Of a stretch of 64,000 nucleotides of DNA, positions 1-64,000 are shown one piece after another; position 1 is the first letter of the stretch, and each line of letters starts with the position of its first letter. Under the pieces are notes generated by a model. That model was not told the DNA's origin, ran no database searches, and worked only from the letters and a program-made list of their open reading frames with translations. The translations under genes were made by a program, and so were the position numbers. The stretch is from Halobacteriovorax sp. (GTDB taxonomy: Bacteria > Bdellovibrionota > Bacteriovoracia > Bacteriovoracales > Bacteriovoracaceae): NCBI GenBank assembly GCA_002720865.1, contig PBIO01000014.1, positions 124,001-188,000 of the forward strand, read 5' to 3'.

Positions 1-2524
1 CGATGTCTTGATTTACATAGTTTTCACAAGAGTAAGCGACATCCTCTACATATTCTTTTGTACCCAGTGAGCCAGAAGATAGCTTTTCATTATATTTTTT
101 AAAAACAGTAGCAAACCAATTTGATACAACCTCAATTTTTGGTCCCTCATCTACTATTGATTCGAATAACTTAGTATTTCTTAAGTATCTATGATTTGCT
201 CCACCAACTGAGAAATATGCAGAGACAACGGAAGTTAGTCTATCTAAGTCCTCTAGATAACCTTTCCGACCTTCAACCATAACTTGATATAAGTATTTAT
301 GTCCTAAGTCTAAAATATATTTTAACCCACCTGACTTTTCTTGGTTGATTCTAAATGCCAATTTTTCATCTACAAGCCTAAGCATAGCCACTGCATTATT
401 AAGTGAGCTTGAGGCCATCAAACCGTCGTTATCTAATAGAGTGCCCGATGAGCGGGGGCTTATATTGAACATTTCTTCATATCGATTTTGAGATTCCGCA
501 AGCCATGAAAAGGTTTGCAATGTTATCTCTTTATCTTTAAAGAAAAGACACTCTTTAGGAAAATTATTTAATATGAAATATAAGTCTTTATTATCTGTGA
601 GAGAATCTATACAAACTTTAGTCTTTCTAGAGTATTCTGTTTCACCGTTAGTAAAGTCTATCTCATATGGTTCGTATGGCAGTTTTGTTACATAGTCTGT
701 AATCAAATTGGCACTTAAGCGATTTAGTGCCACTCTACGTAAGTCTGGCCCTCTCGTTACGACTTTCATTATTGTTATAATATGATCTCGTGAGAAGAAC
801 TTATCAAAATCTTTAAGGACATTTGCTCCAGAGAAATTTTTCACGATATCGAACATCGCCTGATAAGAATTCTCTAGTGCATCTGGTGTACTTGTCCATA
901 GCTCACTAAACTCCGGCGAAACTACTGCGTACTCTTCAAGCATGGTTGCATAAAAATTAAATAATAATTTAAAGTTTGTATCTTGTTGTAAATGTCTATC
1001 TATAAAGTTAAATAAAAAATTCTGTTCTTCTTGATCCAAGAATAACCATGAGGCTGCGAGGGCCTTAATTTTTTCATCGTTTTCAGCTAATAGAAACTCA
1101 TTTACAAGAACTCCTACTGAATTAAAAGCTAATGGTTTAGTGTTTTTGAGTAGCTGAAAAGCTATATCAAAATATGAATCACTAGATTTATGGATAATCC
1201 TACACATCTCTACAATCCACTCAACTGCCTCTTCAGTAGCAATATCAAGTAAGAATCCAGGGTTTGGTGGTATATCTCCTAAGTTTCTGCTCGCAAGAAA
1301 AGTTACAAATTTAGAAATGTCAAAAATTGGTATTTCAGAAGTTAAGTCTACAAGCTTTTTTTCTAGCTCAACAAAGTTAAGTGAATGATTACCCCTATTG
1401 ATTCTTCCGTTTTCTACGTAAGCAATATCACCAGAGTAGTTTTTTAACTTAGGACAGAATGAAATCGCCAGCTGCAAGCTAGCAACATTTTGAACTATAT
1501 AGTCGTGAAAGGGTTCATACTCATTTTCATATACAAAATTTAAAAACTCATCCACATGGGTCTTTAGGTCTATGTCTATCCTTGCTGAGTCACTATATGG
1601 TTTACAGTACAATGGATAATGATACCCCCTCTTTAAAAGCTTGATATCTTTCAACACATCGGGGTTTTCCGTAACTGCATAACTTGTTAGTCTTCTGAAT
1701 ACAGCATTTGTGAATGTTGGTTTTTGAATCCAAGTATAGAGATATGGTTCCTTACTGTCTTTCCAACTTACTACTGGGATCTTTTTGTAAAACTCTTTCT
1801 CTAAAGGAGACAGACCGTAGTAAAACTTTTGTGCCAGACTGGATACAAGTCGCAGTCTCACGTTTATAAAATCTTCTCCATAAAAAAACTTTCTCACTTC
1901 TTCCCTAAAGGGCTCAGCATTCTCTCCGAGAGAAGTCATGCTTTCCTTGATTAAGAGAGAAAGTGCTTTAATGGCCACCGGCTTCAGATCAACTAATTTT
2001 ACCAAATTTTTCAATTGTTCCTTAGATAGCTCTCTACCTCGGCGTTTTTCACAGTTTTTATGTGTTCTGTCTTCAGCACAGAGGAACATGTCTCTCATAC
2101 CATCATAAAAGTTAGTTTCATTAAGTGCGGTTAAAACCCTAGAGAGATCATCTAACCCTCGCTTGCTGTCTAAGTCCCTAATATGATCAAAAATTCTATC
2201 TCTTCTTTGTCTATCGTTTAAGAAAGCATTATCAATAGGTCTAAAGAAATGATTCCAAGAAGCTGGATTAATGTTTTGTATACCTCTATTTAAACTTGGG
2301 AATGTTTTATCCCAACCCGTACATTTAAATAAAAAGAAAGTGTTTTGGTGCAGAAGTAAATCTTGAGTGAAGTTAACCTTTGAGCAAGCCTCTAGTCTTT
2401 CTTGATCTCTAATTTCCCAAGATTCTTCGGGTCTCACTTCGGGAGCAGATTGTTTTTGACAGGACCCTAGCTGCAATAGGGTAAATAATAATAAAAATAA
2501 AAGTATTATTTTATTTTTTTGCAC
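1..2524 (-). CDS. very large lipoprotein of unknown function (partial, C-terminus outside window)
   Basis: The frame is open from 2524 to the left edge, at least 841 codons. I start it at a GTG that overlaps the 3' end of the upstream secreted-protein gene by 14 bp. A GGAG lies 5 nt before it and no ATG exists nearby. The first 21 residues are a lipoprotein signal: a short Lys-containing start, a Leu/Ile/Phe core, then the lipobox L-G-S-C with Cys22 as the likely lipidated residue. The remainder has no motif I recognise. It is rich in aromatic and charged residues with no membrane segments, so a periplasmic or outer-membrane-anchored protein is inferred. It is the last visible gene of the minus-strand run that begins at rlmE. 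The function is unknown. Confidence 0.8.
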   Translation of the reverse strand, partial: MQKNKIILLFLLLFTLLQLGSCQKQSAPEVRPEESWEIRDQERLEACSKVNFTQDLLLHQNTFFLFKCTGWDKTFPSLNRGIQNINPASWNHFFRPIDNAFLNDRQRRDRIFDHIRDLDSKRGLDDLSRVLTALNETNFYDGMRDMFLCAEDRTHKNCEKRRGRELSKEQLKNLVKLVDLKPVAIKALSLLIKESMTSLGENAEPFREEVRKFFYGEDFINVRLRLVSSLAQKFYYGLSPLEKEFYKKIPVVSWKDSKEPYLYTWIQKPTFTNAVFRRLTSYAVTENPDVLKDIKLLKRGYHYPLYCKPYSDSARIDIDLKTHVDEFLNFVYENEYEPFHDYIVQNVASLQLAISFCPKLKNYSGDIAYVENGRINRGNHSLNFVELEKKLVDLTSEIPIFDISKFVTFLASRNLGDIPPNPGFLLDIATEEAVEWIVEMCRIIHKSSDSYFDIAFQLLKNTKPLAFNSVGVLVNEFLLAENDEKIKALAASWLFLDQEEQNFLFNFIDRHLQQDTNFKLLFNFYATMLEEYAVVSPEFSELWTSTPDALENSYQAMFDIVKNFSGANVLKDFDKFFSRDHIITIMKVVTRGPDLRRVALNRLSANLITDYVTKLPYEPYEIDFTNGETEYSRKTKVCIDSLTDNKDLYFILNNFPKECLFFKDKEITLQTFSWLAESQNRYEEMFNISPRSSGTLLDNDGLMASSSLNNAVAMLRLVDEKLAFRINQEKSGGLKYILDLGHKYLYQVMVEGRKGYLEDLDRLTSVVSAYFSVGGANHRYLRNTKLFESIVDEGPKIEVVSNWFATVFKKYNEKLSSGSLGTKEYVEDVAYSCENYVNQDI

Positions 2525-3338
2525 TATTCTCCAAGATTTTCCGTTTAGCTATTCCCTTGTTGATTTTATAATTTGAGAAAAGAATTTCGGACTTTACTGT
2601 TCTTTTGTTTTTCTTATCAGCTTTTTTTGTTGCAACCTTGAGCTCCTGAGTCGTAGTAACCTTAACACTTGAAGGAAACCCGAAACCGTCAATTTTTTTA
2701 TAAGTTAACTTATTTTCCATTTTTGTTGTCTGAATTCCCTGAACAGAAGTAACTGTGATCCTATCCACAACCCACTTGTTATTACTCCATGGTTTTTTAC
2801 TCATAGATAGCATGGAGGTTTGACTACCCATTGGACTTTTGGTTTTAAAAGATTTTAATTTTCCTTCACGATCGAAGTCGATTTCTATTTTATTAATTCC
2901 CCTCTGGTGAGTCCTGTCTGTTCCGAGTATTTTTAGGATGCCATTTTTCTCTGATATCTTTTTCAGAGAGTAACTTCTCACTTTTGGAGCTAGTTTTTGA
3001 GGTAGTACATAATCCAGTCTGTTTTGAATAAGTGCTTTAAGCTCATTTCGAAGCTCAACATACCCCTTAGGAAGTCCCTTAACTTCAACATGATATTTAC
3101 CTGGAGTAATCCAATACACTTCATAATAGAGGTCATCCAATTTACTTAAGGGAATACTTTTTAAAACATTTTCTTTTAGGTTTGAGATTCGAATTTCAAA
3201 AGATAAGTCTTTGAGACTCATTAATTGGGGATGGTAGTATCTCAAATCAAAGTTTTCAACAATATCGGCAGGTCTTTGAGAGGACCATGCGCTCTGACAT
3301 AATAAAAATATTAAGAATATAAATTTGATAAAATTCAT
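2511..3338 (-). CDS. secreted protein of unknown function
   Basis: The 275-residue protein starts with a classical signal peptide of about 19 residues: MNFIKF, a hydrophobic core, then a small-residue cleavage region around SAWSS. The mature part alternates charged and hydrophobic residues in a beta-strand pattern and ends very Lys-rich. A stretch around residues 145-215 (I-E-I-D-F-D-R-E-G-K then V-V-D-R-I-T-V) resembles the beta-sheet of LolA/outer-membrane-sorting type periplasmic proteins, but this is only a resemblance. Its stop overlaps the start of the large lipoprotein gene by 14 bp, which suggests translational coupling. The two products may act together in the envelope; that is inference. 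No named family can be assigned. Confidence 0.75.
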   Translation of the reverse strand: MNFIKFIFLIFLLCQSAWSSQRPADIVENFDLRYYHPQLMSLKDLSFEIRISNLKENVLKSIPLSKLDDLYYEVYWITPGKYHVEVKGLPKGYVELRNELKALIQNRLDYVLPQKLAPKVRSYSLKKISEKNGILKILGTDRTHQRGINKIEIDFDREGKLKSFKTKSPMGSQTSMLSMSKKPWSNNKWVVDRITVTSVQGIQTTKMENKLTYKKIDGFGFPSSVKVTTTQELKVATKKADKKNKRTVKSEILFSNYKINKGIAKRKILENSAKK

Positions 3339-3383
3339 AAAGTCACTAACCTCTCAAGAATTGTACAATTTTAGGAAATCTTA

Positions 3384-4667
3384 TCAATCTAACGAAATAA
3401 TTTCCTTCCATTTAGGATTATATAACACTTTGAAATAATTAGGGTTAGATATAGTGACGGCACCCGATTTACCCTTTAGGCCTTTAATGTTGCTTAAAGA
3501 TGTATAAATAAGGTGTAGTTCAGTTGAGCTTTTCTTCATAGTATCCCTAATTAGTGAACCAATAAGCTCAGCTAATTCATTATTAATAAAGGCAAATTCC
3601 TCTTTAATTACAACATGACAGCTCTTTTCATTTTCAAGATGAAACCAGGTATCGTTTTTTGATCCATACTGATTTCTTAAAAAATCATTTCCTTTTACAT
3701 TCTTTCCAAGAGCACCCCTGGTTTCGCCTATTCTAAATTCAACTACACTTTTATTTTTTAGCTTTCGACCTTTAAATTCATTCCAGTTCGGAAAATTAAC
3801 CTTTTTTAAATGAATAACCTCTTTCAAATTACTTAACTCTAAATTTATTTTTCTTTCTTTTTCTAATAAGAACTTAGCTGATTTTTTTAAATTTTTTAAC
3901 TTAGCAAAAGCTCTATCCTTAAATTGATATTCATTTTCATCGAATCGCTTTTTTATTTTCAAACCTATGCCGGCTAAGGCACTTTCCGTTTTCTCACTAT
4001 TAAATCCATATAGTTCATTTTGAAGATCCTTCGCTTGCTCTATAAATACATGGGTTTTTTTTATTTTTTTGATCTTTGCCTGTAATAGTTTTTTCCTACG
4101 TCCAGTTGATTTTCTTGTGATCAAAGTATCGTAATGACTTTGAATATTTCCAATCTTAATCTCACCTTCTAATTCTGTAGCTCCATCATAGATTCCTTCA
4201 AAATAACTAGAGTTTCCCTCCTGGGTTATCTTACTATTTGCTTCTTTTTTTCCAATCCAAGACCTAAAGATAAAGTCTTTATTTTTAAAGAAAAAGTTTA
4301 AATTTCTTCCCTTGTAAAAAACTGCGAAAATAGCCATCCCACTTTTACTTTCTAGATCAAAAATTATCATCCTATAATTATTATCTACACTAAGTTTTAC
4401 AATTTTTTGTCCAATGAGATTGTTTTTAAGCCAATCATCAAATCTGTCTTTGATTCGATACTCTTTTTTGGGAGGAATTTCATCTACCCATAAACCCTCC
4501 ACCCCTTTTCCTCTTCCTAAATGTATAATCTGAGTGGAACCCGGAGTTCTGGCTCGAAATGTAAAAGTCGTAGGTGTGCTTTGAACCTTTTGAATAAAGG
4601 CACCACTACTAAGTTTTTTATTTAAATGCTCTACTTGATATTTTAAGGTCGAATGGTTTTGAATCAT
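3384..4667 (-). CDS. NFACT-domain protein, RqcH/Rqc2-like, short form
   Basis: NFACT proteins (bacterial RqcH) bind the 50S subunit of stalled ribosomes and recruit tRNA-Ala to add C-terminal alanine tails. Here residues 1-190 look like the NFACT-N region (LNKKLSSGAFIQKVQS matches the family start). A Lys-rich helical coiled coil spans about 185-300. Residues 310-420 carry the NFACT-R signature (G-K-N-V-K-G-N-D-F-L-R-N, then D-T-W-F-H, then H-V-V-I). At 427 residues it is well short of the roughly 550-580 typical of RqcH. The Asp-Arg pair used for tRNA recruitment in RqcH appears as Tyr98-Arg99. Its ATG overlaps the lepB stop by one base. The family call is firm; canonical tailing activity is doubtful. 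Confidence 0.75.
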   Translation of the reverse strand: MIQNHSTLKYQVEHLNKKLSSGAFIQKVQSTPTTFTFRARTPGSTQIIHLGRGKGVEGLWVDEIPPKKEYRIKDRFDDWLKNNLIGQKIVKLSVDNNYRMIIFDLESKSGMAIFAVFYKGRNLNFFFKNKDFIFRSWIGKKEANSKITQEGNSSYFEGIYDGATELEGEIKIGNIQSHYDTLITRKSTGRRKKLLQAKIKKIKKTHVFIEQAKDLQNELYGFNSEKTESALAGIGLKIKKRFDENEYQFKDRAFAKLKNLKKSAKFLLEKERKINLELSNLKEVIHLKKVNFPNWNEFKGRKLKNKSVVEFRIGETRGALGKNVKGNDFLRNQYGSKNDTWFHLENEKSCHVVIKEEFAFINNELAELIGSLIRDTMKKSSTELHLIYTSLSNIKGLKGKSGAVTISNPNYFKVLYNPKWKEIISLD

Positions 4668-5452
4668 TAATCAATGACAGTCCCTATACGCCAAGGTCTA
4701 AATTTGAAAGAATCTTCCCCGAATGGGAATATCATTGAAAACCAAACGAATAATGCACGACCTTTCACTTGCTCTCTTTTTACAAAACCCCAGAATCGTG
4801 AGTCATAAGAAAAATCGCGGTTGTCGCCCATAACAAAAAATTTCCCCTTGGGAATAATCTTTTGCTGATAGTCCGTTTTATAGTAATTATCACTATCTTG
4901 CTGGATTACATGCTCAGCTTCACCTGTCTTAACTTTATAAAATTTAAGATTGTAGTTTTTAAATTTTTCATCCATGTCATCCATAATTGGCTTTCCATCG
5001 ACTTCATTTGCCTTAATTGCTGTCCCATTTATATAAACAACTTTATTTCTAATCTCTATTTTATCACCCGGCACCCCAACAACTCTCTTTATATAATTAA
5101 TACTAGGATCCTTAGGGTATTTAAAAACAACTACGTCTCCCCTAACTGGGTCGGATTCACCAAAAATATAAATTGGATTTAGATTAATTCCAAATAAACT
5201 TAGATCAGAAAATGGAACCTTAAAGCCATAGGAAAATTTATTAACCAAAATAAAGTCGCCAATCATTAATGTTGGAATCATTGATCCAGAAGGTATCCTA
5301 AACGGTTCAAAAAACACCGATCTAAACACAAGGACGACAGTAAGGATCATCGAAATCGACTTAACTTCTTTTATGAACTTTTTCTTACGACTATCTCCTT
5401 CAACAGGAGAAGGGTTAGACTCAATATTTTCTGTGATTTCGTTATCTGCCAT
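4667..5452 (-). CDS. lepB: signal peptidase I
   Basis: This is the type I leader peptidase that removes signal peptides from exported proteins at the periplasmic face of the inner membrane. The 261-residue sequence has one N-terminal membrane segment (about 33-48). It then has the nucleophile box P-S-G-S-M-I-P-T with Ser57, the catalytic-Lys box Y-I-K-R-V-V-G-V-P-G-D with Lys122, and the C-terminal box M-G-D-N-R-D-x-S-x-D-S-R. All key residues are present and the length is normal for proteobacterial LepB with a single anchor. The gene sits one base after the stop of the transpeptidase gene and overlaps the next gene by one base, so the group is probably co-translated. Confidence 0.96.
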   Translation of the reverse strand: MADNEITENIESNPSPVEGDSRKKKFIKEVKSISMILTVVLVFRSVFFEPFRIPSGSMIPTLMIGDFILVNKFSYGFKVPFSDLSLFGINLNPIYIFGESDPVRGDVVVFKYPKDPSINYIKRVVGVPGDKIEIRNKVVYINGTAIKANEVDGKPIMDDMDEKFKNYNLKFYKVKTGEAEHVIQQDSDNYYKTDYQQKIIPKGKFFVMGDNRDFSYDSRFWGFVKREQVKGRALFVWFSMIFPFGEDSFKFRPWRIGTVID

Positions 5453-5453
5453 T

Positions 5454-6677
5454 TTACTTTTTCGCGTAGACTTGCTTATCTCTCACGTCCGTTTTTTCAA
5501 TCTGCCTATAGTAATACTCAATGATATTCTTTGCCAAATAAGACGACTTGGCGCGCCACATTGGACCCTGAATACTCATCACACTTACAGATATTCCTTT
5601 ATTATTCCCATTTTTAGGCCTTGCATAAGCTGAGAACCAGTCTCTTTTCCCTTCAGGGAAACCGCCGGTAATACTTCCCGTCTTTCCACCGATTTCAAGC
5701 CTACTCTTTAAATTACGCCTCATCCTGCGAAAGCTTTTTCTAGCTGTTCCAAATTCAACAGTTTTTGTCATCAACCTGGCTAACTGATCGGCGGCATCGC
5801 TGCTTAAAACTTTTTCATCTTCAAAACTTATTTCTTCATCCAAGAGGTTCTCATCATTTACAAGAAGCGACTTAATTAACTTCGGCCTTTTCAAGTTTCC
5901 TTCATTTGCTACGATAGACGCGAAGATCGCAGCATGCAGGGGACTAATCATAGTTTCAGTATTAAAACCCGATGCCAGTTCAGCCAAGTTATACTGATCC
6001 TTAGGCATTTGAAAAATAGACTTTGGCAACTTAAGGACTGTCGATAATCTTTTATTAAAACCAAAACTTAAGGCCATTTCATAAAGTGAAGAAGCTGTTG
6101 AGTTATGAATTGCTGCCTTTCCAAAGGCAGCATTATTTGAAAAAGCAAATGCCTTTTCTAAAGATATTTTTCTATTCCAACGATGTTCCTTTTTTAATTG
6201 ATACTTATATAAAGTCGTACCCTTTCCTCTAGTAACAATATCAGTCCAAGGGTTATAACCTGCATTTTCGATTAAATCTGCTGCTGTTACAATTTTAGAT
6301 AGACTCGCGGAAGGATGTGAAGCAAGGAGAGCCATCGAACGTCCAAACTTCTTACTCTCTCTTTCGTAAGATAAAAGGCTTATAACTTTTCCTGTATCAT
6401 TATCTAATACGACTATCGCTATAGCCTTTGAGGCATAGAGCTTCATCTGCTTCTTTATATAGGACTCTAACTCTTCATTAAAGTAGAACTCTGTTTTAAT
6501 TTTTTTATTATTGAACTCAAAAGAATTAATTACATGATCATTTAGAATTCTGTGAGATACCTCTCCTACGAGATTTATAAACTCTTGATCTTTTTCTTCT
6601 TCGATACGCAAGTTATTCCAGCGATAGCCGAAGAAAATCAAAAATAAAATGGTGAGGGCTAAGAGGCTACGCTTCAT
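5454..6677 (-). CDS. small penicillin-binding (transpeptidase) protein
   Basis: The protein has one N-terminal membrane anchor (MKRSLLALTILFLIFFGY), then a DD-transpeptidase domain with the three active-site motifs. These are S-L-S-K (SxxK, near residue 125), S-N-N (SxN) inside an A-F-A-F-S-N-N-A-A-F segment, and K-T-G-S within G-G-K-T-G-S-I-T-G. It would cross-link or trim peptidoglycan in the periplasm. At about 407 residues it lacks the long N-terminal pedestal of FtsI or PBP2, so it is a stripped-down class B-like enzyme. I choose the ATG at 6677, overlapping rlmE by 11 bp. A TTG 18 bases upstream is also possible. Lack of the pedestal suggests a specialised role, but the exact substrate cannot be read from sequence. 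Confidence 0.85.
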   Translation of the reverse strand: MKRSLLALTILFLIFFGYRWNNLRIEEEKDQEFINLVGEVSHRILNDHVINSFEFNNKKIKTEFYFNEELESYIKKQMKLYASKAIAIVVLDNDTGKVISLLSYERESKKFGRSMALLASHPSASLSKIVTAADLIENAGYNPWTDIVTRGKGTTLYKYQLKKEHRWNRKISLEKAFAFSNNAAFGKAAIHNSTASSLYEMALSFGFNKRLSTVLKLPKSIFQMPKDQYNLAELASGFNTETMISPLHAAIFASIVANEGNLKRPKLIKSLLVNDENLLDEEISFEDEKVLSSDAADQLARLMTKTVEFGTARKSFRRMRRNLKSRLEIGGKTGSITGGFPEGKRDWFSAYARPKNGNNKGISVSVMSIQGPMWRAKSSYLAKNIIEYYYRQIEKTDVRDKQVYAKK

Positions 6678-7260
6678 AATTTTTTGCCACCACAAAAATT
6701 TCTTTACTCACGCTTCTTGTTGAGTCTGGTCTAAATATTTTAACCTGCTTGAATATTTTTCTTAGATTTCTGATTTCATTTTGAGCGTCGTTACTATCAA
6801 ATATTTTAAATACAAGAGACCCGTTCGGCTTTAAGAATACGGGAAGCTCATAGATTATTTTCTCTACTAATCCTAAGCTTCTAGCCTGGTCCACGTCCTT
6901 AATGCCAGTAGTGTTTGGAGCCATGTCAGAAAGAACAACATCAAATTTACCGTCTGGTACTAATGACTTCCAATCAGAAAAGTCTAAGTAATCAGACTCA
7001 AGTAAAGTAACATTTTTAATTCCAGTTAATTTTTTATTTACTGGCTTAATGTCTATACCTACAACTTTGCCTTTCTCACCTATAACTTCGCAAGTGTATT
7101 GAATCCAAGAGCCTGGGAAATATCCCAAATCTAATACATTCATACCTTTACTTATAATTTTAAACTTCTCATTAATCTCTTTAAGTTTATAGATACTTCT
7201 CGCTAGATAATTTTCTTGCTTAGCTTTTTTAAAATAATGATCTTTTACTTTAAAACTCAT
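6667..7260 (-). CDS. rlmE: 23S rRNA 2'-O-methyltransferase RlmE (FtsJ)
   Basis: RlmE methylates the ribose of U2552 in 23S rRNA during late 50S assembly, using SAM. The 197-residue protein has the conserved K-D-K-E tetrad of the family: Lys25 (R-S-I-Y-K-L), Asp112 (L-S-D-M-A-P-N), Lys152 (L-V-F-K-I-F) and Glu187 (S-V-S-K-E-I-F). The SAM motif reads L-D-L-G-Y-F-P-G-S-W where A-A-P-G-G-W is usual, a mild variation. Its length is normal. It is the first gene of the minus-strand run, two bases after the membrane-protein gene's stop, and its 3' end overlaps the transpeptidase gene by 11 bp. Confidence 0.93.
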   Translation of the reverse strand: MSFKVKDHYFKKAKQENYLARSIYKLKEINEKFKIISKGMNVLDLGYFPGSWIQYTCEVIGEKGKVVGIDIKPVNKKLTGIKNVTLLESDYLDFSDWKSLVPDGKFDVVLSDMAPNTTGIKDVDQARSLGLVEKIIYELPVFLKPNGSLVFKIFDSNDAQNEIRNLRKIFKQVKIFRPDSTRSVSKEIFVVAKNYEA

Positions 7261-7262
7261 AA

Positions 7263-8774
7263 TTAATTAAACAACCTTAAGAAGATTTTAACTCTACCTT
7301 CAAAGTGTGAGTCTAAGAGACAAATTAGAATATATATCAAGTAAATCATATTTCGACTTGATCTCAATCTACTTATGCTCTGAAAAACCAACTCCAATGG
7401 GATCAAACTAAAAAACACGAACATCCACATCAAAGAAAATGATTTAACTAGATAAGAGTCTAACACTAATGATGATAGAAATAAGATGAATATAATTATA
7501 AATATTTCTATTACATTTTCTCTATTGACTTTAAGTTCCCGAATTATGGTTATCTTTGAGTCGAATGCTTTGAAAAGAAGGATTATAAATCCAAAATAAG
7601 AGAGTGAATAAAAGGCTTTTCGATTTAAGATTTTAGTAAATTCCGCAAAATAATTCTCATCTATTGGAATCATATTCTGAAGAATATCAATATTTGAGAA
7701 CAAAACGACTGCCGTTAATGAAAGACCAAATAATGAGTATTTTAAGATCTGTCTTTTATACCAAATGGTCTTATCTCTAAGGAAAAGTAAGTACAATAAT
7801 ATGCATTGTGGAATAACTAAGAGTGCAAAGCTTTGGTTAATGATAGTTCCTAAATACGAGACTAGCCCTAAAAAAAGTCCTGCTCGATATGTTGCACTCT
7901 TAACTACCCACAACAGTGTCCAGACCCACAATAAACTATATGTTGTCGTAATGGCGTCACCATAATTGCTGGCCAGTATTTTCGTGAATGACCAAGAACT
8001 AAGGACTGCAAAGACACCTAGAAGTGACAATCTTCTTGAAACAAAGAATCTCAGCATTGCGTAAAAGGTCAGGCAAAAAAGCCCGAGTCCAACTAAGTAA
8101 AAGTGAATGCACCATGCCAGTTTAAAAAGTATCGGATACTTAAAAAATGGGTAATACCCTACTAATAAAAAATTCCAATATTGATTTCCTATTTTCTCAA
8201 AAGGATCAAAGAATAGTTTTAAAGCTTCAATATTTGTAAGCTTAGGAAGCTCTGGAATCGAAAAAACAAACATCAAAAGAGATAAAAATACTAAAGTCTT
8301 CTCAAACGAATCTAGGTATTTAAACTCATTAAAGTTTGTTGTCACAGACTCTTTGATTATCTTTCCTCTTGTTGGCCAAGAATAAAATAGTCCCAGTACG
8401 GCCCATATGACCCAGTAGGAATTATAGATCCACTTGTGGGGTAAGAAGCTTATTGTATTGAATAGAAGAACAAAAAATATCATCCCTAAAAAAAGCCTAT
8501 AGACGACTCGATCAATGGAAGAATTGACTCTGAAATAGATTTTTAACCGGTGATCAACTTCTTTTCCTAGCATGAACCATTGGGAGCACATAAAGAGCGT
8601 ATAAAAAACCAGCATGATGATTTGAAGAACTGTGTTTAAGTGCAGAGTTTTAGGTAACCATATTGGGATTAAAAGGATACCAAAGTACGTAAGTGCCCGA
8701 TATAAGAAGAATTTAGACTTCAGAAACCATATATTTGAGCTTTTTACTAAAGTATTTTCTATATTATCCGACAA
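7263..8774 (-). CDS. polytopic membrane protein, unknown function
   Basis: About 503 residues contain roughly ten or more hydrophobic segments separated by short charged loops, with no recognisable catalytic motif. The overall look (an N-terminal cytoplasmic stretch, then many membrane helices with aromatic-rich loops) resembles GT-C type glycosyltransferases or flippase-like proteins, but this is only an impression. I start it at a TTG (MSDNIENTLVKSS) preceded by AGGA with an 8-nt spacer. The frame stays open to another TTG at 8879, but that longer version would run through a strong inverted repeat at 8823-8849 and has no ribosome site. It lies directly upstream of rlmE and is transcribed away from fliD. 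Confidence 0.7.
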   Translation of the reverse strand: MSDNIENTLVKSSNIWFLKSKFFLYRALTYFGILLIPIWLPKTLHLNTVLQIIMLVFYTLFMCSQWFMLGKEVDHRLKIYFRVNSSIDRVVYRLFLGMIFFVLLFNTISFLPHKWIYNSYWVIWAVLGLFYSWPTRGKIIKESVTTNFNEFKYLDSFEKTLVFLSLLMFVFSIPELPKLTNIEALKLFFDPFEKIGNQYWNFLLVGYYPFFKYPILFKLAWCIHFYLVGLGLFCLTFYAMLRFFVSRRLSLLGVFAVLSSWSFTKILASNYGDAITTTYSLLWVWTLLWVVKSATYRAGLFLGLVSYLGTIINQSFALLVIPQCILLYLLFLRDKTIWYKRQILKYSLFGLSLTAVVLFSNIDILQNMIPIDENYFAEFTKILNRKAFYSLSYFGFIILLFKAFDSKITIIRELKVNRENVIEIFIIIFILFLSSLVLDSYLVKSFSLMWMFVFFSLIPLELVFQSISRLRSSRNMIYLIYILICLLDSHFEGRVKIFLRLFN

Positions 8775-8822
8775 GAATAGTATCCTATTAAGGGCGTTTA
8801 TCGTCCGAATCTCTTCGAAATC

Positions 8823-8849
8823 AAAGGACCGGTCCCCAACCGGTCCTTT
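8823..8849. terminator. perfect 11-bp inverted repeat, terminator- or operator-like
   Basis: The arms AAAGGACCGGT and ACCGGTCCTTT flank a 5-base loop. T-rich sequence follows on both strands (TTTTAATTT on plus, TTTGATTT on minus), so it could be a weak intrinsic terminator in either direction. It lies upstream of the likely start of the membrane protein and 190 bases from the fliD start, where no gene is known to need termination. Confidence 0.5.
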
Positions 8850-9003
8850 TAATTTAATGCTCTTTACCTCTAATTTCAAAAAACCATTTAACTTTGTCTG
8901 ATTTAGGGAGCAATTACTGCCTTTACCCTTAGCTTCATTGCATCAATTCTTCCATATGATAAGCTAAAGTGAGGTTTAATGGGCTTTTTGGGCGCATGAA
9001 CCA

Positions 9004-9036
9004 TTGCTCAGGATGAGCAAAACCTGAATCAGGAGG
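9004..9036 (+). promoter_or_regulatory. fliD leader: two stem-loops with GGA motifs, possible CsrA target
   Basis: The first stem-loop is TTGCTCA / TGAGCAA (7 bp) with GGA as its loop, giving CAGGATG, which fits the core of the CsrA-binding consensus. The second is CCTGA-A-TCAGG, whose 3' arm runs into the AGGAGG ribosome site at 9031-9036. Two GGA elements, one in a loop and one at the ribosome site, is the classical arrangement for CsrA repression. No csrA gene is in this window, so regulation is inferred. Confidence 0.5.
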
Positions 9037-9041
9037 ATTGA

Positions 9042-10430
9042 TTGGGAATCTCTTTTGGATCCATAAATACGGGCCTACCAAAAGATATTGTTAAACAGAT
9101 CGTAGAAGCTGAAAAAATCCCTATTAAGAAAATGGAAGGTAGAAAGGGAAAAGTTAAGGCCAAACAAGATCTGGTAAGCGATTTAGTAAAACGCATGGAA
9201 GACATGCGTGCTCTTCTCAATACAAACGCCGACGACAGATCCCTTAAAGAACTTCAAGCTAACTACAACGACAAAATTGTCGGTGTAACCATGGATAAAA
9301 ATAAAGCTAAACCTGGAAGCCATCAGATTGAAGTTGTTCAATTAGCTCAAAAAAGTTCTGCAATGACCTCGGGTTTTGAGGATAAAGAGGAAAGCTATAT
9401 CGGTGTTGGATATATTCAATATTATCTTCCAAATGGTGAAAGCCGAGAAATTTACGTTGATTCCGAAAATGCTACCTTATCCGGAGTTGCAAAACTTATT
9501 AACAATACACCTGATGCGGGCATGACAGCGAAAGTGATTGACGATGGAACAGGAACCGATTCACCGTACAGATTGATCGTAAGTCTGGCGGACACTGGTG
9601 ATGACAATAAAGCAGAATTTCCTTATTTTTATTTTGTCGATGGAGAAAACGACTTCTACTTAGAAAAAGAAAGGGAAGCTCAGGATGCAGTTATAAAAGT
9701 TGATGGATTCGAAGTTCAGTTACCCGAGAATAAGGCGAAAGATATTATCGACGGCGTAACAGTTGATCTTAAAAAAGCTGTGCCTGGAGAAGAGTTTACC
9801 TTACAGGTTAGTGAAGATATTGGAAAAATCTCAGAAAAGATTAGTGATATGGTTGATAAAATCAACTCAGTTTTATCTTTTATCAAAGAGCAAAATACAT
9901 TAGACGAAAATTCAGACACCAGTAGGACACTTGGTGGTGACTTTATTCTTCAAACCATAGAGGGAAGATTAAGAAGTGCTATGTTTAAAAACATCCTTAC
10001 AGAAGAAGGTTATAGACGAGCAGGGGACATCGGAATTACGTTTCAAAGAGATGGTTTATTAAAACTTGATTCCAAAAAATTCGATAATATGCTTAGCTCA
10101 AATTATACCGTTGTAAGTCAGGTTCTTACGGGATTTGTTAGTGAAGAAACAGGTAATAGTCCTGGCTTAGTTGACAACCTCAAGGATGCCGTTTCTGAGA
10201 CACTAAAAACTCCAGGTGGCATCTTACGCTCAAGACAAAGAAGTTTACGTAACAATATTAGTCAGATTGATAGGCGTATTCAGCAAAAACAAAGAGTAAT
10301 CGAAAGAAAAGAAAAAAATTTAAAAGACAAATTTGCAAGATTAGAAGGAACAATTTCAAAAATTAAAAACCAGGGAGCTGGTATAGCTGCGTTAGGTGCA
10401 CAATCTAACCCGGTTACCCAGCTAGGATAA
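9042..10430 (+). CDS. fliD: flagellar filament cap / hook-associated protein 2 (FliD)
   Basis: FliD forms the cap at the tip of the filament and helps flagellin subunits fold into place. The 462-residue protein has the family's N-terminal region (I-S-F-G-S-I-N-T-G-L-P-K-D-I-V then E-A-E-K-I-P-I). A beta-rich centre follows, then a helical C-terminal coiled coil (residues about 390-455). The start is a TTG with a perfect AGGAGG five bases upstream; no ATG fits. It heads an operon with fliS and a FliT-like gene. The length is typical. The leader carries two stem-loops that may control translation. Confidence 0.9.
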   Translation: MGISFGSINTGLPKDIVKQIVEAEKIPIKKMEGRKGKVKAKQDLVSDLVKRMEDMRALLNTNADDRSLKELQANYNDKIVGVTMDKNKAKPGSHQIEVVQLAQKSSAMTSGFEDKEESYIGVGYIQYYLPNGESREIYVDSENATLSGVAKLINNTPDAGMTAKVIDDGTGTDSPYRLIVSLADTGDDNKAEFPYFYFVDGENDFYLEKEREAQDAVIKVDGFEVQLPENKAKDIIDGVTVDLKKAVPGEEFTLQVSEDIGKISEKISDMVDKINSVLSFIKEQNTLDENSDTSRTLGGDFILQTIEGRLRSAMFKNILTEEGYRRAGDIGITFQRDGLLKLDSKKFDNMLSSNYTVVSQVLTGFVSEETGNSPGLVDNLKDAVSETLKTPGGILRSRQRSLRNNISQIDRRIQQKQRVIERKEKNLKDKFARLEGTISKIKNQGAGIAALGAQSNPVTQLG

Positions 10431-10444
10431 AATAGGAGGAATCC

Positions 10445-10855
10445 ATGAGTTATGGATTAGGAGCTTACAAAAAAACATCAATTCACACTGCTAGCAAAGA
10501 GCAAATTCTATTAATGCTTTATCAAGCTGCTATCAAAAACTGCAAAAAGGCAATTGAGTCAATCGAAGCTAAAGATATCGCCAAAAAGGGTGAGTATATA
10601 GGAAAGCTCCAAGATATCGTAATTGAGCTAAATAACAGCTTGGATTTTGAAATAGGGGGAGATGTTGCCCAAGAGCTTAGTAGTCTTTATGACTATATTC
10701 TCTTCGCAAGCACACAGGCCAATATTAAAATTGAGACAGAGCCTCTAAATGGATGTCTACAGGTTTTAGGTACACTTTATGAGGGCTGGAATGATGCGAT
10801 TAAAGGCCTGAGAAAAGAGAATGCTAATAAAAAAGAAGCAAGTAGCGGGGCCTAG
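10445..10855 (+). CDS. fliS: flagellin export chaperone FliS
   Basis: FliS binds the C-terminus of newly made flagellin in the cytoplasm, keeps it unpolymerised and delivers it to the flagellar export gate. The 136-residue all-helical protein has the family hallmarks: Y-K-K-T near the N-terminus, E-Q-I-L-L-M-L-Y-Q-A-A-I in helix 1, the conserved L-Y-D-Y-I in the middle and a W-N-D-A-I-K segment near the end. An AGGAGG sits 5 bases before the ATG. It lies 14 bases after fliD and 3 bases before the FliT-like gene. Confidence 0.93.
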   Translation: MSYGLGAYKKTSIHTASKEQILLMLYQAAIKNCKKAIESIEAKDIAKKGEYIGKLQDIVIELNNSLDFEIGGDVAQELSSLYDYILFASTQANIKIETEPLNGCLQVLGTLYEGWNDAIKGLRKENANKKEASSGA

Positions 10856-10858
10856 GAA

Positions 10859-11254
10859 ATGAAAAAGCTTGAGAGAAATATATTCTTTCATATAAAAGCT
10901 TTAAAAAAGGTCACAGGACTTACCCTGGAGATTCTCGCTGACCTAAAAGCAAACCAGCTTGATCATGCCCTTGAGATTATTCAAAGGCGAGACGAGCTCT
11001 TAAAGGTTGTCTTTGATTTAAATAATATTATTGATGGCAGCTTAAAAGAGAAGATGGAACTTGAGCAAAAGGATCAATTACTTATAAAAGCGTGGAAACT
11101 AGATCTTGCCGAGTGGTCTAACGATCAAGCCTTACAAAACGAAGAAATAGAAGCATTATTAAGAGTAGAGAGAGATAAGATAACAAACGAAATAGCAGTT
11201 ATATTTGACAAAAAAAGTCGTCATAAAGGCTATGATTTAACGAATGTAAAATAG
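10859..11254 (+). CDS. small helical protein, probable FliT/FlgN-type flagellar chaperone
   Basis: The 131-residue sequence is almost entirely predicted helix, with heptad-like spacing and many charged residues, and no signal or membrane segment. It contains the pattern R-R-D-E-L-L-K near residue 45, typical of FliT/FlgN-like chaperones. Position supports this: it starts three bases after the fliS stop in a fliD-fliS operon, where fliT is normally found, and FliT serves FliD. Sequence alone would not identify it. A weak hairpin (11257-11276) follows the stop. Confidence 0.6.
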   Translation: MKKLERNIFFHIKALKKVTGLTLEILADLKANQLDHALEIIQRRDELLKVVFDLNNIIDGSLKEKMELEQKDQLLIKAWKLDLAEWSNDQALQNEEIEALLRVERDKITNEIAVIFDKKSRHKGYDLTNVK

Positions 11255-11256
11255 AC

Positions 11257-11276
11257 CGAGTAAACTACTTTGCTCG
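11257..11276 (+). terminator. weak hairpin after the FliT-like gene
   Basis: CGAGTAAA pairs with TTTGCTCG (one G-U pair) across a 4-base loop, followed by TTTGACC. It begins just after the stop codon at 11254. The T-tract is short, so it may attenuate rather than end transcription before the glycosylation genes. Confidence 0.3.
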
Positions 11277-11296
11277 TTTGACCCACAATCATAAAA

Positions 11297-12022
11297 ATGG
11301 TCAAATTTTATAAAAAAATTCGTGCTAAACTTATACTTGGATCTACGATGAATAACGAAAATCAAAACACTATAGAGGTAAAAGAATCAAAAACAGGGCA
11401 TTCAATCCCTGTCGTTGATGGTGTTCACCTTCACTCTAGTTACAACCCAACAAAAGAAGCTGAAAGTTTTATAGAAAAATTTAATGATCAGCTAACAGAG
11501 AATAAAAATGTTTTAGTTTTAGGACTAGGATTTGCATATCATATTGATCGCTTAGTTTTTCAGATGAAAAGAATTTGGGGGGATGATTATAAAATTATGG
11601 TTATCGACCCTTTGCTAAAAACTGAAGAGCTTTTGTTTGAAAACAGAACTATTGATTACGGAAAAAAGGTATTGATTCATTCTGGCTTAAAAGTTTCAGA
11701 AGTATATGACAACAGAGATATCGTAGATTTTATGTCTCTTAAACCAACTGTTGTTCCGCACACCGCTTCGTTTAATTTGTTCCAGAATTATTTTAAATCA
11801 CTGATGTCCTTCAATGCCAAAAGCGACTTAGAATCAATCGCTTCACATGTTGAAGATCCTGAGTTTAAAAAATATCTACTTGGCTTTGGAAGTAAAAGTT
11901 ATTTTGAAATGGTTAATACAATTAATAGTAAAAGTGAAGATTGGAACAAGTGGGATTTTTTAATTTTAAGTCTTAATTCAATTACAAGTCCTGAGAACAC
12001 AGCAAAAAGAGAACAGTTATGA
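11297..12022 (+). CDS. Maf/DUF115-like protein (N-terminal motility-accessory-factor type)
   Basis: The region G-V-H-L-H-S-S-Y-N-P-T-K-E-A-E followed about 25 residues later by V-L-V-L-G-L-G-F-A-Y-H-I matches the start of Maf flagellin-glycosylation proteins and MptE-like DUF115 proteins, which transfer nonulosonic sugars to flagellin. At 241 residues only this N-terminal portion is present; full Maf enzymes exceed 500 residues and continue into the catalytic domain. The function here may therefore be accessory. The ATG at 11297 gives the full frame; an ATG at 11348 is an alternative, and neither has a good ribosome site. The stop overlaps the next gene by 4 bases (ATGA). Confidence 0.6.
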   Translation: MVKFYKKIRAKLILGSTMNNENQNTIEVKESKTGHSIPVVDGVHLHSSYNPTKEAESFIEKFNDQLTENKNVLVLGLGFAYHIDRLVFQMKRIWGDDYKIMVIDPLLKTEELLFENRTIDYGKKVLIHSGLKVSEVYDNRDIVDFMSLKPTVVPHTASFNLFQNYFKSLMSFNAKSDLESIASHVEDPEFKKYLLGFGSKSYFEMVNTINSKSEDWNKWDFLILSLNSITSPENTAKREQL

Positions 12023-13638
12023 GTAACGTTTTATTTGTAAACCTAAAAAGAAATGGTGATATCTTTAACACGGCCGCATTGGCTCATTCTTACCTGAAAG
12101 AACATCCTCATGCGACTCCATACATCTTAACTTATGATGAGTTTAAAAAGGCCACAAAGCCACTTTCGGTTTTCAAAGGTGTTTTTACTTTAGATCGAAA
12201 AAAATTAACGACCTTTAATAATCACAATTTATATTCCAATGGTTTTGCTCTCGATGAATTACTTTGCGAATTAAAAGGCATTGAATCAATAGTTTGGAGT
12301 GACATTATCAACTACAGCAGTGATAGAGCCTCCACCTTTCTTTGTAACTATTTGCAGGCTGCAACAAATGCAAACATTAAAGGTGTTTCCTTCGGGAAAT
12401 ATAATAATATTGATTACAAATCTAACTGGGAAGTCGTTTTTAACGAGGTTATTACAAACTCGAACCTGTCTCCTGTACATTTTTCCACTGCTTATCATGG
12501 TATGCTTGGAGTAAGTGAAAACACCGGCTCTTACTCAATTAAGAGGATTAAAAAACATGATGATACGGTAGAAAATAATTTTACTAGCTTAAAAAAGAAC
12601 AATTCTGCCAAGGGTGCAAACTGCTCTCTTGTAGGAATACAATTAAGTACTAGTTTAGATTCTAAAAATTGGGACTCTACTCAAATAACAAAACTAATCG
12701 AAAGTGTTTTAGACGACTATGAGTTATATCCGTTGATTTTAATTGCTCCATCTGACGAAGAAAGAGCATTATCTCGAGAAATAAATGAAAAGTTCGATAA
12801 TAAGTTAGTGGTCGTGGAATCTGATTTCCTAGCATTATCTTCAGTTTTAAGAGGATTAGACGTACTAGTAACTCCAGACACCTCCGTAAAGCACTTAGCT
12901 GACTTAAATGAAGTTAAGGTTGTTGAGTATACCCACAATCTTGAAACGACCCTTAAGCAGGGAAGTAGAGGAAAAAGTAATATTATAATTGATTTGAAAG
13001 ATAATTCATTAGATCTAATTTTAAACTCAATTAAGTTTTTAATTGATCCCACTGACTCTGCCATAAAAAAGATATGGAATAAAAATGTTTATTTCACTTT
13101 CGATGACCAACTTGGTTGGAATTTAAGACCGATTAATGGGGAATTTTCAACGCAACTTCTCAAAAGACAATTAAAAAGAACATATATTGCCAACTGGTGT
13201 GACATCACCCTTGATTGGGATATCAAAAAGTACTTTTCTGATTATAATTACTCAGAGGTTCAAACTATAATCGATGAAGAGAAAAATTTTATAGGAGAAG
13301 TAAGCAGGGACCTCCTAGGAACACTAAGAAGTCTGGTAAAAGCCTCAGAATCAAAAGCTGAAGCTAATAACTTTGTAGTATCTTTGGATAAGCTTTTAAA
13401 TCATTGCGACAAAGATCTAATGGGGTCTATACCTGTTTCAGAATTTAAGGCCTTACTAGAAAATCTCGACAGAACATCAAATCAAGAGCAGTTAAGATCT
13501 GCTGAAGAATTACTTTATAAACTTAAAAAGAATCTGCAAATGGCATTAACCTGCTTAAATACGGTAGAAAAAGACGCTCGCTCAATGCCGATAAGTAAAA
13601 AAGGAAAAAGTGAAACTTTTAACGAAGTAACTGCTTAA
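12019..13638 (+). CDS. GT9-family (heptosyltransferase-like) glycosyltransferase with C-terminal extension
   Basis: The GT9 family includes the ADP-heptose:LPS heptosyltransferases. Visible features are the N-terminal V-L-F-V-N-L-K-R-N-G-D-I strand-loop and the donor-site block L-V-T-P-D-T-S-V-K-H-L-A-D-L, which is the family's D-T-x-x-x-H-L-A motif. The GT9 fold accounts for about the first 345 residues. A further 190 helical, charged residues follow and match nothing I know. It is translationally coupled to the Maf-like gene and lies in the flagellar operon, so flagellin is a more likely acceptor than LPS; that is inference. rfaE2, which makes ADP-heptose, is 10 kb away beside the flagellins. 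Confidence 0.8.
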   Translation: MSNVLFVNLKRNGDIFNTAALAHSYLKEHPHATPYILTYDEFKKATKPLSVFKGVFTLDRKKLTTFNNHNLYSNGFALDELLCELKGIESIVWSDIINYSSDRASTFLCNYLQAATNANIKGVSFGKYNNIDYKSNWEVVFNEVITNSNLSPVHFSTAYHGMLGVSENTGSYSIKRIKKHDDTVENNFTSLKKNNSAKGANCSLVGIQLSTSLDSKNWDSTQITKLIESVLDDYELYPLILIAPSDEERALSREINEKFDNKLVVVESDFLALSSVLRGLDVLVTPDTSVKHLADLNEVKVVEYTHNLETTLKQGSRGKSNIIIDLKDNSLDLILNSIKFLIDPTDSAIKKIWNKNVYFTFDDQLGWNLRPINGEFSTQLLKRQLKRTYIANWCDITLDWDIKKYFSDYNYSEVQTIIDEEKNFIGEVSRDLLGTLRSLVKASESKAEANNFVVSLDKLLNHCDKDLMGSIPVSEFKALLENLDRTSNQEQLRSAEELLYKLKKNLQMALTCLNTVEKDARSMPISKKGKSETFNEVTA

Positions 13639-13666
13639 AAAATTCGAATTTAAACTAGGATGGTTT

Positions 13667-13804
13667 ATGGATGATTTCAGGATGAAACTCCAAAAAGAGA
13701 CCTTTAAAATCTCTGAAAAAATAAAAAATGGTGAACCTCTCACAGAAGAAGAGTTAAAGTATCTTTTTCTCAACTCTTATCTAGCAGAGGATAATAATGA
13801 GTAA
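13667..13804 (+). CDS. 45-residue protein between two GT9 genes
   Basis: The frame ATG GAT GAT TTC AGG ATG to TAA has AGGA six bases before its ATG, and its stop overlaps the following gene's start by 8 bp. It is therefore placed like a real, coupled gene. The product is acidic and helical (M-D-D-F-R-M-K-L-Q-K at the start, then E-P-L-T-E-E-E-L-K-Y-L-F-L), with no signal or membrane segment. It may be a small partner of the neighbouring glycosyltransferases or simply a coupling device. The function is unknown. Confidence 0.65.
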   Translation: MDDFRMKLQKETFKISEKIKNGEPLTEEELKYLFLNSYLAEDNNE

Positions 13805-15440
13805 CAAACCTGGCTCTATTACTCTCGTGCAACTAACCCGGTTTGGAGATATTCTTCAGACCATCTGGGCCGTTAAAGATATTAGACAATTAAATCCTGA
13901 TCTTACAGTTAATATAATCGTGAGAGAAAAATTCGGGAAGCCTTTAGCTTTCTTATTAGAGAAATATTTTACTAATATTTACTACCTCAACTCCAACGAG
14001 TTTATTGGAGAGGACCTAACCAGCGGCCTAGACAAGACCTTAAAAACTATAAATTCGTGGGAAAGCAATGTCTTGGTTAACCTTTCATTTTCTAGCTCTT
14101 CTTCTTATCTCTCTAGCTTAATAGATGCTAATTTCAAACTAGGAATGAGTGCAAGCCAGTTTGCCAGTGACAACGTCAACGGATCATGGTCGGAGTATTT
14201 ATATAGCACGGTGATGAGAGGACCACTTAATTCATTTTCACTCGTAGATATTTTTAAGTTTATTCTTGGTACTAAAAATAGACCTAATCTACCTGTCAAA
14301 AGTCACTCCGGGGATACAATTGTAATCCACCCATTTGCTTCAACAGAAAAGAAAATGTGGTCTCCTAATAAATGGGGAGAAATTATATTTAAGACTCTAA
14401 AGAAGAATCCAGAACTTAAAATAGCCATAGTAGGTTCACATTTAGACTCAGCAAGAGCTAAGCTTATTATGCAAAACCCTCTACTGTCGGAATATCATAA
14501 GAGAATCAATTTAAACTGTGGAAACTTAGACTTTAATCAACTTTATAATTTACTTGAAGAATCATTTTTATTTTGTGGTCATGACTCCATGGTCGGTCAT
14601 CTTGCATCTTTAGCTGGTCTTCAAACGTTAACATTATCATTAGGCACAGTTAGGGCAATTGAATCAACTCCGTATGGAGTAAATAATTATGTACTAGCCC
14701 CTAGGACACCATGTTTTCCTTGTTTTCCAAGCGATCACTGCTCAGACTTTAAATGTCATAAGGATCTTAGCTATCAAGCAGTTACCGAGTGTCTACAGCA
14801 ATTGATAGATACCAATGAAATTTCGAGTACTGAACTAGAGAAAAATGTTTCCCCCTTACACTTAAGTACTGCAGATGTGTTTCAGTCGAACTTTTCTAAG
14901 GAAGGGCTCTTCTATTTAGAAAATATTTCATCAAATGATTTTTCTATGAATGAGTTGTATAGAAAGTTTTATAGAATCGTTTGGCTCTACATGCTCGAAG
15001 AAATGGAAGAGAATACTGAGTATCCACAATTAAACAAGGCTAGCTATGCTGGTCTTGAAGGTTTTATACCAAATTTAAAACAGCTATTTGAATTAGCTGA
15101 ATTTGGTAAAAAATACTCTCGTTTTATCTTAGAAGAAATTTCTAAGGACCAACCTGATGTTGAGTATATAAAAAGCTGTGGTAAAAAAATTGAAGAGATT
15201 GACGAAATGCAAGTGCTATTAGGGGAAGCCTCACCTGCCCTAAATCCTATCATAGACTTTTTTAATCTAAAAAAATCTAAAATGGCTGGAAACAATTTGG
15301 TTGAGCTTTGCACCTCTTCCCATGAAATTTATCAAAGCATAGGAAGCTTTTGTAACATCATGTATGAATTAATAGAAAAAACCATGAATGAATATAGTAT
15401 AAAAATGAAAAAAAATTCCATGAAGGAAGCAAAGGAGTAG
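13797..15440 (+). CDS. second GT9-family glycosyltransferase with C-terminal extension
   Basis: Residues 1-345 are a clear GT9 (heptosyltransferase-like) fold. They show I-T-L-V-Q-L-T-R-F-G-D-I-L-Q-T at the N-terminus, the phosphate/adenosine block I-V-I-H-P-F-A-S-T-E-K-K-x-W-S-P-N-K-W, and the donor block F-C-G-H-D-S-M-V-G-H-L-A-S-L-A-G. A Cys-rich segment (T-P-C-F-P-C-F-P-S-D-H-C) follows, as in some flagellar GT9 enzymes. The last 200 residues are helical and unassigned, as in the other GT9 here. The two differ enough to act on different acceptors or steps. The setting in the fliD operon suggests flagellin modification. Confidence 0.82.
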   Translation: MSNKPGSITLVQLTRFGDILQTIWAVKDIRQLNPDLTVNIIVREKFGKPLAFLLEKYFTNIYYLNSNEFIGEDLTSGLDKTLKTINSWESNVLVNLSFSSSSSYLSSLIDANFKLGMSASQFASDNVNGSWSEYLYSTVMRGPLNSFSLVDIFKFILGTKNRPNLPVKSHSGDTIVIHPFASTEKKMWSPNKWGEIIFKTLKKNPELKIAIVGSHLDSARAKLIMQNPLLSEYHKRINLNCGNLDFNQLYNLLEESFLFCGHDSMVGHLASLAGLQTLTLSLGTVRAIESTPYGVNNYVLAPRTPCFPCFPSDHCSDFKCHKDLSYQAVTECLQQLIDTNEISSTELEKNVSPLHLSTADVFQSNFSKEGLFYLENISSNDFSMNELYRKFYRIVWLYMLEEMEENTEYPQLNKASYAGLEGFIPNLKQLFELAEFGKKYSRFILEEISKDQPDVEYIKSCGKKIEEIDEMQVLLGEASPALNPIIDFFNLKKSKMAGNNLVELCTSSHEIYQSIGSFCNIMYELIEKTMNEYSIKMKKNSMKEAKE

Positions 15441-15444
15441 GACA

Positions 15445-16065
15445 ATGGCCCTAATTACCGTAAATCAGGAAGAAATTAATTTAAAAACACAGGCTAATCA
15501 GACAGTAAATGAGTTGATAGATAATCTCTTAAGTGGGGTAATTAAAGACTCTGAGGTTATAACTTCAATACAAATAAATGGACGACAATTAAATGAGGTT
15601 GAAGAAGGTGAGTGCTTACCATCTCAACTTTCTGAATTTAACAATATTGACTTTACCGTAAAGTCTAGTATCGAACTTGCTTTCGAAGCTTTGGAAAGCT
15701 GCAGCTCTTATATCGACGTAGTAATTAACAAAATTCAAGAGTTGAATAAACTATATGCCTCAGGAGAGCTTCAAAGTGCAAATTCTCTTTTCGCCGAAGT
15801 TATCGAAATCATGGATCTATTTGTTCAGTTAATGTCAAAAATCCATAGTACCCTAAGGGCGAATCTCGGTGACAAGTTTGAAAAAACTCAGACTTTGCAG
15901 AACCTTGAAATACACCTATTATCTATACTGAAGGGTCTAGTTCCAGCAAAAGAAAAGAATGATATTATCATGCTTTGCGACCTTCTAGAGTACGAACTAA
16001 TCGACAATTTGACACAATGGAAGATAAAAGCAATCCCAGAATTAAAGAACCTCAAAGAAGTCTAA
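15445..16065 (+). CDS. helical cytoplasmic protein of unknown function, flagellar-operon associated
   Basis: The 206-residue protein starts at an ATG 4 bases after the GT9 stop, with AAGGAGTAGG upstream. The first 75 residues look like a small beta-rich or ubiquitin-like unit (M-A-L-I-T-V-N-Q-E-E-I-N-L-K, then I-Q-I-N-G-R-Q-L-N-E). The rest is long amphipathic helix with many Glu and Leu. There are no membrane segments, signal or catalytic motifs. A terminator-like hairpin lies 20 bases after its stop. It may belong functionally to the flagellar cluster. No family is recognised. Confidence 0.7.
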   Translation: MALITVNQEEINLKTQANQTVNELIDNLLSGVIKDSEVITSIQINGRQLNEVEEGECLPSQLSEFNNIDFTVKSSIELAFEALESCSSYIDVVINKIQELNKLYASGELQSANSLFAEVIEIMDLFVQLMSKIHSTLRANLGDKFEKTQTLQNLEIHLLSILKGLVPAKEKNDIIMLCDLLEYELIDNLTQWKIKAIPELKNLKEV

Positions 16066-17708
16066 AAGAAGAAAATTCTTCAGACGGGCCTCTATTCTCG
16101 GAGGCCCTTTCAATTTCCGACAAATCCGACTACCTAGAATTACAGCTAAAGGAGGGCATGGTTCACTTAACTCTGCCTAAGAAAAACTGTAACTTAAAAT
16201 CCATTCAAAAATTAAATCTGAATAAAAAAAGCAGTAAAAGTAATATGGATTTAGAAAAAAAGAGCCAAAGAATTCAGCAACAATTTTGGAAAGGGCTTAA
16301 TAAATTCTCTGCACTATCAAAGATTAGTAAAGATAGTTTTAAAGAAGAAATCAATCGCAAGCAAACTATTGATCTCCTTCACTCTGAACTCTACTCATGG
16401 CATACATTGTTAAGACATTTAGTTTCTCTTCCATCTTTTACGAATTTCAATGTTTGTCAGATATTGTCCCACGAGAAGGGAACTACCAATGTTGTAAGTT
16501 ACTCCTTCGGTACAGATAATCAGCTTAAGGAAGCTAAAACGAGTATCGAATCATTTAATAAAGTATTTACTCAGATTAAAAAATCAAAAGGTAATCAGTT
16601 CTCACAAACACAATTAACAATTCCAGAATTTAATTTTGCGGGCAGCTTTCTCGCTAATATTTTTCAATTACGAACTCATAACATGCTATTTTTACTCTCT
16701 GAAAATAGCTTCTTCCCAATACCAGAAGAAACTATCAGCAAAGTAGAATTGATTTATCCGCAAATAGGTGTGGTGCTAGAAAAAATCATAGAAAAGGATT
16801 TGTCTGATAGTAAAATGTCTAATCTTTTCAGAGTATTTGAATTACTCCCAAATCCTATTTCTATCCATAATCATTTAGGCGTACCAATTTTTCAAAACGA
16901 TAGTTATAAAAGCAGTAACTTAAACGAAGCCGACCCAAGTAACTTATTTGAAGCTAAACTTAATAATGATTACAAATTAATCATGATAAGAAACTCTAGT
17001 TTAAGTAAGTCTGACATCCAGCATTTCCAAAGAGTAGGACTTCTTGGAGAGCTCTTAAATACTTTACAGCACGAACTTTCCAATCCACTTTTTGGAATTC
17101 AGCTAGCAACTGATTTTTTAAACCTACAGCCCAACGATGAATCCGTCTCAGAGTCCCTGCTTGAAATTTCCGAAAATTGTAAGCGCTGCCAAGATATCAT
17201 CAAAGACTTTAAATTTATTTACCAGGGAGGAGATAAAATTCTAGAAGTTAACCTCGAAAAGCTAATCAGGGAAACTTTAACTCTAACTAAGTCTGCTAGT
17301 CGCGGTGTTCAAAAGAAGGTCATTAATAATTTAAGTAATGACTTAATAACAACAAATCCAACCTGGCTCAGTCAGATCATATTCAATTTAATTATAAATT
17401 CTTCACAGGCCCTTCAAGCTCAAGGCTGCGAGCAAGATGGTAGTGGGTTAATTGAGATTTTTCTTAGTAATATTGAAGATGGAAAAATTTTAATTAAAGT
17501 AGACGATAACGGACCGGGTATCCCAGAAGACCTAAGTGCAACCGTATTTGATCCTTTTTATACAACAAAAGAGAAGGGTACTGGTCTAGGTTTGGCCATC
17601 TGCCAGAACTTGGCACAAAAACTCGGGGGAAAAATTAGTTACACTCAAAGCGACGAGGGCGGAGCGTCATTTTCGCTTTTATTGCCCAGAAATGAGATAC
17701 ATAGTTAA
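16017..17708 (+). CDS. sensor histidine kinase
   Basis: The C-terminal half is a standard kinase core. It has an H-box L-Q-H-E-L-S-N-P-L-F-G with His352 (counting from the ATG at 16017), an N-box L-I-I-N-S-S-Q-A-L-Q, a G1 box D-D-N-G-P-G-I-P, an F-box D-P-F-Y-T-T-K and G-T-G-L-G-L-A-I. The first 330 residues have no membrane segment and look like a soluble GAF/PAS-type input. The stop overlaps the ATG of a single-domain receiver, its probable partner. Start is uncertain: 16017 overlaps the upstream gene by 49 bp, and a terminator-like hairpin sits at 16086-16107. An ATG at 16158 preceded by AAAGGAGGGC would avoid both. Confidence 0.85.
   Translation: MEDKSNPRIKEPQRSLKEENSSDGPLFSEALSISDKSDYLELQLKEGMVHLTLPKKNCNLKSIQKLNLNKKSSKSNMDLEKKSQRIQQQFWKGLNKFSALSKISKDSFKEEINRKQTIDLLHSELYSWHTLLRHLVSLPSFTNFNVCQILSHEKGTTNVVSYSFGTDNQLKEAKTSIESFNKVFTQIKKSKGNQFSQTQLTIPEFNFAGSFLANIFQLRTHNMLFLLSENSFFPIPEETISKVELIYPQIGVVLEKIIEKDLSDSKMSNLFRVFELLPNPISIHNHLGVPIFQNDSYKSSNLNEADPSNLFEAKLNNDYKLIMIRNSSLSKSDIQHFQRVGLLGELLNTLQHELSNPLFGIQLATDFLNLQPNDESVSESLLEISENCKRCQDIIKDFKFIYQGGDKILEVNLEKLIRETLTLTKSASRGVQKKVINNLSNDLITTNPTWLSQIIFNLIINSSQALQAQGCEQDGSGLIEIFLSNIEDGKILIKVDDNGPGIPEDLSATVFDPFYTTKEKGTGLGLAICQNLAQKLGGKISYTQSDEGGASFSLLLPRNEIHS
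16086..16107 (+). terminator. GC-rich hairpin downstream of the 206-residue gene
   Basis: GGGCCTC pairs with GAGGCCC across an 8-base loop and is followed by TTTCAATTT. It starts 20 bases after the stop at 16065, as an intrinsic terminator would, yet it lies inside the longest reading of the histidine kinase gene. It may partially separate the flagellar genes from the kinase-nadK-recN part. Confidence 0.45.
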
Positions 17709-18067
17709 TGAAAAAAATACTTCTTATCGAAGATGAAATTCTAATTCAGAAAAGCCTTAAGAAACTACTTGAAGCGAAAGGGGCAATTGTTTCTGTGGAA
17801 TCTTCAGGGAAAGAGGCTATTGAGACAATTTTTCAAAACGATTTTGACAAAATAATTTGCGACCTGATGCTTAAAGATATCACCGGATTTGATGTTATCG
17901 AAGAATCGAAAAAACGATACACTATTGAAGAAATAGGAAGGCTTTTCGTGATTATTACGGCTTATAGCTCCCAACAGGTGCTCGACAAGGCCAATGGTTA
18001 TGGCTGTACTGTATTAAGTAAGCCTTTCGACGATATGAAAGATGCGCTAAAAACCTTCATGGAGTAA
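17708..18067 (+). CDS. single-domain response regulator (CheY-like receiver)
   Basis: The 119 residues form one receiver domain and nothing else. Visible are the acidic pocket I-E-D-E (residues 7-10), the phosphorylated Asp52 in I-I-C-D-L-M-L, Thr84 in V-I-I-T-A-Y and Lys105 in V-L-S-K-P-F. There is no output domain, so it signals by protein-protein contact, as CheY does with the flagellar switch, or as a phospho-relay. Its ATG overlaps the kinase stop, making the kinase its natural phospho-donor. A motility role is plausible from location only. Confidence 0.92.
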   Translation: MKKILLIEDEILIQKSLKKLLEAKGAIVSVESSGKEAIETIFQNDFDKIICDLMLKDITGFDVIEESKKRYTIEEIGRLFVIITAYSSQQVLDKANGYGCTVLSKPFDDMKDALKTFME

Positions 18068-18069
18068 GA

Positions 18070-18969
18070 GTGGGTAAAAAAGCAAAGCTAAAAAATGTAT
18101 GCATAGTTTTAAAGCCAAAACTTAATAGCGAATTTTCTAATACCCTTCCAACATTGGTCTCTTGGTTAAAGAGAAGATCTGTAAAAGTCTTCTTTCAAGA
18201 AGATCAAATTAAGTTAGTTGAAAAAATTTTAAGTCCCTCCTCATTTGAAAGCTTACCTATTGAGAATAAATTCAAGGCCATTGACCTAATCGTGACTCTC
18301 GGCGGAGATGGGACTCTTATTGGATTGTCCAGAAGAGGCTCTAAAAGTACTCCACCTATTTTTGGAGTAAACATGGGGCATCTTGGATTTATTACAGAAT
18401 TTTCAAAGTCTGAACTATACGATGAACTTGAAGTAGCTCTTGGTGGAAAATCCCCGTTAATTAAAGTGCATCTTTTTAAAGTAGAAGTTACTAATAAGAA
18501 GGGAAAGAAAGATCGATACTATTTTCTTAACGATATTGTTTTTAATCAAAGCAATATTTCAAGACTGGTTACAGTTAGAGTTAAGGCGAATGAAGAGCCC
18601 GTATACACTCTTTCAGGCGACGGTTTAATTATCAGTTCTCCGATTGGCTCAACTGCTTATAGCTTAGCTGCTGGCGGACCAATAATTCACTCCGATGTGA
18701 AATCATTAGTAATGACACCAATATGCCCGCATAGTTTAAATTATAGGCCAATTGTTCTGCCAGCTAATACTAATCTGGAAGTGAGACCGGGCGGGAAAAA
18801 TGAACAAATTAATATTACACTCGATGGACAGCAAGCAATCCTGCTAGAGCCGACAGATATTGTTAATATTAAAATCAGCACATCGAGATACGTTCAATTT
18901 ATCAAAAATCCAAACAAAACATATTTTCATACTTTAAAAACCAAATTCACTCACGGTCGTAGGGATTAA
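18070..18969 (+). CDS. nadK: NAD kinase
   Basis: NadK phosphorylates NAD to NADP in the cytoplasm using ATP or polyphosphate. The 299-residue protein carries the G-G-D-G motif at residues 78-81 (V-T-L-G-G-D-G-T-L) and the following N-M-G-H-L-G-F-I-T motif. It also has L-S-G-D-G-L-I-I-S-S-P-I-G-S-T-A-Y, which forms the NAD site. It starts at GTG, with GGAG overlapping the receiver's stop codon as ribosome site. The order nadK-recN is common in bacteria. Confidence 0.95.
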   Translation: MGKKAKLKNVCIVLKPKLNSEFSNTLPTLVSWLKRRSVKVFFQEDQIKLVEKILSPSSFESLPIENKFKAIDLIVTLGGDGTLIGLSRRGSKSTPPIFGVNMGHLGFITEFSKSELYDELEVALGGKSPLIKVHLFKVEVTNKKGKKDRYYFLNDIVFNQSNISRLVTVRVKANEEPVYTLSGDGLIISSPIGSTAYSLAAGGPIIHSDVKSLVMTPICPHSLNYRPIVLPANTNLEVRPGGKNEQINITLDGQQAILLEPTDIVNIKISTSRYVQFIKNPNKTYFHTLKTKFTHGRRD

Positions 18970-18972
18970 TAA

Positions 18973-20598
18973 ATGAAATCAGTTCTTAAAATCGATAACT
19001 TACTAATTAATAATTTCGCAACAATTAAAAATCAATCAATCGATTTCAGCAATGGCTTCAACGTTATTGTAGGAGAGACCGGTAGTGGTAAAAGTTTAAT
19101 TCTAGACGCTCTTCAACTTACGTTTGGAGCAAGAGCTGAAAAGAAACTAGTTAGGAAGGATTGCGACTTTTCGACTGTTGAGGTTTCGTTTTCAATAGAG
19201 AAAGCTGGTTATAAAAAAATCAAGAAGTTTTGTGACGAGCTTGGTTTCCCCTTTGAGGAATCAATACATATCAAAAGGGTAATTTATAAAGAGGGCAACT
19301 CTAAAGCTTTTCTAAACCATCAAGCTTGTCCTTTGAATATTTTGACAAAATTCACTCGTAAATTTATTGATCTAGTTGGTCAGTTTGAAAACCAAAAACT
19401 ACTAACACCAGAATATCAATTAAAGTTACTTGATTCCTTTGCTCGAATCGATAAGGACTTTAAAAAGTTTGCTGATTTATTCTCAACCTTTAAGAATTTA
19501 GGTCAAGAACTACAAAAACTTGAGGGTAAAATTGAGAATAGGGAAAGGGAAATTGACTATCTTGAGTTTCAGCTCAGTGAGTTTGATACACTTAACCCAT
19601 CTACAGAGGAAGAAGAAAGGCTTATTGCTGAAAAAAATTCCATGCTCAACATGGAAAAGATAGAGTCATCATCGAATGAGTTTAGATACCTTACTTTCGA
19701 AGAAAATGATGGCGGCTTCCTTTCCAGATTCAAAAGTGTTGTCTCTAAAATCACAGGAATGGCTCTTGAAGATAGCGAGGTCTTAGAAAATAAGGTTGAG
19801 ACCATTGAAAATGCCCTTTATGAAATTGACGAGCTATTAAGAGCTAAATCTAATTCGATCCAAGATTCTGAATCGAGAATTGAGGAGATACTCGATCTTC
19901 TTGATAGGTATCAAAAACTGAAACGAAAATTTAATTTACCAACTGAAGAGCTTCGTAAAAAAAGAGAATCTTTAAACGATGAGCTTTCGGCCTTAAAAAG
20001 TATCGAAACATCTATAAACGAATTTAAGAAAAAAATAGTTGTTGTTAAAGAACAGTGTTTGAACTTAGCTCTTACGCTGCATAAGGATAGAGCTTCCGCT
20101 GCGGCCAATCTCTCAAAAGAACTCACAAGAGTTATTCAAAAACTAAACATGGAAGGTGCAAGTATTAAGTTCAATTGTGAGGAAGTTGAAAGTCTTTCTT
20201 CGAACGGCTTAACAAAACTTGAATTACTTGCAGAAACAAATCCTGGAGAAGGGTTTTATAACTTAAGCAAGATCGCTTCTGGTGGTGAGCTTTCACGAAT
20301 ATTATTGTCTTTAAGACACTTGATGACCACTCAAGACTCTATCTCTGTTTTCTTATTTGATGAAATTGATACAGGTATAGGCGGTAAAACTGCCTTAAAG
20401 ATTGGTGAGATGCTAAAAGAAATCAGCTCTTGCTCACAAGTTATAGCCATAACCCATTTGCCTCAGATTGCTAGTTTTTCAAATAATTTAATCGCAGTTG
20501 AAAAGAAAACAATTTCTTCAAGAACGGAGTCAAAGGTAAGTGTATTAAGTAGGGCTCAGATTAAAGAGTATGTGAATCAAATGGCTAGCTTAAACTAA
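18973..20598 (+). CDS. recN: DNA repair protein RecN
   Basis: RecN is an SMC-like ATPase that acts at double-strand breaks, helping RecA-dependent recombination. The 541-residue protein has Walker A G-E-T-G-S-G-K-S at residues 34-41, a long coiled-coil middle (about 155-400), the ABC signature A-S-G-G-E-L-S-R and Walker B L-F-D-E-I-D-T-G-I-G-G near the C-terminus. Its length is standard. It starts 3 bases after nadK. Its last 14 bases overlap the end of lpxH on the opposite strand, leaving no room for a conventional terminator. Confidence 0.96.
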   Translation: MKSVLKIDNLLINNFATIKNQSIDFSNGFNVIVGETGSGKSLILDALQLTFGARAEKKLVRKDCDFSTVEVSFSIEKAGYKKIKKFCDELGFPFEESIHIKRVIYKEGNSKAFLNHQACPLNILTKFTRKFIDLVGQFENQKLLTPEYQLKLLDSFARIDKDFKKFADLFSTFKNLGQELQKLEGKIENREREIDYLEFQLSEFDTLNPSTEEEERLIAEKNSMLNMEKIESSSNEFRYLTFEENDGGFLSRFKSVVSKITGMALEDSEVLENKVETIENALYEIDELLRAKSNSIQDSESRIEEILDLLDRYQKLKRKFNLPTEELRKKRESLNDELSALKSIETSINEFKKKIVVVKEQCLNLALTLHKDRASAAANLSKELTRVIQKLNMEGASIKFNCEEVESLSSNGLTKLELLAETNPGEGFYNLSKIASGGELSRILLSLRHLMTTQDSISVFLFDEIDTGIGGKTALKIGEMLKEISSCSQVIAITHLPQIASFSNNLIAVEKKTISSRTESKVSVLSRAQIKEYVNQMASLN

Positions 20599-21319
20599 TA
20601 AATTCTTGTAGCTCGCTAATATGGATAAAAGTTTTTTCGATTGGCGCATAGCCATTATTTAAGTACTTAAACCCTAGAGGGGATTCATAACTATCTTTTA
20701 CATGGGAATGACCTGTCACAATCAGGTCGAAGTTTTCTTTTTGATATAGTTCTTCAGCTGATCTTCTAAACTTATCTCTAATAACTAAGCTTTTTTCATT
20801 ATATTTTTTTAGATTCTTTTTTCTAGATCTAGAAGAGGCCCAATCACCGATCGACTTAGTAATCGAAAAGGGAACAATTCTTTCGGCCAAAATTTGAATA
20901 GGGACCGACCTAATAATCTTGCTGTAAATCTTATAGCTAGGGTTTTCAATTTCAATATCATCACCGTGTGATAGCAGGATAGATTTACCCAAATGCTCAA
21001 TCTTTAGAAGTTCAGGTGAAAAATTAAAGTTTTCGTGACCAAGATATTTATTTAGAAAATTACCTATATGAAAATCATGATTACCTTCAAGATAATATAC
21101 TTCAACTCCCTTATCCATTAGTTCATTTATTTTTACGAAAATTTCTTTATATTCCTCATAAAAATTTTTATCTCCTCCTACCAGAAGGTCGAAGATATCT
21201 CCTAGAAGAATGACTTTATGGGAAGATTTAACTTTTTCGTGGTTTAAAAAATTGATGAACAGATGATAGGCATCATCTCCTTTTTTCTTAATATGAACAT
21301 CGGAAATTATTGAGATCAT
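20585..21319 (-). CDS. lpxH: UDP-2,3-diacylglucosamine diphosphatase-like metallophosphoesterase (LpxH type)
   Basis: LpxH hydrolyses UDP-2,3-diacylglucosamine to lipid X at the inner membrane surface, step four of lipid A synthesis. The 244-residue protein has the calcineurin-type metal motifs in order: I-S-D-V-H-I (Asp7, His9), L-L-G-D-I-F-D, L-E-G-N-H-D-F-H-I-G, L-S-H-G-D-D and V-T-G-H-S-H. The N-x-x-Y-K-I-Y-S-K segment after the fourth motif fits LpxH rather than generic phosphodiesterases. LpxH activity is likely but not proven by sequence. It lies downstream of a flagellin with a terminator-like hairpin between. Confidence 0.8.
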   Translation of the reverse strand: MISIISDVHIKKKGDDAYHLFINFLNHEKVKSSHKVILLGDIFDLLVGGDKNFYEEYKEIFVKINELMDKGVEVYYLEGNHDFHIGNFLNKYLGHENFNFSPELLKIEHLGKSILLSHGDDIEIENPSYKIYSKIIRSVPIQILAERIVPFSITKSIGDWASSRSRKKNLKKYNEKSLVIRDKFRRSAEELYQKENFDLIVTGHSHVKDSYESPLGFKYLNNGYAPIEKTFIHISELQEFISLS

Positions 21320-21371
21320 GACTAATATTAGGGGATTTATTCGTCAATGTATATCTAAGCCTAAAGGAGAC

Positions 21372-21393
21372 CCCCTCAGTAAACTGAGGGGGT
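21372..21393 (-). terminator. terminator-like hairpin downstream of flagellin 1
   Basis: CCCCCTCAGT and ACTGAGGGGG form a perfect 10-bp stem, with an outer TAAGCC/GGCTTA pairing (21357-21362 and 21396-21401). It lies 60 bases after the flagellin stop on the minus strand. The following TCTCCTTT is only moderately T-rich, so some read-through to lpxH is possible. Confidence 0.65.
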
Positions 21394-21452
21394 TGGGCTT
21401 AAAGGGAGAATACAAACCATTGCTCAATATTTTGTAGAATCCCTATCTGATA

Positions 21453-22283
21453 TTAAATTAACTTTAAGCTTGAGTTTCCTATATTATTAGCCTGAGCAAG
21501 AGTGCTAATACTTGCACTTTTAATAATCTGTTTAGAGGCTAATGTTGCTGCTTCTTGAGCTACATCCACATCTTGTATTACAGATCGTGCCTGCTCAGTA
21601 TTTACAGTTTGACCTTCTAAGTTAGTCATTGTTGCCTGTAGTCTATTTTGAAGGGCACCGAGGTTCGCTCGTTGTCCAGATACCTGATTAATTGCTTCAT
21701 CTAGAGTTCCAATAGACTCTAGTGCGTCACCTTTTTCAAGAACACCAGATCCACTAATGCCGATATTAGATGATGTTGCCACAGTTGCGTCTGAATCAAA
21801 TTGAATTGTGTTTTCTTCACCAGAGAAGGTTCCCACATGAAAGTCTAAAACTCCGCCACCTTCTCCACTAAGGAGATTCATACCGTTAAACTTTGTCGAC
21901 GACGCAATTCTATCAACTTCGGTAGTTAACTGTTGGTATTCAAGATCTAGAAATGCTCTTTCGCTTTCCCCGATTGTGTCCGAAGCCGATTGAACACTAA
22001 GTTCTCTCAATCTGATAAGAATATTTGAGACTTCATTTAAGCCACCTTCAGCTGTTTGAACGACACTGATACCATCGTTAGCATTTCGAGTTGCTTGCCT
22101 CAGTCCACTGGCCTGTGCCTTTAAGTTTGTAGCGATTGCCAAACCTGCAGCATCATCTGCAGCAGTACTAATTCTTGATCCTGAAGATAGTTTTGATAAT
22201 GATTTTGTTTCATCTCTTGATGCTTCTTTTAAATTCTTTTGCACCATTTCTGAAGCAATGTTAGTTGAAATTCTTAAGCCCAT
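21453..22283 (-). CDS. fliC: flagellin (copy 1)
   Basis: This is a structural protein of the flagellar filament. The 276 residues show the conserved N-terminal D0/D1 region (M-G-L-R-I-S-T-N-I-A-S, then L-S-S-G-S-R-I-S-T-A-A-D-D-A-A-G-L-A-I). They also show the conserved helical C-terminal region (R-A-N-L-G-A-L-Q-N-R-L, ending A-N-N-I-G-N-S-S-L-K-L-I). The variable middle is very short, so the filament surface is minimal. The start is the ATG at 22283 with AGGAG seven bases upstream; the frame is open further but encodes nothing flagellin-like. A sigma-28 type promoter lies 57 bases upstream of the ATG. Confidence 0.96.
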   Translation of the reverse strand: MGLRISTNIASEMVQKNLKEASRDETKSLSKLSSGSRISTAADDAAGLAIATNLKAQASGLRQATRNANDGISVVQTAEGGLNEVSNILIRLRELSVQSASDTIGESERAFLDLEYQQLTTEVDRIASSTKFNGMNLLSGEGGGVLDFHVGTFSGEENTIQFDSDATVATSSNIGISGSGVLEKGDALESIGTLDEAINQVSGQRANLGALQNRLQATMTNLEGQTVNTEQARSVIQDVDVAQEAATLASKQIIKSASISTLAQANNIGNSSLKLI

Positions 22284-22339
22284 TTTAGTTCTCCTGTAGT
22301 TTGAACGTTTTGACCGAGCAATTAGGTCAGTTAATAGAC

Positions 22340-22366
22340 TCTTCGGAGGTATAAATAAAAACTTTA
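22340..22366 (-). promoter_or_regulatory. sigma-28 (FliA) type promoter of flagellin 1
   Basis: On the minus strand TAAAGTTT, 11 bases, then TCCGAAGA matches the flagellar sigma-28 consensus TAAAGTTT-N11-GCCGATAA exactly in the -35 element and in the CCGA core of the -10 element. It is correctly placed for the flagellin start at 22283. Confidence 0.85.
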
Positions 22367-22414
22367 GCTTTTTTATCAAGTATTTTGTTTTTTTTCATTT
22401 TGATGCTAAAAACT

Positions 22415-22438
22415 GAAAAAGGGAGCCGTTTGGCTCCC
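22415..22438 (-). terminator. intrinsic terminator of flagellin 2
   Basis: On the minus strand GGGAGCC-AAAC-GGCTCCC is followed directly by TTTTTC. It lies 35 bases after the stop of the flagellin at 22473 and upstream of the promoter of flagellin 1. The two flagellins are therefore separate transcription units. Confidence 0.92.
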
Positions 22439-22472
22439 TCATTCGAGTATTAAACATGTTCTAGGTAAGTTC

Positions 22473-23303
22473 TTAGATCAGCTTAAGGGCACTATTCATT
22501 GAACCATTAGTCTGGCTAAGTACAGAAGTGTTGGCTTCTGAAAGTATTCTTTGTTTTGCTAAGTTTGCAGACTCTACAGCGATATCAGCATCTCTAATTC
22601 TTGAGTTGGCGGCTGATAAGTTTTCAGTCTGAACTTCTAAGTTACTCATTGTAACTTGTAATCTATTTTGAATTGCACCAAGTTGAGCACGGTTCCCGTT
22701 AACAATATTAAGTGCATTATCAATTCTTTCTAAGTTATTTCTAGCATCATCTTTAGTTGCGACATTAATACCTGAAACTCCAAGAGCGTCTAGGCTTACA
22801 TTTCCTTCCTCTGGTCGGTATGTAATTCTATCTGCAACTTCATCATTTCCAATTCCAACCTGAAGATCAACCTGTCCACCTTCACCTGAAAGTAGCTTTC
22901 TCCCGTTAAACTCTGTTGATTTAGCAATTCTATCAATTTCAGTCGCAAGCTCTTGTGCCTCAAGGTCACTAAACTTTCTTTCATCTGCTCCAACTGTATC
23001 TGAAGCTGACTGAATCGATAATTCTCTTAATCTAATAAGGAGGTTTGAAACCTCGTTCATTCCACCTTCAGCGGTTTGAACTAATGATATACCGTCATTT
23101 GCATTTCTTTGAGCTTGATTACCAGATCTAATTTGAGATCTTAACTTTTCAGAAATTGCTAACCCGGCCGCATCGTCAGAAGCTGAGTTGATTCTGCTAC
23201 CTGATGATAATTTTTGTAATGTTTTGAATTCGTCTCTCTTAACTTTTTGTAAACTGTTTGTAGCTTGAATTGAAGGTACATTCGTTCTAATTCGTAATCC
23301 CAT
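22473..23303 (-). CDS. fliC: flagellin (copy 2)
   Basis: This is a second filament protein, also 276 residues, with the same architecture: N-terminal M-G-L-R-I-R-T-N-V-P-S, L-S-S-G-S-R-I-N-S-A-S-D-D-A-A-G-L-A-I, a short centre, and C-terminal R-A-Q-L-G-A-I-Q-N-R-L ending M-N-S-A-L-K-L-I. It differs from copy 1 mainly in the centre (residues about 140-190). The ATG has GAGGAG seven bases upstream. Its leader is longer, with a sigma-28 promoter, two small hairpins and a 5-codon upstream frame, so its translation may be controlled separately. Confidence 0.96.
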   Translation of the reverse strand: MGLRIRTNVPSIQATNSLQKVKRDEFKTLQKLSSGSRINSASDDAAGLAISEKLRSQIRSGNQAQRNANDGISLVQTAEGGMNEVSNLLIRLRELSIQSASDTVGADERKFSDLEAQELATEIDRIAKSTEFNGRKLLSGEGGQVDLQVGIGNDEVADRITYRPEEGNVSLDALGVSGINVATKDDARNNLERIDNALNIVNGNRAQLGAIQNRLQVTMSNLEVQTENLSAANSRIRDADIAVESANLAKQRILSEANTSVLSQTNGSMNSALKLI

Positions 23304-23305
23304 GT

Positions 23306-23323
23306 TTAATCTCCTCGAAACAT
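23306..23323 (-). CDS. possible 5-codon leader peptide upstream of flagellin 2
   Basis: The frame ATG TTT CGA GGA GAT TAA has an ideal ribosome site (AAGGAGG at 23330-23336, 6-base spacer). It ends two bases before the flagellin ATG, and it covers the flagellin's own GAGGAG. Ribosomes translating it would sit on the flagellin start. It may be a coupling device or chance; no product can be claimed. Confidence 0.4.
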   Translation of the reverse strand: MFRGD

Positions 23324-23380
23324 AATCTTCCTCCTTAAAAAGTAAAGTTTAGACAACCTTGTCAGAACCCATTATTAACA

Positions 23381-23397
23381 AGCACTCCCACAGTGCT
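23381..23397 (-). promoter_or_regulatory. hairpin in flagellin 2 leader
   Basis: AGCACT and AGTGCT flank a 5-base loop in the untranslated leader. A second palindrome, GACAA-CC-TTGTC, lies at 23352-23363. Both fall between the sigma-28 promoter and the ribosome site. Confidence 0.45.
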
Positions 23398-23410
23398 GCT
23401 TACATAACCT

Positions 23411-23437
23411 GTATCGGGGTCGGGTATTAATACTTGA
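23411..23437 (-). promoter_or_regulatory. sigma-28 type promoter of flagellin 2
   Basis: On the minus strand TCAAGTAT, 11 bases, then CCCGATAC fits TAAAGTTT-N11-GCCGATAA well, with the CCGATA core intact. The spacer contains ATACCCGA, a motif repeated twice more just upstream (23464-23490). Confidence 0.8.
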
Positions 23438-23463
23438 GTGTTTTTTCAATAAAATCAGGTATT

Positions 23464-23490
23464 TATACCCGAGTTAAACAGTCGGGTATA
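23464..23490. promoter_or_regulatory. 9-bp inverted repeat between rfaE2 and the flagellin 2 promoter
   Basis: TATACCCGA and TCGGGTATA are perfect arms with a 9-base spacer. It starts 17 bases after the rfaE2 stop and could be a terminator, but the T-tract is poor. The same ATACCCGA motif recurs in the flagellin promoter spacer, so an operator is equally likely. Confidence 0.45.
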
Positions 23491-23506
23491 TTGTAAACAC
23501 CTTGAA

Positions 23507-23968
23507 TTATACGAGAGTTTTAATTTTTTCGATGATATTTGTTGTAGAAAAACCGTCTTTAAAAGGCAGGCTTTTAACTATTCCACCATTTTTTTGAACA
23601 AATTCATGACCTACAATTTGTTCTACGGCCCAATCACCACCTTTAACCAAGAAGTCTGGATCTACTTTCTTAATTAATTCTAAAGGTGTTTCATCAGAGA
23701 AAACTTCAACAAAATCGACAGCTTTAAGATTTTCCAAAATGAACTTCCTTTCATACTCATCATTTATTGGTCTTTCACTTCCTTTGAGAGCTTTAACACT
23801 TGAGTCAGAGTTAAGACCTATAAAGAGAACATCCCCTAGAGCTTTAGCATCATTTAAGTAAGAGATATGACCTGAATGGAGAATATCAAAGCATCCATTA
23901 GTAAAAACTATTTTTTTATCACCATTATCTTTTAAAAATATTTCAGCCTCTTTACTAAGCTGAAACAT
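23507..23968 (-). CDS. rfaE2: D-glycero-beta-D-manno-heptose 1-phosphate adenylyltransferase
   Basis: This cytoplasmic enzyme joins heptose 1-phosphate to AMP from ATP, giving ADP-heptose, the donor for GT9 heptosyltransferases. The 153-residue protein is the stand-alone C-terminal half of HldE/RfaE: T-N-G-C-F-D-I-L-H-S-G-H (the nucleotidyltransferase HxGH), L-N-S-D-S-S-V, and the D-F-L-V-K-G-G-D-W then F-S-T-T-N-I-I-E-K-I end of the family. Length is standard. It overlaps the RDD gene by 14 bp. Its place beside flagellins, with GT9 genes in the fliD operon, hints that heptose may be used on flagellin as well as in LPS. Confidence 0.93.
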   Translation of the reverse strand: MFQLSKEAEIFLKDNGDKKIVFTNGCFDILHSGHISYLNDAKALGDVLFIGLNSDSSVKALKGSERPINDEYERKFILENLKAVDFVEVFSDETPLELIKKVDPDFLVKGGDWAVEQIVGHEFVQKNGGIVKSLPFKDGFSTTNIIEKIKTLV

Positions 23969-24647
23969 CTTCTACTACTTTGGTATCACTTAACTTACCT
24001 TGAAAATCAAAAATGAGTGGCATAAATACAGTTATAAAAGAAAGAAGTGTTACCACTGATCTAATAAGTGTTTGGTCTACTGTCACTTTTTTTGATGAAG
24101 TTGAACTTAGCCTCAATGAAAAGATTCTCTTTCCTGGACTCGCTACAAGATCAAAAATGCTAAAATAAAACAAAAAGATAAATGAGAAAAAAATTGTTTG
24201 CTCTACCCAAGTAAATTCAAGAAATTGAACAATATTTGAAAGCCCTGATAGTTTCAAGAAAGCTGCGTTTATTAATACCTGAGTTCCAAGGATTATAAAT
24301 AGGTCAAACACGAATCCTGTACCCTGAACTCCTAATCTTGCAGGTACAATTTTAGCCTCGGTTTTTTTACTAATGATATTTTCTTTTTCGATACCTTTAG
24401 TTTGAATCTCTCTAGGTCTAGGCAACTCCACACTTGGAGTTTCTCTCGGCACTTCAACTCTTGCCACCCTTTCTGTACGTGTTCTAATTTTTGGTCTTTG
24501 AGAAACAACTGTCTTTTTTTCTAATTGCTTTTCTTGATGAAAGCCCAGTCCTTTAGTAACAGGCTTAAAATCAAAGTCATCAATATCAAAATCCATTGCT
24601 GGTTGAATTTTAGGCTGAGGTTTTCTTTGTGGTGTTATCTCTTGCAT
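23955..24647 (-). CDS. RDD-family membrane protein with long cytoplasmic N-terminus
   Basis: The first 105 residues are hydrophilic, rich in Lys, Glu, Arg and Pro, and probably disordered. Residues about 108-200 hold an RDD-type domain with two to three membrane helices (G-T-G-F-V-F-D-L-F-I-I, where the family's Asp is present, and F-D-L-V-A-S-P-G-K-R-I-F-S-L-R, the typical P-G-K-x-x-x-x-L-R motif). The role of RDD proteins is mostly unknown, with transport suggested for some. The gene is coupled to rfaE2 by a 14-bp overlap. Confidence 0.78.
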   Translation of the reverse strand: MQEITPQRKPQPKIQPAMDFDIDDFDFKPVTKGLGFHQEKQLEKKTVVSQRPKIRTRTERVARVEVPRETPSVELPRPREIQTKGIEKENIISKKTEAKIVPARLGVQGTGFVFDLFIILGTQVLINAAFLKLSGLSNIVQFLEFTWVEQTIFFSFIFLFYFSIFDLVASPGKRIFSLRLSSTSSKKVTVDQTLIRSVVTLLSFITVFMPLIFDFQGKLSDTKVVEDVSA

Positions 24648-24689
24648 ATGTCCCCCGAATTAATAGAATCTCACAAATGAATCAAGGCA

Positions 24690-25376
24690 TCAAATTTTTG
24701 AAAGAATCCAGCCGGACGCCACGCACAATGCTGTTGGAGCTCTCATTATTGGTGTCGGCAGTTGAATAAGCTCTAGGGCATTAATATTGGTCTTCAGGTA
24801 TTCTGTATCTATTTCAGAGAATCCTCCTTCTGGGCCAATAATTAGCAAGTAGTCCTTATCTTTTTCTAACTTTTCTTCCTTGGTGGGAATTTCTTGATTT
24901 AAGTGAAAGAGGAAGCTTTTTTGATAGTCTGTCTCGAGATTAATATTTTTTCCCAGTTTTATTAAATTTGGTAGAAAAGGATTGTTAGATTGTATCAAGG
25001 CCGACTTTAAAACCTTTAAACATCTTTGCTCATCAATTTTTTTATTTTGGCAATACTCGGATTCGAAGGTGTAAATATTTCTAATTCCTATTTCAGCACA
25101 AAACCTCAAACAATCATTAAAAGCGTCTCTTTTCGGAGGTGAAATTAATAGGTCTAAATTAAAACTTCTTTTTTTAGTTTCAACGGACCCTGACTCTAAA
25201 AAAAGTTTTTTCTTACCAATAGACTTAACTCTAGTTCGACGAGTTCCTCCACGGCCATCTAAGATTAAAACTTCATCGTCTACCTTAACTCTCAGGGAAG
25301 AGTTGAGATGAATAAAGGCTTCACCCTCTACTTCGATTTCTTCAGGATAAATATCTTCTATAAAACACGCTATCAT
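24690..25376 (-). CDS. rsmE: 16S rRNA m3U1498 methyltransferase RsmE
   Basis: RsmE methylates N3 of U1498 in helix 44 of 16S rRNA. The 228-residue protein has the N-terminal PUA-like fold and the SPOUT knot: L-L-I-I-G-P-E-G-G-F-S and, near the end, P-T-P-I-M-R-A-P-T-A-L. The usual motif is L-G-x-R-I-L-R-x-E-T-A, so the second box has drifted (the family's E-T-A reads P-T-A). The ATG overlaps the prmA stop by 4 bases. The order prmA-rsmE is common and supports the call. Confidence 0.9.
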   Translation of the reverse strand: MIACFIEDIYPEEIEVEGEAFIHLNSSLRVKVDDEVLILDGRGGTRRTRVKSIGKKKLFLESGSVETKKRSFNLDLLISPPKRDAFNDCLRFCAEIGIRNIYTFESEYCQNKKIDEQRCLKVLKSALIQSNNPFLPNLIKLGKNINLETDYQKSFLFHLNQEIPTKEEKLEKDKDYLLIIGPEGGFSEIDTEYLKTNINALELIQLPTPIMRAPTALCVASGWILSKI

Positions 25377-26329
25377 TTTTTCTTAAAAGTTATGGCCATC
25401 CAATCGCCTTCAGATTTCTCAAATAGTATTTCAAACTTAGAATCATACTTTTTCACTATAGATTCTTTTTGTTCGTTTAAGATTCCTGAAATAATTAAAT
25501 ATTTTTGATCTCCTACGGCTTCAGAAATTGTTTGATATTCCGCTAAGAGAACTGGTTCCAATATGTTTGCAAAGACCAGGTCATATTGTTTTTTTTCAGA
25601 ATATTCCTCTCTAACATAATAATTAAATCCTTCATCAATTGAAGGGAAGTTTAACACCGAATTATTTTTATTGTTTTCAATGGCCCGTTTATCAATATCA
25701 ACAAAATCCACAGGACCTTCAAAAATCTTGTGGTAAGAAATCCCAAGGATCCCTGACCCCGAACCAAAATCTAAACAATTTTTTAAGTTTTCTTTCTTAT
25801 TCTTCAATTCAAGTAATGAAAGCATGCACTGTCTGGTTGTTTCATGGGTACCAGTACCAAATCCCATTCCGGGATTAATAATTATTTTCTCCCTTTTTCC
25901 ACCAATATCGCTATCCTTTTCCCAAACCGGCAGCACTACAAATGAATCCAGCAAGATCGGCTCATAATGTTGCTTCCAGGATTCATTCCAGTCTTCCTCT
26001 TCTTGCTCTTCTAAAGTTGCACTTAAATTATTGTCTATTAGGTATTTTAAAAAAGCGCTTGAGTGTAATTTTGCTTCTTTGCTCGAAAAGTAAAATTTTA
26101 ACTTCCTAGATGCTTTTTCTTCGAGTCTTTTCATTAACTCTTCAGTTAAATCGCCTCCGCAAAATGCATCTTCTCCTAAGATTTCATCGACCTGTTCTTC
26201 ATTTAATGAAAACTCCTCATACCCATCGCTTTTAAATTTAGACTGTGAGTATTCAATCAACTTTTGTAAATCTAAAGTGTCAGTATTCTCGAGCGTAACA
26301 ATATAATATTTTGAACTAGTCATTTCCAT
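25373..26329 (-). CDS. prmA: ribosomal protein L11 methyltransferase (PrmA)
   Basis: PrmA trimethylates lysines and the N-terminus of L11 using SAM. The 318-residue protein has the family's N-terminal substrate domain and the class I methyltransferase motifs: I-N-P-G-M-G-F-G-T-G-T-H-E-T-T, C-L-D-F-G-S-G-S-G-I-L-G, D-I-D-K-R-A, and A-N-I-L-E-P-V (the N-I-L-A/E motif). It is slightly longer than usual through an acidic insertion around residues 105-115. The start overlaps the upstream gene by 14 bp. Confidence 0.92.
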   Translation of the reverse strand: MEMTSSKYYIVTLENTDTLDLQKLIEYSQSKFKSDGYEEFSLNEEQVDEILGEDAFCGGDLTEELMKRLEEKASRKLKFYFSSKEAKLHSSAFLKYLIDNNLSATLEEQEEEDWNESWKQHYEPILLDSFVVLPVWEKDSDIGGKREKIIINPGMGFGTGTHETTRQCMLSLLELKNKKENLKNCLDFGSGSGILGISYHKIFEGPVDFVDIDKRAIENNKNNSVLNFPSIDEGFNYYVREEYSEKKQYDLVFANILEPVLLAEYQTISEAVGDQKYLIISGILNEQKESIVKKYDSKFEILFEKSEGDWMAITFKKK

Positions 26330-27824
26330 TACATACCAGTTTTAAGTCTCGTAATCCAAGGAAACCTCCATTAGGAAATATTTTTACTCCTTTTACACAC
26401 TTATTTTTAATCCAGGTTATATTTGGATGCCACATACCTAAGTAAGCGAAATCATTTTCAGCAATCAGCTGAGCTTTTTTATAAAGGCTATTCCTCTCGT
26501 TTTCATTCAATTTTCCCGCAGCCAAATTTAATGCTCTATCAAAGTCTGGATTAATATAATGTCCTCTATTTGCTCCTTTTGGAGGGACGCTATCACTATG
26601 CCAGATGAACCTCATCATATCTGGTCCGGTAAATCCAATCCACTGGCCCATAATTAAATCAAAATTTCCTTTCTTAACATTTTTCATAAAGGTACCCCAT
26701 TCTTGAACAGAGACTTTAATCTCAAATCCAAACTGGGCTAACTTATCTTTAAGTAAATTCACGATTTCAATGGTTGCCTTGTTATTTGAAACACGCCAAC
26801 TTAATCTCACCGGCTTATTGTTTAAATACCATTTGCCTTTTACTTTTTTATAACCTTCTTCTAAAAGTAACTTTGTCGCTTCATCTGCGCTATATCTTAC
26901 CTTCTGTGAGTTGATATAAAACTTTCCAAAAGAAGGAGAGAAGAGCCCATTCGACAATATTGCTGTTTCATGAAGCTTGTATTTCAAAAGTTCTCTTCTA
27001 GGGATCAACTTTGAGATTGCCTTTCTTACGTTATGTTTAGATAAGTGTATATTTTTGTGATTAAAACTAATGTATTTATAATTTGTTCCTGGCACTTCTA
27101 AATATTCATACTCTCTTGTATTTTTTTTCAACCATTTATATTTTCTCGGTGATATTCCACCAAGTGATAGATGCAATTCTTTATTTACAATCTTTAGGGC
27201 CAATGTAGTCTCATCTTTCACAACTTTAAATGATAGGTTTGGCTTTGATTCTCCGAAAGCAGGGGTTAAAACAACCTTCAAGGGGGACTTCTCTAAGATT
27301 TTATATTCTCCACAACCGACTTGCTCTCCAGATGTGTTAATTTTTAGGATTTTTAAAAGAGTTAGGTTATTTAAATTTTCAATACTATATTTCTTAAAAA
27401 TAACAATAAACTCCAAATCATTAATAATCTTAATACTTTTGATGTTTTGAAATGCCCTTGCGTGATTTGATTTATTTTCCGGCTTTATAAAGTATTTATA
27501 AGAATCAATGACATTTTTCGCCGTTACGCTTTTCCCATCCCAAAATTTTATACCTTCTTTTAAGGTGAAACGGATTTCATGATCCCCACTTTGAGATATT
27601 GTCTCTGAGAAATTCTCACAAGCATCACAGTTTGATCTCATTTTTTCGTCAAAATCGATCAAAGATAAATGAGTAATTCTGTTAATATTCTGAGAATTGG
27701 CATCTGTTGCATATAATGGATTTAGATTTAGAGGTACCGAAGTAATACCAATTCTTATTTCGGAACCAAAAGTAGCTCTACAAATTAAAAAAATTAAGAT
27801 TATTAAAAAAGGCCTATAACTCAT
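26316..27824 (-). CDS. family 5 extracellular solute-binding protein (peptide type)
   Basis: SBP_bac_5 proteins bind oligopeptides, dipeptides, nickel or cell-wall peptides for an ABC importer. A signal peptide (MSYRPFLIILIFLICRATFG) is followed by the family's N-terminal L-N-P-L-Y-A-T-D and the E-I-R-F-T-L-K-E-G-I-K-F-W-D-G-K-S-V-T-A-K-N-V block, which is diagnostic. The C-terminal D-P-like R-G-H-Y-I-N-P-D-F-D-R-A-L-N segment is also present. No permease or ATPase genes adjoin it. I use the ATG at 27824; an ATG at 27854 is possible. Its ligand cannot be stated. Confidence 0.88.
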   Translation of the reverse strand: MSYRPFLIILIFLICRATFGSEIRIGITSVPLNLNPLYATDANSQNINRITHLSLIDFDEKMRSNCDACENFSETISQSGDHEIRFTLKEGIKFWDGKSVTAKNVIDSYKYFIKPENKSNHARAFQNIKSIKIINDLEFIVIFKKYSIENLNNLTLLKILKINTSGEQVGCGEYKILEKSPLKVVLTPAFGESKPNLSFKVVKDETTLALKIVNKELHLSLGGISPRKYKWLKKNTREYEYLEVPGTNYKYISFNHKNIHLSKHNVRKAISKLIPRRELLKYKLHETAILSNGLFSPSFGKFYINSQKVRYSADEATKLLLEEGYKKVKGKWYLNNKPVRLSWRVSNNKATIEIVNLLKDKLAQFGFEIKVSVQEWGTFMKNVKKGNFDLIMGQWIGFTGPDMMRFIWHSDSVPPKGANRGHYINPDFDRALNLAAGKLNENERNSLYKKAQLIAENDFAYLGMWHPNITWIKNKCVKGVKIFPNGGFLGLRDLKLVCNGND

Positions 27825-27874
27825 AGCAAAATACACTCCAGAAGCTATGAACATTATCTCTATCTTTCTATAAT

Positions 27875-29443
27875 GTGAAAATGTTTAAGTTTTTCCCCAT
27901 GGGAGGCGTTGGCTATATAGGAGGAAATATTTCTTATATTGAGCTCGACGATACTCCATATATTATAGATACAGGTATACTTTTTCCTCGAGAAGAGTCA
28001 CTAGGTATCAATTATTTATACCCTGACCTTGATATATTAGATCTTAAGGAGTTTAAGGAACCTGAGTACTTATTGCTAACACACGCACATGAAGATCATA
28101 TTGGAGGTATTAAGCATCTCCTTTCAAAATTTCCAAACATCAAAGTAATATGTAACTCTTATACAAAACTCTTTATCGAAAAAAAGTTTCCAAGCTTTCA
28201 GAATGAACTCATAGATACTAACGATTATTATCAAGAAGGTTTAAGCTTTTTTAATTTGAGACATTCTATTCCTGGTGTTTATGGATTCCACTTTCACTCA
28301 ATTCGAAGTGACTACAGTATCTTTTTTTGCACCGATTTTAGATTCAACTTTGAAGAGCAGGATAAAACTTATCTTAATCAAGACCTACTGAAAGAATATT
28401 CTAAATTAGGATCTAAAAAACTTGCTTTTATCGATAGTACCAATATTTGCTCTCGTAACAAAACTGGTCCTTATGAACACGATCTCTATAAAAATTTAGA
28501 AAAAGAGATAAATGAAGCTGAACAGAATATTTATATAACCACTTTTCCTTCGAACGTAATGAGGCTTGCGGCTATCATTGGTATTTGTAACAAGTTCAAT
28601 AAAAACGTAAACCTATGTGGATTTTCCGTTGAGTTTGGTTATGAGCTCGGCAGAAAAGCTGGGCTAATCGATAAGATTATAAATAATAGTAATTCAAATA
28701 ATAACTCGGTTACGATTTTGTCAGGAAGCCAAGGTGACCTAAGAGGTGCCTTTAGGCGAGTTTTTTCTGGAAATGATAAAAAGGTTAAACCCAAAATCGG
28801 AGATTATTTGATGTATTCAAGTAAAATAATTCCCGGTAATGAAAAATCTGTTGGTGAAATGTTTAACAAGGCATCACTGATGGGATTAAAAATTAATAAG
28901 GGTCACAATCCTACTATTCACGCCTCAGGACATGCTTACCCTGGAGAAATTTCAAAAATCATAGAGCTATTATCTCCAAGTGATATTTTTCCCATTCATT
29001 TAGAAAGCTGTTTTTTTCAAGAGTTTGTAGAACTATCTAAAGATCAACAATTTAAAGGTAAAGTTCATTGCCTTGATAATTTCAAGGGTATTCTTTTAAA
29101 CTCCAATAAAAAAATAAAGTATATAGAACATGAAGCGCCTGACTTAAGACTTTTCGTTCATGGTGATCAAGAGGTGAATAAAGGGGTTATAAACGATCGA
29201 AGAAGACTTGGAAATTCAGGTGTTTTAATAGTATCTTTGATAAAAGAAAATTTGAGCTCTTTAAAAGTCAAAAAATATGGACTTCCAGAATTAGACGATA
29301 CAAATCTAGAAGAGGCCATGCTAAAAATTCTAAAATCCGAGTGGAATAATCCAGAGGCTGAAGAGTCCCTAAGAATCGGGCTTAGACATTACCTTAGTAA
29401 GGTAATCGGCTATAAACCACTCGTTTTCGTACATCTTCTTTAA
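27875..29443 (+). CDS. RNase J-type metallo-beta-lactamase/beta-CASP ribonuclease
   Basis: RNase J enzymes combine 5'-to-3' exo- and endonuclease activity on RNA. Residues 70-75 are H-A-H-E-D-H, the metallo-beta-lactamase metal motif, followed by I-G-G-I. The beta-CASP region appears at I-T-T-F-P-S-N-V-M-R, and a C-terminal motif reads H-A-S-G-H-A-Y then I-F-P-I-H-L-E, as in RNase J (usually H-V-S-G-H-A and F-I-P-V-H-G-E). The final 100 residues correspond to the C-terminal domain. 522 residues is a little short. The start is GTG at 27875 or ATG at 27881. It is divergently oriented from the SBP gene. Confidence 0.87.
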   Translation: MKMFKFFPMGGVGYIGGNISYIELDDTPYIIDTGILFPREESLGINYLYPDLDILDLKEFKEPEYLLLTHAHEDHIGGIKHLLSKFPNIKVICNSYTKLFIEKKFPSFQNELIDTNDYYQEGLSFFNLRHSIPGVYGFHFHSIRSDYSIFFCTDFRFNFEEQDKTYLNQDLLKEYSKLGSKKLAFIDSTNICSRNKTGPYEHDLYKNLEKEINEAEQNIYITTFPSNVMRLAAIIGICNKFNKNVNLCGFSVEFGYELGRKAGLIDKIINNSNSNNNSVTILSGSQGDLRGAFRRVFSGNDKKVKPKIGDYLMYSSKIIPGNEKSVGEMFNKASLMGLKINKGHNPTIHASGHAYPGEISKIIELLSPSDIFPIHLESCFFQEFVELSKDQQFKGKVHCLDNFKGILLNSNKKIKYIEHEAPDLRLFVHGDQEVNKGVINDRRRLGNSGVLIVSLIKENLSSLKVKKYGLPELDDTNLEEAMLKILKSEWNNPEAEESLRIGLRHYLSKVIGYKPLVFVHLL

Positions 29444-29471
29444 GTTTTTTGAAAAGTTCCGAAAAGTATTT

Positions 29472-30014
29472 ATGAATGGTTCTAATCAAATATATTTCCT
29501 TGCCTTACTAGGATTTGCATTTTTATTAATAGGCATTCTTAGTGGGATAGTTGTCTACCTTCTTCTTAAATCTAAAGATAAGGAAAAAAATAAAAAGGCT
29601 TCTAATTCAGCTAACGAAGACTCAGCCCGACCTACTTTTGAAGGACTTCAAAACTGCCACTTTCATGAAAACGAACCTGGAAAGGGTAGTTGCTGCATGT
29701 GTGAAAAGAGCTGTTGTGACACATGCCTTAAAGAGTATGATGGCCTAACTTTCTGTCCTGAACATCTTAGAACCTTTAGCGAAAATAAATGGATCGATAT
29801 AACTAATGTTAAAACAACTCCAAATAATCCTGAGGCTGCTATATATATCTACGAATTTAAAAAAGAGCTATGGAATAGCCGAAGTATCCCAACCTACATA
29901 GTTACTCACTATAAAATTAATATCGACGGTGACCATATTGAATCTTATGTAATGTTGTATGTGAGATCTCAAGATGAAGAAGTATTAAGGAATAAGATAA
30001 ATCAGATAAATTAA
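29472..30014 (+). CDS. membrane protein with Cys/His-rich (B-box-like) zinc motif
   Basis: A single membrane helix (residues about 8-34) is followed by a short charged linker. A Cys/His cluster follows at about residues 60-97: C-H-F-H, C-C-M-C, C-C-x-x-C, then F-C-P-E-H. The spacing resembles B-box zinc fingers seen in some bacterial membrane proteins. The remaining 80 residues form a mixed soluble domain with no recognised motif. Metal binding is inferred from the cluster. It follows the RNase J gene by 28 bases and is probably co-transcribed. Confidence 0.7.
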   Translation: MNGSNQIYFLALLGFAFLLIGILSGIVVYLLLKSKDKEKNKKASNSANEDSARPTFEGLQNCHFHENEPGKGSCCMCEKSCCDTCLKEYDGLTFCPEHLRTFSENKWIDITNVKTTPNNPEAAIYIYEFKKELWNSRSIPTYIVTHYKINIDGDHIESYVMLYVRSQDEEVLRNKINQIN

Positions 30015-30043
30015 GGAACGGCCAAACTTGACCGCTCCCTTAA
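30011..30043. terminator. imperfect bidirectional terminator between convergent genes
   Basis: TTAAGG pairs with CCTTAA and, inside it, CGG with CCG and CAA with TTG. It sits between the end of the Cys-rich gene (plus) and the end of ftsZ (minus), the expected place for a shared terminator. Confidence 0.55.
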
Positions 30044-30050
30044 GCGTAAA

Positions 30051-31436
30051 TTAGATTCTTGGTGTTGGTTCTGGCTTTGGACGATTATTGTTTTCCTCAT
30101 CCCTTCTTAAATAAGATGGAGTATCTAGCTCCTCTTCATCAAAATTAATAAAGCCAAGCTTTTCAGCGATTGATCTAGCTCTTCCGCTACCTTTGTTTGT
30201 ATCAAAAGATTCTCTGCCACTATTTTGAGTATTGCTCTCGTTTTTACTGGCTTCATATCTTGTCGCTGCCTCTTTAATTGAGCGAACTAAAGTAGAATCT
30301 TCCTCTGGTGAGCTAGATTCCATCACTGGTGCAATAGTTTCTTCAGTGTTTGAGACCATATTCTGTTCAACAGAAATTTCTTCATTTTTAGTCTCAATAA
30401 CAGGGCTAGGTGACTGTTCAGTCTCAACTGGCATGTCCATAGCTCTGTGTTTAGTTAGTACTCTTTCTTGACCACCTAAACCAGTTGCAATAACAGTAAC
30501 TTTGATATCATCTTCCATCGTGTCATCGATAACAGTTCCAAAGATAATTTCAGCATCATCATCAGCTGCTTCCATAATAAGAGTAACTGCTTCATTGGTT
30601 TCATGCATGGTAAGAGTATCGTTACCAGTGATATTAATAATAATACCTGTAGCACCATCAATAGAGATATCTTCTAATAGAGGTGAACTAATAGCTTCTG
30701 TTGCTGCCTTGATAGCTCTATCTGGACCAGAACAAAGACCTGTTCCCATTAGAGAAAGACCTTTGTTAGCCATTACTGTACTAACGTCAGCAAAGTCAGC
30801 ATTGATATGACCTGTATTATTAATAAGATCGGAAATACCTCTAACAGCATTTAGTAAGACCTCATCTGCTTTCTTAAATGTATCAACTAAAGATAAGCTA
30901 TCTCCAGCAATATAAAGAAGCCTCTGATTAGGAATTGTAATCAAAGAATCGACACTCTCTTCTAATACTTGAATTCCAGATTCAGCTTGTCTGAACCTTT
31001 TCTTTCCTTCAAATAAGAATGGCTTCGTTACAACACCAACCGTTAGAGCTCCAAGCTCTTTAGCTAATTTTGCAATAACCGGTGCAGCCCCTGTTCCAGT
31101 TCCACCGCCCATACCGGCCGTAATAAATACCATATCAGCACCTTCTAAAACTTCAGAAAGTTTTTCATATTCATCTAATGCCGCCTTTCTTCCTACTTCA
31201 GGATTAGCACCAGCGCCAAGGCCTTTAGTAACATCGGCTCCAAGTTGAACCTTTGTTGGAGCTAAGCTCGCATTTAATGACTGTGAGTCAGTATTAGCGA
31301 CTATATACTCGACGCCACTTAATCCTGCTTTTATCATTGTATTTACAGCGTTACTTCCGCCGCCGCCGACACCAACGACTCTAATTTTAGCACCTTGCTG
31401 CATTTCAACTCCTTCATTACTAGTTATTTCAAACAT
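30051..31436 (-). CDS. ftsZ: cell division GTPase FtsZ
   Basis: FtsZ polymerises with GTP into the division ring. The 461-residue protein has G-G-G-G-S-N-A-V-N near residue 25, the tubulin signature G-G-G-T-G-T-G at residues 110-116, and T-x-N-x-D-x-Q (N-T-D-S-Q-S-L) near 49. A long acidic, Ser/Glu-rich linker (about 330-440) precedes the conserved C-terminal peptide T-P-S-Y-L-R-R. About 20 extra residues follow the peptide, which is unusual. AAGGGG five bases before the ATG supports the start. It is the last gene of the division cluster, 12 bases after ftsA. Confidence 0.97.
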
Positions 31437-31448
31437 AAGGACCCCTTA

Positions 31449-32681
31449 TTAAAATATTTCTTTAAAAACTGTTTTTAATGAATCACTAAACTTACCAATT
31501 AAATCCACACTCTCTTGTTGAATAGGAGTATCGACACCCTCATTACTTCTACTGGCCTCAATCAAAAGTCCAAGAACAGTAGAGAATTTAGGATTTTGCA
31601 TTATATTTGTCATTCCACCAAATGGTTTTGGGTATCCAATTTTAGTGGGATGTTCAAGGGTGTATTCACCAAGTTCTGGAAGTCCTTTAATTAGCGCTCC
31701 ACCACCTGTTAAAACTACACCGCCTGTTATTTCATTTTTTAAATCTTTATCTGAAATTATATTTTTAATAAAGTTAAAAAGTTCTTCCCCACGAGCACCA
31801 AGCACATCGGCAACATGCCCTAAAGGTACTTCCCTACTAGGCGTTCCAGAAATACCGTTCACTGTAATATGTGCAGACTGATTTAATTGTTCCGCTAAAA
31901 CACATCCGTGATTAATTTTTATTCTTTCAGCTTCTACATGAGGAACTTTCAATGCCACTGCCAAGTCATTTGTAAAATGGTTTCCACCTACGGGTATAAT
32001 TTGAGAATGAATCAAGCTACCATTTTTCCAAATAGCAATATCAGTAGTGCCTCCACCAATATCCACTAGCACAACACCTAAATCTTTTTCTTCAGGGCTT
32101 AAAACAGACTCTGAAGAAGCAATTGGTTGTAAAATTACATTTTCAGCAATCACGCCTGTTTGCTCTACACATTTAACGAGATTTTGAATTAATGAAACTG
32201 TACCTGTAACAATATGTACATGGGCCTCAAGCCTAACACCGCACATACCAAGAGGGTTCTTAATTCCACCTGTATTATCAACCCTAAACTCTTGAGGAAT
32301 TACATGAAGGATTTCTCTATCTGATGGAATAACAACAGCTTTAGCCGCCTCTAAAACACGATCGATATCTTCTTCTGTTATTTCTTGACCTTTAATTGCA
32401 ACAACACCTGAGCTGTTGAAACTATAAACATGACTACCAGCGATTCCAATTGCCGCTGAAGTAATATCTACACCGGCCATCAATCTTGCTTCTTCAAGTG
32501 AGCATTGAATTGATTTTACAGTTTTATCAATATTAACTACTGAACCTTTTTTAAGGCCATGAGAGGGGTGTGTTCCGATACCAATAATTTCAAGTTCGCC
32601 ACTTGCTGTTTTAGATCCAACAATTGTGCAAACTTTGGTGGTACCAACATCTAGACCAACAATGATACTTTTTTCGTTCAT
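31449..32681 (-). CDS. ftsA: cell division protein FtsA
   Basis: FtsA is an actin-like ATPase that tethers FtsZ to the membrane. The 410-residue protein has the N-terminal phosphate-1 loop I-V-G-L-D-V-G-T-T-K-V-C, the phosphate-2 loop L-V-D-I-G-G-G-T-T-D-I-A and the adenosine motif V-L-T-G-G-G-A-L-I. It ends with an amphipathic helix (I-G-K-F-S-D-S-L-K-T-V-F-K-E-I-F), its membrane-targeting sequence. All parts are standard. It is preceded by the FtsQ-like gene and followed by ftsZ. Confidence 0.97.
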   Translation of the reverse strand: MNEKSIIVGLDVGTTKVCTIVGSKTASGELEIIGIGTHPSHGLKKGSVVNIDKTVKSIQCSLEEARLMAGVDITSAAIGIAGSHVYSFNSSGVVAIKGQEITEEDIDRVLEAAKAVVIPSDREILHVIPQEFRVDNTGGIKNPLGMCGVRLEAHVHIVTGTVSLIQNLVKCVEQTGVIAENVILQPIASSESVLSPEEKDLGVVLVDIGGGTTDIAIWKNGSLIHSQIIPVGGNHFTNDLAVALKVPHVEAERIKINHGCVLAEQLNQSAHITVNGISGTPSREVPLGHVADVLGARGEELFNFIKNIISDKDLKNEITGGVVLTGGGALIKGLPELGEYTLEHPTKIGYPKPFGGMTNIMQNPKFSTVLGLLIEASRSNEGVDTPIQQESVDLIGKFSDSLKTVFKEIF

Positions 32682-32760
32682 GAGAATCCTTTCTCAGTTC
32701 AAACAGAGTCCATTCTGTATATTCGATACCTTATTAATTTTATAAGGCACCACAAAAATT

Positions 32761-33519
32761 TTAGAATTTGTCGCTAAACTTGACAACCACTTTTTTGGAA
32801 TTGGTTAAATTGATTATTGCGGGAATCTTACGTTTTTTGTCCAGATATTTAACGACTCTTTCCATTTTTCTGATCTTTTCACTCCAGTTTTCAGGACCGA
32901 GAAAAACACTTGAGGGCGTACCTCTTAGGGACAAGATGATCGTCAAATCCTTCTTTTCCCCCAGTATTACCTCACTAATAGATCTTGAAACCATAGGATC
33001 CATATTCTTAATCAAATCAGTCAACTTTTTCTGGACACCTTTATCCATTTTCTGAACAGGTAAGGCCAAGAAGGGTAAAGCCTTTTTTAACTTTTTCTCA
33101 CTTCTGAGAAGAACTTCATAAGTTGGATCAATTAATTCGCCACTATCAACTAAGATAGCTTCGTATGACTCAAGACCATTTTCCTTATAAAGCTGAACTT
33201 TCATTAGTGGTTTTGGGCAATCAAAACTCATAAATAGCGAATTCTTTAAAGGGTTATAATTAATTTTATAACTAGAAATATAGTGTTTTTTATCTAGTTT
33301 TTCTTTTGTGATTTTTTCTTTTAGTTTTTTCAGTGATTTTACATCATCAAAAATTTTCATTAACTGAAGCGCGAAACTTCCAGCTGTTCTTGAGGGACAC
33401 ATTCCAAAACTTGTTCTGTATTTATATTTGCCTTTTCTTTCTGATGAAAGATTATTATTTACGGCCCCAAATGACAGGTGAGGTATTAAAAATAATATTA
33501 TCAGGGTTGCTTTTTTCAT
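32761..33519 (-). CDS. divergent FtsQ-like division protein
   Basis: FtsQ links the early ring to FtsL/FtsB and the septal synthase. The gene is exactly in ftsQ's place between murB and ftsA, and its start overlaps the murB stop (TAATG). The C-terminal part (G-T-P-S-S-V-F-L-G, then K-M-E-R-V-V-K-Y-L, then P-A-I-I-N-L-T-N-S-K-K-V-V-V-K-F) follows the last strands of the FtsQ beta domain. The N-terminus is not the usual basic tail plus anchor but a short sequence like a cleavable signal peptide (MKKATLIILFLIPHLSFG). At 252 residues it is of normal length. Identity rests largely on position. Confidence 0.65.
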   Translation of the reverse strand: MKKATLIILFLIPHLSFGAVNNNLSSERKGKYKYRTSFGMCPSRTAGSFALQLMKIFDDVKSLKKLKEKITKEKLDKKHYISSYKINYNPLKNSLFMSFDCPKPLMKVQLYKENGLESYEAILVDSGELIDPTYEVLLRSEKKLKKALPFLALPVQKMDKGVQKKLTDLIKNMDPMVSRSISEVILGEKKDLTIILSLRGTPSSVFLGPENWSEKIRKMERVVKYLDKKRKIPAIINLTNSKKVVVKFSDKF

Positions 33520-34430
33520 TAGTTAAGTTTTACCTCGGTTTCAAAGTCAACACCATACTGAAGTTTCAATTCTTTCTGTACGATGGCAATGGTTTCACAA
33601 ATATCTTCAAAGTTTGCGCCCCCAGTATTCACCATAAAATTGGCATGCTTTGGGCTTATTTGAATTCTTTTATTTGTGAATCCTTTCATCCCTATTATAT
33701 CGATAAACATTCCCGCAGGGCAAACCTTGTTAGACTTTTTATCATTCTTAAAAATACAACCACAGGTCGATTCTTTTAAAGGCTGAGTTCTATTTCTTAG
33801 TGCTAAATATTCCTTAATTTGTGTCGTGATATCAGGTGATTGACCATGATGTGTGAGCTTAGCCCCTGTAATTACATCACCTTCATCAAGAAAGTGATTT
33901 TTTCTATAACTAAAAGAATTTTTATCTACGATGACGGTCCTCTCATGACCTTTACTATCAATCAAGTAAACCTCATTTACTATATTACATATTTCACCAA
34001 GGTTTGTGCCTGCATTCATAAAAATTGCACCACCTAAAGAAGCCGGAATTCCAGTAAAGACTTCCCATCCTTTCAGTCCATTTTTTACAGCGTGAGATGA
34101 TAGAACAGAAAGTGAAACAGATGCTGGCAGAATATATTCATTCCTAACTTCATCTAAATAACTCTTCTCAAATGGAAAGTTCAACATTAAGTAAGGAATC
34201 ACAGAGGTTTTGGGTAAAAGCTGATTTGCACCCCATCCAATAACTCGATAATTAATTTTATTATCTTTCAGTTTTGGTAGGAGTTGTTTAAGTGCAGCAA
34301 GAGACTTTACGGTTATGAGATCTCCAATGGCCACCAATCTCATAGTGGAATACTTAGTAAGATCCTTTGATTCCTCTAATTCCACATCACCTATCTTGGA
34401 AATCAAATCCGATAACTTACTATTTTCCAC
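33519..34430 (-). CDS. murB: UDP-N-acetylenolpyruvoylglucosamine reductase (MurB)
   Basis: MurB reduces the enolpyruvyl group to give UDP-MurNAc, using FAD and NADPH in the cytoplasm. The sequence shows the FAD-binding G-W-G-A-N-Q-L-L and the long G-W-E-V-F-T-G-I-P-A-S-L-G-G-A-I-F-M-N-A-G block. It also has the C-G-C-I-F-K-N segment, where Ser is the usual proton donor, and the K-H-A-N-F-M-V-N-T-G end. C-G-C-I-F-K-N puts Cys where type I MurB has Ser; type II enzymes use Cys, consistent with this. Start is uncertain: I use GTG at 34430, overlapping murC by 11 bp. A TTG at 34457 would add nine residues. Confidence 0.92.
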   Translation of the reverse strand: MENSKLSDLISKIGDVELEESKDLTKYSTMRLVAIGDLITVKSLAALKQLLPKLKDNKINYRVIGWGANQLLPKTSVIPYLMLNFPFEKSYLDEVRNEYILPASVSLSVLSSHAVKNGLKGWEVFTGIPASLGGAIFMNAGTNLGEICNIVNEVYLIDSKGHERTVIVDKNSFSYRKNHFLDEGDVITGAKLTHHGQSPDITTQIKEYLALRNRTQPLKESTCGCIFKNDKKSNKVCPAGMFIDIIGMKGFTNKRIQISPKHANFMVNTGGANFEDICETIAIVQKELKLQYGVDFETEVKLN

Positions 34431-35802
34431 TGGCCCACTCTCGCGCTTTTCTTCCAATAGCTCCAGCTCCTAAACACAAAAATGCTGCATCTTTATTGAG
34501 AAAAGGCTTAATAAGATTACCTATGTCATCAATCGATCCAACCTGTTCACATAGACCCGGATGCAATTGATTTATATCCTTTACTAACCTTTCTGTTGTT
34601 ATTCCCTCTATTGGCTTTTCACTCGCAGGATAAATTGGTGCAATAAAAACTTTATCGGCATCATTAAAGCTATGAAGAAACTCATCCCAGCAATCTCTTG
34701 TTCTTGAGAACCTATGAGGCTCGAAGAAAACAATTACTTCTTTTTCTTTTCTGGTATCTTTCATTGTTTTTATTGTAGTTTTGATTTCTGTGGGGTGGTG
34801 ACCATAATCATCGATTAATTCAAACCCATCTTTTTTATAAAGGTTCTGAAGTCTTCTCCCGACTCCTTTAAATTTTTGAATTGAAGAGAGTATTAGCTCT
34901 TCTTTTACCCCCATCGAGTAGGCCATCGAGATAGCACCAAGCGCGTTTAAAATATTATGCCTTCCTGGTAATTGAATTTTTATTTTCCCTAAATCTCTTC
35001 CATCCACAATCAAACTAAACTCTGCAATTTCAGGATTCATTTTGATATCTTTTGCACCTATATTGGCCTCAACGCCCTCATCAAGAATTCCGTAAGTAAT
35101 ATGTGGCTTTTTCATTTTAGGAATTAAAGAGTTGATAATCTCGTCGTGAGCATTCAAAGCACAACATCCATAAAAAGGAACTTTATTAGTAAAATCCTCA
35201 AAGGCCTTTATCAAGTTTTCTTTTGTTTTGTAATGATCAAGATGATCAAAATCTATATTAGTGATTACTGACATAATTGGATTTAAAAGAAGAAAAGATC
35301 CATCTGATTCGTCAGCCTCAGCTACAAGAAATTCACCTGTACCAACTTTTGCATGTCCCTCTAAGTTTTCTACGATCCCACCTATAATATAAGTAGGCTC
35401 AAAACGACTTTCTTCTAGTATGGTTGCCAAGATAGAGGTCGTAGTTGTTTTTCCATGTGTGCCAGCAACAGCGATTCCTTTTTTTAATCGCATAAGCTCA
35501 GCTAACATTTCTGCCCTTCTCATAATCGGAATACTTTCTTCGTTGGCTCTTTTTATTTCTGGGTTCGTTTCATCGATTGCGGAGCTATATACAACTACCG
35601 TTACGTCTTTTAAATTTTCACTTGCGTGTCCTTTATAAACTTCCGCTCCTAAGCTTTGTAGCTTTTCTGTGTTAGCCGATGAGGCCATATCAGAACCAGA
35701 CACTTTATAGCCAAGACTGAGTAAGATTTCAGCAATCCCACTCATTCCAATTCCACCTATTCCTATAAAGTGAACCTTTACAGATTTATTTAAATTAAAC
35801 AA
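34420..35802 (-). CDS. murC: UDP-N-acetylmuramate--L-alanine ligase (MurC)
   Basis: MurC adds L-Ala to UDP-MurNAc with ATP. The 460-residue protein has the N-terminal nucleotide-binding I-G-I-G-G-I-G-M-S-G-I-A, the P-loop G-T-H-G-K-T-T-T-T, the E-A-D-E-S-D-G-S-F motif, N-I-D-F-D-H-L-D-H-Y (the family's metal-binding block) and D-D-Y-G-H-H-P-T-E-I. It follows ftsW directly by 10 bases, without murG between them. Confidence 0.97.
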   Translation of the reverse strand: MFNLNKSVKVHFIGIGGIGMSGIAEILLSLGYKVSGSDMASSANTEKLQSLGAEVYKGHASENLKDVTVVVYSSAIDETNPEIKRANEESIPIMRRAEMLAELMRLKKGIAVAGTHGKTTTTSILATILEESRFEPTYIIGGIVENLEGHAKVGTGEFLVAEADESDGSFLLLNPIMSVITNIDFDHLDHYKTKENLIKAFEDFTNKVPFYGCCALNAHDEIINSLIPKMKKPHITYGILDEGVEANIGAKDIKMNPEIAEFSLIVDGRDLGKIKIQLPGRHNILNALGAISMAYSMGVKEELILSSIQKFKGVGRRLQNLYKKDGFELIDDYGHHPTEIKTTIKTMKDTRKEKEVIVFFEPHRFSRTRDCWDEFLHSFNDADKVFIAPIYPASEKPIEGITTERLVKDINQLHPGLCEQVGSIDDIGNLIKPFLNKDAAFLCLGAGAIGRKAREWASGK

Positions 35803-35812
35803 TTCGTACTCC

Positions 35813-37036
35813 TTACCTTGGTAATCTGCTTGCGGGAAATCTCTTTTCTGACAAAGACGGGCTTGTTTGGCTCATTGAAGGTAATGTTTCAGAGAAAATT
35901 TCGTCTCGAGCAAATGGATTTTCTTGAACTAAAAGTGTTTTGCGATATGAATTTATGGCGCTCAAAATCAATCCTATTCCAAACGCGTTAGCTAATAGAC
36001 TTGATCCACCAGAGCTAATAAAGGGAAGGTTTAACCCTTTCGTAGGTAGTAGTCCAAGAACAACTCCCATATTTAGTGTTGCTTGTAGAGAGATTAAGAA
36101 AACAACACAAGATACAATAATTGAATGACTTCTATTTTTAATAAGAAGGGCCAATTTTTGACCAAACAAATTAAACAGAAAAAATAGGAGCACAATTGTA
36201 AAAACCCCTATAAACCCAAGCTCTTCACCTATAACGCTGAAAATAAAGTCATTATGGGCTTCTGGTAAATAGAATAATTTTTCATTACTATTTCCAAGAC
36301 CTGTCCCAAAAATTGAACCATTTGCGAAACCCAAATAGGATTGAATTATTTGAAATCCAGATGTCTGAGGGTTTTTCCATGGATCCAAAAAGGCAAATAG
36401 CCTCTTAACTCTATAAGGTTGAGAAATAAGAATTGGAATAAGTGCCGTTATAGCCACACCAAATCCCCAGTAAAAAATCTTTCGCGGAAATGAGCTTAGG
36501 AAGCAAGCATAGAGAACTATGATTAAGCAAATCGTAAAGGAACCAAAATCTGGCTGTAGGAGAAGTAGCATGAGTGGCACGATTATACCTACTGCTCTAT
36601 TAATTTTAGTATTCTTATCAAATAAACTAAAGTTTTCAAATAAACTAACTGCACTTAGCAAGACTGTGTATTTTACAATCTCACCTGGCTGAAAACCAAA
36701 GAAACCTAAATCAAGCCAACGTTTTGCACCCTTAACAACTTTTCCAAAACCTGGAAAAAAAGTAGCCAACAAGAATACCGTCATTAACCAGTTAACGATA
36801 TGCCCGTACTTCATCCAAAATGAAACTTTGGTTTTAGAAATAACGAATGCTATGAAAGTCCCGATTGATAAAAAGGATACTTGTTTGAAAAAATAGTAAT
36901 TACTATTTCCATATTGCTCTTGAGCAAAAATATAACTTGATGAATAGACCATGATCACGCCAATCGTTGATAAGATTAACGTGAAAATAACGACTAATTT
37001 TGTGGTACTTTGTAGATCTTCTAACTTATCTTCCAT
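35813..37036 (-). CDS. ftsW: septal peptidoglycan glycosyltransferase FtsW
   Basis: FtsW is a SEDS-family glycosyltransferase that polymerises glycan strands together with FtsI. The 407-residue protein has about ten membrane helices. It has the family signature W-x-D-P-W with the loop preceding it (F-A-F-L-D-P-W-K-N-P), G-S-I-F-G-T-G-L-G-N-S, E-A-H-N-D-F-I-F-S-V-I-G-E-E-L-G-F, and G-L-L-P-T-K-G-L-N-L-P-F-I-S-S-G-G-S. The Ser/Pro-rich cytoplasmic tail of about 30 residues is unremarkable. It lies 48 bases from murD. Confidence 0.96.
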   Translation of the reverse strand: MEDKLEDLQSTTKLVVIFTLILSTIGVIMVYSSSYIFAQEQYGNSNYYFFKQVSFLSIGTFIAFVISKTKVSFWMKYGHIVNWLMTVFLLATFFPGFGKVVKGAKRWLDLGFFGFQPGEIVKYTVLLSAVSLFENFSLFDKNTKINRAVGIIVPLMLLLLQPDFGSFTICLIIVLYACFLSSFPRKIFYWGFGVAITALIPILISQPYRVKRLFAFLDPWKNPQTSGFQIIQSYLGFANGSIFGTGLGNSNEKLFYLPEAHNDFIFSVIGEELGFIGVFTIVLLFFLFNLFGQKLALLIKNRSHSIIVSCVVFLISLQATLNMGVVLGLLPTKGLNLPFISSGGSSLLANAFGIGLILSAINSYRKTLLVQENPFARDEIFSETLPSMSQTSPSLSEKRFPASRLPR

Positions 37037-37083
37037 AAGGTTATTTTAACAAACCCTATAAAATCTGCTAGTTGTATTTTCAA

Positions 37084-38466
37084 TTACAATTGGTAGACCA
37101 ATTTCTTAAAGTAATTGCCACGCTCTTCAAAATCTCTGAAAAAGTCCGAACTTCCATTACCCGGGGAAAGTAGTATGGTATCTCCAGTTCTACTTTTTTG
37201 ATAAGCAAATAAGACTGATTCTTCAAAGCTTCCTACTATATATGTTTGAGGGTGCTCGCCAAGGGCCCTATTCAGACGCTCTTTACACTCACCAACTAAT
37301 ACAAGCACTCTGGCATGCTTTATGATTTCATCGGCATAAGGTTCGAACTCAATCTCTTCATTGTCTTTTCCACCAGCAATTAAAATAACTGGGTTTTTAT
37401 AAGAAGCAATGCTTTTAAGCATATCTTCCATTTTTTCAGCTTTAGAGTCGTTATAAAAAGAAACTCCATTTTTCTCCATTAAAAACTCAATTCTGTGTGG
37501 AATTCCTGGGAATTTCTCAATACAGTTCTGTATAGCTTTATCTGAAGCATCGAGCGCCTTACAGGCCGTAATTGCAGCAAGTAGATTTTCTCTATTATCT
37601 TGACCTACAATTCTCATTTTATTTACTTTAAATTCTGAATGGTAATTAATATTGCTATGGATTCTTCTCTCATGAAAATGAGTTCCTTGAATTTCATTCA
37701 TAACACCCATTTTTAGAAAGCTTCTTCTTGAGTACCAATACGTTTGGCAATTCGCGTTTCTAAAAAATGTATTATTTGCAAGAGTGTCAAAATTAACAAC
37801 TAGAGTATCATCAGGCGAAAGTGATTTAATAATCGAAAGCTTAGTTTCGATATATTCACCAACAGACCTAAAGTGTGTCTCTGGATATTTTTCACTAATA
37901 TTTGTAAAAACTACTAATTTGGGATGAAAGTTTTGTAGGCTTCTCATTTGAATTGCAGAAACTTCAACGATTACATAATCAATTTCTTCTTTATTAGGAA
38001 GCATACAATATTCAATGAATGGACTTTCGCTGGTTCCACCAACAAAAACATTCTTACCATCTAGCTTCATAGTAAAACCAATCATATGAGCAACGGTTGT
38101 TCTACCCTGACTTCCACAAACAGCAATAATTGGTTTTCTACAAAGCTTATTAGCTAAGCCAAATTCGCTATAAACTTCTTTTCCATTTTGCCTTGCTAGT
38201 TCTAACTGAGGAAGCATTGGATCTACCGACGAAGTGTAAACGATCACATCGGCATCTAAAAAATCTTCATCCCTATGCTCTCCGAAAGTCATTTCAGGAG
38301 CTGGAGAAATCTTCTTTAATTTTTTAACGGCTTTATTTAAATCAAAGATGGGTTTTATATCAGTAACTCTAATCAAACACTCAAGTCTGTTGAAAAAGTT
38401 AATAAGGGTAAAGCCTGTTCTACCAATACCAACAATAAGAACTTTCTTATTTTTAAAACGTTCCAT
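37084..38466 (-). CDS. murD: MurD-type Mur ligase with altered active-site motifs
   Basis: Position (mraY-murD-ftsW) and the overall Mur-ligase plan identify MurD, which adds D-Glu to UDP-MurNAc-L-Ala. The N-terminal V-L-I-V-G-I-G-R-T-G-F fits, as do the Mur C-terminal segments (I-E-F-L, F-Y-N-D-S-K-A, I-L-I-A-G-G-K-D, L-L-S-P-G-N-G-S-S-D-F-F). Two sites deviate. The ATP P-loop reads G-S-Q-G-R-T-T (residues 118-124), with Arg122 where Lys is nearly universal. The metal-binding block usually N-I-x-x-D-H-L-D-R-H reads N-I-S-E-K-Y-P-E-T-H. The conserved carbamylated-Lys position in Y-I-E-T-K is kept. It may be a working but divergent enzyme. Confidence 0.88.
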   Translation of the reverse strand: MERFKNKKVLIVGIGRTGFTLINFFNRLECLIRVTDIKPIFDLNKAVKKLKKISPAPEMTFGEHRDEDFLDADVIVYTSSVDPMLPQLELARQNGKEVYSEFGLANKLCRKPIIAVCGSQGRTTVAHMIGFTMKLDGKNVFVGGTSESPFIEYCMLPNKEEIDYVIVEVSAIQMRSLQNFHPKLVVFTNISEKYPETHFRSVGEYIETKLSIIKSLSPDDTLVVNFDTLANNTFFRNANCQTYWYSRRSFLKMGVMNEIQGTHFHERRIHSNINYHSEFKVNKMRIVGQDNRENLLAAITACKALDASDKAIQNCIEKFPGIPHRIEFLMEKNGVSFYNDSKAEKMEDMLKSIASYKNPVILIAGGKDNEEIEFEPYADEIIKHARVLVLVGECKERLNRALGEHPQTYIVGSFEESVLFAYQKSRTGDTILLSPGNGSSDFFRDFEERGNYFKKLVYQL

Positions 38467-38471
38467 TCAAT

Positions 38472-39551
38472 TTACCTCATCTTAAGGGTCGCAATCGCAA
38501 CCAACGCCAGAAAAATACTAATAATCCAAAATCGGACAATAACTTTTGGCTCTGGCCAGCCTAGCAGCTCAAAATGGTGGTGAATGGGCGCCATTTTAAA
38601 AATTCTTTTTCCCCTTAACTTGAAGGATGCTACCTGTAAGATCACCGACAAGGCTTCAACTACAAACACGCCACCAATTAAGACAAATAAAATTTCATTC
38701 TTCGTTATGACTGCAATTGTTCCCAATGTGCCGCCAAGAGACAAAGACCCTACATCACCCATAAATATTTGAGCTGGGTAAGAGTTGTACCATAAAAAGC
38801 CTACACCAGCACCAATTATGGCAGTAGCTAAAACGCTCAACTCGCCCACACCATCGATGTATGGGATAAATAAATAGCTACTAATTTCGCGATGCCCCGA
38901 CACATAAGCAAGTAATGCTAAAGTTACGGAACTTGTAATTATTGGACCAATAGCTAAACCATCTAGACCATCGGTTAGATTAACCGCATTACTGGAGCCG
39001 ACAATAACTAAAGTTGAGAACAAAACGTAGCCGATGCCACCCATATCGAAAAGAGGTCCCTTAACAAAAGGAACATAAAATTGGGTATCAATAACTCCTT
39101 GATAGTAGAGATACCAAGAAGCGGCCAAGGCAGTTAAAATCTGCCAAACAAGCTTTCCCTTAGCTGAAACGCCATCAGTATTACCCCTCAAAACAATTAG
39201 ATAATCATCCAAAAATCCCAGGGCAAAATACGAGCTTAAAACAAACATTGTTACCAAGAATGGGGCTGACAAAAAGTTGCCACAGAAAAACAACGCAAAT
39301 AAAATGCTGCCAAGAATAAAAACCCCACCCATAGTCGGAGTTCCCGCCTTTTTTAAATGACTCTCAGGGCCATCATCTCGAATAACTTGGCCAAACTGCT
39401 TTAACTTCATAAAGTTTATAAAAGCCTTTCCCCAAATAATTGATATTGCCGCCGCTATTAAAAAAGCTACGATTGCGCGAAACGTTATATATCTAAAAAT
39501 ATTAAACGCGGAAACAGACTGACTTAACGGATAAAGAAAGTGATAAAGCAT
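38472..39551 (-). CDS. mraY: phospho-MurNAc-pentapeptide translocase (MraY)
   Basis: MraY moves phospho-MurNAc-pentapeptide to undecaprenyl phosphate in the inner membrane, forming lipid I. The 359-residue protein has about ten helices and all the family motifs: the K-A-G-T-P-T-M-G-G loop, L-G-F-L-D-D-Y (catalytic Asp pair), N-A-V-N-L-T-D-G-L-D-G-L-A, G-D-V-G-S-L-S-L-G-G, and M-A-P-I-H-H-H-F-E-L-L-G-W near the end. It lies 5 bases before murD and 30 after murF. Confidence 0.97.
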   Translation of the reverse strand: MLYHFLYPLSQSVSAFNIFRYITFRAIVAFLIAAAISIIWGKAFINFMKLKQFGQVIRDDGPESHLKKAGTPTMGGVFILGSILFALFFCGNFLSAPFLVTMFVLSSYFALGFLDDYLIVLRGNTDGVSAKGKLVWQILTALAASWYLYYQGVIDTQFYVPFVKGPLFDMGGIGYVLFSTLVIVGSSNAVNLTDGLDGLAIGPIITSSVTLALLAYVSGHREISSYLFIPYIDGVGELSVLATAIIGAGVGFLWYNSYPAQIFMGDVGSLSLGGTLGTIAVITKNEILFVLIGGVFVVEALSVILQVASFKLRGKRIFKMAPIHHHFELLGWPEPKVIVRFWIISIFLALVAIATLKMR

Positions 39552-39581
39552 AGGGACCCATAAATTTTGAATACTTAGGTA

Positions 39582-40961
39582 TTAATTAAGTGCCACGAGT
39601 GTCTCCAATTGTAAAGTTCTACTCCCTTTTAGAAAGAAGTTAGAGTATTGCTTATAGCAATTGGTCCAATCGTGGCTAAATTCATCGACGCTAGCGTAAC
39701 ACTTTCCACTCGCAGAGTATCCCTTATTATAGAACTCACTAAATCTACCAATAAATATAACGTTATCTATGTTCATTGTTTTTAAAAGCTTTCCAATTTC
39801 CTCATGATATTCAGGACTTTTACTACCCAGCTCATTCATATCACCAAGTATGAACATACTCTTTGACAGCTCCTTAGAGTTTTCTTTTAGAAAGGTCACA
39901 AAGGTTTCAAGAGAAGCAATCATTGAAGAGGGGTTGGCATTATAAGCATCCAGAAAGATTGTTTTTCCATCTCTTTCAATCAACTCCGATCTATTATTAT
40001 TAGGAAGCTTTAGCTCCAGGCAGCTCGATTCAATCTCACTAATTTTCTCTGGAAAAAGCTGAGCCAATAAAGCAGCTGAAAGCGCAAGATTTTTAAAGTT
40101 ATGAATTCCAAAAAGATAAGGAGCATTCAAGTTTAGATCTACCTTGCCTTTTAATTTTATATTTCTTCCTGATAGTTCCGCTTTCGTATTACCAAATTCA
40201 AATCCAACCGATGCAGTTATATTATCGACAGGGAGAGCTTTTAGATGTCGGTTGTCACCATCATAGGAAAAACAACCTTTCTTTTTATTAACAAAATCAA
40301 ATAACGCTCTCTTTTCTTTGAAGACATTTTCTTCAGTGTTAAAAAATTCGAGATGTGATTGCCCAACGGTAGTAATAATTCCGGCATTGGGATCACCTAA
40401 ATTACATAAAAATGAAATTTCTCCTGGATGGTTCGTGCCCATTTCGAGGATACAAATTCTGTGTGTATCTTCCAACCTGAGCATAGTCATCGGTACACCC
40501 AGATGATTGTTTAAGTTCCCTTTCGTATAAAGTACTTCGTTTGGGAAAATAGATTCACTAATCGCCGCTAACAACTCTTTGGTGGTAGTTTTTCCATTAC
40601 TACCTGTTATCCCTATTGTGACTGAATTTTTTACTTTTTCACGCCAAGACTTTTGATGATATTTAGCTAAGTCTTGCAAATATTTTTCTGTGTTATCAAC
40701 ACCAATAAAAAAAACTTCTGGGTATTTTGTGTATAACTCCGACGAATCAAATCCGTCACTTTTTCTATAGACACATCCTGAAGCGCCTTTATCGATCGCA
40801 GCATTAATAAACTTATTACCGTCAAAGTTTTCACCTGAAAGTGCGAGGAAGAGGTCGCCTTCTTGAATTGTTCTTGTGTCAGTTGAAACTCTTTTCACAG
40901 AACGAACTTTCCCTAAAGACTCATCATTATTTTTTTCAACAAAATTTTTTAAATTAATCAT
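39582..40961 (-). CDS. murF: UDP-MurNAc-tripeptide--D-alanyl-D-alanine ligase (MurF)
   Basis: MurF completes the pentapeptide by adding D-Ala-D-Ala. The sequence has R-V-S-T-D-T-R-T-I (substrate-binding, N-terminal), the P-loop G-I-T-G-S-N-G-K-T-T-T-K, E-M-G-T-N-H-P-G-E-I, V-G-Q-S-H-L-E-F-F, and the C-terminal D-A-Y-N-A-N-P-S-S-M and L-G-D-M-N-E-L-G. The ATG at 40961 overlaps the murE stop by 8 bp. A frame extending to 40997 begins with residues unlike MurF. About 459 residues is standard. Confidence 0.95.
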   Translation of the reverse strand: MINLKNFVEKNNDESLGKVRSVKRVSTDTRTIQEGDLFLALSGENFDGNKFINAAIDKGASGCVYRKSDGFDSSELYTKYPEVFFIGVDNTEKYLQDLAKYHQKSWREKVKNSVTIGITGSNGKTTTKELLAAISESIFPNEVLYTKGNLNNHLGVPMTMLRLEDTHRICILEMGTNHPGEISFLCNLGDPNAGIITTVGQSHLEFFNTEENVFKEKRALFDFVNKKKGCFSYDGDNRHLKALPVDNITASVGFEFGNTKAELSGRNIKLKGKVDLNLNAPYLFGIHNFKNLALSAALLAQLFPEKISEIESSCLELKLPNNNRSELIERDGKTIFLDAYNANPSSMIASLETFVTFLKENSKELSKSMFILGDMNELGSKSPEYHEEIGKLLKTMNIDNVIFIGRFSEFYNKGYSASGKCYASVDEFSHDWTNCYKQYSNFFLKGSRTLQLETLVALN

Positions 40962-42369
40962 TTTCTTCTCGAATCGAATCAACCACAGCAAAGTCACTAA
41001 AAAATACTTTCTCGCCTTTTATTTCCTGATATTCTTCATGACCCTTACCGGCAATAAGAAGAACATCACCATCCTGTAGATTTTTAACACCTTCTTTTAT
41101 AGCCTTTTCCCTGTCAACTTCTACAAGTAATGGCTTCTTCTTTAGACCCGCCACAATATCATTAATAATATTCTCGGGTTCTTCAGATCTAGGATTATCA
41201 CTCGTAACAATCACTTCCGTACTCGACTTTTCGGCCGCCATGGCCATTTTAGGTCTCTTAGTTTTGTCTCGATCTCCTCCGCAGCCAAAAAGAGTTATCA
41301 CTCTTGAGTCAGGAAAGGCTTTTACCGTAGCTTCAACTAAGTTTTCTATTGCATCTGGTGTGTGAGCGTAATCAACAATAGCAAAGGCGCCCTTAACCGG
41401 TAATACTGAAAATCTCCCTTTAGGTGTTGAGAGTGTATCTAATTTAACTTTTTTAAAGTCAATCCACTCTGAAACAAGCTCAAGTGAAAGTGCTAAATTA
41501 TCCTTATTATAATGTACCTTAAAAAAGGGAGGCAATTCTCCTACACTAAACTCACTAAGCTCTCTTGCTTTTAACAGGTTTGAATCTCTACCACTTCCAT
41601 TTAAAAAATCTTTTATTTCTTGATAAAGTTTTTCTTGTGCAGGTGGTACCACTAACTTTGTATCTGAGCTTATAAACAGATCTACGATTTCTGCCTTAGC
41701 CCTAAAGTACTCCTCCATAGTTCCATGATAATCTAAATGATCCTGACTAAAAGAGGTCCAACCAGCTCCCGATAGCTTTATACTTCCAAGGCGTTTTTGA
41801 TCTATCGCATGGCTGCTAACTTCCATGAATAAAAACTTAATTTTTGAAGAAAGTGAGCTTAATATTCTTCTTAAATCTATATATGAAGGAGTCGTACCAG
41901 TTATACCTAAATCCAAGATTTCACCATTGGCCGTAACACCAACAGTTCCTAAACTACCAGAAGGTATACCTTGCTGTAATAATAGCTGCTCACATAGACA
42001 GACACATGTTGATTTTCCGTTAGTGCCAGTGACCCCCAATACTTTGGGGGTACTAGCGTTAATTGGATATAAAGAGTTTAGAATAGATTCCAATATTATA
42101 TTTTCTTTTTTGAAATCAATAACTACAGTTGGGCATTTAATATTGAAGCTTGGTTTTTTATTGAGAAATAAAAGGACAGGACTAACCTTACTTAACCTTT
42201 CCTTGAATAGAGCCTCAGAGGCTTCATCACTAAAATTATAAACCGCTGCTATCTTATCATTCGAGTTTTGAAGATTTGTGGTTAAGTCTTGAAATTTGAA
42301 ATCATTTTCAAAATTTAAATATTCAGAGTCTGATTTTTCAAGTTGGTTTAGAAGTTGCGCTTTATTCAT
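40954..42369 (-). CDS. murE: UDP-MurNAc-L-Ala-D-Glu--meso-diaminopimelate ligase (MurE)
   Basis: MurE adds the third amino acid of the peptide stem. The 471-residue protein has the P-loop G-V-T-G-T-N-G-K-S-T, M-E-V-S-S-H-A-I-D-Q-K-R, F-S-Q-D-H-L-D-Y-H and D-Y-A-H-T-P-D-A-I. The substrate-selecting box D-N-P-R-S-E-E-P is the DNPR form, which specifies meso-diaminopimelate rather than lysine. So the organism's peptidoglycan is the meso-DAP type. The N-terminal 90 residues are less conserved. It overlaps ftsI by 8 bp and murF by 8 bp. Confidence 0.95.
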   Translation of the reverse strand: MNKAQLLNQLEKSDSEYLNFENDFKFQDLTTNLQNSNDKIAAVYNFSDEASEALFKERLSKVSPVLLFLNKKPSFNIKCPTVVIDFKKENIILESILNSLYPINASTPKVLGVTGTNGKSTCVCLCEQLLLQQGIPSGSLGTVGVTANGEILDLGITGTTPSYIDLRRILSSLSSKIKFLFMEVSSHAIDQKRLGSIKLSGAGWTSFSQDHLDYHGTMEEYFRAKAEIVDLFISSDTKLVVPPAQEKLYQEIKDFLNGSGRDSNLLKARELSEFSVGELPPFFKVHYNKDNLALSLELVSEWIDFKKVKLDTLSTPKGRFSVLPVKGAFAIVDYAHTPDAIENLVEATVKAFPDSRVITLFGCGGDRDKTKRPKMAMAAEKSSTEVIVTSDNPRSEEPENIINDIVAGLKKKPLLVEVDREKAIKEGVKNLQDGDVLLIAGKGHEEYQEIKGEKVFFSDFAVVDSIREEND

Positions 42370-44278
42370 ATACTGGAGGTGAGTAGTTCAAAGAAATTTC
42401 AATATCTTTGGTAAGTACGGATCCCGGTGCAGGCGACTGAGACTTAACAACACCTATACCAATTGATTTTATCTTTGCTTTAATTTTTTTACCGAGGCGA
42501 GTGCTTGATTTTTTATCTAAGCCTATAAAGTTTGGAACTATTCCCTCACCACTATATCTTTTTGCAGCCGATTGCTTAAATCGTACTTTATCTATGTCGC
42601 TACCCATCTTAGGTTTCTTTATGGCCATCTGGTCAAACTCTTTAGTTTTATAAAGCATATACTCCGCTACTTTTTTAAATATCGGGGCGGCTATTTGATT
42701 TCCATAATATTTCTTACTTCCTGGCTCATCAACATAAGCGTAGATCACAAATGGATTTTTAATATTTACCGGATAACCAATAAACCCTGGAATATAGCCT
42801 TCGTAGCCTCCATTCTTTCCAGCCTTTTGAGCAGTACTTGTTTTTCCTGCTATCTTAAAATATGGAATCTTAGCATTACCACCAGTCCCGTCCTCAACTG
42901 CTTTAATTAAAATATTGGTAATTTGATCAGCAGTAGATTTATCTATGATTCGAGTTCTTTTACGCTCTTTATTCCCATTCTTTATAATTGTGGGAGGTAT
43001 ATAATATCCACCATTTGCCAACGCAGCATAAGCCGCAAGCATTTGCACACCAGTAACTGCTACCCCTTGGCCGAAAGAGACATTACTTAAAGTTAGCGGG
43101 GATACATTTTCGTTTTCGTTATAAATTCCTCTTGATTCTCCTGAAAGCTCAATTCCTGTTTTTTTACCAAATCCAAACTCTCTAAGGGTCTCATTAAGTC
43201 TCGGATAAGTTAGATCAAAGGCCATTTTTGTGGTTCCAATATTTGAACTATACATAATTATTTCTTCTACTGATAACCATTCATAGTTTTTATTAGACTC
43301 AGCTTCTGTTATCACGTGATCTTCAACTTTTAGCTGTCCCCTTTCGCAGTAATAGTTAGTATCTATCCTTGCAATTTTATTTTCCAACGCCGAAGCAACA
43401 GTAAAAACTTTAAATGTACTCCCAGGCTCAAACGGATCAGAAACAAAAGATAGCTTCCTATAGTCTCTTTCACTCTTCTTCAAAACATTTGGATCGTACG
43501 TTGGATAATTAGCCATTGCTAAAATTTCACCGGTAGTTGCATCTATGACACCAATTCCGCCTTTTTTAGCTTTGAACTGTTCGACTGAGTCCTTCAAAGC
43601 TTTTTCAGCAATTGCCTGCAAGTCTTTATCTATAGTGAGGTTTAACTCTAGAGGTTTTCCCTTAAGGCTCGAGCTTTGCATTTTTATCGCTCTTCCTTTC
43701 GCATCCTTAACATAACGTATACTTCTTGGCTCACCCTTTAGCTCTTTATCAAAGCTATACTCAATCCCTGACAATCCTATATTGTCTATTCCTACAAAAC
43801 CTAAGGCCTGCGAAAATAATTCATGATTTGGATAGATTCTTTTAGGGACGGATTCAATATAGATCCCGGGAATCTTCTTAATTTCTTTCACTTGCTCTTT
43901 ATTTAAAGATATTTTTCTCGCTAACCAAGTATATCTTTCACGGCCTTTTATTTTTTTTATGATTTTACCGTAGGTTAAAGCGGGAACAGTTTTAGCCAAT
44001 TTTTTATAGCTTGTCTTATCCGCTTTTAAATTTTTAGGTATGGTGAAGATACTATAGGTTTGTATATTAAGCGCTAAGGGATTCTTATTTCGATCGTATA
44101 TAATTCCACGTTTAGGATAAACTTTTCGTTCTCGAATAAACTGTGACTTACTTCTACTTATTAATTCTTTTTTATCAATTACTTGCAACTTAAGTGCTTT
44201 TGCCAAGATTAATGTGAAGGCCAGTAGGAACATTCCCAAAATAAAGTAGATTCTATGCTTTAGTTCTTTATTTTCCAT
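42362..44278 (-). CDS. ftsI: septal transpeptidase FtsI (class B PBP) with C-terminal PASTA domain
   Basis: FtsI cross-links septal peptidoglycan in complex with FtsW. The 638-residue protein has an N-terminal membrane anchor (about 8-30), then the pedestal (R-G-I-I-Y-D-R-N near 58-65). The transpeptidase motifs are S-T-F-K with Ser287 and Lys290, S-S-N-I-G, and K-T-S-T-A-Q (the KTG motif is here KTS, common in this family). Residues 575-638 form a PASTA domain (V-P-N-F-I-G-L, then S-Q-S-P-A-P-G-S), seen mostly in Gram-positive PBPs and in some delta-type groups. It may sense peptidoglycan or precursors. Confidence 0.95.
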   Translation of the reverse strand: MENKELKHRIYFILGMFLLAFTLILAKALKLQVIDKKELISRSKSQFIRERKVYPKRGIIYDRNKNPLALNIQTYSIFTIPKNLKADKTSYKKLAKTVPALTYGKIIKKIKGRERYTWLARKISLNKEQVKEIKKIPGIYIESVPKRIYPNHELFSQALGFVGIDNIGLSGIEYSFDKELKGEPRSIRYVKDAKGRAIKMQSSSLKGKPLELNLTIDKDLQAIAEKALKDSVEQFKAKKGGIGVIDATTGEILAMANYPTYDPNVLKKSERDYRKLSFVSDPFEPGSTFKVFTVASALENKIARIDTNYYCERGQLKVEDHVITEAESNKNYEWLSVEEIIMYSSNIGTTKMAFDLTYPRLNETLREFGFGKKTGIELSGESRGIYNENENVSPLTLSNVSFGQGVAVTGVQMLAAYAALANGGYYIPPTIIKNGNKERKRTRIIDKSTADQITNILIKAVEDGTGGNAKIPYFKIAGKTSTAQKAGKNGGYEGYIPGFIGYPVNIKNPFVIYAYVDEPGSKKYYGNQIAAPIFKKVAEYMLYKTKEFDQMAIKKPKMGSDIDKVRFKQSAAKRYSGEGIVPNFIGLDKKSSTRLGKKIKAKIKSIGIGVVKSQSPAPGSVLTKDIEISLNYSPPVYE

Positions 44279-44283
44279 AAGTC

Positions 44284-44595
44284 CTAAGGAACCACAATTA
44301 TTTGCTTTTGAGTTGGTTGCTTTAAATTATGATTAGTTGCCATGGATCTTAAGTTCTTCGTAGATAGAAGTTTAGCTTTTTTAGCTTTTAGTTCTTTATT
44401 TTCCATTAAGCTTTTTTCAATTTTTGAATTTACTTCATTAACTTTATAATCCAACTCAACACCTTTCATTCTGAAAAGAACAAACAAAATCGAAATTGTT
44501 ATAAAAGTTAAGGAAAGGGGAAAACCGTGGCTACTAAAAAATGTGTCTTTAAGTTTATCACTTATTTTTATTTTTCGTTTTACTCGAGTAGACAT
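44284..44595 (-). CDS. ftsL: FtsL-like division protein
   Basis: The 103-residue protein has a basic cytoplasmic tail, one membrane helix (about 25-45) and a periplasmic coiled coil (K-V-N-E-V-N-S-K-I-E-K-S-L). It ends with the short motif M-A-T-N-H-N-L-K-Q-P, typical of FtsL. It lies between rsmH and ftsI, where ftsL always is. FtsL forms a complex with FtsB and FtsQ that activates FtsWI. Sequence conservation in this family is weak, so topology and place carry the call. Confidence 0.85.
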   Translation of the reverse strand: MSTRVKRKIKISDKLKDTFFSSHGFPLSLTFITISILFVLFRMKGVELDYKVNEVNSKIEKSLMENKELKAKKAKLLSTKNLRSMATNHNLKQPTQKQIIVVP

Positions 44596-44605
44596 AAGAT
44601 CCCTG

Positions 44606-45544
44606 CTAATTAATCTTTTGTATTACTCTTAGTTTAGCACTTCTCGCCCTTGGATTGTTTAAAATTTCTTCTTGTGTTGGCAAAACTGGTTTTTTTGTTA
44701 AAATTTTTAATCCTTCATCTTCTTTGGCTGCATCTTTAAACGACCATTTTACTATTCTATCTTCCAAAGAATGAAAGCTAATAATTTGAATTATTCCCCC
44801 TATATTTAATAAAGGAAATAACTCAGGTATTAATTTTTCTATAACTGTAAGCTCTTGATTTACTTCAATTCGTAAGGCCTGAAACGTCCTCGTTGCAGGG
44901 TGAGGCTTCTTATGTCGTTGCGCCGGAGGGTAAGATAAAAAAACAACCTCTTCTAATTCTTTAGTGGTTCTAAATGGATTTTCTTTTCTTTTCTCAACAA
45001 TATTTCGCGCAATTCTTCTACTTAATCTTTCTTCGCCATATTTATAAATTATATTGGCCAAGTCTTCTTCATCATAAGTATTAACAACATCTGCAGCTGT
45101 AATAGCTTCATCGTCCCCGTAATTCATCCTCATATCCAAAGGACCATCTTCTCTATAAGAAAATCCTCTTTCTGCTTTATCAAACTGATGACTTGAAACC
45201 CCTAAATCGATTGTTACGAAATCTATCCCTGGTACACCATGAGTTTCTTTATATTCTTCGAATTTCTTAGGAAAGTTTACAAAGTTTGAATAGATTAATT
45301 CTATATCTTTCGAGAATGGTGATTCTTCAATTTTCTTTTTACCAGTTGCGATCGCATCTGGATCTTGATCAAATCCAATAATTTTCGAATTTGGTCTTTC
45401 TTCTAAAATGGAAAAGACATGACCCCCGCCACCAAACGTCAGGTCAGCACCAAGAATATTTTCTTTATCTTTCAACAAATTTTTAATGTTTTCCACAATT
45501 TCTATTTTTAGAACAGATTCATGGTTTCCAAATTCGTATGTCAT
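44606..45544 (-). CDS. rsmH: 16S rRNA m4C1402 methyltransferase RsmH (MraW)
   Basis: RsmH methylates N4 of C1402 of 16S rRNA using SAM. The 312-residue protein has H-E-S-V-L at the start, L-G-A-D-L-T-F-G-G-G-G-H (SAM loop), G-F-D-Q-D-P-D-A-I, D-L-G-V-S-S-H-Q-F-D, and R-T-F-Q-A-L-R-I-E-V-N-Q-E-L, then I-S-F-H-S-L-E-D-R. Length and motif set are standard. Its ATG overlaps the mtnP stop by one base. mraZ, its usual upstream neighbour, is missing here. Confidence 0.97.
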   Translation of the reverse strand: MTYEFGNHESVLKIEIVENIKNLLKDKENILGADLTFGGGGHVFSILEERPNSKIIGFDQDPDAIATGKKKIEESPFSKDIELIYSNFVNFPKKFEEYKETHGVPGIDFVTIDLGVSSHQFDKAERGFSYREDGPLDMRMNYGDDEAITAADVVNTYDEEDLANIIYKYGEERLSRRIARNIVEKRKENPFRTTKELEEVVFLSYPPAQRHKKPHPATRTFQALRIEVNQELTVIEKLIPELFPLLNIGGIIQIISFHSLEDRIVKWSFKDAAKEDEGLKILTKKPVLPTQEEILNNPRARSAKLRVIQKIN

Positions 45545-46383
45545 TACTTAGTTAAAACCTCTACGATTTCTTTTTGTTGTTCACTTAGACTATCTATTGG
45601 TGTCAAAATTCCTACTCTGTTCTCCTTAGGAAATTCAAATTGGTTTTCATGGAGTTTTTTTAATACCAGCTTCACAACTTTATTTGCGTTAGCGTTATTA
45701 TCCTTCATAACCTTCATGATTTCATCTACCGAACAATGCTCCTCTTTCCAGCAATCATAATCCGTTACCATAGCAATAGTTGCATAAGCCATTCCCGCTT
45801 CCTTAGCTAGGTATGACTCAGGTACATTTGTCATACCTATAACACTTGCACCAAAGCTACGATAAATTTCAGATTCCGCTCTTGAAGAAAACTGAGGCCC
45901 CTCAATGCAAATATAAGACCCCCCATCCGAACTTTTCACGTCACATTCCCTACAGGAATCTATTAATATTTCTCTAAGCTTCTCATCAACGGGATAAGCT
46001 GCTGAAACATGTGCGACAATACCGTTTCCAAAAAAAGTCCTCTCCCTTTTTCCCTTGGTCCAATCAATAAAATTATCAGGAGTTACAAAAGTTCTAGGGG
46101 GTAATTCCTCTTTCAAACTTCCAACAGCAGATACTGAAACTATGTATTCCACTCCAAGTTTTTTTAAAGCATAAATATTTGCTCTATAATTTACTTCTGA
46201 TGGCAATAATTTATGACCCCTTCCGTGACGTGGTAGGAAAAAGGCCGTAACACCCTCGACCTCTGCTTCAATAATTGAGTCACTTGGGCTACCAAAGGGA
46301 GTTTCTACTTTATGTTCTTTAATAGTTTTTATCCCTTCTAGTTCATAAATCCCACTTCCACCTATAATACCGATTGTTGACAT
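45544..46383 (-). CDS. mtnP: S-methyl-5'-thioadenosine phosphorylase
   Basis: MtnP cleaves methylthioadenosine to adenine and methylthioribose 1-phosphate in the methionine salvage pathway. The 279-residue protein (from the ATG at 46383, GGGAG seven bases upstream) has I-G-I-I-G-G-S-G-I-Y, P-R-H-G-R-G-H and V-S-A-V-G-S-L. It also has I-E-G-P-Q-F-S-S-R-A-E-S and V-I-G-M-T-N-V-P-E, where MTA phosphorylases show M-T-N-x-P-E. A TTG 24 bases upstream is unlikely. It heads the division cluster, replacing mraZ. A co-regulation of salvage and division genes is not expected and may be chance. Confidence 0.93.
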   Translation of the reverse strand: MSTIGIIGGSGIYELEGIKTIKEHKVETPFGSPSDSIIEAEVEGVTAFFLPRHGRGHKLLPSEVNYRANIYALKKLGVEYIVSVSAVGSLKEELPPRTFVTPDNFIDWTKGKRERTFFGNGIVAHVSAAYPVDEKLREILIDSCRECDVKSSDGGSYICIEGPQFSSRAESEIYRSFGASVIGMTNVPESYLAKEAGMAYATIAMVTDYDCWKEEHCSVDEIMKVMKDNNANANKVVKLVLKKLHENQFEFPKENRVGILTPIDSLSEQQKEIVEVLTK

Positions 46384-46463
46384 AAATATACTCCCTATTT
46401 TTTCCAAATTTGACTCAAATCACTCAGAGTGTCAAAATACAAATCTCCCACATAATAACAGAT

Positions 46464-47648
46464 ATGGAATTAAGAACATACATTGAAAATTATATTCAAA
46501 AAAGTTTCAAAAAAAGGGGCTTATTCAAAAAGGCTGCAAAAGTAAGCCTTAGCGAAATATTGGCCAGAGTAGAGGACTTCAGCTCAGACCCTTCACCTCA
46601 AAGTTTAATAATTCTTCTCAGAGGACTAACAACCTCTGGTGTTTATATCTCTAGAACATTTCTAAGATACTTAGTTTCACATGTTCAATTCAATAATGAA
46701 GAAAAGCCAAAACTATCAGATCTTGAAAAGCAATTAATAAGGTCCGTGTACTCCCTAGAGGAAATCGACCCTCATACAGCGGGCGCGAAAGAAGTGTTTA
46801 ATGCCATATTTAAAGATCAAATTTTAAAACATGAAGACGAAAACTATTTAATAACCAATGATATTGTAAAACTCGACTCCACAATAGTCCTGGTTTCCGG
46901 TGTCTTAAATGAAATTTTCTCAAATGCTGCATTTGAAAGAGGTGCCCAACATTTATCTAAAAACCTAGGTACACATTATATATGCCCTAAGGTACATGGA
47001 ACCAAGAGTGTGAAGCACAATGCGGATCTGTTAAAGAATCAATTATTAGACTATTCTAATGATAATCCTGATGAAAAGTTATGGCTCTTGGCCTTTTCAA
47101 AAGGTGGTTTAGATTGCCTTCATTTTCTTGTAGATAATCCTGAGTTTAGCGAGAAGCATATTTGTGGATTATCAACTATTGCAAGCCCTATTCTTGGAGC
47201 TGATCACTTAAATCATAAAATTTTAAAGTTCGTTAATTCTTTGCATGACTACTCTGACAATCAGATTTATAAGTTTTTCGAAAAGCAGTATGATTTTTTG
47301 TTTAATGAATTTCAAAAATCCCTCTCTCAAGAAAGACAAAAAACTTGGTTTTTTAATAATCATGAAAGATTGCCTAGTTTAGATTTTTATACATCATTGG
47401 CGATGGAATCAAATTGGAATGAGAGTCATTTTTGGATGATGCTTACAAAAGCTTTTTTCCAGAATCAAAAGTTAAATGATGGCATAGTCATTGCTGAAAA
47501 CGCATTATTTCCAAGCTATTTTGATTCTCACAATTTTGGTATTGTTAAAGGTCACCATCTTGTTGGAACCAGGTCTAGCTCTTACAATCAAGAAGCTCTT
47601 TTAGAAGCTCATATTATTTATCTACAATACAAAAAACTTTTGAGCTAA
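46464..47648 (+). CDS. putative alpha/beta hydrolase (lipase-like)
   Basis: The 394-residue protein contains [11 protein letters not shown] near residue 212. This is a nucleophile-elbow pattern in which the first Gly of G-x-S-x-G is replaced by Ala. [10 protein letters not shown] (near 140) could be the first strand with its oxyanion loop. Late His residues (K-G-H-H-L-V-G) could complete a triad. There is no signal peptide, so it is cytoplasmic. I start at ATG 46464; a TTG at 46410 would add 18 residues. It is transcribed away from the division cluster from a 79-base shared region. No substrate is evident. Confidence 0.65.
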
Positions 47649-48232
47649 AGACCCGATTTTAGGTTCATCAAAACTAGTTTACTAATTGTTTTCAGTGTTT
47701 CAAAGACACCAACTCCATCTGTCGCTACAGATTCAAATGAAGGGAGATTTCTCTTATTCAATTTACTTTCAAGTTCTTCAATTGAAACAACGTTAGGTAA
47801 ATCCCTCTTATTCCATTGCATAACAATAGGAAGCTGCTCAATATCATAACCTTGTTCCTTGAGGTTTTTCTCCATTCCTTGAAGGCTTTCTAAATTGGCT
47901 TCCATTCGTTCAACTTGTGAATCAGCAACAAACACGATTCCATCAACTCCTCTTAAGATCAATTTTCGACTTGCCTCATAAAAAACTTGGCCAGGAACTG
48001 TATATAAATGAAACCGAGTTTTAAATCCTCTTATTTCTCCTAAATCAAGCGGTAAGAAATCAAAAAAGAGAGTTCTTTCATTTTCAGTACTAAGACTAAT
48101 CATATCTCCGCGCGAATCGCCGGCTGTTTTCTTATATACGTATTGGATATTCGTCGTTTTACCACCCATACCTGGACCGTAAAAGACAATCTTACAATTA
48201 ACTTCCTTCGTCTGATAATTCACAAAGGACAT
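47645..48232 (-). CDS. mglA: Ras-like GTPase MglA
   Basis: MglA is a small GTPase that sets cell polarity; in Myxococcus it drives gliding and in predatory bacteria it affects invasion and pilus function. The 195-residue protein has M-S-F-V-N-Y at the start, the P-loop G-P-G-M-G-G-K-T-T (residues 19-27), [18 protein letters not shown], and Q-W-N-K-R-D (guanine-binding N-K-x-D). Length and motifs are those of MglA. The ATG at 48232 has AGGAG six bases upstream. It lies one base after the mglB-like gene, the usual operon. Confidence 0.96.
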
Positions 48233-48233
48233 A

Positions 48234-48716
48234 CTAAACTCCTGCAAACGAGAAAATTTTCTCGATTTCATCATCGGTTATATTTTCAAACAATGGTTCT
48301 TCCATATTTTCCCTTGCATCAAAATATATACTCAGTTCTTCTATAATCTGTTGAGACACATTCCTTAATTTGTTTTTCAAAATCGCTGGATTAATCTCAT
48401 TTTTAAAAAATAATCCCAAGTAAAACTTCTCTGTAGAAGCATTTATGGGAAGGATATAGATTCCGGAATCGGATGTATCAAATCCTAATCTAAAATAATT
48501 TTTCTCCTCAACGGGAAAAAAATTAGCCATCGCCTCAGCTGCTTGCCAAGCCCCGGCCATTAGAGCTCCTAAAGTTTGCTTGTCTTTTTCACTAATTTCT
48601 TGATCTTGCTCAAATACCACGACGCCATCTTGTCTCGCCAATATAAGCGTACTTTCTATGGAGTTTTTCTTTAGAACTCTAGCTATTGAACTTCGTAAAG
48701 TATCTTTATCTACCAT
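48234..48716 (-). CDS. mglB: Roadblock/LC7-domain GTPase-activating protein (MglB)
   Basis: MglB is the GAP partner of MglA and helps place it at one pole. The 160-residue protein has a Roadblock/LC7 fold (A-R-Q-D-G-V-V-V-F, then [13 protein letters not shown]) in the first 110 residues. A helical acidic tail follows that ends D-E-I-E-K-I-F-S-F. It immediately precedes mglA, with one base between. Its fit to MglB is by fold and pairing; the tail is longer than in some homologues. Confidence 0.88.
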
Positions 48717-48722
48717 AATTTC

Positions 48723-49316
48723 CTATAACGATTTTCTATTCTTTAGAGCTTGAGATATCGTTAACGAATCTAAATACTCCAAACTTCCCCCTATGGGAAC
48801 TCCAAATCCTATTCTATCAACTTTAATTGTATCTGGGAGGACTTCATTAATATATGAACAAGTCGCATCACCTTCAATTGAAGGGTTTATTGCTAGAACA
48901 ACTGTTTCCGTATTTCCATCAATGACTTTTTTACACAATTTACTTATTCCAAGCTGATCTGGACCGATTCCCTTAAGAGGATTTAAAACACCTCCTAATA
49001 CAAAATAACTCCCGGCAAACTCGCCACTGTTCTCAATGGCCAAAAGATCACTCATAGACTCAACCACACACATCATCTGACTTTCATTTCTACGAGGGTC
49101 CTTGCAAAGCTCACACAAGATATCATCTGCCAAAGAATTACAGCTTTCACATTTCTTTATATTTAATAAGTTTTCGATGCCTGAACTTAAGTTTTTAATA
49201 TTTTCGTCATCCCAATTTAGAATTGACAGTGAAAGTCTTAATGCAGATCTTTCACCAACACCTGGCAATCTTTTAAGTTGAGATACAGCATTTTCTAATG
49301 TTTTGGGTAGATCCAT
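48723..49316 (-). CDS. recR: recombination protein RecR
   Basis: RecR works with RecO/RecF to load RecA at gaps. The 197-residue protein has an N-terminal helix-hairpin-helix (L-P-G-V-G-E-R-S-A-L-R), a zinc finger with Cys56, Cys59, Cys68 and Cys71, and a Toprim domain (M-M-C-V-V-E-S-M-S-D, then L-G-G-V-L-N-P-L-K-G-I-G-P). It also has L-A-I-N-P-S-I-E-G-D-A-T, usually N-P-T-x-E-G-x-A-T. The set dnaX-ebfC-recR is the classical order. Confidence 0.96.
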   Translation of the reverse strand: MDLPKTLENAVSQLKRLPGVGERSALRLSLSILNWDDENIKNLSSGIENLLNIKKCESCNSLADDILCELCKDPRRNESQMMCVVESMSDLLAIENSGEFAGSYFVLGGVLNPLKGIGPDQLGISKLCKKVIDGNTETVVLAINPSIEGDATCSYINEVLPDTIKVDRIGFGVPIGGSLEYLDSLTISQALKNRKSL

Positions 49317-49320
49317 ATAT

Positions 49321-49635
49321 TTAAAACATTCCTGGGATTGATAGTCCGCCAGTAACCTTAGACATTGCCTTAGACACCATATCTTGAGATTCCTTAACCG
49401 CTTGATTAACTGCCGTTTTTACCATTTCTTCCAGCATTTCAACGTCATTAGGATCAACACATTCTTTATCAAGGGAGAAGTCTAATATTTCCTGCTTTCC
49501 ATTTATCTTGATTTTAATCATTCCACCACCAGAGGAAAATTCCATCTCTCTAGACTCTAGTTCCTTCTGGAGTGTTGCCATTTTTTGTTGCATTTGCTGT
49601 GCTTGTTTCATCAAGTTATTTAGGTTCTTAGCCAT
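49321..49635 (-). CDS. YbaB/EbfC family nucleoid-associated protein
   Basis: The 104-residue protein has an N-terminal helix (M-K-Q-A-Q-Q-M-Q-Q-K-M) followed by the family's beta region (G-G-G-M-I-K-I-K-I-N-G-K-Q-E-I). Its C-terminal helix is A-V-N-Q-A-V-K-E-S-Q-D-M-V, then G-G-L-S-I-P-G-M-F. Such dimers bind DNA without strong sequence specificity. It lies between dnaX and recR as in most bacteria. Confidence 0.95.
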   Translation of the reverse strand: MAKNLNNLMKQAQQMQQKMATLQKELESREMEFSSGGGMIKIKINGKQEILDFSLDKECVDPNDVEMLEEMVKTAVNQAVKESQDMVSKAMSKVTGGLSIPGMF

Positions 49636-49643
49636 AAAATCCT

Positions 49644-50258
49644 CTACTGTTTTTTGTTAACGATAACTTTATCAACCTTAGTATTAAAAAGGCTTTCGGC
49701 CATCTTAAGGTGTTGGTTATCTAACATATTTTTTTCTTTCTCTTTTATTGCTTCTTCTAGCTTCATGTCTTTTATATTTGCAACTGAGTGAAACTCTTCT
49801 TCTTGCCCCTTAAGATCAAACTCTAGCTCTAACTTATCCAATGAAACTTCATAATAGACTGAAAGTTCTGCTAATATCTTTGTTCTCACTTCTTGCTGAG
49901 AAAGGTACTCATAGAATACTTTTGCTGATTTAGGGAAACCTAATTTTACGGCCAGCGTCTCTCCAATTTTTTTTGGCTCAGAAATTATATTACCTTGCTC
50001 AAGGTTATGCCCGGTAGCAGGAGAGATTTCGTGAACATGATTTAAAAAACCATTCCAAGTCCGTGGTCCTTCAACCTTTGGAGCTGGTTTAGCTGGTTCC
50101 ACTGGCTCTTCGGTTTTTGGTTTCTCAGCTTTTACATTTTCAACTGGTATATCTAAAGGAATTTTTATTTTTTTAGGTTCTTCACTTTCGGCTTTAATTT
50201 CTGGTTTTACTTCTTTATTTACTTTTTTTACTTCAGTTTTTACTTCAATCTTTTTTTT
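49644..50258 (-). CDS. dnaX: DnaX tau-specific C-terminal part, reached only by recoding
   Basis: This frame continues from the A-run at 50251-50261 to a stop at 49644 and has no plausible start of its own. A GTG at 50102 is in frame but lies mid-linker. It begins with a Lys/Glu/Pro-rich linker (K-T-E-V-K-K-V-N-K-E-V-K-P) and ends with about 130 residues (W-N-G-F-L-N-H-V, then L-A-E-L-S-V-Y-Y-E) resembling the tau tail that contacts the alpha polymerase. Relative to the dnaX N-terminal frame it is +1 (equivalently -2). Ribosomal or RNA-polymerase slippage on the 11-A run would join them into a protein of about 570 residues. Confidence 0.75.
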   Translation of the reverse strand, partial: KKKIEVKTEVKKVNKEVKPEIKAESEEPKKIKIPLDIPVENVKAEKPKTEEPVEPAKPAPKVEGPRTWNGFLNHVHEISPATGHNLEQGNIISEPKKIGETLAVKLGFPKSAKVFYEYLSQQEVRTKILAELSVYYEVSLDKLELEFDLKGQEEEFHSVANIKDMKLEEAIKEKEKNMLDNQHLKMAESLFNTKVDKVIVNKKQ

Positions 50259-51342
50259 TTTGAACCTTTTGACCTAGCTCTTCTCTCCTGACACAAATTT
50301 TTTGCAAAATAATTTCTAGTGTTTTTCCAAGATCATAAGTCTTTGATGCCCACTCAAGATCTTTAGAGAGGGTTTCATATATCCACATCAACTCTTGGGG
50401 TCCATAGGAATCCAATGAAGCGGTATAAGCCGTCTTTCCACCCATTAAGGAGTTTATGAGTTCATAAAAAGTATCAATCAAGCCATGATAAATTTTTTCT
50501 GAAGATACATTTTCAGTTTGTAATCCTCGATATACTTCGCTCATAGACCTCACATCCCCGGAAAGGATATGTTCTGCTAACTCGTATAGACTTGTTTGTT
50601 TTGCTAAGCCTAAACCTAGGAACAATGTATTCTCATCAATATTATTATTTTCAGAAAAAGTTAAAAGTTGATCTAGAATACTAAGCGAGTCTCTAACTGA
50701 ACCATTTCCAAAGAAGCTGATCTTTTCTACGATATTTTTATTTTCAAAAGTAATACCTTCTTTTTCGGCTATCATTTCTATCAAAGCATTCAGTTTTTCA
50801 AGACTAGGACTTCTAAAATCAAATCTTTGGCATCTAGATAACACCGTATCTAAGATTTTCTCTGGCTCAGTCGTAGCAAAAATAAAGATCACATGCTCTG
50901 GTGGCTCTTCTAGTGTTTTTAATAGAGCGTTGAATGCACTTGAAGAAAGCATATGCACTTCATCGATAATATAGACTCTATACTTTCCTGTAGATGGTAA
51001 AAACTGAACGTTATTAATAAGCTCTCGAATATTATCAACCGAGTTATTTGATGCTCCATCAATCTCAATAACATCTAACGACTGAGTATCTGCAAAGTTT
51101 TCACAGCTTGCACAAGCCTCACAGGCCTGACCATCATCTCCTAGGTTTTCGCATCTAATACTTTTAGCAAAAATTCTTGCAACTGATGTTTTTCCTACTC
51201 CTCGTGTTCCCGTAAAAAGATAAGCATGACCCGTTCTACCTCTTTTTAAGGCATTCATAAGAGAGGTTGTAATATGCTCTTGGCCTATTACATCTTCAAA
51301 TTTTCTTGGTCTCCATTTACGTGAGAGTACTTGATAGCTCAT
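50245..51342 (-). CDS. dnaX: DNA polymerase III clamp-loader subunit DnaX (gamma form, zero frame)
   Basis: DnaX is the ATPase of the clamp loader. The 365-residue zero-frame product contains the AAA+ domain: Walker A G-T-R-G-V-G-K-T (residues 45-52), a zinc finger with C-E-A-C-A-S-C-E, Walker B Y-I-I-D-E-V-H-M-L, and sensor F-A-T-T-E-P-E-K. Domain III follows to about residue 350. It ends Q-K-K-K-D just after an 11-A run, giving a gamma-like short protein. The tau tail lies in another frame downstream, and slippage at the run is the likely link. In E. coli the long form is the zero-frame product; here the order is reversed. Confidence 0.93.
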   Translation of the reverse strand: MSYQVLSRKWRPRKFEDVIGQEHITTSLMNALKRGRTGHAYLFTGTRGVGKTSVARIFAKSIRCENLGDDGQACEACASCENFADTQSLDVIEIDGASNNSVDNIRELINNVQFLPSTGKYRVYIIDEVHMLSSSAFNALLKTLEEPPEHVIFIFATTEPEKILDTVLSRCQRFDFRSPSLEKLNALIEMIAEKEGITFENKNIVEKISFFGNGSVRDSLSILDQLLTFSENNNIDENTLFLGLGLAKQTSLYELAEHILSGDVRSMSEVYRGLQTENVSSEKIYHGLIDTFYELINSLMGGKTAYTASLDSYGPQELMWIYETLSKDLEWASKTYDLGKTLEIILQKICVRREELGQKVQKKKD

Positions 51343-51421
51343 TAAAAACTAGGTCCCGATTCGGCCGAATTGCCAATGAGAGAGTTTACCGAGGAAAAAA
51401 AAGGGTGGCAAAAAAAGATAA

Positions 51422-51523
51422 GCGGCAATAGGGCTAAATGCACAGCAGCGCTTTGGCTACCGTTGCTTCCTTCCGGACCTGGCGGAGTTCACCCAGCAAC
51501 TGCTTGCATCGCCCTATTACCGC
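51422..51523 (-). ncRNA. ffs: signal recognition particle RNA (4.5S type)
   Basis: The RNA contains the SRP domain IV loop with the strictly conserved CAGGTCCGGAAGGAAGCA in the middle. The ends pair as GCGGTAATAGGGC with GCCCTATTGCCGC (one G-U). Its 3' end is followed by TTATCTTTTTTT, a T-rich terminator. It binds Ffh and targets nascent membrane proteins. It lies directly upstream of dnaX on the same strand, as in several groups. Ends are approximate to within a few bases. Confidence 0.95.
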
Positions 51524-51527
51524 GGCT

Positions 51528-51556
51528 ATTTAATGTTTATTTCAAGAAGTTGTCAA
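51528..51556 (-). promoter_or_regulatory. sigma-70 type promoter of SRP RNA
   Basis: TTGACA at 51551-51556 on the minus strand is 17 bases from TTAAAT (51528-51533). It stands just before the predicted 5' end of the SRP RNA, at normal promoter spacing. The island's left repeat begins 22 bases upstream of it. Confidence 0.75.
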
Positions 51557-51577
51557 TATTGCGCGTCACGCAAAAAT

Positions 51578-51641
51578 AAGAATGGCGGAGGACAAGAGAT
51601 TCGAACTCTCGATACCCGGAGGTATACCCGCTTTCCAAGCG
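51578..51641 (-). repeat. left copy of 64-bp direct repeat (attachment site)
   Basis: 64 bases identical to 55759-55822, which is the 3' part of tRNA-Ser(GGA) plus flanking bases. It marks the far end of an element inserted at the tRNA gene. Confidence 0.9.
51583..51641 (-). pseudogene. truncated tRNA-Ser(GGA), 3' 59 nt including anticodon arm
   Basis: The sequence equals the intact tRNA-Ser(GGA) at 55764-55853 from the CCA end through the anticodon arm. It then diverges completely, so D arm and 5' acceptor strand are missing and no functional tRNA can form. It is the displaced 3' end left when the island integrated. Confidence 0.9.
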
Positions 51642-51689
51642 TGTTTAATTATGCATTTTTCTAGAACAACCAGAATATCGGGGGTATCC

Positions 51690-51730
51690 AAGTCTAATTC
51701 CTCTTGTTGCTACTTGTTATTATTAGACTT
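51690..51730. repeat. 9-bp inverted repeat near the left island end
   Basis: AAGTCTAAT and ATTAGACTT lie 23 bases apart, between the protease stop (51763) and the left repeat. It is too widely spaced for a clear terminator; it may be a recombinase arm-site relic or chance. Confidence 0.3.
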
Positions 51731-51762
51731 ATTGTTTATTCATTGACCAATATTCTCGCTTA

Positions 51763-54261
51763 TTAAATTTCAATATCAGTTTCAACTTCGATCTCAGTTT
51801 CTATTACGTTTTGAACATGGTTATATATTTCCGTAGTCACATCAGGCGATTCAAGGGAAATTACAATTGAATACCTAAGAGATTCCTCCCATCTGGCCTT
51901 TCGCTTATGCTCTTTCCACCATCCGCCTACAGGAAAAACTGCTAATTTTGATTTACCTGCCAATTCTGCAGCTGTACCATTCCAAATATCACAATGAACA
52001 CTTCCTCTTGTTCTTAAATCTGGACCCAAAAACCAATTATCATTATCATCACTTTGTGTAGAGTCAACATCATCAAAAGAGCCAGATACTCGTCTTTGAA
52101 ATGATTCTACTGAATCGGTTGGTGACATTGTTGTAAACCGAAGTCCAAAAGATGAATATTGAAACTTTTTAATACTCCCTCTTCTAGAGGGGTTTGGCTC
52201 AATATAATAACTCACGGTAACTTTCATCTTTATTTCAGCATCACCTAGTTCCCTCAAAACATCAGTAGGCCAAGGCAAATCAATTAAATCAAAGTTATCA
52301 TAAGTTACATAACCACTATCTGTTTGTTTATATGGTGTTAAAGTTCTTTGAGAGACTAATGTAACCTCATTCTTTGCACAGGCTAAAGCATATTCAATAT
52401 CTGGGACACCATATCCATACTTTCTTATAAGTGAATGTACCTCTATTTTTCTGCTAAACGGGGCAAATTCATTTAACATCTGCTCAGTCCAACTTGCACT
52501 ATGAATTATTAATGCTCTTACAGTCTCCGGCCAATATTCGGGATAACTAGATTGAATTTTTGCTGTTAAATTTGCTGCCAAAGAGGCTGCGCTACTTGTA
52601 CCCGTTGAGTAATCGAAAACTTTATTATTCGCACCACTTGTGGTGATAACCCCGAGAGAAGCTGTTTCTGTAGCCTCTGTCCCTTCGTTGTTAACAGCTA
52701 AGTTTCCACCTTCAAGAACAATATCTGGTTTTAATGGAAAGTTTGAAGTTTTTGACCACGTTAAAGTAGTTGTACTCGTAGGAGACAATGAGCCCTTGTC
52801 TGCAAGTGGAGACCAGGCACCAAGCAGACTGGGTTCTTGCAAATTATCAAAATTTGTATATGCCCCTACAGTTAGAGCATTCCAAGATTGTGCGGGGTCT
52901 TGTACAGATAATAACTCGTTCATTTCTGGATAGTTGAGAGGATATCCATCATAGCGAGCATTTCCAGCTGAAACTATGAAAAGTTTTTGATTGCTTCCTT
53001 CTCCATAAGAAACTTTATCCAAAGTAGCAGACCAAGAAGTTGCTTCTCCCTTTATTCCGAGATGAGGGTCTGTTACCGCCATTGAATATATCTTCTCTTT
53101 AGTAGGGGATGCTATTTCAGACTGAGAGACTGCTTGCTCTGTTATCGATGGATAGTTTGCTACATTATTTGAACCAATAGGTGGAAGAATTTTCACTGAT
53201 CCGATACTGTGGTTAATATCAATCGTTTCATTATCCAGTAAGTTTTTTAACATATCACCATACTGAACAATTCCTATCATATTGGTTCCATGAAATAAGT
53301 GATGACTATCGTGTACGCCCCATTCAGCATCAATGGAAGTTAGTTTTTCAGGGTCAACAATACTCTCAAGCAAAGGATTATGAATATTAGCCCCTGTATC
53401 TAATACCCATACTTCTGTTTCATTTTCGACATGATTAATACGATTATTAAAGTCTGTAGCCAATTCAAACTGCTCTTCAATATTCATGTCATCTATAATT
53501 GGATGTGGTGTATCAGCAGGTTTTCTTAGCTCACAAATAATTTTTTGATAATGTAAAATGTTAGATAAGTTTTTTGAGGTAGATTTCACTAAAACCATAA
53601 ACCTATCAACAAAAGCCACAGGGTTGCCGAACTGTTCAATATTATATGTGCTACAGAAGTTATTAAATTTTCCCAATATTACATCTGTACCAAATATCCA
53701 GACTTCCCAATACACTTCTAAGTTTTCATCCTCTGGATAATCACTTCCATCACTGGTCCATAGCGACTCCAAAATTGCTAACTTTAAATCATTAATACTT
53801 TCAACTAAAAACTTTGGTTTACTTTCTTCAAATGATTTTTTTATTTTCTTTTCTAATCTATCTACTTTTCCTTCTGGAACATAAACGACCACTTGGTCTG
53901 AGCCATCATCATTCTTTCTATAACTAACAACCTCAAAACCCGTTCTACTATCTTCTAAGTTTTCAAACTTTAGCTCAAACTCTTCGCCTTCTGCCTCATC
54001 TTTTTCTTTTCCTTTCACCTCAATATAAAAGCCTTCCGGTTCAACTTCTAAATTCTGAGCCTCTCGAAACTCTTCAAGCTCTCTGCTAGCAAAATTCAAC
54101 TTTTCTAGCACTGTCTCTGCGTGACGCTCTCTATTAATTCGAGTCGGATAAGCATTATTAGCATTACCCCTTGCAGGGCGAGGGTATACATAATCGTGAG
54201 AATTTACGAAATTATTTGGCAATAGTATATTTTTATTAGGCCGTTCCAAGTTACCCCCCAT
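51763..54261 (-). CDS. subtilisin-like (S8) serine protease, IetS-like
   Basis: The 832-residue protein has an S8 protease domain over roughly residues 270-640, with the full catalytic set (numbering from this start). Asp288 lies in W-V-L-D-T-G-A-N, His324 in F-H-G-T-N, the oxyanion Asn434 in V-S-A-G-N, and Ser556 in G-T-S-S-A-A-S. There is no signal peptide, so it is cytoplasmic. The N-terminus (I-L-L-P-N-N-F, then N-R-E-R-H-A-E-T-V-L-E-K-L) matches proteins paired with AAA ATPases. The C-terminal 200 residues are beta-rich and unassigned. With the ATPase it fits IetAS, known from plasmid maintenance and anti-phage defence. I start at ATG 54261; a TTG at 54279 is possible, with no ribosome site at either. 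Confidence 0.88.
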   Translation of the reverse strand: MGGNLERPNKNILLPNNFVNSHDYVYPRPARGNANNAYPTRINRERHAETVLEKLNFASRELEEFREAQNLEVEPEGFYIEVKGKEKDEAEGEEFELKFENLEDSRTGFEVVSYRKNDDGSDQVVVYVPEGKVDRLEKKIKKSFEESKPKFLVESINDLKLAILESLWTSDGSDYPEDENLEVYWEVWIFGTDVILGKFNNFCSTYNIEQFGNPVAFVDRFMVLVKSTSKNLSNILHYQKIICELRKPADTPHPIIDDMNIEEQFELATDFNNRINHVENETEVWVLDTGANIHNPLLESIVDPEKLTSIDAEWGVHDSHHLFHGTNMIGIVQYGDMLKNLLDNETIDINHSIGSVKILPPIGSNNVANYPSITEQAVSQSEIASPTKEKIYSMAVTDPHLGIKGEATSWSATLDKVSYGEGSNQKLFIVSAGNARYDGYPLNYPEMNELLSVQDPAQSWNALTVGAYTNFDNLQEPSLLGAWSPLADKGSLSPTSTTTLTWSKTSNFPLKPDIVLEGGNLAVNNEGTEATETASLGVITTSGANNKVFDYSTGTSSAASLAANLTAKIQSSYPEYWPETVRALIIHSASWTEQMLNEFAPFSRKIEVHSLIRKYGYGVPDIEYALACAKNEVTLVSQRTLTPYKQTDSGYVTYDNFDLIDLPWPTDVLRELGDAEIKMKVTVSYYIEPNPSRRGSIKKFQYSSFGLRFTTMSPTDSVESFQRRVSGSFDDVDSTQSDDNDNWFLGPDLRTRGSVHCDIWNGTAAELAGKSKLAVFPVGGWWKEHKRKARWEESLRYSIVISLESPDVTTEIYNHVQNVIETEIEVETDIEI

Positions 54262-54299
54262 GGACAAGCTAACGACCAAATCTAAATATCACAAAATGT

Positions 54300-55259
54300 T
54301 TATTGTTTAAAGAAAGGCTTAAGTGACTCCTCATCGACAAAAAAGTTATCATTTAAGATAATTTCCTTAGCGACCTCATTGCATGCTCTAACTATTTCAG
54401 CATGATTCATGCCTTCAGCGTACTCTGCAACTTTTTTCCAACTCACTTTATTTTTTACGAATGAAAATAACCTATCTCTCATAAGAGATTCGACAACACT
54501 TAAGTCTGGGTTCTTGTATTCTATGACTTTATCAAACCTTCTAAACAGTGCATCATCCAACAACTCGGGATGGTTAGTTGCTGAAATTATTATGCTATCA
54601 CCTCTAGAGTTCTCGAAAAGCTGTAAAAATGAGTTTAGTACTCTTCTAATTTCTCCAACGTCATTATTCTTATTTCTTTTTGCACCTATTGCATCAAACT
54701 CATCAAACAAATAAACCGCCCGATGAGAGTTAATGTGGTCAAAAACAAGCTTAAGCTTTGATGCAGACTCACCCATAAACCTTGAAAGTAGTCCCTCAAA
54801 CTGAACTGTATAGAGAGGTATGTTTAACTCATTCGCAATCACACTTGCGGTTAGAGTTTTCCCTGTACCCGGAGGACCTGTTAGTAATAGCTTGCTAATA
54901 GGCTCGTAACCGAAATCTTTTAATCTAAATCTTTGTTTCTGTTCTTTTAAAAGCTTATACAAAAACGTGTCAATATCCTGAGAGAAGACAACATCTTTAA
55001 GCGTTTCCCTTGGGTGGGTAAGGCTAAACAATCCAGAAAGTTCCCCTTTTATCTTCTTTGGAATTAAAGTCTCTTGAGAACTTACAGATTTTCTTTTTTC
55101 TCTTCCTTTATCTATTAATTCTTTGATGTCGGAAGCTAGATTATTTTGTCCCTTCTTGGCAGCGTTGGCAGCAACTTGCAAAGCAACAGTAATAAATCTC
55201 TCTGAGTCATCTTCAAAGTATGAATTTATCAATGCTTTTAACTGGTCTTTATTGGCCAT
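54300..55259 (-). CDS. AAA+ ATPase, IetA-like
   Basis: The 319-residue protein is a single AAA+ module of the FtsH/katanin-like class. It has Walker A G-P-P-G-T-G-K-T near residue 130, a pore-type F-M-G-E-S, Walker B Y-L-F-D-E-F-D-A-I-G, sensor 1 I-S-A-T-N-H and an arginine finger A-L-F-R-R-F-D. The first 100 residues are charged helix. There is no protease domain, so it probably unfolds or delivers a target to the adjacent subtilase. This pairing is what defines IetAS. The start overlaps the ribbon-helix-helix gene by 11 bp, and the protease starts about 40 bases after its stop. Confidence 0.9.
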   Translation of the reverse strand: MANKDQLKALINSYFEDDSERFITVALQVAANAAKKGQNNLASDIKELIDKGREKRKSVSSQETLIPKKIKGELSGLFSLTHPRETLKDVVFSQDIDTFLYKLLKEQKQRFRLKDFGYEPISKLLLTGPPGTGKTLTASVIANELNIPLYTVQFEGLLSRFMGESASKLKLVFDHINSHRAVYLFDEFDAIGAKRNKNNDVGEIRRVLNSFLQLFENSRGDSIIISATNHPELLDDALFRRFDKVIEYKNPDLSVVESLMRDRLFSFVKNKVSWKKVAEYAEGMNHAEIVRACNEVAKEIILNDNFFVDEESLKPFFKQ

Positions 55260-55518
55260 TGCTTTTCTCGTTTAGATTACCGTCCAAATCTATAGAGCTA
55301 TCAACAAAATCTTCTATGATTTTAGATAAATAGCCGCTCGCAGTGTATTTAGCCGGCATCATTTTTTCGCCTTTTAGCTTTTCGACCCTTTTAGATATTT
55401 TTTCAACTGAAGTCGTTGTTAGCCTTATCGAAAGGGTCTTTTTTTCCACTTCCAAAAAATCACTTTCAGACTCGGCAACACTCAATAAAAGGCTGGATTT
55501 CTCTTTTTCTCTACTCAC
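55249..55518 (-). CDS. small ribbon-helix-helix-like DNA-binding protein, probable island regulator
   Basis: The 89-residue product contains K-K-T-L-S-I-R-L-T (a typical ribbon strand), then a helix (S-V-E-K-I-S-K-R-V-E-K-L) and a second helix after a turn (A-S-G-Y-L-S-K-I-I-E-D-F-V). This is the layout of CopG/Arc-type repressors. It starts at GTG, with GGGGG just upstream. A perfect 11-bp inverted repeat lies 11 bases before the start, an obvious candidate autoregulatory operator. Overlap with the ATPase gene suggests a three-gene operon. Fold call by pattern only. Confidence 0.65.
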   Translation of the reverse strand: MSREKEKSSLLLSVAESESDFLEVEKKTLSIRLTTTSVEKISKRVEKLKGEKMMPAKYTASGYLSKIIEDFVDSSIDLDGNLNEKSNGQ

Positions 55519-55528
55519 ACCCCCAATC

Positions 55529-55568
55529 TTAATAATTATTTATTAATTAATCAATATATAATTATTAA
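55529..55568. promoter_or_regulatory. 11-bp inverted repeat upstream of the ribbon-helix-helix gene
   Basis: TTAATAATTAT and ATAATTATTAA are perfect arms, 18 bases apart, ending 11 bases before the GTG start. It would overlap the promoter of the island operon, the usual place for autorepression by a ribbon-helix-helix protein. Confidence 0.55.
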
Positions 55569-55712
55569 TCACATCAGTGCGCCAGGTATTAAAATTCATT
55601 GATATTCGAGTTTTTAATACAACAATCAATAAACAAACTTATCGAGTAACTTAAAGCGCTAGAAATATTGCAGAGCATATTAGCTTATTGAGCTGACCAA
55701 GAAAAACTCAAA

Positions 55713-55760
55713 GGGATAAAGGGATAAAGGGATAAAGAAATAAAGAAATAAAGAAATAAA
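55713..55760. repeat. 8-bp tandem repeat, six units
   Basis: Three copies of GGGATAAA are followed by three copies of GAAATAAA without interruption. The array abuts the right attachment repeat and the tRNA 3' end. It reads T-rich on the tRNA strand and may end tRNA transcription; its length may vary by slippage. Confidence 0.9.
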
Positions 55761-55822
55761 GAATGGCGGAGGACAAGAGATTCGAACTCTCGATACCCGG
55801 AGGTATACCCGCTTTCCAAGCG
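55759..55822 (-). repeat. right copy of 64-bp direct repeat (attachment site)
   Basis: Identical to 51578-51641. It covers the last 59 nt of the intact tRNA-Ser(GGA), including the anticodon arm, and five bases beyond its CCA. Confidence 0.9.
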
Positions 55823-55853
55823 AGCGCCTTCGACCACTCGGCCAATCCTCCGC
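55764..55853 (-). tRNA. tRNA-Ser(GGA)
   Basis: 90 nt with acceptor GCGGAGG paired to CCTCCGC, encoded CCA, a long variable arm typical of tRNA-Ser, TTCGAAT in the T loop and the anticodon GGA in loop TTGGAAA. It is the intact copy and the integration target of the island on its 3' side. Confidence 0.96.
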
Positions 55854-55909
55854 AACTGAAGCTGTAAAATTACACAAAATCAATAAGGGTGTCTATAAAG
55901 AGGCTCTTA

Positions 55910-56383
55910 TCAGCCGTGAAACTTTCTTTTTTCTCTAAAGAAGTTTGATAAAATATTTGAGCACTTGTAGTGAAGAATTCCTCCGTATAGCTCACAATTA
56001 TGATTTATCCTTTTGTCTTTAAAAAGATCATAACCAAGGCTTATGGCCCCACCTTTTTTATCGTAGGCTCCAAAAATAATCCGATCTACCCTTGCGTGCA
56101 ACGCAGCAGAAAGACACATTGCACATGGTTCAAGGGTAATATACAAGGTGCAACCTTTTAGCCGCCAATTTTTCGTTTTTTTTGCTGCTTCTTGGAGTGC
56201 CAAGATTTCGGCGTGACCACAGGGGTCATGAGTCGATTCTTTTATATTATGAGATTTAGAAATTATGGCCCCGTCCTGATCCACAACAACTGCCCCTATA
56301 GGGACTTCGTCTATTTTATAGGCGGCTTCCGCTTCTAATAAAGCAGTCTCCATATGCCATTCTATTTCTCTAAAATTTTTCAT
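55910..56383 (-). CDS. tadA: tRNA-specific adenosine deaminase (TadA)
   Basis: TadA converts A34 to inosine in tRNA-Arg(ACG), allowing it to read CGU, CGC and CGA. The 157-residue protein has the zinc site and proton shuttle H-A-E and the pair L-E-P-C-A-M-C, plus V-P-I-G-A-V-V-V and R-I-I-F-G-A-Y-D-K-K-G-G-A-I. The C-terminal F-F-R-E-K-R-K matches TadA. It overlaps the PilZ-like gene by 4 bases. Its substrate tRNA lies 770 bases upstream, just past that gene. Confidence 0.95.
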   Translation of the reverse strand: MKNFREIEWHMETALLEAEAAYKIDEVPIGAVVVDQDGAIISKSHNIKESTHDPCGHAEILALQEAAKKTKNWRLKGCTLYITLEPCAMCLSAALHARVDRIIFGAYDKKGGAISLGYDLFKDKRINHNCELYGGILHYKCSNILSNFFREKRKFHG

Positions 56384-57108
56384 GCATTATTCTGTTTAGT
56401 GAATTTTCTCTCTCTTCTGCGAAGAGTTTCATTTCTCCAAAGGTTTAGCAAGTCTGAATAGGCCACTGACTCCTCATCACTATTTAGAACAAATTTCACT
56501 CCGTAGTTATACGGTCTACCAAGGGAATAAATTCTTTTTGATACAATTTCTAATTTTAAATTTCCACTAAAGTAACTATCAGACTTTATTTCTATTTCCT
56601 GTCCTACTTTAAACTCTTCAAAAGAAGCTACACAGGCAGCGTTTCTTCTCAAATCAGTAACCCTTGCATCTGATTCATTATTTTCATTTGTTATTAACAC
56701 CTTTAAGTCTGTTCTGTACCTAAAGTCATACTCCCACCAACTCACTCTAGGATAATAAATTGGTGAAGATAATATATAAACTTCGATACCAAGCAGGCAA
56801 AGACCCAAAAAATACAGCATCCTTATTTCCATTGTGGGTAAACTAGAAAACAGAATCTTATTCAATAGAAATAAAAATAAAATAGCGCTAAACGTCCAGA
56901 AGGAATAGAACAGTTCTTTTTTTGTAATAAAAAATAATCTATAAAAAATAAATAGACAGCCTACATGCAAAAGCCAACTCAATAGCCCTAGGCCATAAAA
57001 AAGCTCAAAGGTAATTCCAAGAAAAACAAAGGCGAAGTGTCCCCAATGAAGGACCTCAAGACGGTTAGAGTCTTCTTTTAATTTCAGATAATTAAGAACG
57101 ATTCTCAT
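56380..57108 (-). CDS. membrane protein with a degenerate PilZ-like domain
   Basis: The first 130 residues form about four membrane helices. The cytoplasmic end (about residues 135-225) has the outline of a PilZ domain: F-R-Y-R near 137 for the usual R-x-x-x-R, and V-T-D-L-R-R-N-A-A-C-V where D-x-S-x-x-G is usual. The two binding motifs are degraded, so c-di-GMP binding is doubtful. The region Y-G-V-K-F ends the fold correctly. The gene is coupled to tadA by a 4-base overlap. Confidence 0.65.
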   Translation of the reverse strand: MRIVLNYLKLKEDSNRLEVLHWGHFAFVFLGITFELFYGLGLLSWLLHVGCLFIFYRLFFITKKELFYSFWTFSAILFLFLLNKILFSSLPTMEIRMLYFLGLCLLGIEVYILSSPIYYPRVSWWEYDFRYRTDLKVLITNENNESDARVTDLRRNAACVASFEEFKVGQEIEIKSDSYFSGNLKLEIVSKRIYSLGRPYNYGVKFVLNSDEESVAYSDLLNLWRNETLRRRERKFTKQNNA

Positions 57109-57155
57109 ACTTATATTTTCTTAATTTTTGGGGATATCAGATAGGGGGAAATAAA

Positions 57156-57232
57156 TGGCGCAGCTGGCAGGAGTCGAACCTGCGACCACTTGATTCGTAG
57201 TCAAGTACTCTATCCAGCTGAGCTACAGCTGC
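57156..57232 (-). tRNA. tRNA-Arg(ACG)
   Basis: 77 nt with acceptor GCAGCTG paired to CAGCTGC, encoded CCA, standard D arm, short variable loop and anticodon ACG in loop CTACGAA. A34 needs TadA; the tadA gene lies 0.8 kb away in the same orientation. Confidence 0.96.
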
Positions 57233-57328
57233 GCATTCAGTAAGGCTTTATATTAGCCAGCAAGTCTTATGTCAATGTAAGTGGTTAATTTTATAGACAA
57301 AATAGCTTCAAAACATCATTAAATTCAA

Positions 57329-59023
57329 TTACTTATAATCTTTGTTTTTTTCTAGCTCTATATATAGATGCATTGAAAGAAGTCCTGAAAAAGGTCTTAT
57401 TAATAAATCGGCCATTTTCCCTAACACTAGAAACTTAGAGTTTCTTAGCAGAAAGGATATAGGACCAAGGTGTTTTACTTTTGAAATAGACACAAAAGGG
57501 TATTCCTTTAAAAATGTCTCTTTATTTTTAACTAGGTCATTGTAGAGCTTTAATTTTTTAGGCTCTTTTTTGTCGTTTAAAAGTTTATAAAAAAGACCTG
57601 GGTAACTACCTGACATTTTTAAGTTAAAACCATTTAAGATAGTTGAGCGAAGAAAATAATTGAGATCATTTAATTGATGGTAAGTATGATTAAGAACTAA
57701 ACCTTTTTCCGCTCCAGAATATACTGTTCGCCAGTAGGGGTCTTTGATTTCTAATATATCTTCTGTAATTATTTTTTTATCAAAAATAAACTCCTGTTCC
57801 AAAGGTACCCAGCCATTTAATTCTGAGAAGGAACTATATAGATCTTTCAATGAAGGTCTCTTCAGTATTTCGTCTAGCTCTGAGTTATCTTTGAAAAGAA
57901 AATATAATTCTTTTCGACTTGGCTTTTGCTCTACTGAACCCTCAAGTAACTCGAACGTTTTTAAGAAGTTTTTGAACAAAAACTGATCATCAAAACTCCC
58001 TATCTTAATTTTAGCTTTATCTATCAAGGAGCTAGAAATTTCTTTGGTTAAGCTTAGGGGTGAGTGGAGTATTGACAACCCGATCATCTCACACAAAAAA
58101 ACATCGCAAGGTATCTGGTAGTGATATAGAAAATCTAGAAAAGTTTCTATATTCAACATCGTGAGGATTGATAGTGTTATTGAAAAAGACTCTAGATTAA
58201 ATTTATGATGCTTGCTTAACCAATCAAGATTTTTTAAAAATAAGTTCCAGTTTAACCCGTCTCTTATGAGCTCAACTATTTCACCTGTACCATCCAAGCT
58301 AACTTTGAAAGAGACAGAGTTAAAATTATTTAATAATTCTTCGTTAGATTCTAAATTTCTTAAAGGGAAAGAGAGGTTAGTATTATAAACGAGATCAATA
58401 TTCTGTGCCTGATCCAAACGAACACATTCTTCTAAAAACTTCCAATGGGAAGGTTGAATTAATACTTCACCAGAGGCCCAATACATTTTTGTAATATTTC
58501 CATCTTCGATGAGTTTTTTAAGTTCTGGTTCAAAAAGAGTTTTATTGAGGGTTTTTTTTTGCTCAATCAAATTTAAATCTTCACTTTTAGCAAAACCAGT
58601 TTTCTTTAGCGCTGTTTCTATCTTTGAAGAGGATTCAGCATTACACATCCGACAAGAAAGATTGCAATCATTACTTAACCTATAATCCACAAAGCTAGGT
58701 AGACCTTCAAATCTTCCGTCTTGATCGGTTCTTCTTAAGTTAGAAAATTTATCTATTTTATTAAAAATTTCTTTTGGCTTATCATGGGTGATTTGTTGAT
58801 CTAGACAAGCTCGGCAATACTCAGGTGGAGCTGTGCCTGACAACATTGTTTTTCTAATTTTCCTTAACTCTTCACTATTCCAGTAGTCTTCAAATTTTTC
58901 CCAATACCTATCTTTAAATGGCTCAGCTTGAGTACATAGAGCTCTTTGCCCAATCATATTAACGTGGGAGTGAACCCAGGGGGCCAGGCAAAAAGGGATT
59001 GTTTCATTTGATTTATTCACCAT
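57329..59023 (-). CDS. radical SAM protein, twitch/SPASM-like
   Basis: The 564-residue protein has the radical SAM cluster C-N-L-S-C-R-M-C (Cys120, Cys124, Cys127), preceded by D-Y-R-L-S-N-D. A second Cys set occurs early: F-C-L-A-P-W near residue 12, A-L-C at 30, and C-R-A-C at 70-73. This N-terminal pattern is typical of twitch-domain radical SAM proteins, in which it binds an auxiliary cluster. The C-terminal 250 residues are helical and unassigned. The reaction cannot be named; relatives modify peptides or lipids/sugars. It stands alone between tRNA genes, and its start (ATG 59023) lacks a clear ribosome site. Confidence 0.85.
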   Translation of the reverse strand: MVNKSNETIPFCLAPWVHSHVNMIGQRALCTQAEPFKDRYWEKFEDYWNSEELRKIRKTMLSGTAPPEYCRACLDQQITHDKPKEIFNKIDKFSNLRRTDQDGRFEGLPSFVDYRLSNDCNLSCRMCNAESSSKIETALKKTGFAKSEDLNLIEQKKTLNKTLFEPELKKLIEDGNITKMYWASGEVLIQPSHWKFLEECVRLDQAQNIDLVYNTNLSFPLRNLESNEELLNNFNSVSFKVSLDGTGEIVELIRDGLNWNLFLKNLDWLSKHHKFNLESFSITLSILTMLNIETFLDFLYHYQIPCDVFLCEMIGLSILHSPLSLTKEISSSLIDKAKIKIGSFDDQFLFKNFLKTFELLEGSVEQKPSRKELYFLFKDNSELDEILKRPSLKDLYSSFSELNGWVPLEQEFIFDKKIITEDILEIKDPYWRTVYSGAEKGLVLNHTYHQLNDLNYFLRSTILNGFNLKMSGSYPGLFYKLLNDKKEPKKLKLYNDLVKNKETFLKEYPFVSISKVKHLGPISFLLRNSKFLVLGKMADLLIRPFSGLLSMHLYIELEKNKDYK

Positions 59024-59054
59024 TAAAATCTAACAGAAGTTGGAAGAAATGGAA

Positions 59055-59144
59055 TGGCGGAGACGGTGAGATTCGAACTCACGGAACCGCAAGCGGTTCG
59101 ACACCTTAGCAAGGTGCTCCCTTCGGCCACTCGGGCACGTCTCC
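59055..59144 (-). tRNA. tRNA-Ser(GCT)
   Basis: 90 nt with acceptor GGAGACG paired to CGTCTCC, a long variable arm, encoded CCA and anticodon GCT in loop TTGCTAA. It decodes AGC and AGT. Confidence 0.96.
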
Positions 59145-59155
59145 AAGTAAAGAAA

Positions 59156-59245
59156 TGGCGGAGGACACAGGATTCGAACCTGCGGAACCGTGAGGCTCAA
59201 CGGTTTTCAAAACCGCCGCTTTCGACCACTCAGCCAATCCTCCGC
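59156..59245 (-). tRNA. tRNA-Ser(TGA)
   Basis: 90 nt with acceptor GCGGAGG paired to CCTCCGC, a long variable arm, encoded CCA and anticodon TGA in loop TTTGAAA. It lies 11 bases upstream of tRNA-Ser(GCT) on the same strand; the acceptor is the same as that of tRNA-Ser(GGA). Confidence 0.96.
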
Positions 59246-59303
59246 GTAGTGGCGAAATAATACGGAATAGTGCACTTAATGACAATATCTGAAGACAAAA
59301 AAA

Positions 59304-62300
59304 CTAGCGTAACGCCCTGATATACTTCTCTATTTCGGCCTTATCCACGGCCCCTGGGTCCAATCTTAGGTAAGTTTCAAAGCTTTCCGCGGCCAGAGAG
59401 CTCTGCCCCGACGCGTTAAAGATATAACCAAGTTGTTTATGGATCTCTGGATTATTAGGAGCTTCTTTTAAAGCTTTTAAATAAAACTGCCTAGCTTGTT
59501 CATAGAGGTTGTTTCTATATTTTATAAAACCAATTCCCATTAGAGCAGGAACTAATTTGGAGTTTTTGGAAATTGCTTTTTCTAAATATGGAGTAGCTTT
59601 AGCATAGTCCCCCGTTAATCTATAAATTTCACCAGCAATATAATGACCGTAAGGCAAGGTTGGATTTTGCTTTATTTCCTCAAGTGCACTAGCAATAGCT
59701 TTATCATATTGCTTTAGACTTATATAAACTTTTGCCAAGTTATAATGAATTTTTGGGTAGGTATTTAACCTCTTAGCTATCTCCAAAAACTCATTCAAGG
59801 CTTCTTTATTTCTATTACTAAGTAATAAATATTCTCCAAGTACCATTCTCGTTTTTAAGTTTCCTGGATCCGTTTCAATTAGTTTTCTACTATAAAAAAT
59901 TACATCTTCATTATTATCTTCTACCTTACTAGCTCTTATCATAAATTGATAAAAGTCACCGTCTTTGTTTGGTAGGTTTTCAATCTTCTTTTTATATTCT
60001 TTAAACTCAACCGTTTTACCACTTCTATAATAATAAACAGCAATATCACCAAGAAGTTTTGGGTGATCTGGAAATAGTTTTAATACATCTCTCAAATATC
60101 CAATGGCCGTATCAGCGTCATTAAGTTCATATAGAATATTTCCCTGTAGTGACAGGTAGAAAATATTGTCTGGGTCAAGATCTAAACACTTTGATAAATA
60201 CCTCTTGGCATCTTTAAATCTTTTTCTTTTAAAAAATTCTTGAGCCAAGACAAAATAATATTCATCGTTCAATGGATCTTTTTTAAGAGCCATTTGAAAA
60301 TACTGATTCGCAAAGTTAAAATTCTTCTTTTTAAGCCAATAATAACCTATTAATGCTTGAAAATTAGGTAATGTAAAAAACTTAGTCGTATTAGAAAGAA
60401 TGCTAATTTGCTCGTTAGCTTCATCCATTTTCTCAACCTGCATTAAAGCAGTAATCAAGGCAAATGCTACATCTGGGTTAGCCGGATATTCTTTTTTAAG
60501 AAACCTTGTGGTTTCTAGAGCTGCCTGAAAATAACCTCGTTTTGTTTGTATCTTAGCTAATAACAGTTGCGAAGGAATATAAGTCTCATTTAAGTCGACA
60601 GCTTCAATTGCGTACCGAAAAGCATTTTCCCATGATTTCTTACGAAGAGCTTCTTTAGCCTTTCTCATAGCATCTTTTATCTTACTTTCTTGTATAAGCG
60701 TTTGAACTGCTTCACTTCCTTGCTGATCAAGTGCCGCCAATTTAGAACGAAGAGAATTACTTTCCTTATACCTTAGCGCTTTCTTTAGAAGCTTAACCGC
60801 CATATCTAGGTTGCCGTTTAACGCCTTCATCATTCCCATATACTCCAGGTATTGAGAGTAATAATGCGGCGAATGCTCCATGCTTAACATTTTAATTTTT
60901 TTCAATGCTTTAGATAAAAGAGCATATTCACCATCTACAAAAAGATTCTCACAAAGAGCCAACCATAGTTTTACAGAACTTGGCCTTATCTCAACGGCTT
61001 TCTTTAGAAGGGCTCTTTGTTTTTCAAATTCCTCATTAGCTCTGAGAAAAAGTGCCATGTAAAAGTAAGTTTCAGCATCTTTGTTTTTAAAGTTTTCTAG
61101 TCTTTTAAAAATTCGTTTTGCTTCTACATATTCACCAGTCTCAATAAGGACATATAAGTAATAAGTAAAAATTTCCAAATTCGGTTTATTCACCCTTAAA
61201 TAGTTTTCGATAACTCTTTCGGCACTTCTGTGCTTATCTAAATAAGAATAAAATTTGGCTACCCCTAAAGTTAAATTGCTATCTTTAAGTATCTTATTTT
61301 GAGAGATTTGAATTAGCCTGAAAATTGTCTTCTTTGCCTTCTTTTGGTCCTTTGCTTCAGGTAAAAGTTCCGCATAAGACCTAACTAAAAGACCCAAAGC
61401 TGGGTTCTCATCATAACTATCCTTAAGAGACTTTAAAAAATACGTACTCGCTTTTACTCTTGCAAGGTAAGACCCATCTTTGTAAAGACTAACTCCCTTA
61501 ACAAGCAATTCTTTAGCCTTTGCTTTATTTTCTTTTTTATTTACAACAGGAAATTCAAAACTAATATATCTTGGTTTAAAGGGGGCTGGCCCCGACTTGT
61601 CATCCATAAGAAAAAGGCCCAATAGAGCTACCACCGCAACAACCAAAACAACTGGATTTATTTTCTTTTTTTCAGGTTTCTTATCTTCTTTTTCTTCTTC
61701 AACCTCAGGTTCTTCCTTAGGTTTCGCTTTTCTTTCAATTTCTTCTTCGGCTTGTCTAGCGATGGATTTTATATCTGGCATGATCTCATTAAGATCAACA
61801 AACCCCGTTTTTTCATCTACATCAATACTTTCTTCGACGACGACTTCTTCTTCCTCAATCTCTTCTTTAACCTCTTTTTTTTCTTCAACAACTTCTTTTA
61901 AAACTTCCTTAGGTCTAATTACTCTAGTTTTTTCAATTTCTTCGCTTTTGGGAGGTACTCTAATTAATCTAGTTTTCTCTACAGAGGGCTCTTCTTCGGC
62001 GGTCTCCTCTGGTTCTTCTTGCTTATATTTTTCCTCTAGCTCTTGATAATTAATTTTTGTTGAAGTTTTCTTTTCAAATTGAAATTCACTAAAACCGTCT
62101 TCACTAGTAACGGGTCCGACATCATCAGGGAGATCGGTTACTTCAACCTTTACTTCTTCTTTAACTTTTTTAGGAATATTTATTCTTGCTATGGTACTGT
62201 CACCGACCTCTTTCTTAACCGTGCCTGATTTTTTATTTGTAATTATTTCCTTAATGATTTTTTTTAAATCAGGAAAATCTTTTAGACCTAACCAATCCCC

Positions 62301-62426
62301 TGCTGGATAATTTTGAATTGGTTCTTTTCCGGTAATATGCCCTTTGGAGAATAGTTCTCCAATTTGCTCTTTTTGGAATGGACCTACAATTCGACCATTC
62401 TTCAATTTGACGCGGTACTTTGCCAT
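59304..62426 (-). CDS. GYF-domain, TPR-repeat membrane protein
   Basis: About 1040 residues. Residues 1-60 resemble a GYF_2 fold (Y-R-V-K-L-K-N-G-R-I-V-G-P-F, then I-G-E-L-F-S-K-G-H-I). Residues 65-255 are low complexity and acidic, with repeated E-K-T-R-L-I-R / E-K-T-R-V-I-R motifs. One membrane helix lies at about 257-274. The remaining 760 residues are tandem TPR helices outside the cytoplasm (units such as N-P-E-I-H-K-Q-L-G-Y-I-F-N-A-S-G). The layout suggests a cytoplasmic signalling domain linked to a large periplasmic scaffold. Similar proteins in the group are uncharacterised. Function unknown. Confidence 0.8.
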   Translation of the reverse strand: MAKYRVKLKNGRIVGPFQKEQIGELFSKGHITGKEPIQNYPAGDWLGLKDFPDLKKIIKEIITNKKSGTVKKEVGDSTIARINIPKKVKEEVKVEVTDLPDDVGPVTSEDGFSEFQFEKKTSTKINYQELEEKYKQEEPEETAEEEPSVEKTRLIRVPPKSEEIEKTRVIRPKEVLKEVVEEKKEVKEEIEEEEVVVEESIDVDEKTGFVDLNEIMPDIKSIARQAEEEIERKAKPKEEPEVEEEKEDKKPEKKKINPVVLVVAVVALLGLFLMDDKSGPAPFKPRYISFEFPVVNKKENKAKAKELLVKGVSLYKDGSYLARVKASTYFLKSLKDSYDENPALGLLVRSYAELLPEAKDQKKAKKTIFRLIQISQNKILKDSNLTLGVAKFYSYLDKHRSAERVIENYLRVNKPNLEIFTYYLYVLIETGEYVEAKRIFKRLENFKNKDAETYFYMALFLRANEEFEKQRALLKKAVEIRPSSVKLWLALCENLFVDGEYALLSKALKKIKMLSMEHSPHYYSQYLEYMGMMKALNGNLDMAVKLLKKALRYKESNSLRSKLAALDQQGSEAVQTLIQESKIKDAMRKAKEALRKKSWENAFRYAIEAVDLNETYIPSQLLLAKIQTKRGYFQAALETTRFLKKEYPANPDVAFALITALMQVEKMDEANEQISILSNTTKFFTLPNFQALIGYYWLKKKNFNFANQYFQMALKKDPLNDEYYFVLAQEFFKRKRFKDAKRYLSKCLDLDPDNIFYLSLQGNILYELNDADTAIGYLRDVLKLFPDHPKLLGDIAVYYYRSGKTVEFKEYKKKIENLPNKDGDFYQFMIRASKVEDNNEDVIFYSRKLIETDPGNLKTRMVLGEYLLLSNRNKEALNEFLEIAKRLNTYPKIHYNLAKVYISLKQYDKAIASALEEIKQNPTLPYGHYIAGEIYRLTGDYAKATPYLEKAISKNSKLVPALMGIGFIKYRNNLYEQARQFYLKALKEAPNNPEIHKQLGYIFNASGQSSLAAESFETYLRLDPGAVDKAEIEKYIRALR

Positions 62427-62463
62427 CCTAACTATTCTATCGGATTTCAGTAATTTTAAAACG

Positions 62464-63606
62464 TTAGGAAGGTTTTGGCTTTCTTGAATAAACTTGTCGG
62501 GAAAGAATAGGTACTAACATTAGACTCTGCCTAAAATTTAAACCAAGTAATATCAAAAAGACGCTCGCCATTGGAATGTCTTTTCCAACCAAATAGTAGG
62601 CCATTAGGCCATATTTGAAGTTAAACCAAGGACTAAAAGGAATCGTTATAAAAAATGTAATTAAAGCTAATGAAGACAGAGCTAATGAAAAGGAGGGCTT
62701 ATCTTGAATATTATTAACTGATATAAATGCTAAGATAAGTAGGTTATTGGCCCAAAATAGGGTCACAGGAGTAGAAAAATTAGCAAATAAATTAATTGAA
62801 CTTAAGGCTAGATTAAAAACAATTAACATCCAAATCTTTCTTAGATTATCTGTTTCTTTTTCAACTTTAAAAGAACTAATAATCATAATAATCACTATTA
62901 AACATAGAACTACTGAGAGTAGCTTAGTTTCTACATATTTATGTAAATTTATATCTATCGTTAGTTTAAATACGTACGAATTGTATATGCCGATCCATAC
63001 CCACACTGACGCTACTCTTTCTATCAAATCCATTTTACTAGCTGTGTCTTTTAAAAGAGAAATTAGCTTCAATAGAGGAATAAAAACTAAAAAAGATATT
63101 ATACTTATAATTAGCCCAGACTCTTTCAATAGTTTTTCTATTCCTGAATAATTTATCGAATTGTTCAGGGTCATTTGAAAAATCATTAAAACTAAAAGGA
63201 CCCCCACAAAAAACACTTCAAATACTGATGGAATTAACTCTTTTGACCCTGGATTCAGAGTTTTTAAAAGACCAACCAAAGCAAGAATATGTAGAGGGAA
63301 TAAATCTGTCATTAAAAACAGAAAAGATAGAATATTAAACATGTTTCTTCTAAAGAGACCCTTAATACTCACATCCTTGGTTGATAGCATAAAATATGAG
63401 GTCCCTATAAAAACAAATGCAGGATAAAGAAGGTTAAGGTTTGAAATTTTTAAAATTTCTTCATGTCCAAAGAGATATAAAACTCCAAGGTTTAATAAAG
63501 CAATAAGTAATTTACTAAGATCTAAATTATTAATCTTATTCAGAACAAAAAATGCACCGAAATAGGACAGTAAAAAATGAGGTAGATAATCACTATATTG
63601 AAGCAG
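62464..63606 (-). CDS. polytopic membrane protein, possible CTG start
   Basis: The frame is open from 63609 to a stop at 62464 and encodes about ten hydrophobic segments with no recognised motif. The first ATG (63390) would remove about 70 residues that look coding (L-L-I-A-L-L-N-L-G-V-L-Y-L and F-V-F-I-G-T-S-Y-F-M). Upstream of it there is no ATG, GTG or TTG in frame. A CTG at 63606 has GGGGG six bases before it and would overlap the preceding gene by 14 bp, as several genes in this window do. The alternative is a frameshift joining it to the next gene. Function unknown. Confidence 0.5.
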   Translation of the reverse strand: MLQYSDYLPHFLLSYFGAFFVLNKINNLDLSKLLIALLNLGVLYLFGHEEILKISNLNLLYPAFVFIGTSYFMLSTKDVSIKGLFRRNMFNILSFLFLMTDLFPLHILALVGLLKTLNPGSKELIPSVFEVFFVGVLLVLMIFQMTLNNSINYSGIEKLLKESGLIISIISFLVFIPLLKLISLLKDTASKMDLIERVASVWVWIGIYNSYVFKLTIDINLHKYVETKLLSVVLCLIVIIMIISSFKVEKETDNLRKIWMLIVFNLALSSINLFANFSTPVTLFWANNLLILAFISVNNIQDKPSFSLALSSLALITFFITIPFSPWFNFKYGLMAYYLVGKDIPMASVFLILLGLNFRQSLMLVPILSRQVYSRKPKPS

Positions 63607-64000
63607 AAACTACCCCCAATATACAAAGTCCGAATCTGGCCCATGAGGTTGATATAATACCTGAAAAAGTTTTTGATTTATCGGTTTCAACTTCTATATT
63701 TTTTACCCAAGAAATTACAAAAAAGGCTATTAGCCCTCCTTTTTCTAGCAGGCTAATACTTGGAATTAGTACGCTGACTAAATATATTATTGTGGAGAAT
63801 AATAAAAGAAGCTCTTCTTTGGCCATAAAATTATCGCTCTTGAATGCTCTAATCATAATTTGATTCAAAAAGTAAATTACGATGATTTCAAAATGATTTC
63901 CTAAAATTCCAAAAATAAAAAGCGAAAGAATTAAATCCATAAAGCTTTTGGAGTAGTTCTTTAATTTAAACTTCAAGAAGAAGAAATTAAGTAAAACTAT
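63593..64000 (-). CDS. membrane protein, partial (N-terminus outside window)
   Basis: This frame is open to the right edge and ends at 63593. At least 135 residues are visible, with about four membrane helices and a short charged loop (W-V-K-N-I-E-V-E-T-D-K-S-K). It has no motif I recognise. The end overlaps the possible start of the following membrane protein, so the pair is either coupled or a single gene split by a frameshift. Confidence 0.6.
   Translation of the reverse strand: MVLLNFFFLKFKLKNYSKSFMDLILSLFIFGILGNHFEIIVIYFLNQIMIRAFKSDNFMAKEELLLLFSTIIYLVSVLIPSISLLEKGGLIAFFVISWVKNIEVETDKSKTFSGIISTSWARFGLCILGVVSASI

Follow-up and report, generated by a model that had tools for sequence, protein, structure and literature searches.

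How can an insertion at a tRNA gene persist in a bacterial chromosome when almost nothing lies between its ends other than an ATPase and a protease? The question is raised by a 4.2-kb island in the 64,000-nucleotide stretch of a Halobacteriovorax sp. contig analysed here (the window). Based on its anatomy, comparisons to related loci and the documented behaviour of homologous systems, we propose, with a probability of roughly 0.68, that the island is an IetAS operon on a leftover or trans-mobilised piece flanked by attachment (att) copies, and that this piece is kept by its addiction or defence module. The island and its borders comprise the following features.

51424..51518, minus strand: SRP RNA gene, host flank directly past the distal attachment copy (Rfam RF00169)
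51578..51641, minus strand: distal attachment copy, a displaced tRNA fragment with 64/64 identity to the proximal copy
51763..54249, minus strand: ietS, subtilisin-like S8 protease, ~828 aa from a TTG at 54249 (Pfam, PADLOC, catalytic residues)
54300..55259, minus strand: ietA, AAA+ ATPase, 319 aa (PADLOC IetA, E 4.4e-74; tree)
55249..55518, minus strand: small coding gene, 89 aa, GTG start (codon score)
~55529..55568, no strand: 11-bp perfect inverted repeat, arms TTAATAATTAT/ATAATTATTAA, 18-nt spacer, upstream of the small gene
55710..55763, no strand: six 8-bp units head-to-tail (ATAAAGAA/ATAAAGGG; Tandem Repeats Finder)
55759..55822, minus strand: tRNA-proximal attachment copy, the last 59 nt of the tRNA and 5 nt beyond
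55764..55851, minus strand: tRNA-Ser(gga), the intact target gene (ARAGORN, Rfam RF00005)

No other gga isoacceptor occurs among the scanned tRNA genes, and the two copies of the exact 64-bp direct repeat are separated by 4,181 bp, with the 8-bp tandem units located just inside the tRNA-proximal end of the island. The 5' side of the anticodon stem (CGC-TTGGAAA-GCG) is the exact starting point of the repeat, which by this position belongs to the anticodon-centred (A) kind of crossover subsite, as opposed to the T-stem/junction (J) kind, in the Islander description of crossover within tRNA genes (PMC4383910). When 3' repeats were sought within 17 kb of ~38 tRNA genes of the same genome, matches longer than 16 bp were detected elsewhere only at tRNA-Asp (36 bp, with an integrase), tRNA-Phe and tRNA-Arg giving 14-16 bp, and the 64-bp repeat is therefore not a product of chance. 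In both congeners available for comparison (G001 and G002), the SRP RNA gene adjoins tRNA-Ser and the order TadA, tRNA-Ser, SRP RNA, dnaX is unbroken, with a gap of ~60 to 95 bp between the two RNA genes, and the window minus the island aligns with both genomes across the junction. Since the site is empty in these two genomes, the insertion is real. The intact tRNA-Ser and its exact repeat 4.2 kb away, both described in a first-pass annotation of this DNA, were thus recovered as claimed, and the comparison with relatives that it had suggested returned an empty site in 2/2 congeners with flanks aligned through the junction.

The history of the site is less simple. Third codon positions of dnaX, tadA and ybaB differ by 42-46% between G001 and the window, whereas the two 64-bp copies differ at 0 positions, and the insertion is therefore recent, or else the copies have been converted. 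Compared to G001, the tRNA-Ser of the window carries 10 differences in its last 46 nt and 1 in its first 42 (alignment counted by eye), the lone difference restoring an acceptor-stem pair, and this distribution looks like the trace of a 3' half replaced by an integrating element. A single insertion would leave the ancestral tRNA 3' half in the distal copy; as the distal copy instead carries the same derived sequence as the tRNA-proximal one, at least a second recombination event, or gene conversion, has to be invoked. Judged by these alignments, the history of the tRNA-Ser(gga) locus is more complex than one insertion. The identity of the copies against such a divergent background also fits a compact mobile satellite, i.e. 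a 4.2-kb piece that actively moves integrase-free via a helper integrase and is regulated by its own small gene, a reading that we consider distinctly improbable.

Only three genes, all on the minus strand, are located between the att copies: the small gene, ietA and ietS. None of these ORFs is a transfer gene, and neither an integrase nor an integrase remnant was detected between the copies (best tblastn E 0.2), in agreement with the three same-strand genes and the missing integrase noted before. The absence of an integrase remnant would suit a satellite; against this, no replication or packaging gene is present in the island, no second copy of the 4.2-kb element was found, and no helper integrase with the att site of the window was found in its genome. 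The latter encodes seven PF00589 genes, and a co-resident helper was rejected as a candidate, as a matching tRNA repeat occurs only at the tRNA-Asp element. The G+C content of the island equals that of its surroundings, giving no foreign composition signal, and scans for sigma-70 promoters and terminators remained at chance level. The previous proposal that the piece depends on another element to move agrees with its anatomy, while dependence on a helper recombinase is presumed.

The ATPase and the protease are assigned to IetA and IetS, respectively, from several lines of sequence comparison. In the ATPase, Walker A (GPPGTGKT) and Walker B (YLFDEFD) are both intact, a sensor/Arg region (SATNHPELLDDALFRRFD) is present, and residues 2-313 match the PADLOC profile PDLC02196 (E 4.4e-74, 248 bits), at a level comparable to the Ti-plasmid IetA (E 2.6e-71, 239 bits). 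A tree of 38 rows with FtsH as outside group, covering the ATPase alone, places the window protein inside a 27-row IetA group together with the Ti-plasmid IetA (support 98/99), separate from FtsH (100/100), and pairs it with the homologue from G022, a member of another genus (100/100). The protease matches Pfam Peptidase_S8 (1.5e-47) and, over residues 284-832, PADLOC PDLC02198 (2.1e-28, 97 bits, compared to 86 for the Ti-plasmid IetS), with catalytic Asp, His, Asn and Ser kept in 21/21 IetS sequences compared. Earlier alternative starts extend its ORF to 54279; the start at 54249, with GGGGGG before it, is more likely. The order ietA then ietS on one strand is the same in the plasmid loci examined. 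Scores against NCBIfam NF042959 and NF042956 fall below the cut-offs (192/510 and 56/900 bits), and so does the Ti-plasmid pair (IetA 199/510; IetS without a match), so that these cut-offs mark a narrow subgroup rather than define the family and were discarded as a membership test. The complete ATPase motifs, the D-H-N-S set of the subtilase and the IetAS assignment, all proposed from the first inspection, are consequently upheld, and a phylogeny, suggested there as a check, puts the ATPase with IetA and not with FtsH. In an AlphaFold model of IetS (mean pLDDT 57), a strand-helix-strand-strand-helix-strand arrangement precedes the catalytic domain, and the top Foldseek matches include subtilase pro-forms, which weakly hints at a possible subtilisin-type prodomain.

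The small gene is a different matter. Its codon score of 0.217 per codon, next to 0.207 for ietA, 0.203 for ietS and less than 0.08 for other frames, identifies it as coding, and its 11-nt overlap with ietA makes translational coupling of the two likely. The first-pass annotation had called its product ribbon-helix-helix-like (RHH), a label that is a guess by eye and was abandoned: no match was found in four family libraries (Pfam, NCBIfam, PADLOC and PHROGs), including none to Pfam RHH families even with E allowed to reach 1; an RHH profile derived from relatives gave 2.0 bits, equalled by 200 of ~1,800 shuffles (~11%); and a low-confidence single-sequence AlphaFold model (pLDDT 65) predicts helices at 3-50 and 60-75 and no strand. 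No relatives were detected in 369 genomes of the phylum, plasmids, viral contigs or the PDB. The search for RHH-ATPase-S8 neighbourhoods proposed alongside likewise came back empty, such a coupled gene being annotated in 0/11 plasmid loci and seen in 0/15 genome or viral loci, although a different HTH-like ORF overlaps ietA in one genome (G231) and an unrelated 66-aa ORF is present at the IetAS locus of G022. The idea that IetAS in general includes a third gene was accordingly rejected, and we regard the small gene as an accessory, which may have a regulatory role. As for the operator claimed upstream of it, the inverted repeat exists, while its role as a candidate operator is suggestive only, as the sequence is pure A/T and is matched in 3/500 (100 bp) or 9/500 (245 bp) shuffles. 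That the small gene is unrelated to known regulators further speaks against a satellite with its own control.

Comparisons within the family and the phylum place the island among other insertions at tRNA genes. The closest IetAS relative, in G022 (IetA 65%, IetS ~50% identical), is flanked by tRNA-Ser(gct) and, 4.7 kb from this gene, a 26-nt repeat of its 3' end (92%), and no integrase was seen among the ORFs of this piece. Another IetAS piece in which no integrase is visible, at a different tRNA-Ser and in another genus, is what a mobile satellite would predict, but its att sequence and accessory genes differ from those of the window. At tRNA-Ser(gga) itself, G019 carries a 7.3-kb element with a 20-bp repeat and an integrase recognised by eye, and in G024 a 13-kb element with an integrase is succeeded by a second piece, 0.9 kb long and integrase-free, in a tandem array with 20- and 21-bp repeats. 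The shorter piece encodes a toxin of the RelE/ParE family (TIGR02683, 4.1e-17) together with an addiction-module antidote (TIGR02684, 1.5e-7); the toxin falls just short of its cut-off, and the antidote is also below its own. In G014, an integrase-free piece of 1.8 kb at the same tRNA contains a glyoxalase-like gene and no toxin-antitoxin (TA) pair, which counts against addiction as the sole content of such pieces. Elsewhere in the phylum, G153 has an IetAS-like locus inside an integrase-bearing island at tRNA-Asn. From these sequences, the tRNA-Ser site is an attachment hotspot for integrative elements, at which integrase-free pieces recur. The other repeats are short and of the J type and that of the window is long and of the A type, and the integrase behind the window insertion was therefore probably of a different subfamily.

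The integrase-bearing islands of G019 and G024 at this very site raise the alternative that a larger island was cut down to IetAS by internal deletion, addiction being irrelevant to its retention. The tandem in G024 is the described route to cis-mobilizable elements (CIMEs), from which integration and transfer genes have been lost while attL and attR are retained (PMC5704250), and the gene retained in G014 is not a TA gene. However, the window island contains no decayed genes and its coding density is high, and of the four integrase-free pieces seen, three still hold IetAS or a different TA pair, G014 being the exception. We regard simple decay as rather unlikely, if less so than a satellite.

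We favour instead retention by the module itself, which may operate as follows. A tyrosine recombinase, from another element or encoded by a gene since lost, would have inserted the piece within the 3' portion of tRNA-Ser(gga), with the island end rebuilding the tRNA and the far end marked by the displaced 3' fragment. IetA would hold IetS harmless until something disturbs this balance, be it an incompatible plasmid, an infecting phage or the piece's own loss; the freed IetS protease would then attack cellular or invader proteins, and the cell would stop. The penalty imposed by IetAS would make the piece hard to lose and would account for how little else remains between the att copies. The assignment of toxin to IetS and antitoxin to IetA is by analogy to the homologues of SGI1 and pTiC58: sgiAT of SGI1, a homologue of pTiC58 ietAS, is a toxin (protease)-antitoxin (ATPase) system demonstrated in E. 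coli and Salmonella (PMC5006074), and its deletion destabilises SGI1 when a helper plasmid triggers excision (PMC5006074; PMC5704250). This documented role, which the earlier annotation omitted, best explains by analogy how little else is kept, and retention of the window piece by addiction is presumed from it. Alternatively, the pair may be an anti-phage or anti-plasmid cassette kept by selection from invaders. PADLOC and NCBIfam class IetAS as anti-phage, and the title of a reference in PMC5006074 links pTiC58 ietAS to stability and incompatibility, but sequence cannot separate defence from addiction; we consider such a cassette a serious contender, somewhat short of even odds, which may overlap with the explanation we prefer.

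The island places IetAS, a poorly understood system, beyond plasmids and large islands, in a setting where it is practically the whole element. It also raises the question of whether TA or abortive-defence modules are the last cargo of decaying islands as their loss is punished. The four integrase-free pieces, found at two tRNA-Ser genes in one family, offer a setting in which empty sites and integrase-bearing islands serve as controls, and the recurrence of addiction modules in such pieces, albeit in few cases (3/4), is the part worth following. A bolder generalisation, that addiction modules (IetAS, RelE/ParE) are the selfish residue of the tRNA-Ser islands of this family, persisting as att-flanked, integrase-free pieces made up largely of a module whose loss is not tolerated and remobilised in trans by integrase islands at the same tRNA genes, with the small gene as a new regulator or third component of IetAS, we hold to be unlikely.

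In conclusion, the island can be set against four known systems. With the IetAS of Ti plasmids (pTiC58 type) it shares the ietA-ietS order, full-length profile matches, the catalytic set and the IetA clade, whereas the IetA proteins are ~45% identical, the window pair is chromosomal and att-flanked, and the Ti locus is without the extra overlapping small gene. The sgiAT system of SGI1 is likewise an IetAS homologue on an integrated island, with TA function and a stabilising role shown for SGI1 (PMC5006074); in contrast, SGI1 encodes an integrase and transfer genes of its own and exceeds the window island manyfold in size, while in the window the module is close to the whole island. The TA-only piece of G024 has the same tRNA-Ser(gga) target, lacks an integrase and holds just a TA pair, but is 0.9 kb long, encodes a RelE/ParE-type pair, lies in tandem with an integrase element and has its 20-21-bp repeats at the T-stem/acceptor junction. 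As in CIMEs, att copies are present at both ends of the window piece and neither integrase nor transfer genes are found in it; different from them, it is solitary, with no functional element in tandem, and its mobilisation is putative. The missing integrase, previously put forward as falling outside known descriptions, is thus covered by them, an att-flanked integrase-free piece being a CIME and islands with IetAS being known from SGI1 sgiAT. By its gene content and borders, the element belongs to two known kinds, IetAS and CIME.

Both copies of the tRNA-Ser(gga) 3' part that bound the IetAS island, one within the tRNA gene itself (55764-55851) and one at 51583-51641, carry derived sequence with 10 differences to the congener G001, and the acceptor stem of the tRNA shows, at position 5, a compensatory change to match. 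A single insertion fails to account for this pattern. The island interior also includes a repeat array immediately at its tRNA-proximal end:

55710-55763, six 8-bp tandem units

They may serve a recombinase as arm sites, or be no more than a simple repeat.

Further along the window, a radical-SAM-like gene, called by eye, is located at 57329-59023, flanked by tRNA-Ser(gct) and tRNA-Arg. The corresponding interval spans only about 150-300 bp in the congeners G001 and G002, with a short remnant match present in G001; this is a further gain or loss at the same tRNA cluster.

Other pieces occupy tRNA-Ser(gga) in same-family genomes. In G024 (C19, L273/L274), a 13-kb integrase-bearing element lies in tandem with a 0.9-kb piece containing solely a RelE/ParE-type toxin and its antidote, with tRNA 3' copies of 20-21 bp between the two elements and at the end. 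G014 harbors a 1.8-kb integrase-free piece (L064:7347-9227; exact 21-bp repeat) with one glyoxalase-like gene. The 7.3-kb integrase-bearing element of G019 (L281:203-7484; 20-bp repeat) combines a replication-initiator-like ORF with a cluster of 348-, 105- and 190-aa genes, which, judged by eye only, may be defence cargo.

A second IetAS piece is found in G022 at tRNA-Ser(gct) (L058:9110-13946), again with no visible integrase. Its att-like repeat measures 26 nt, and it carries two further ORFs, one of 77 aa that is divergent and HTH-like and one of 94 aa. The genome under study itself contains a 7.5-kb element at tRNA-Asp (C3, L261:8968-16564), delimited by exact 36-bp repeats. Its tyrosine recombinase is 413 aa long (37.5% against the integrase of G024); the element is possibly mobilizable, and its 597-aa protein resembles, by eye, VirD4/TraG coupling proteins.
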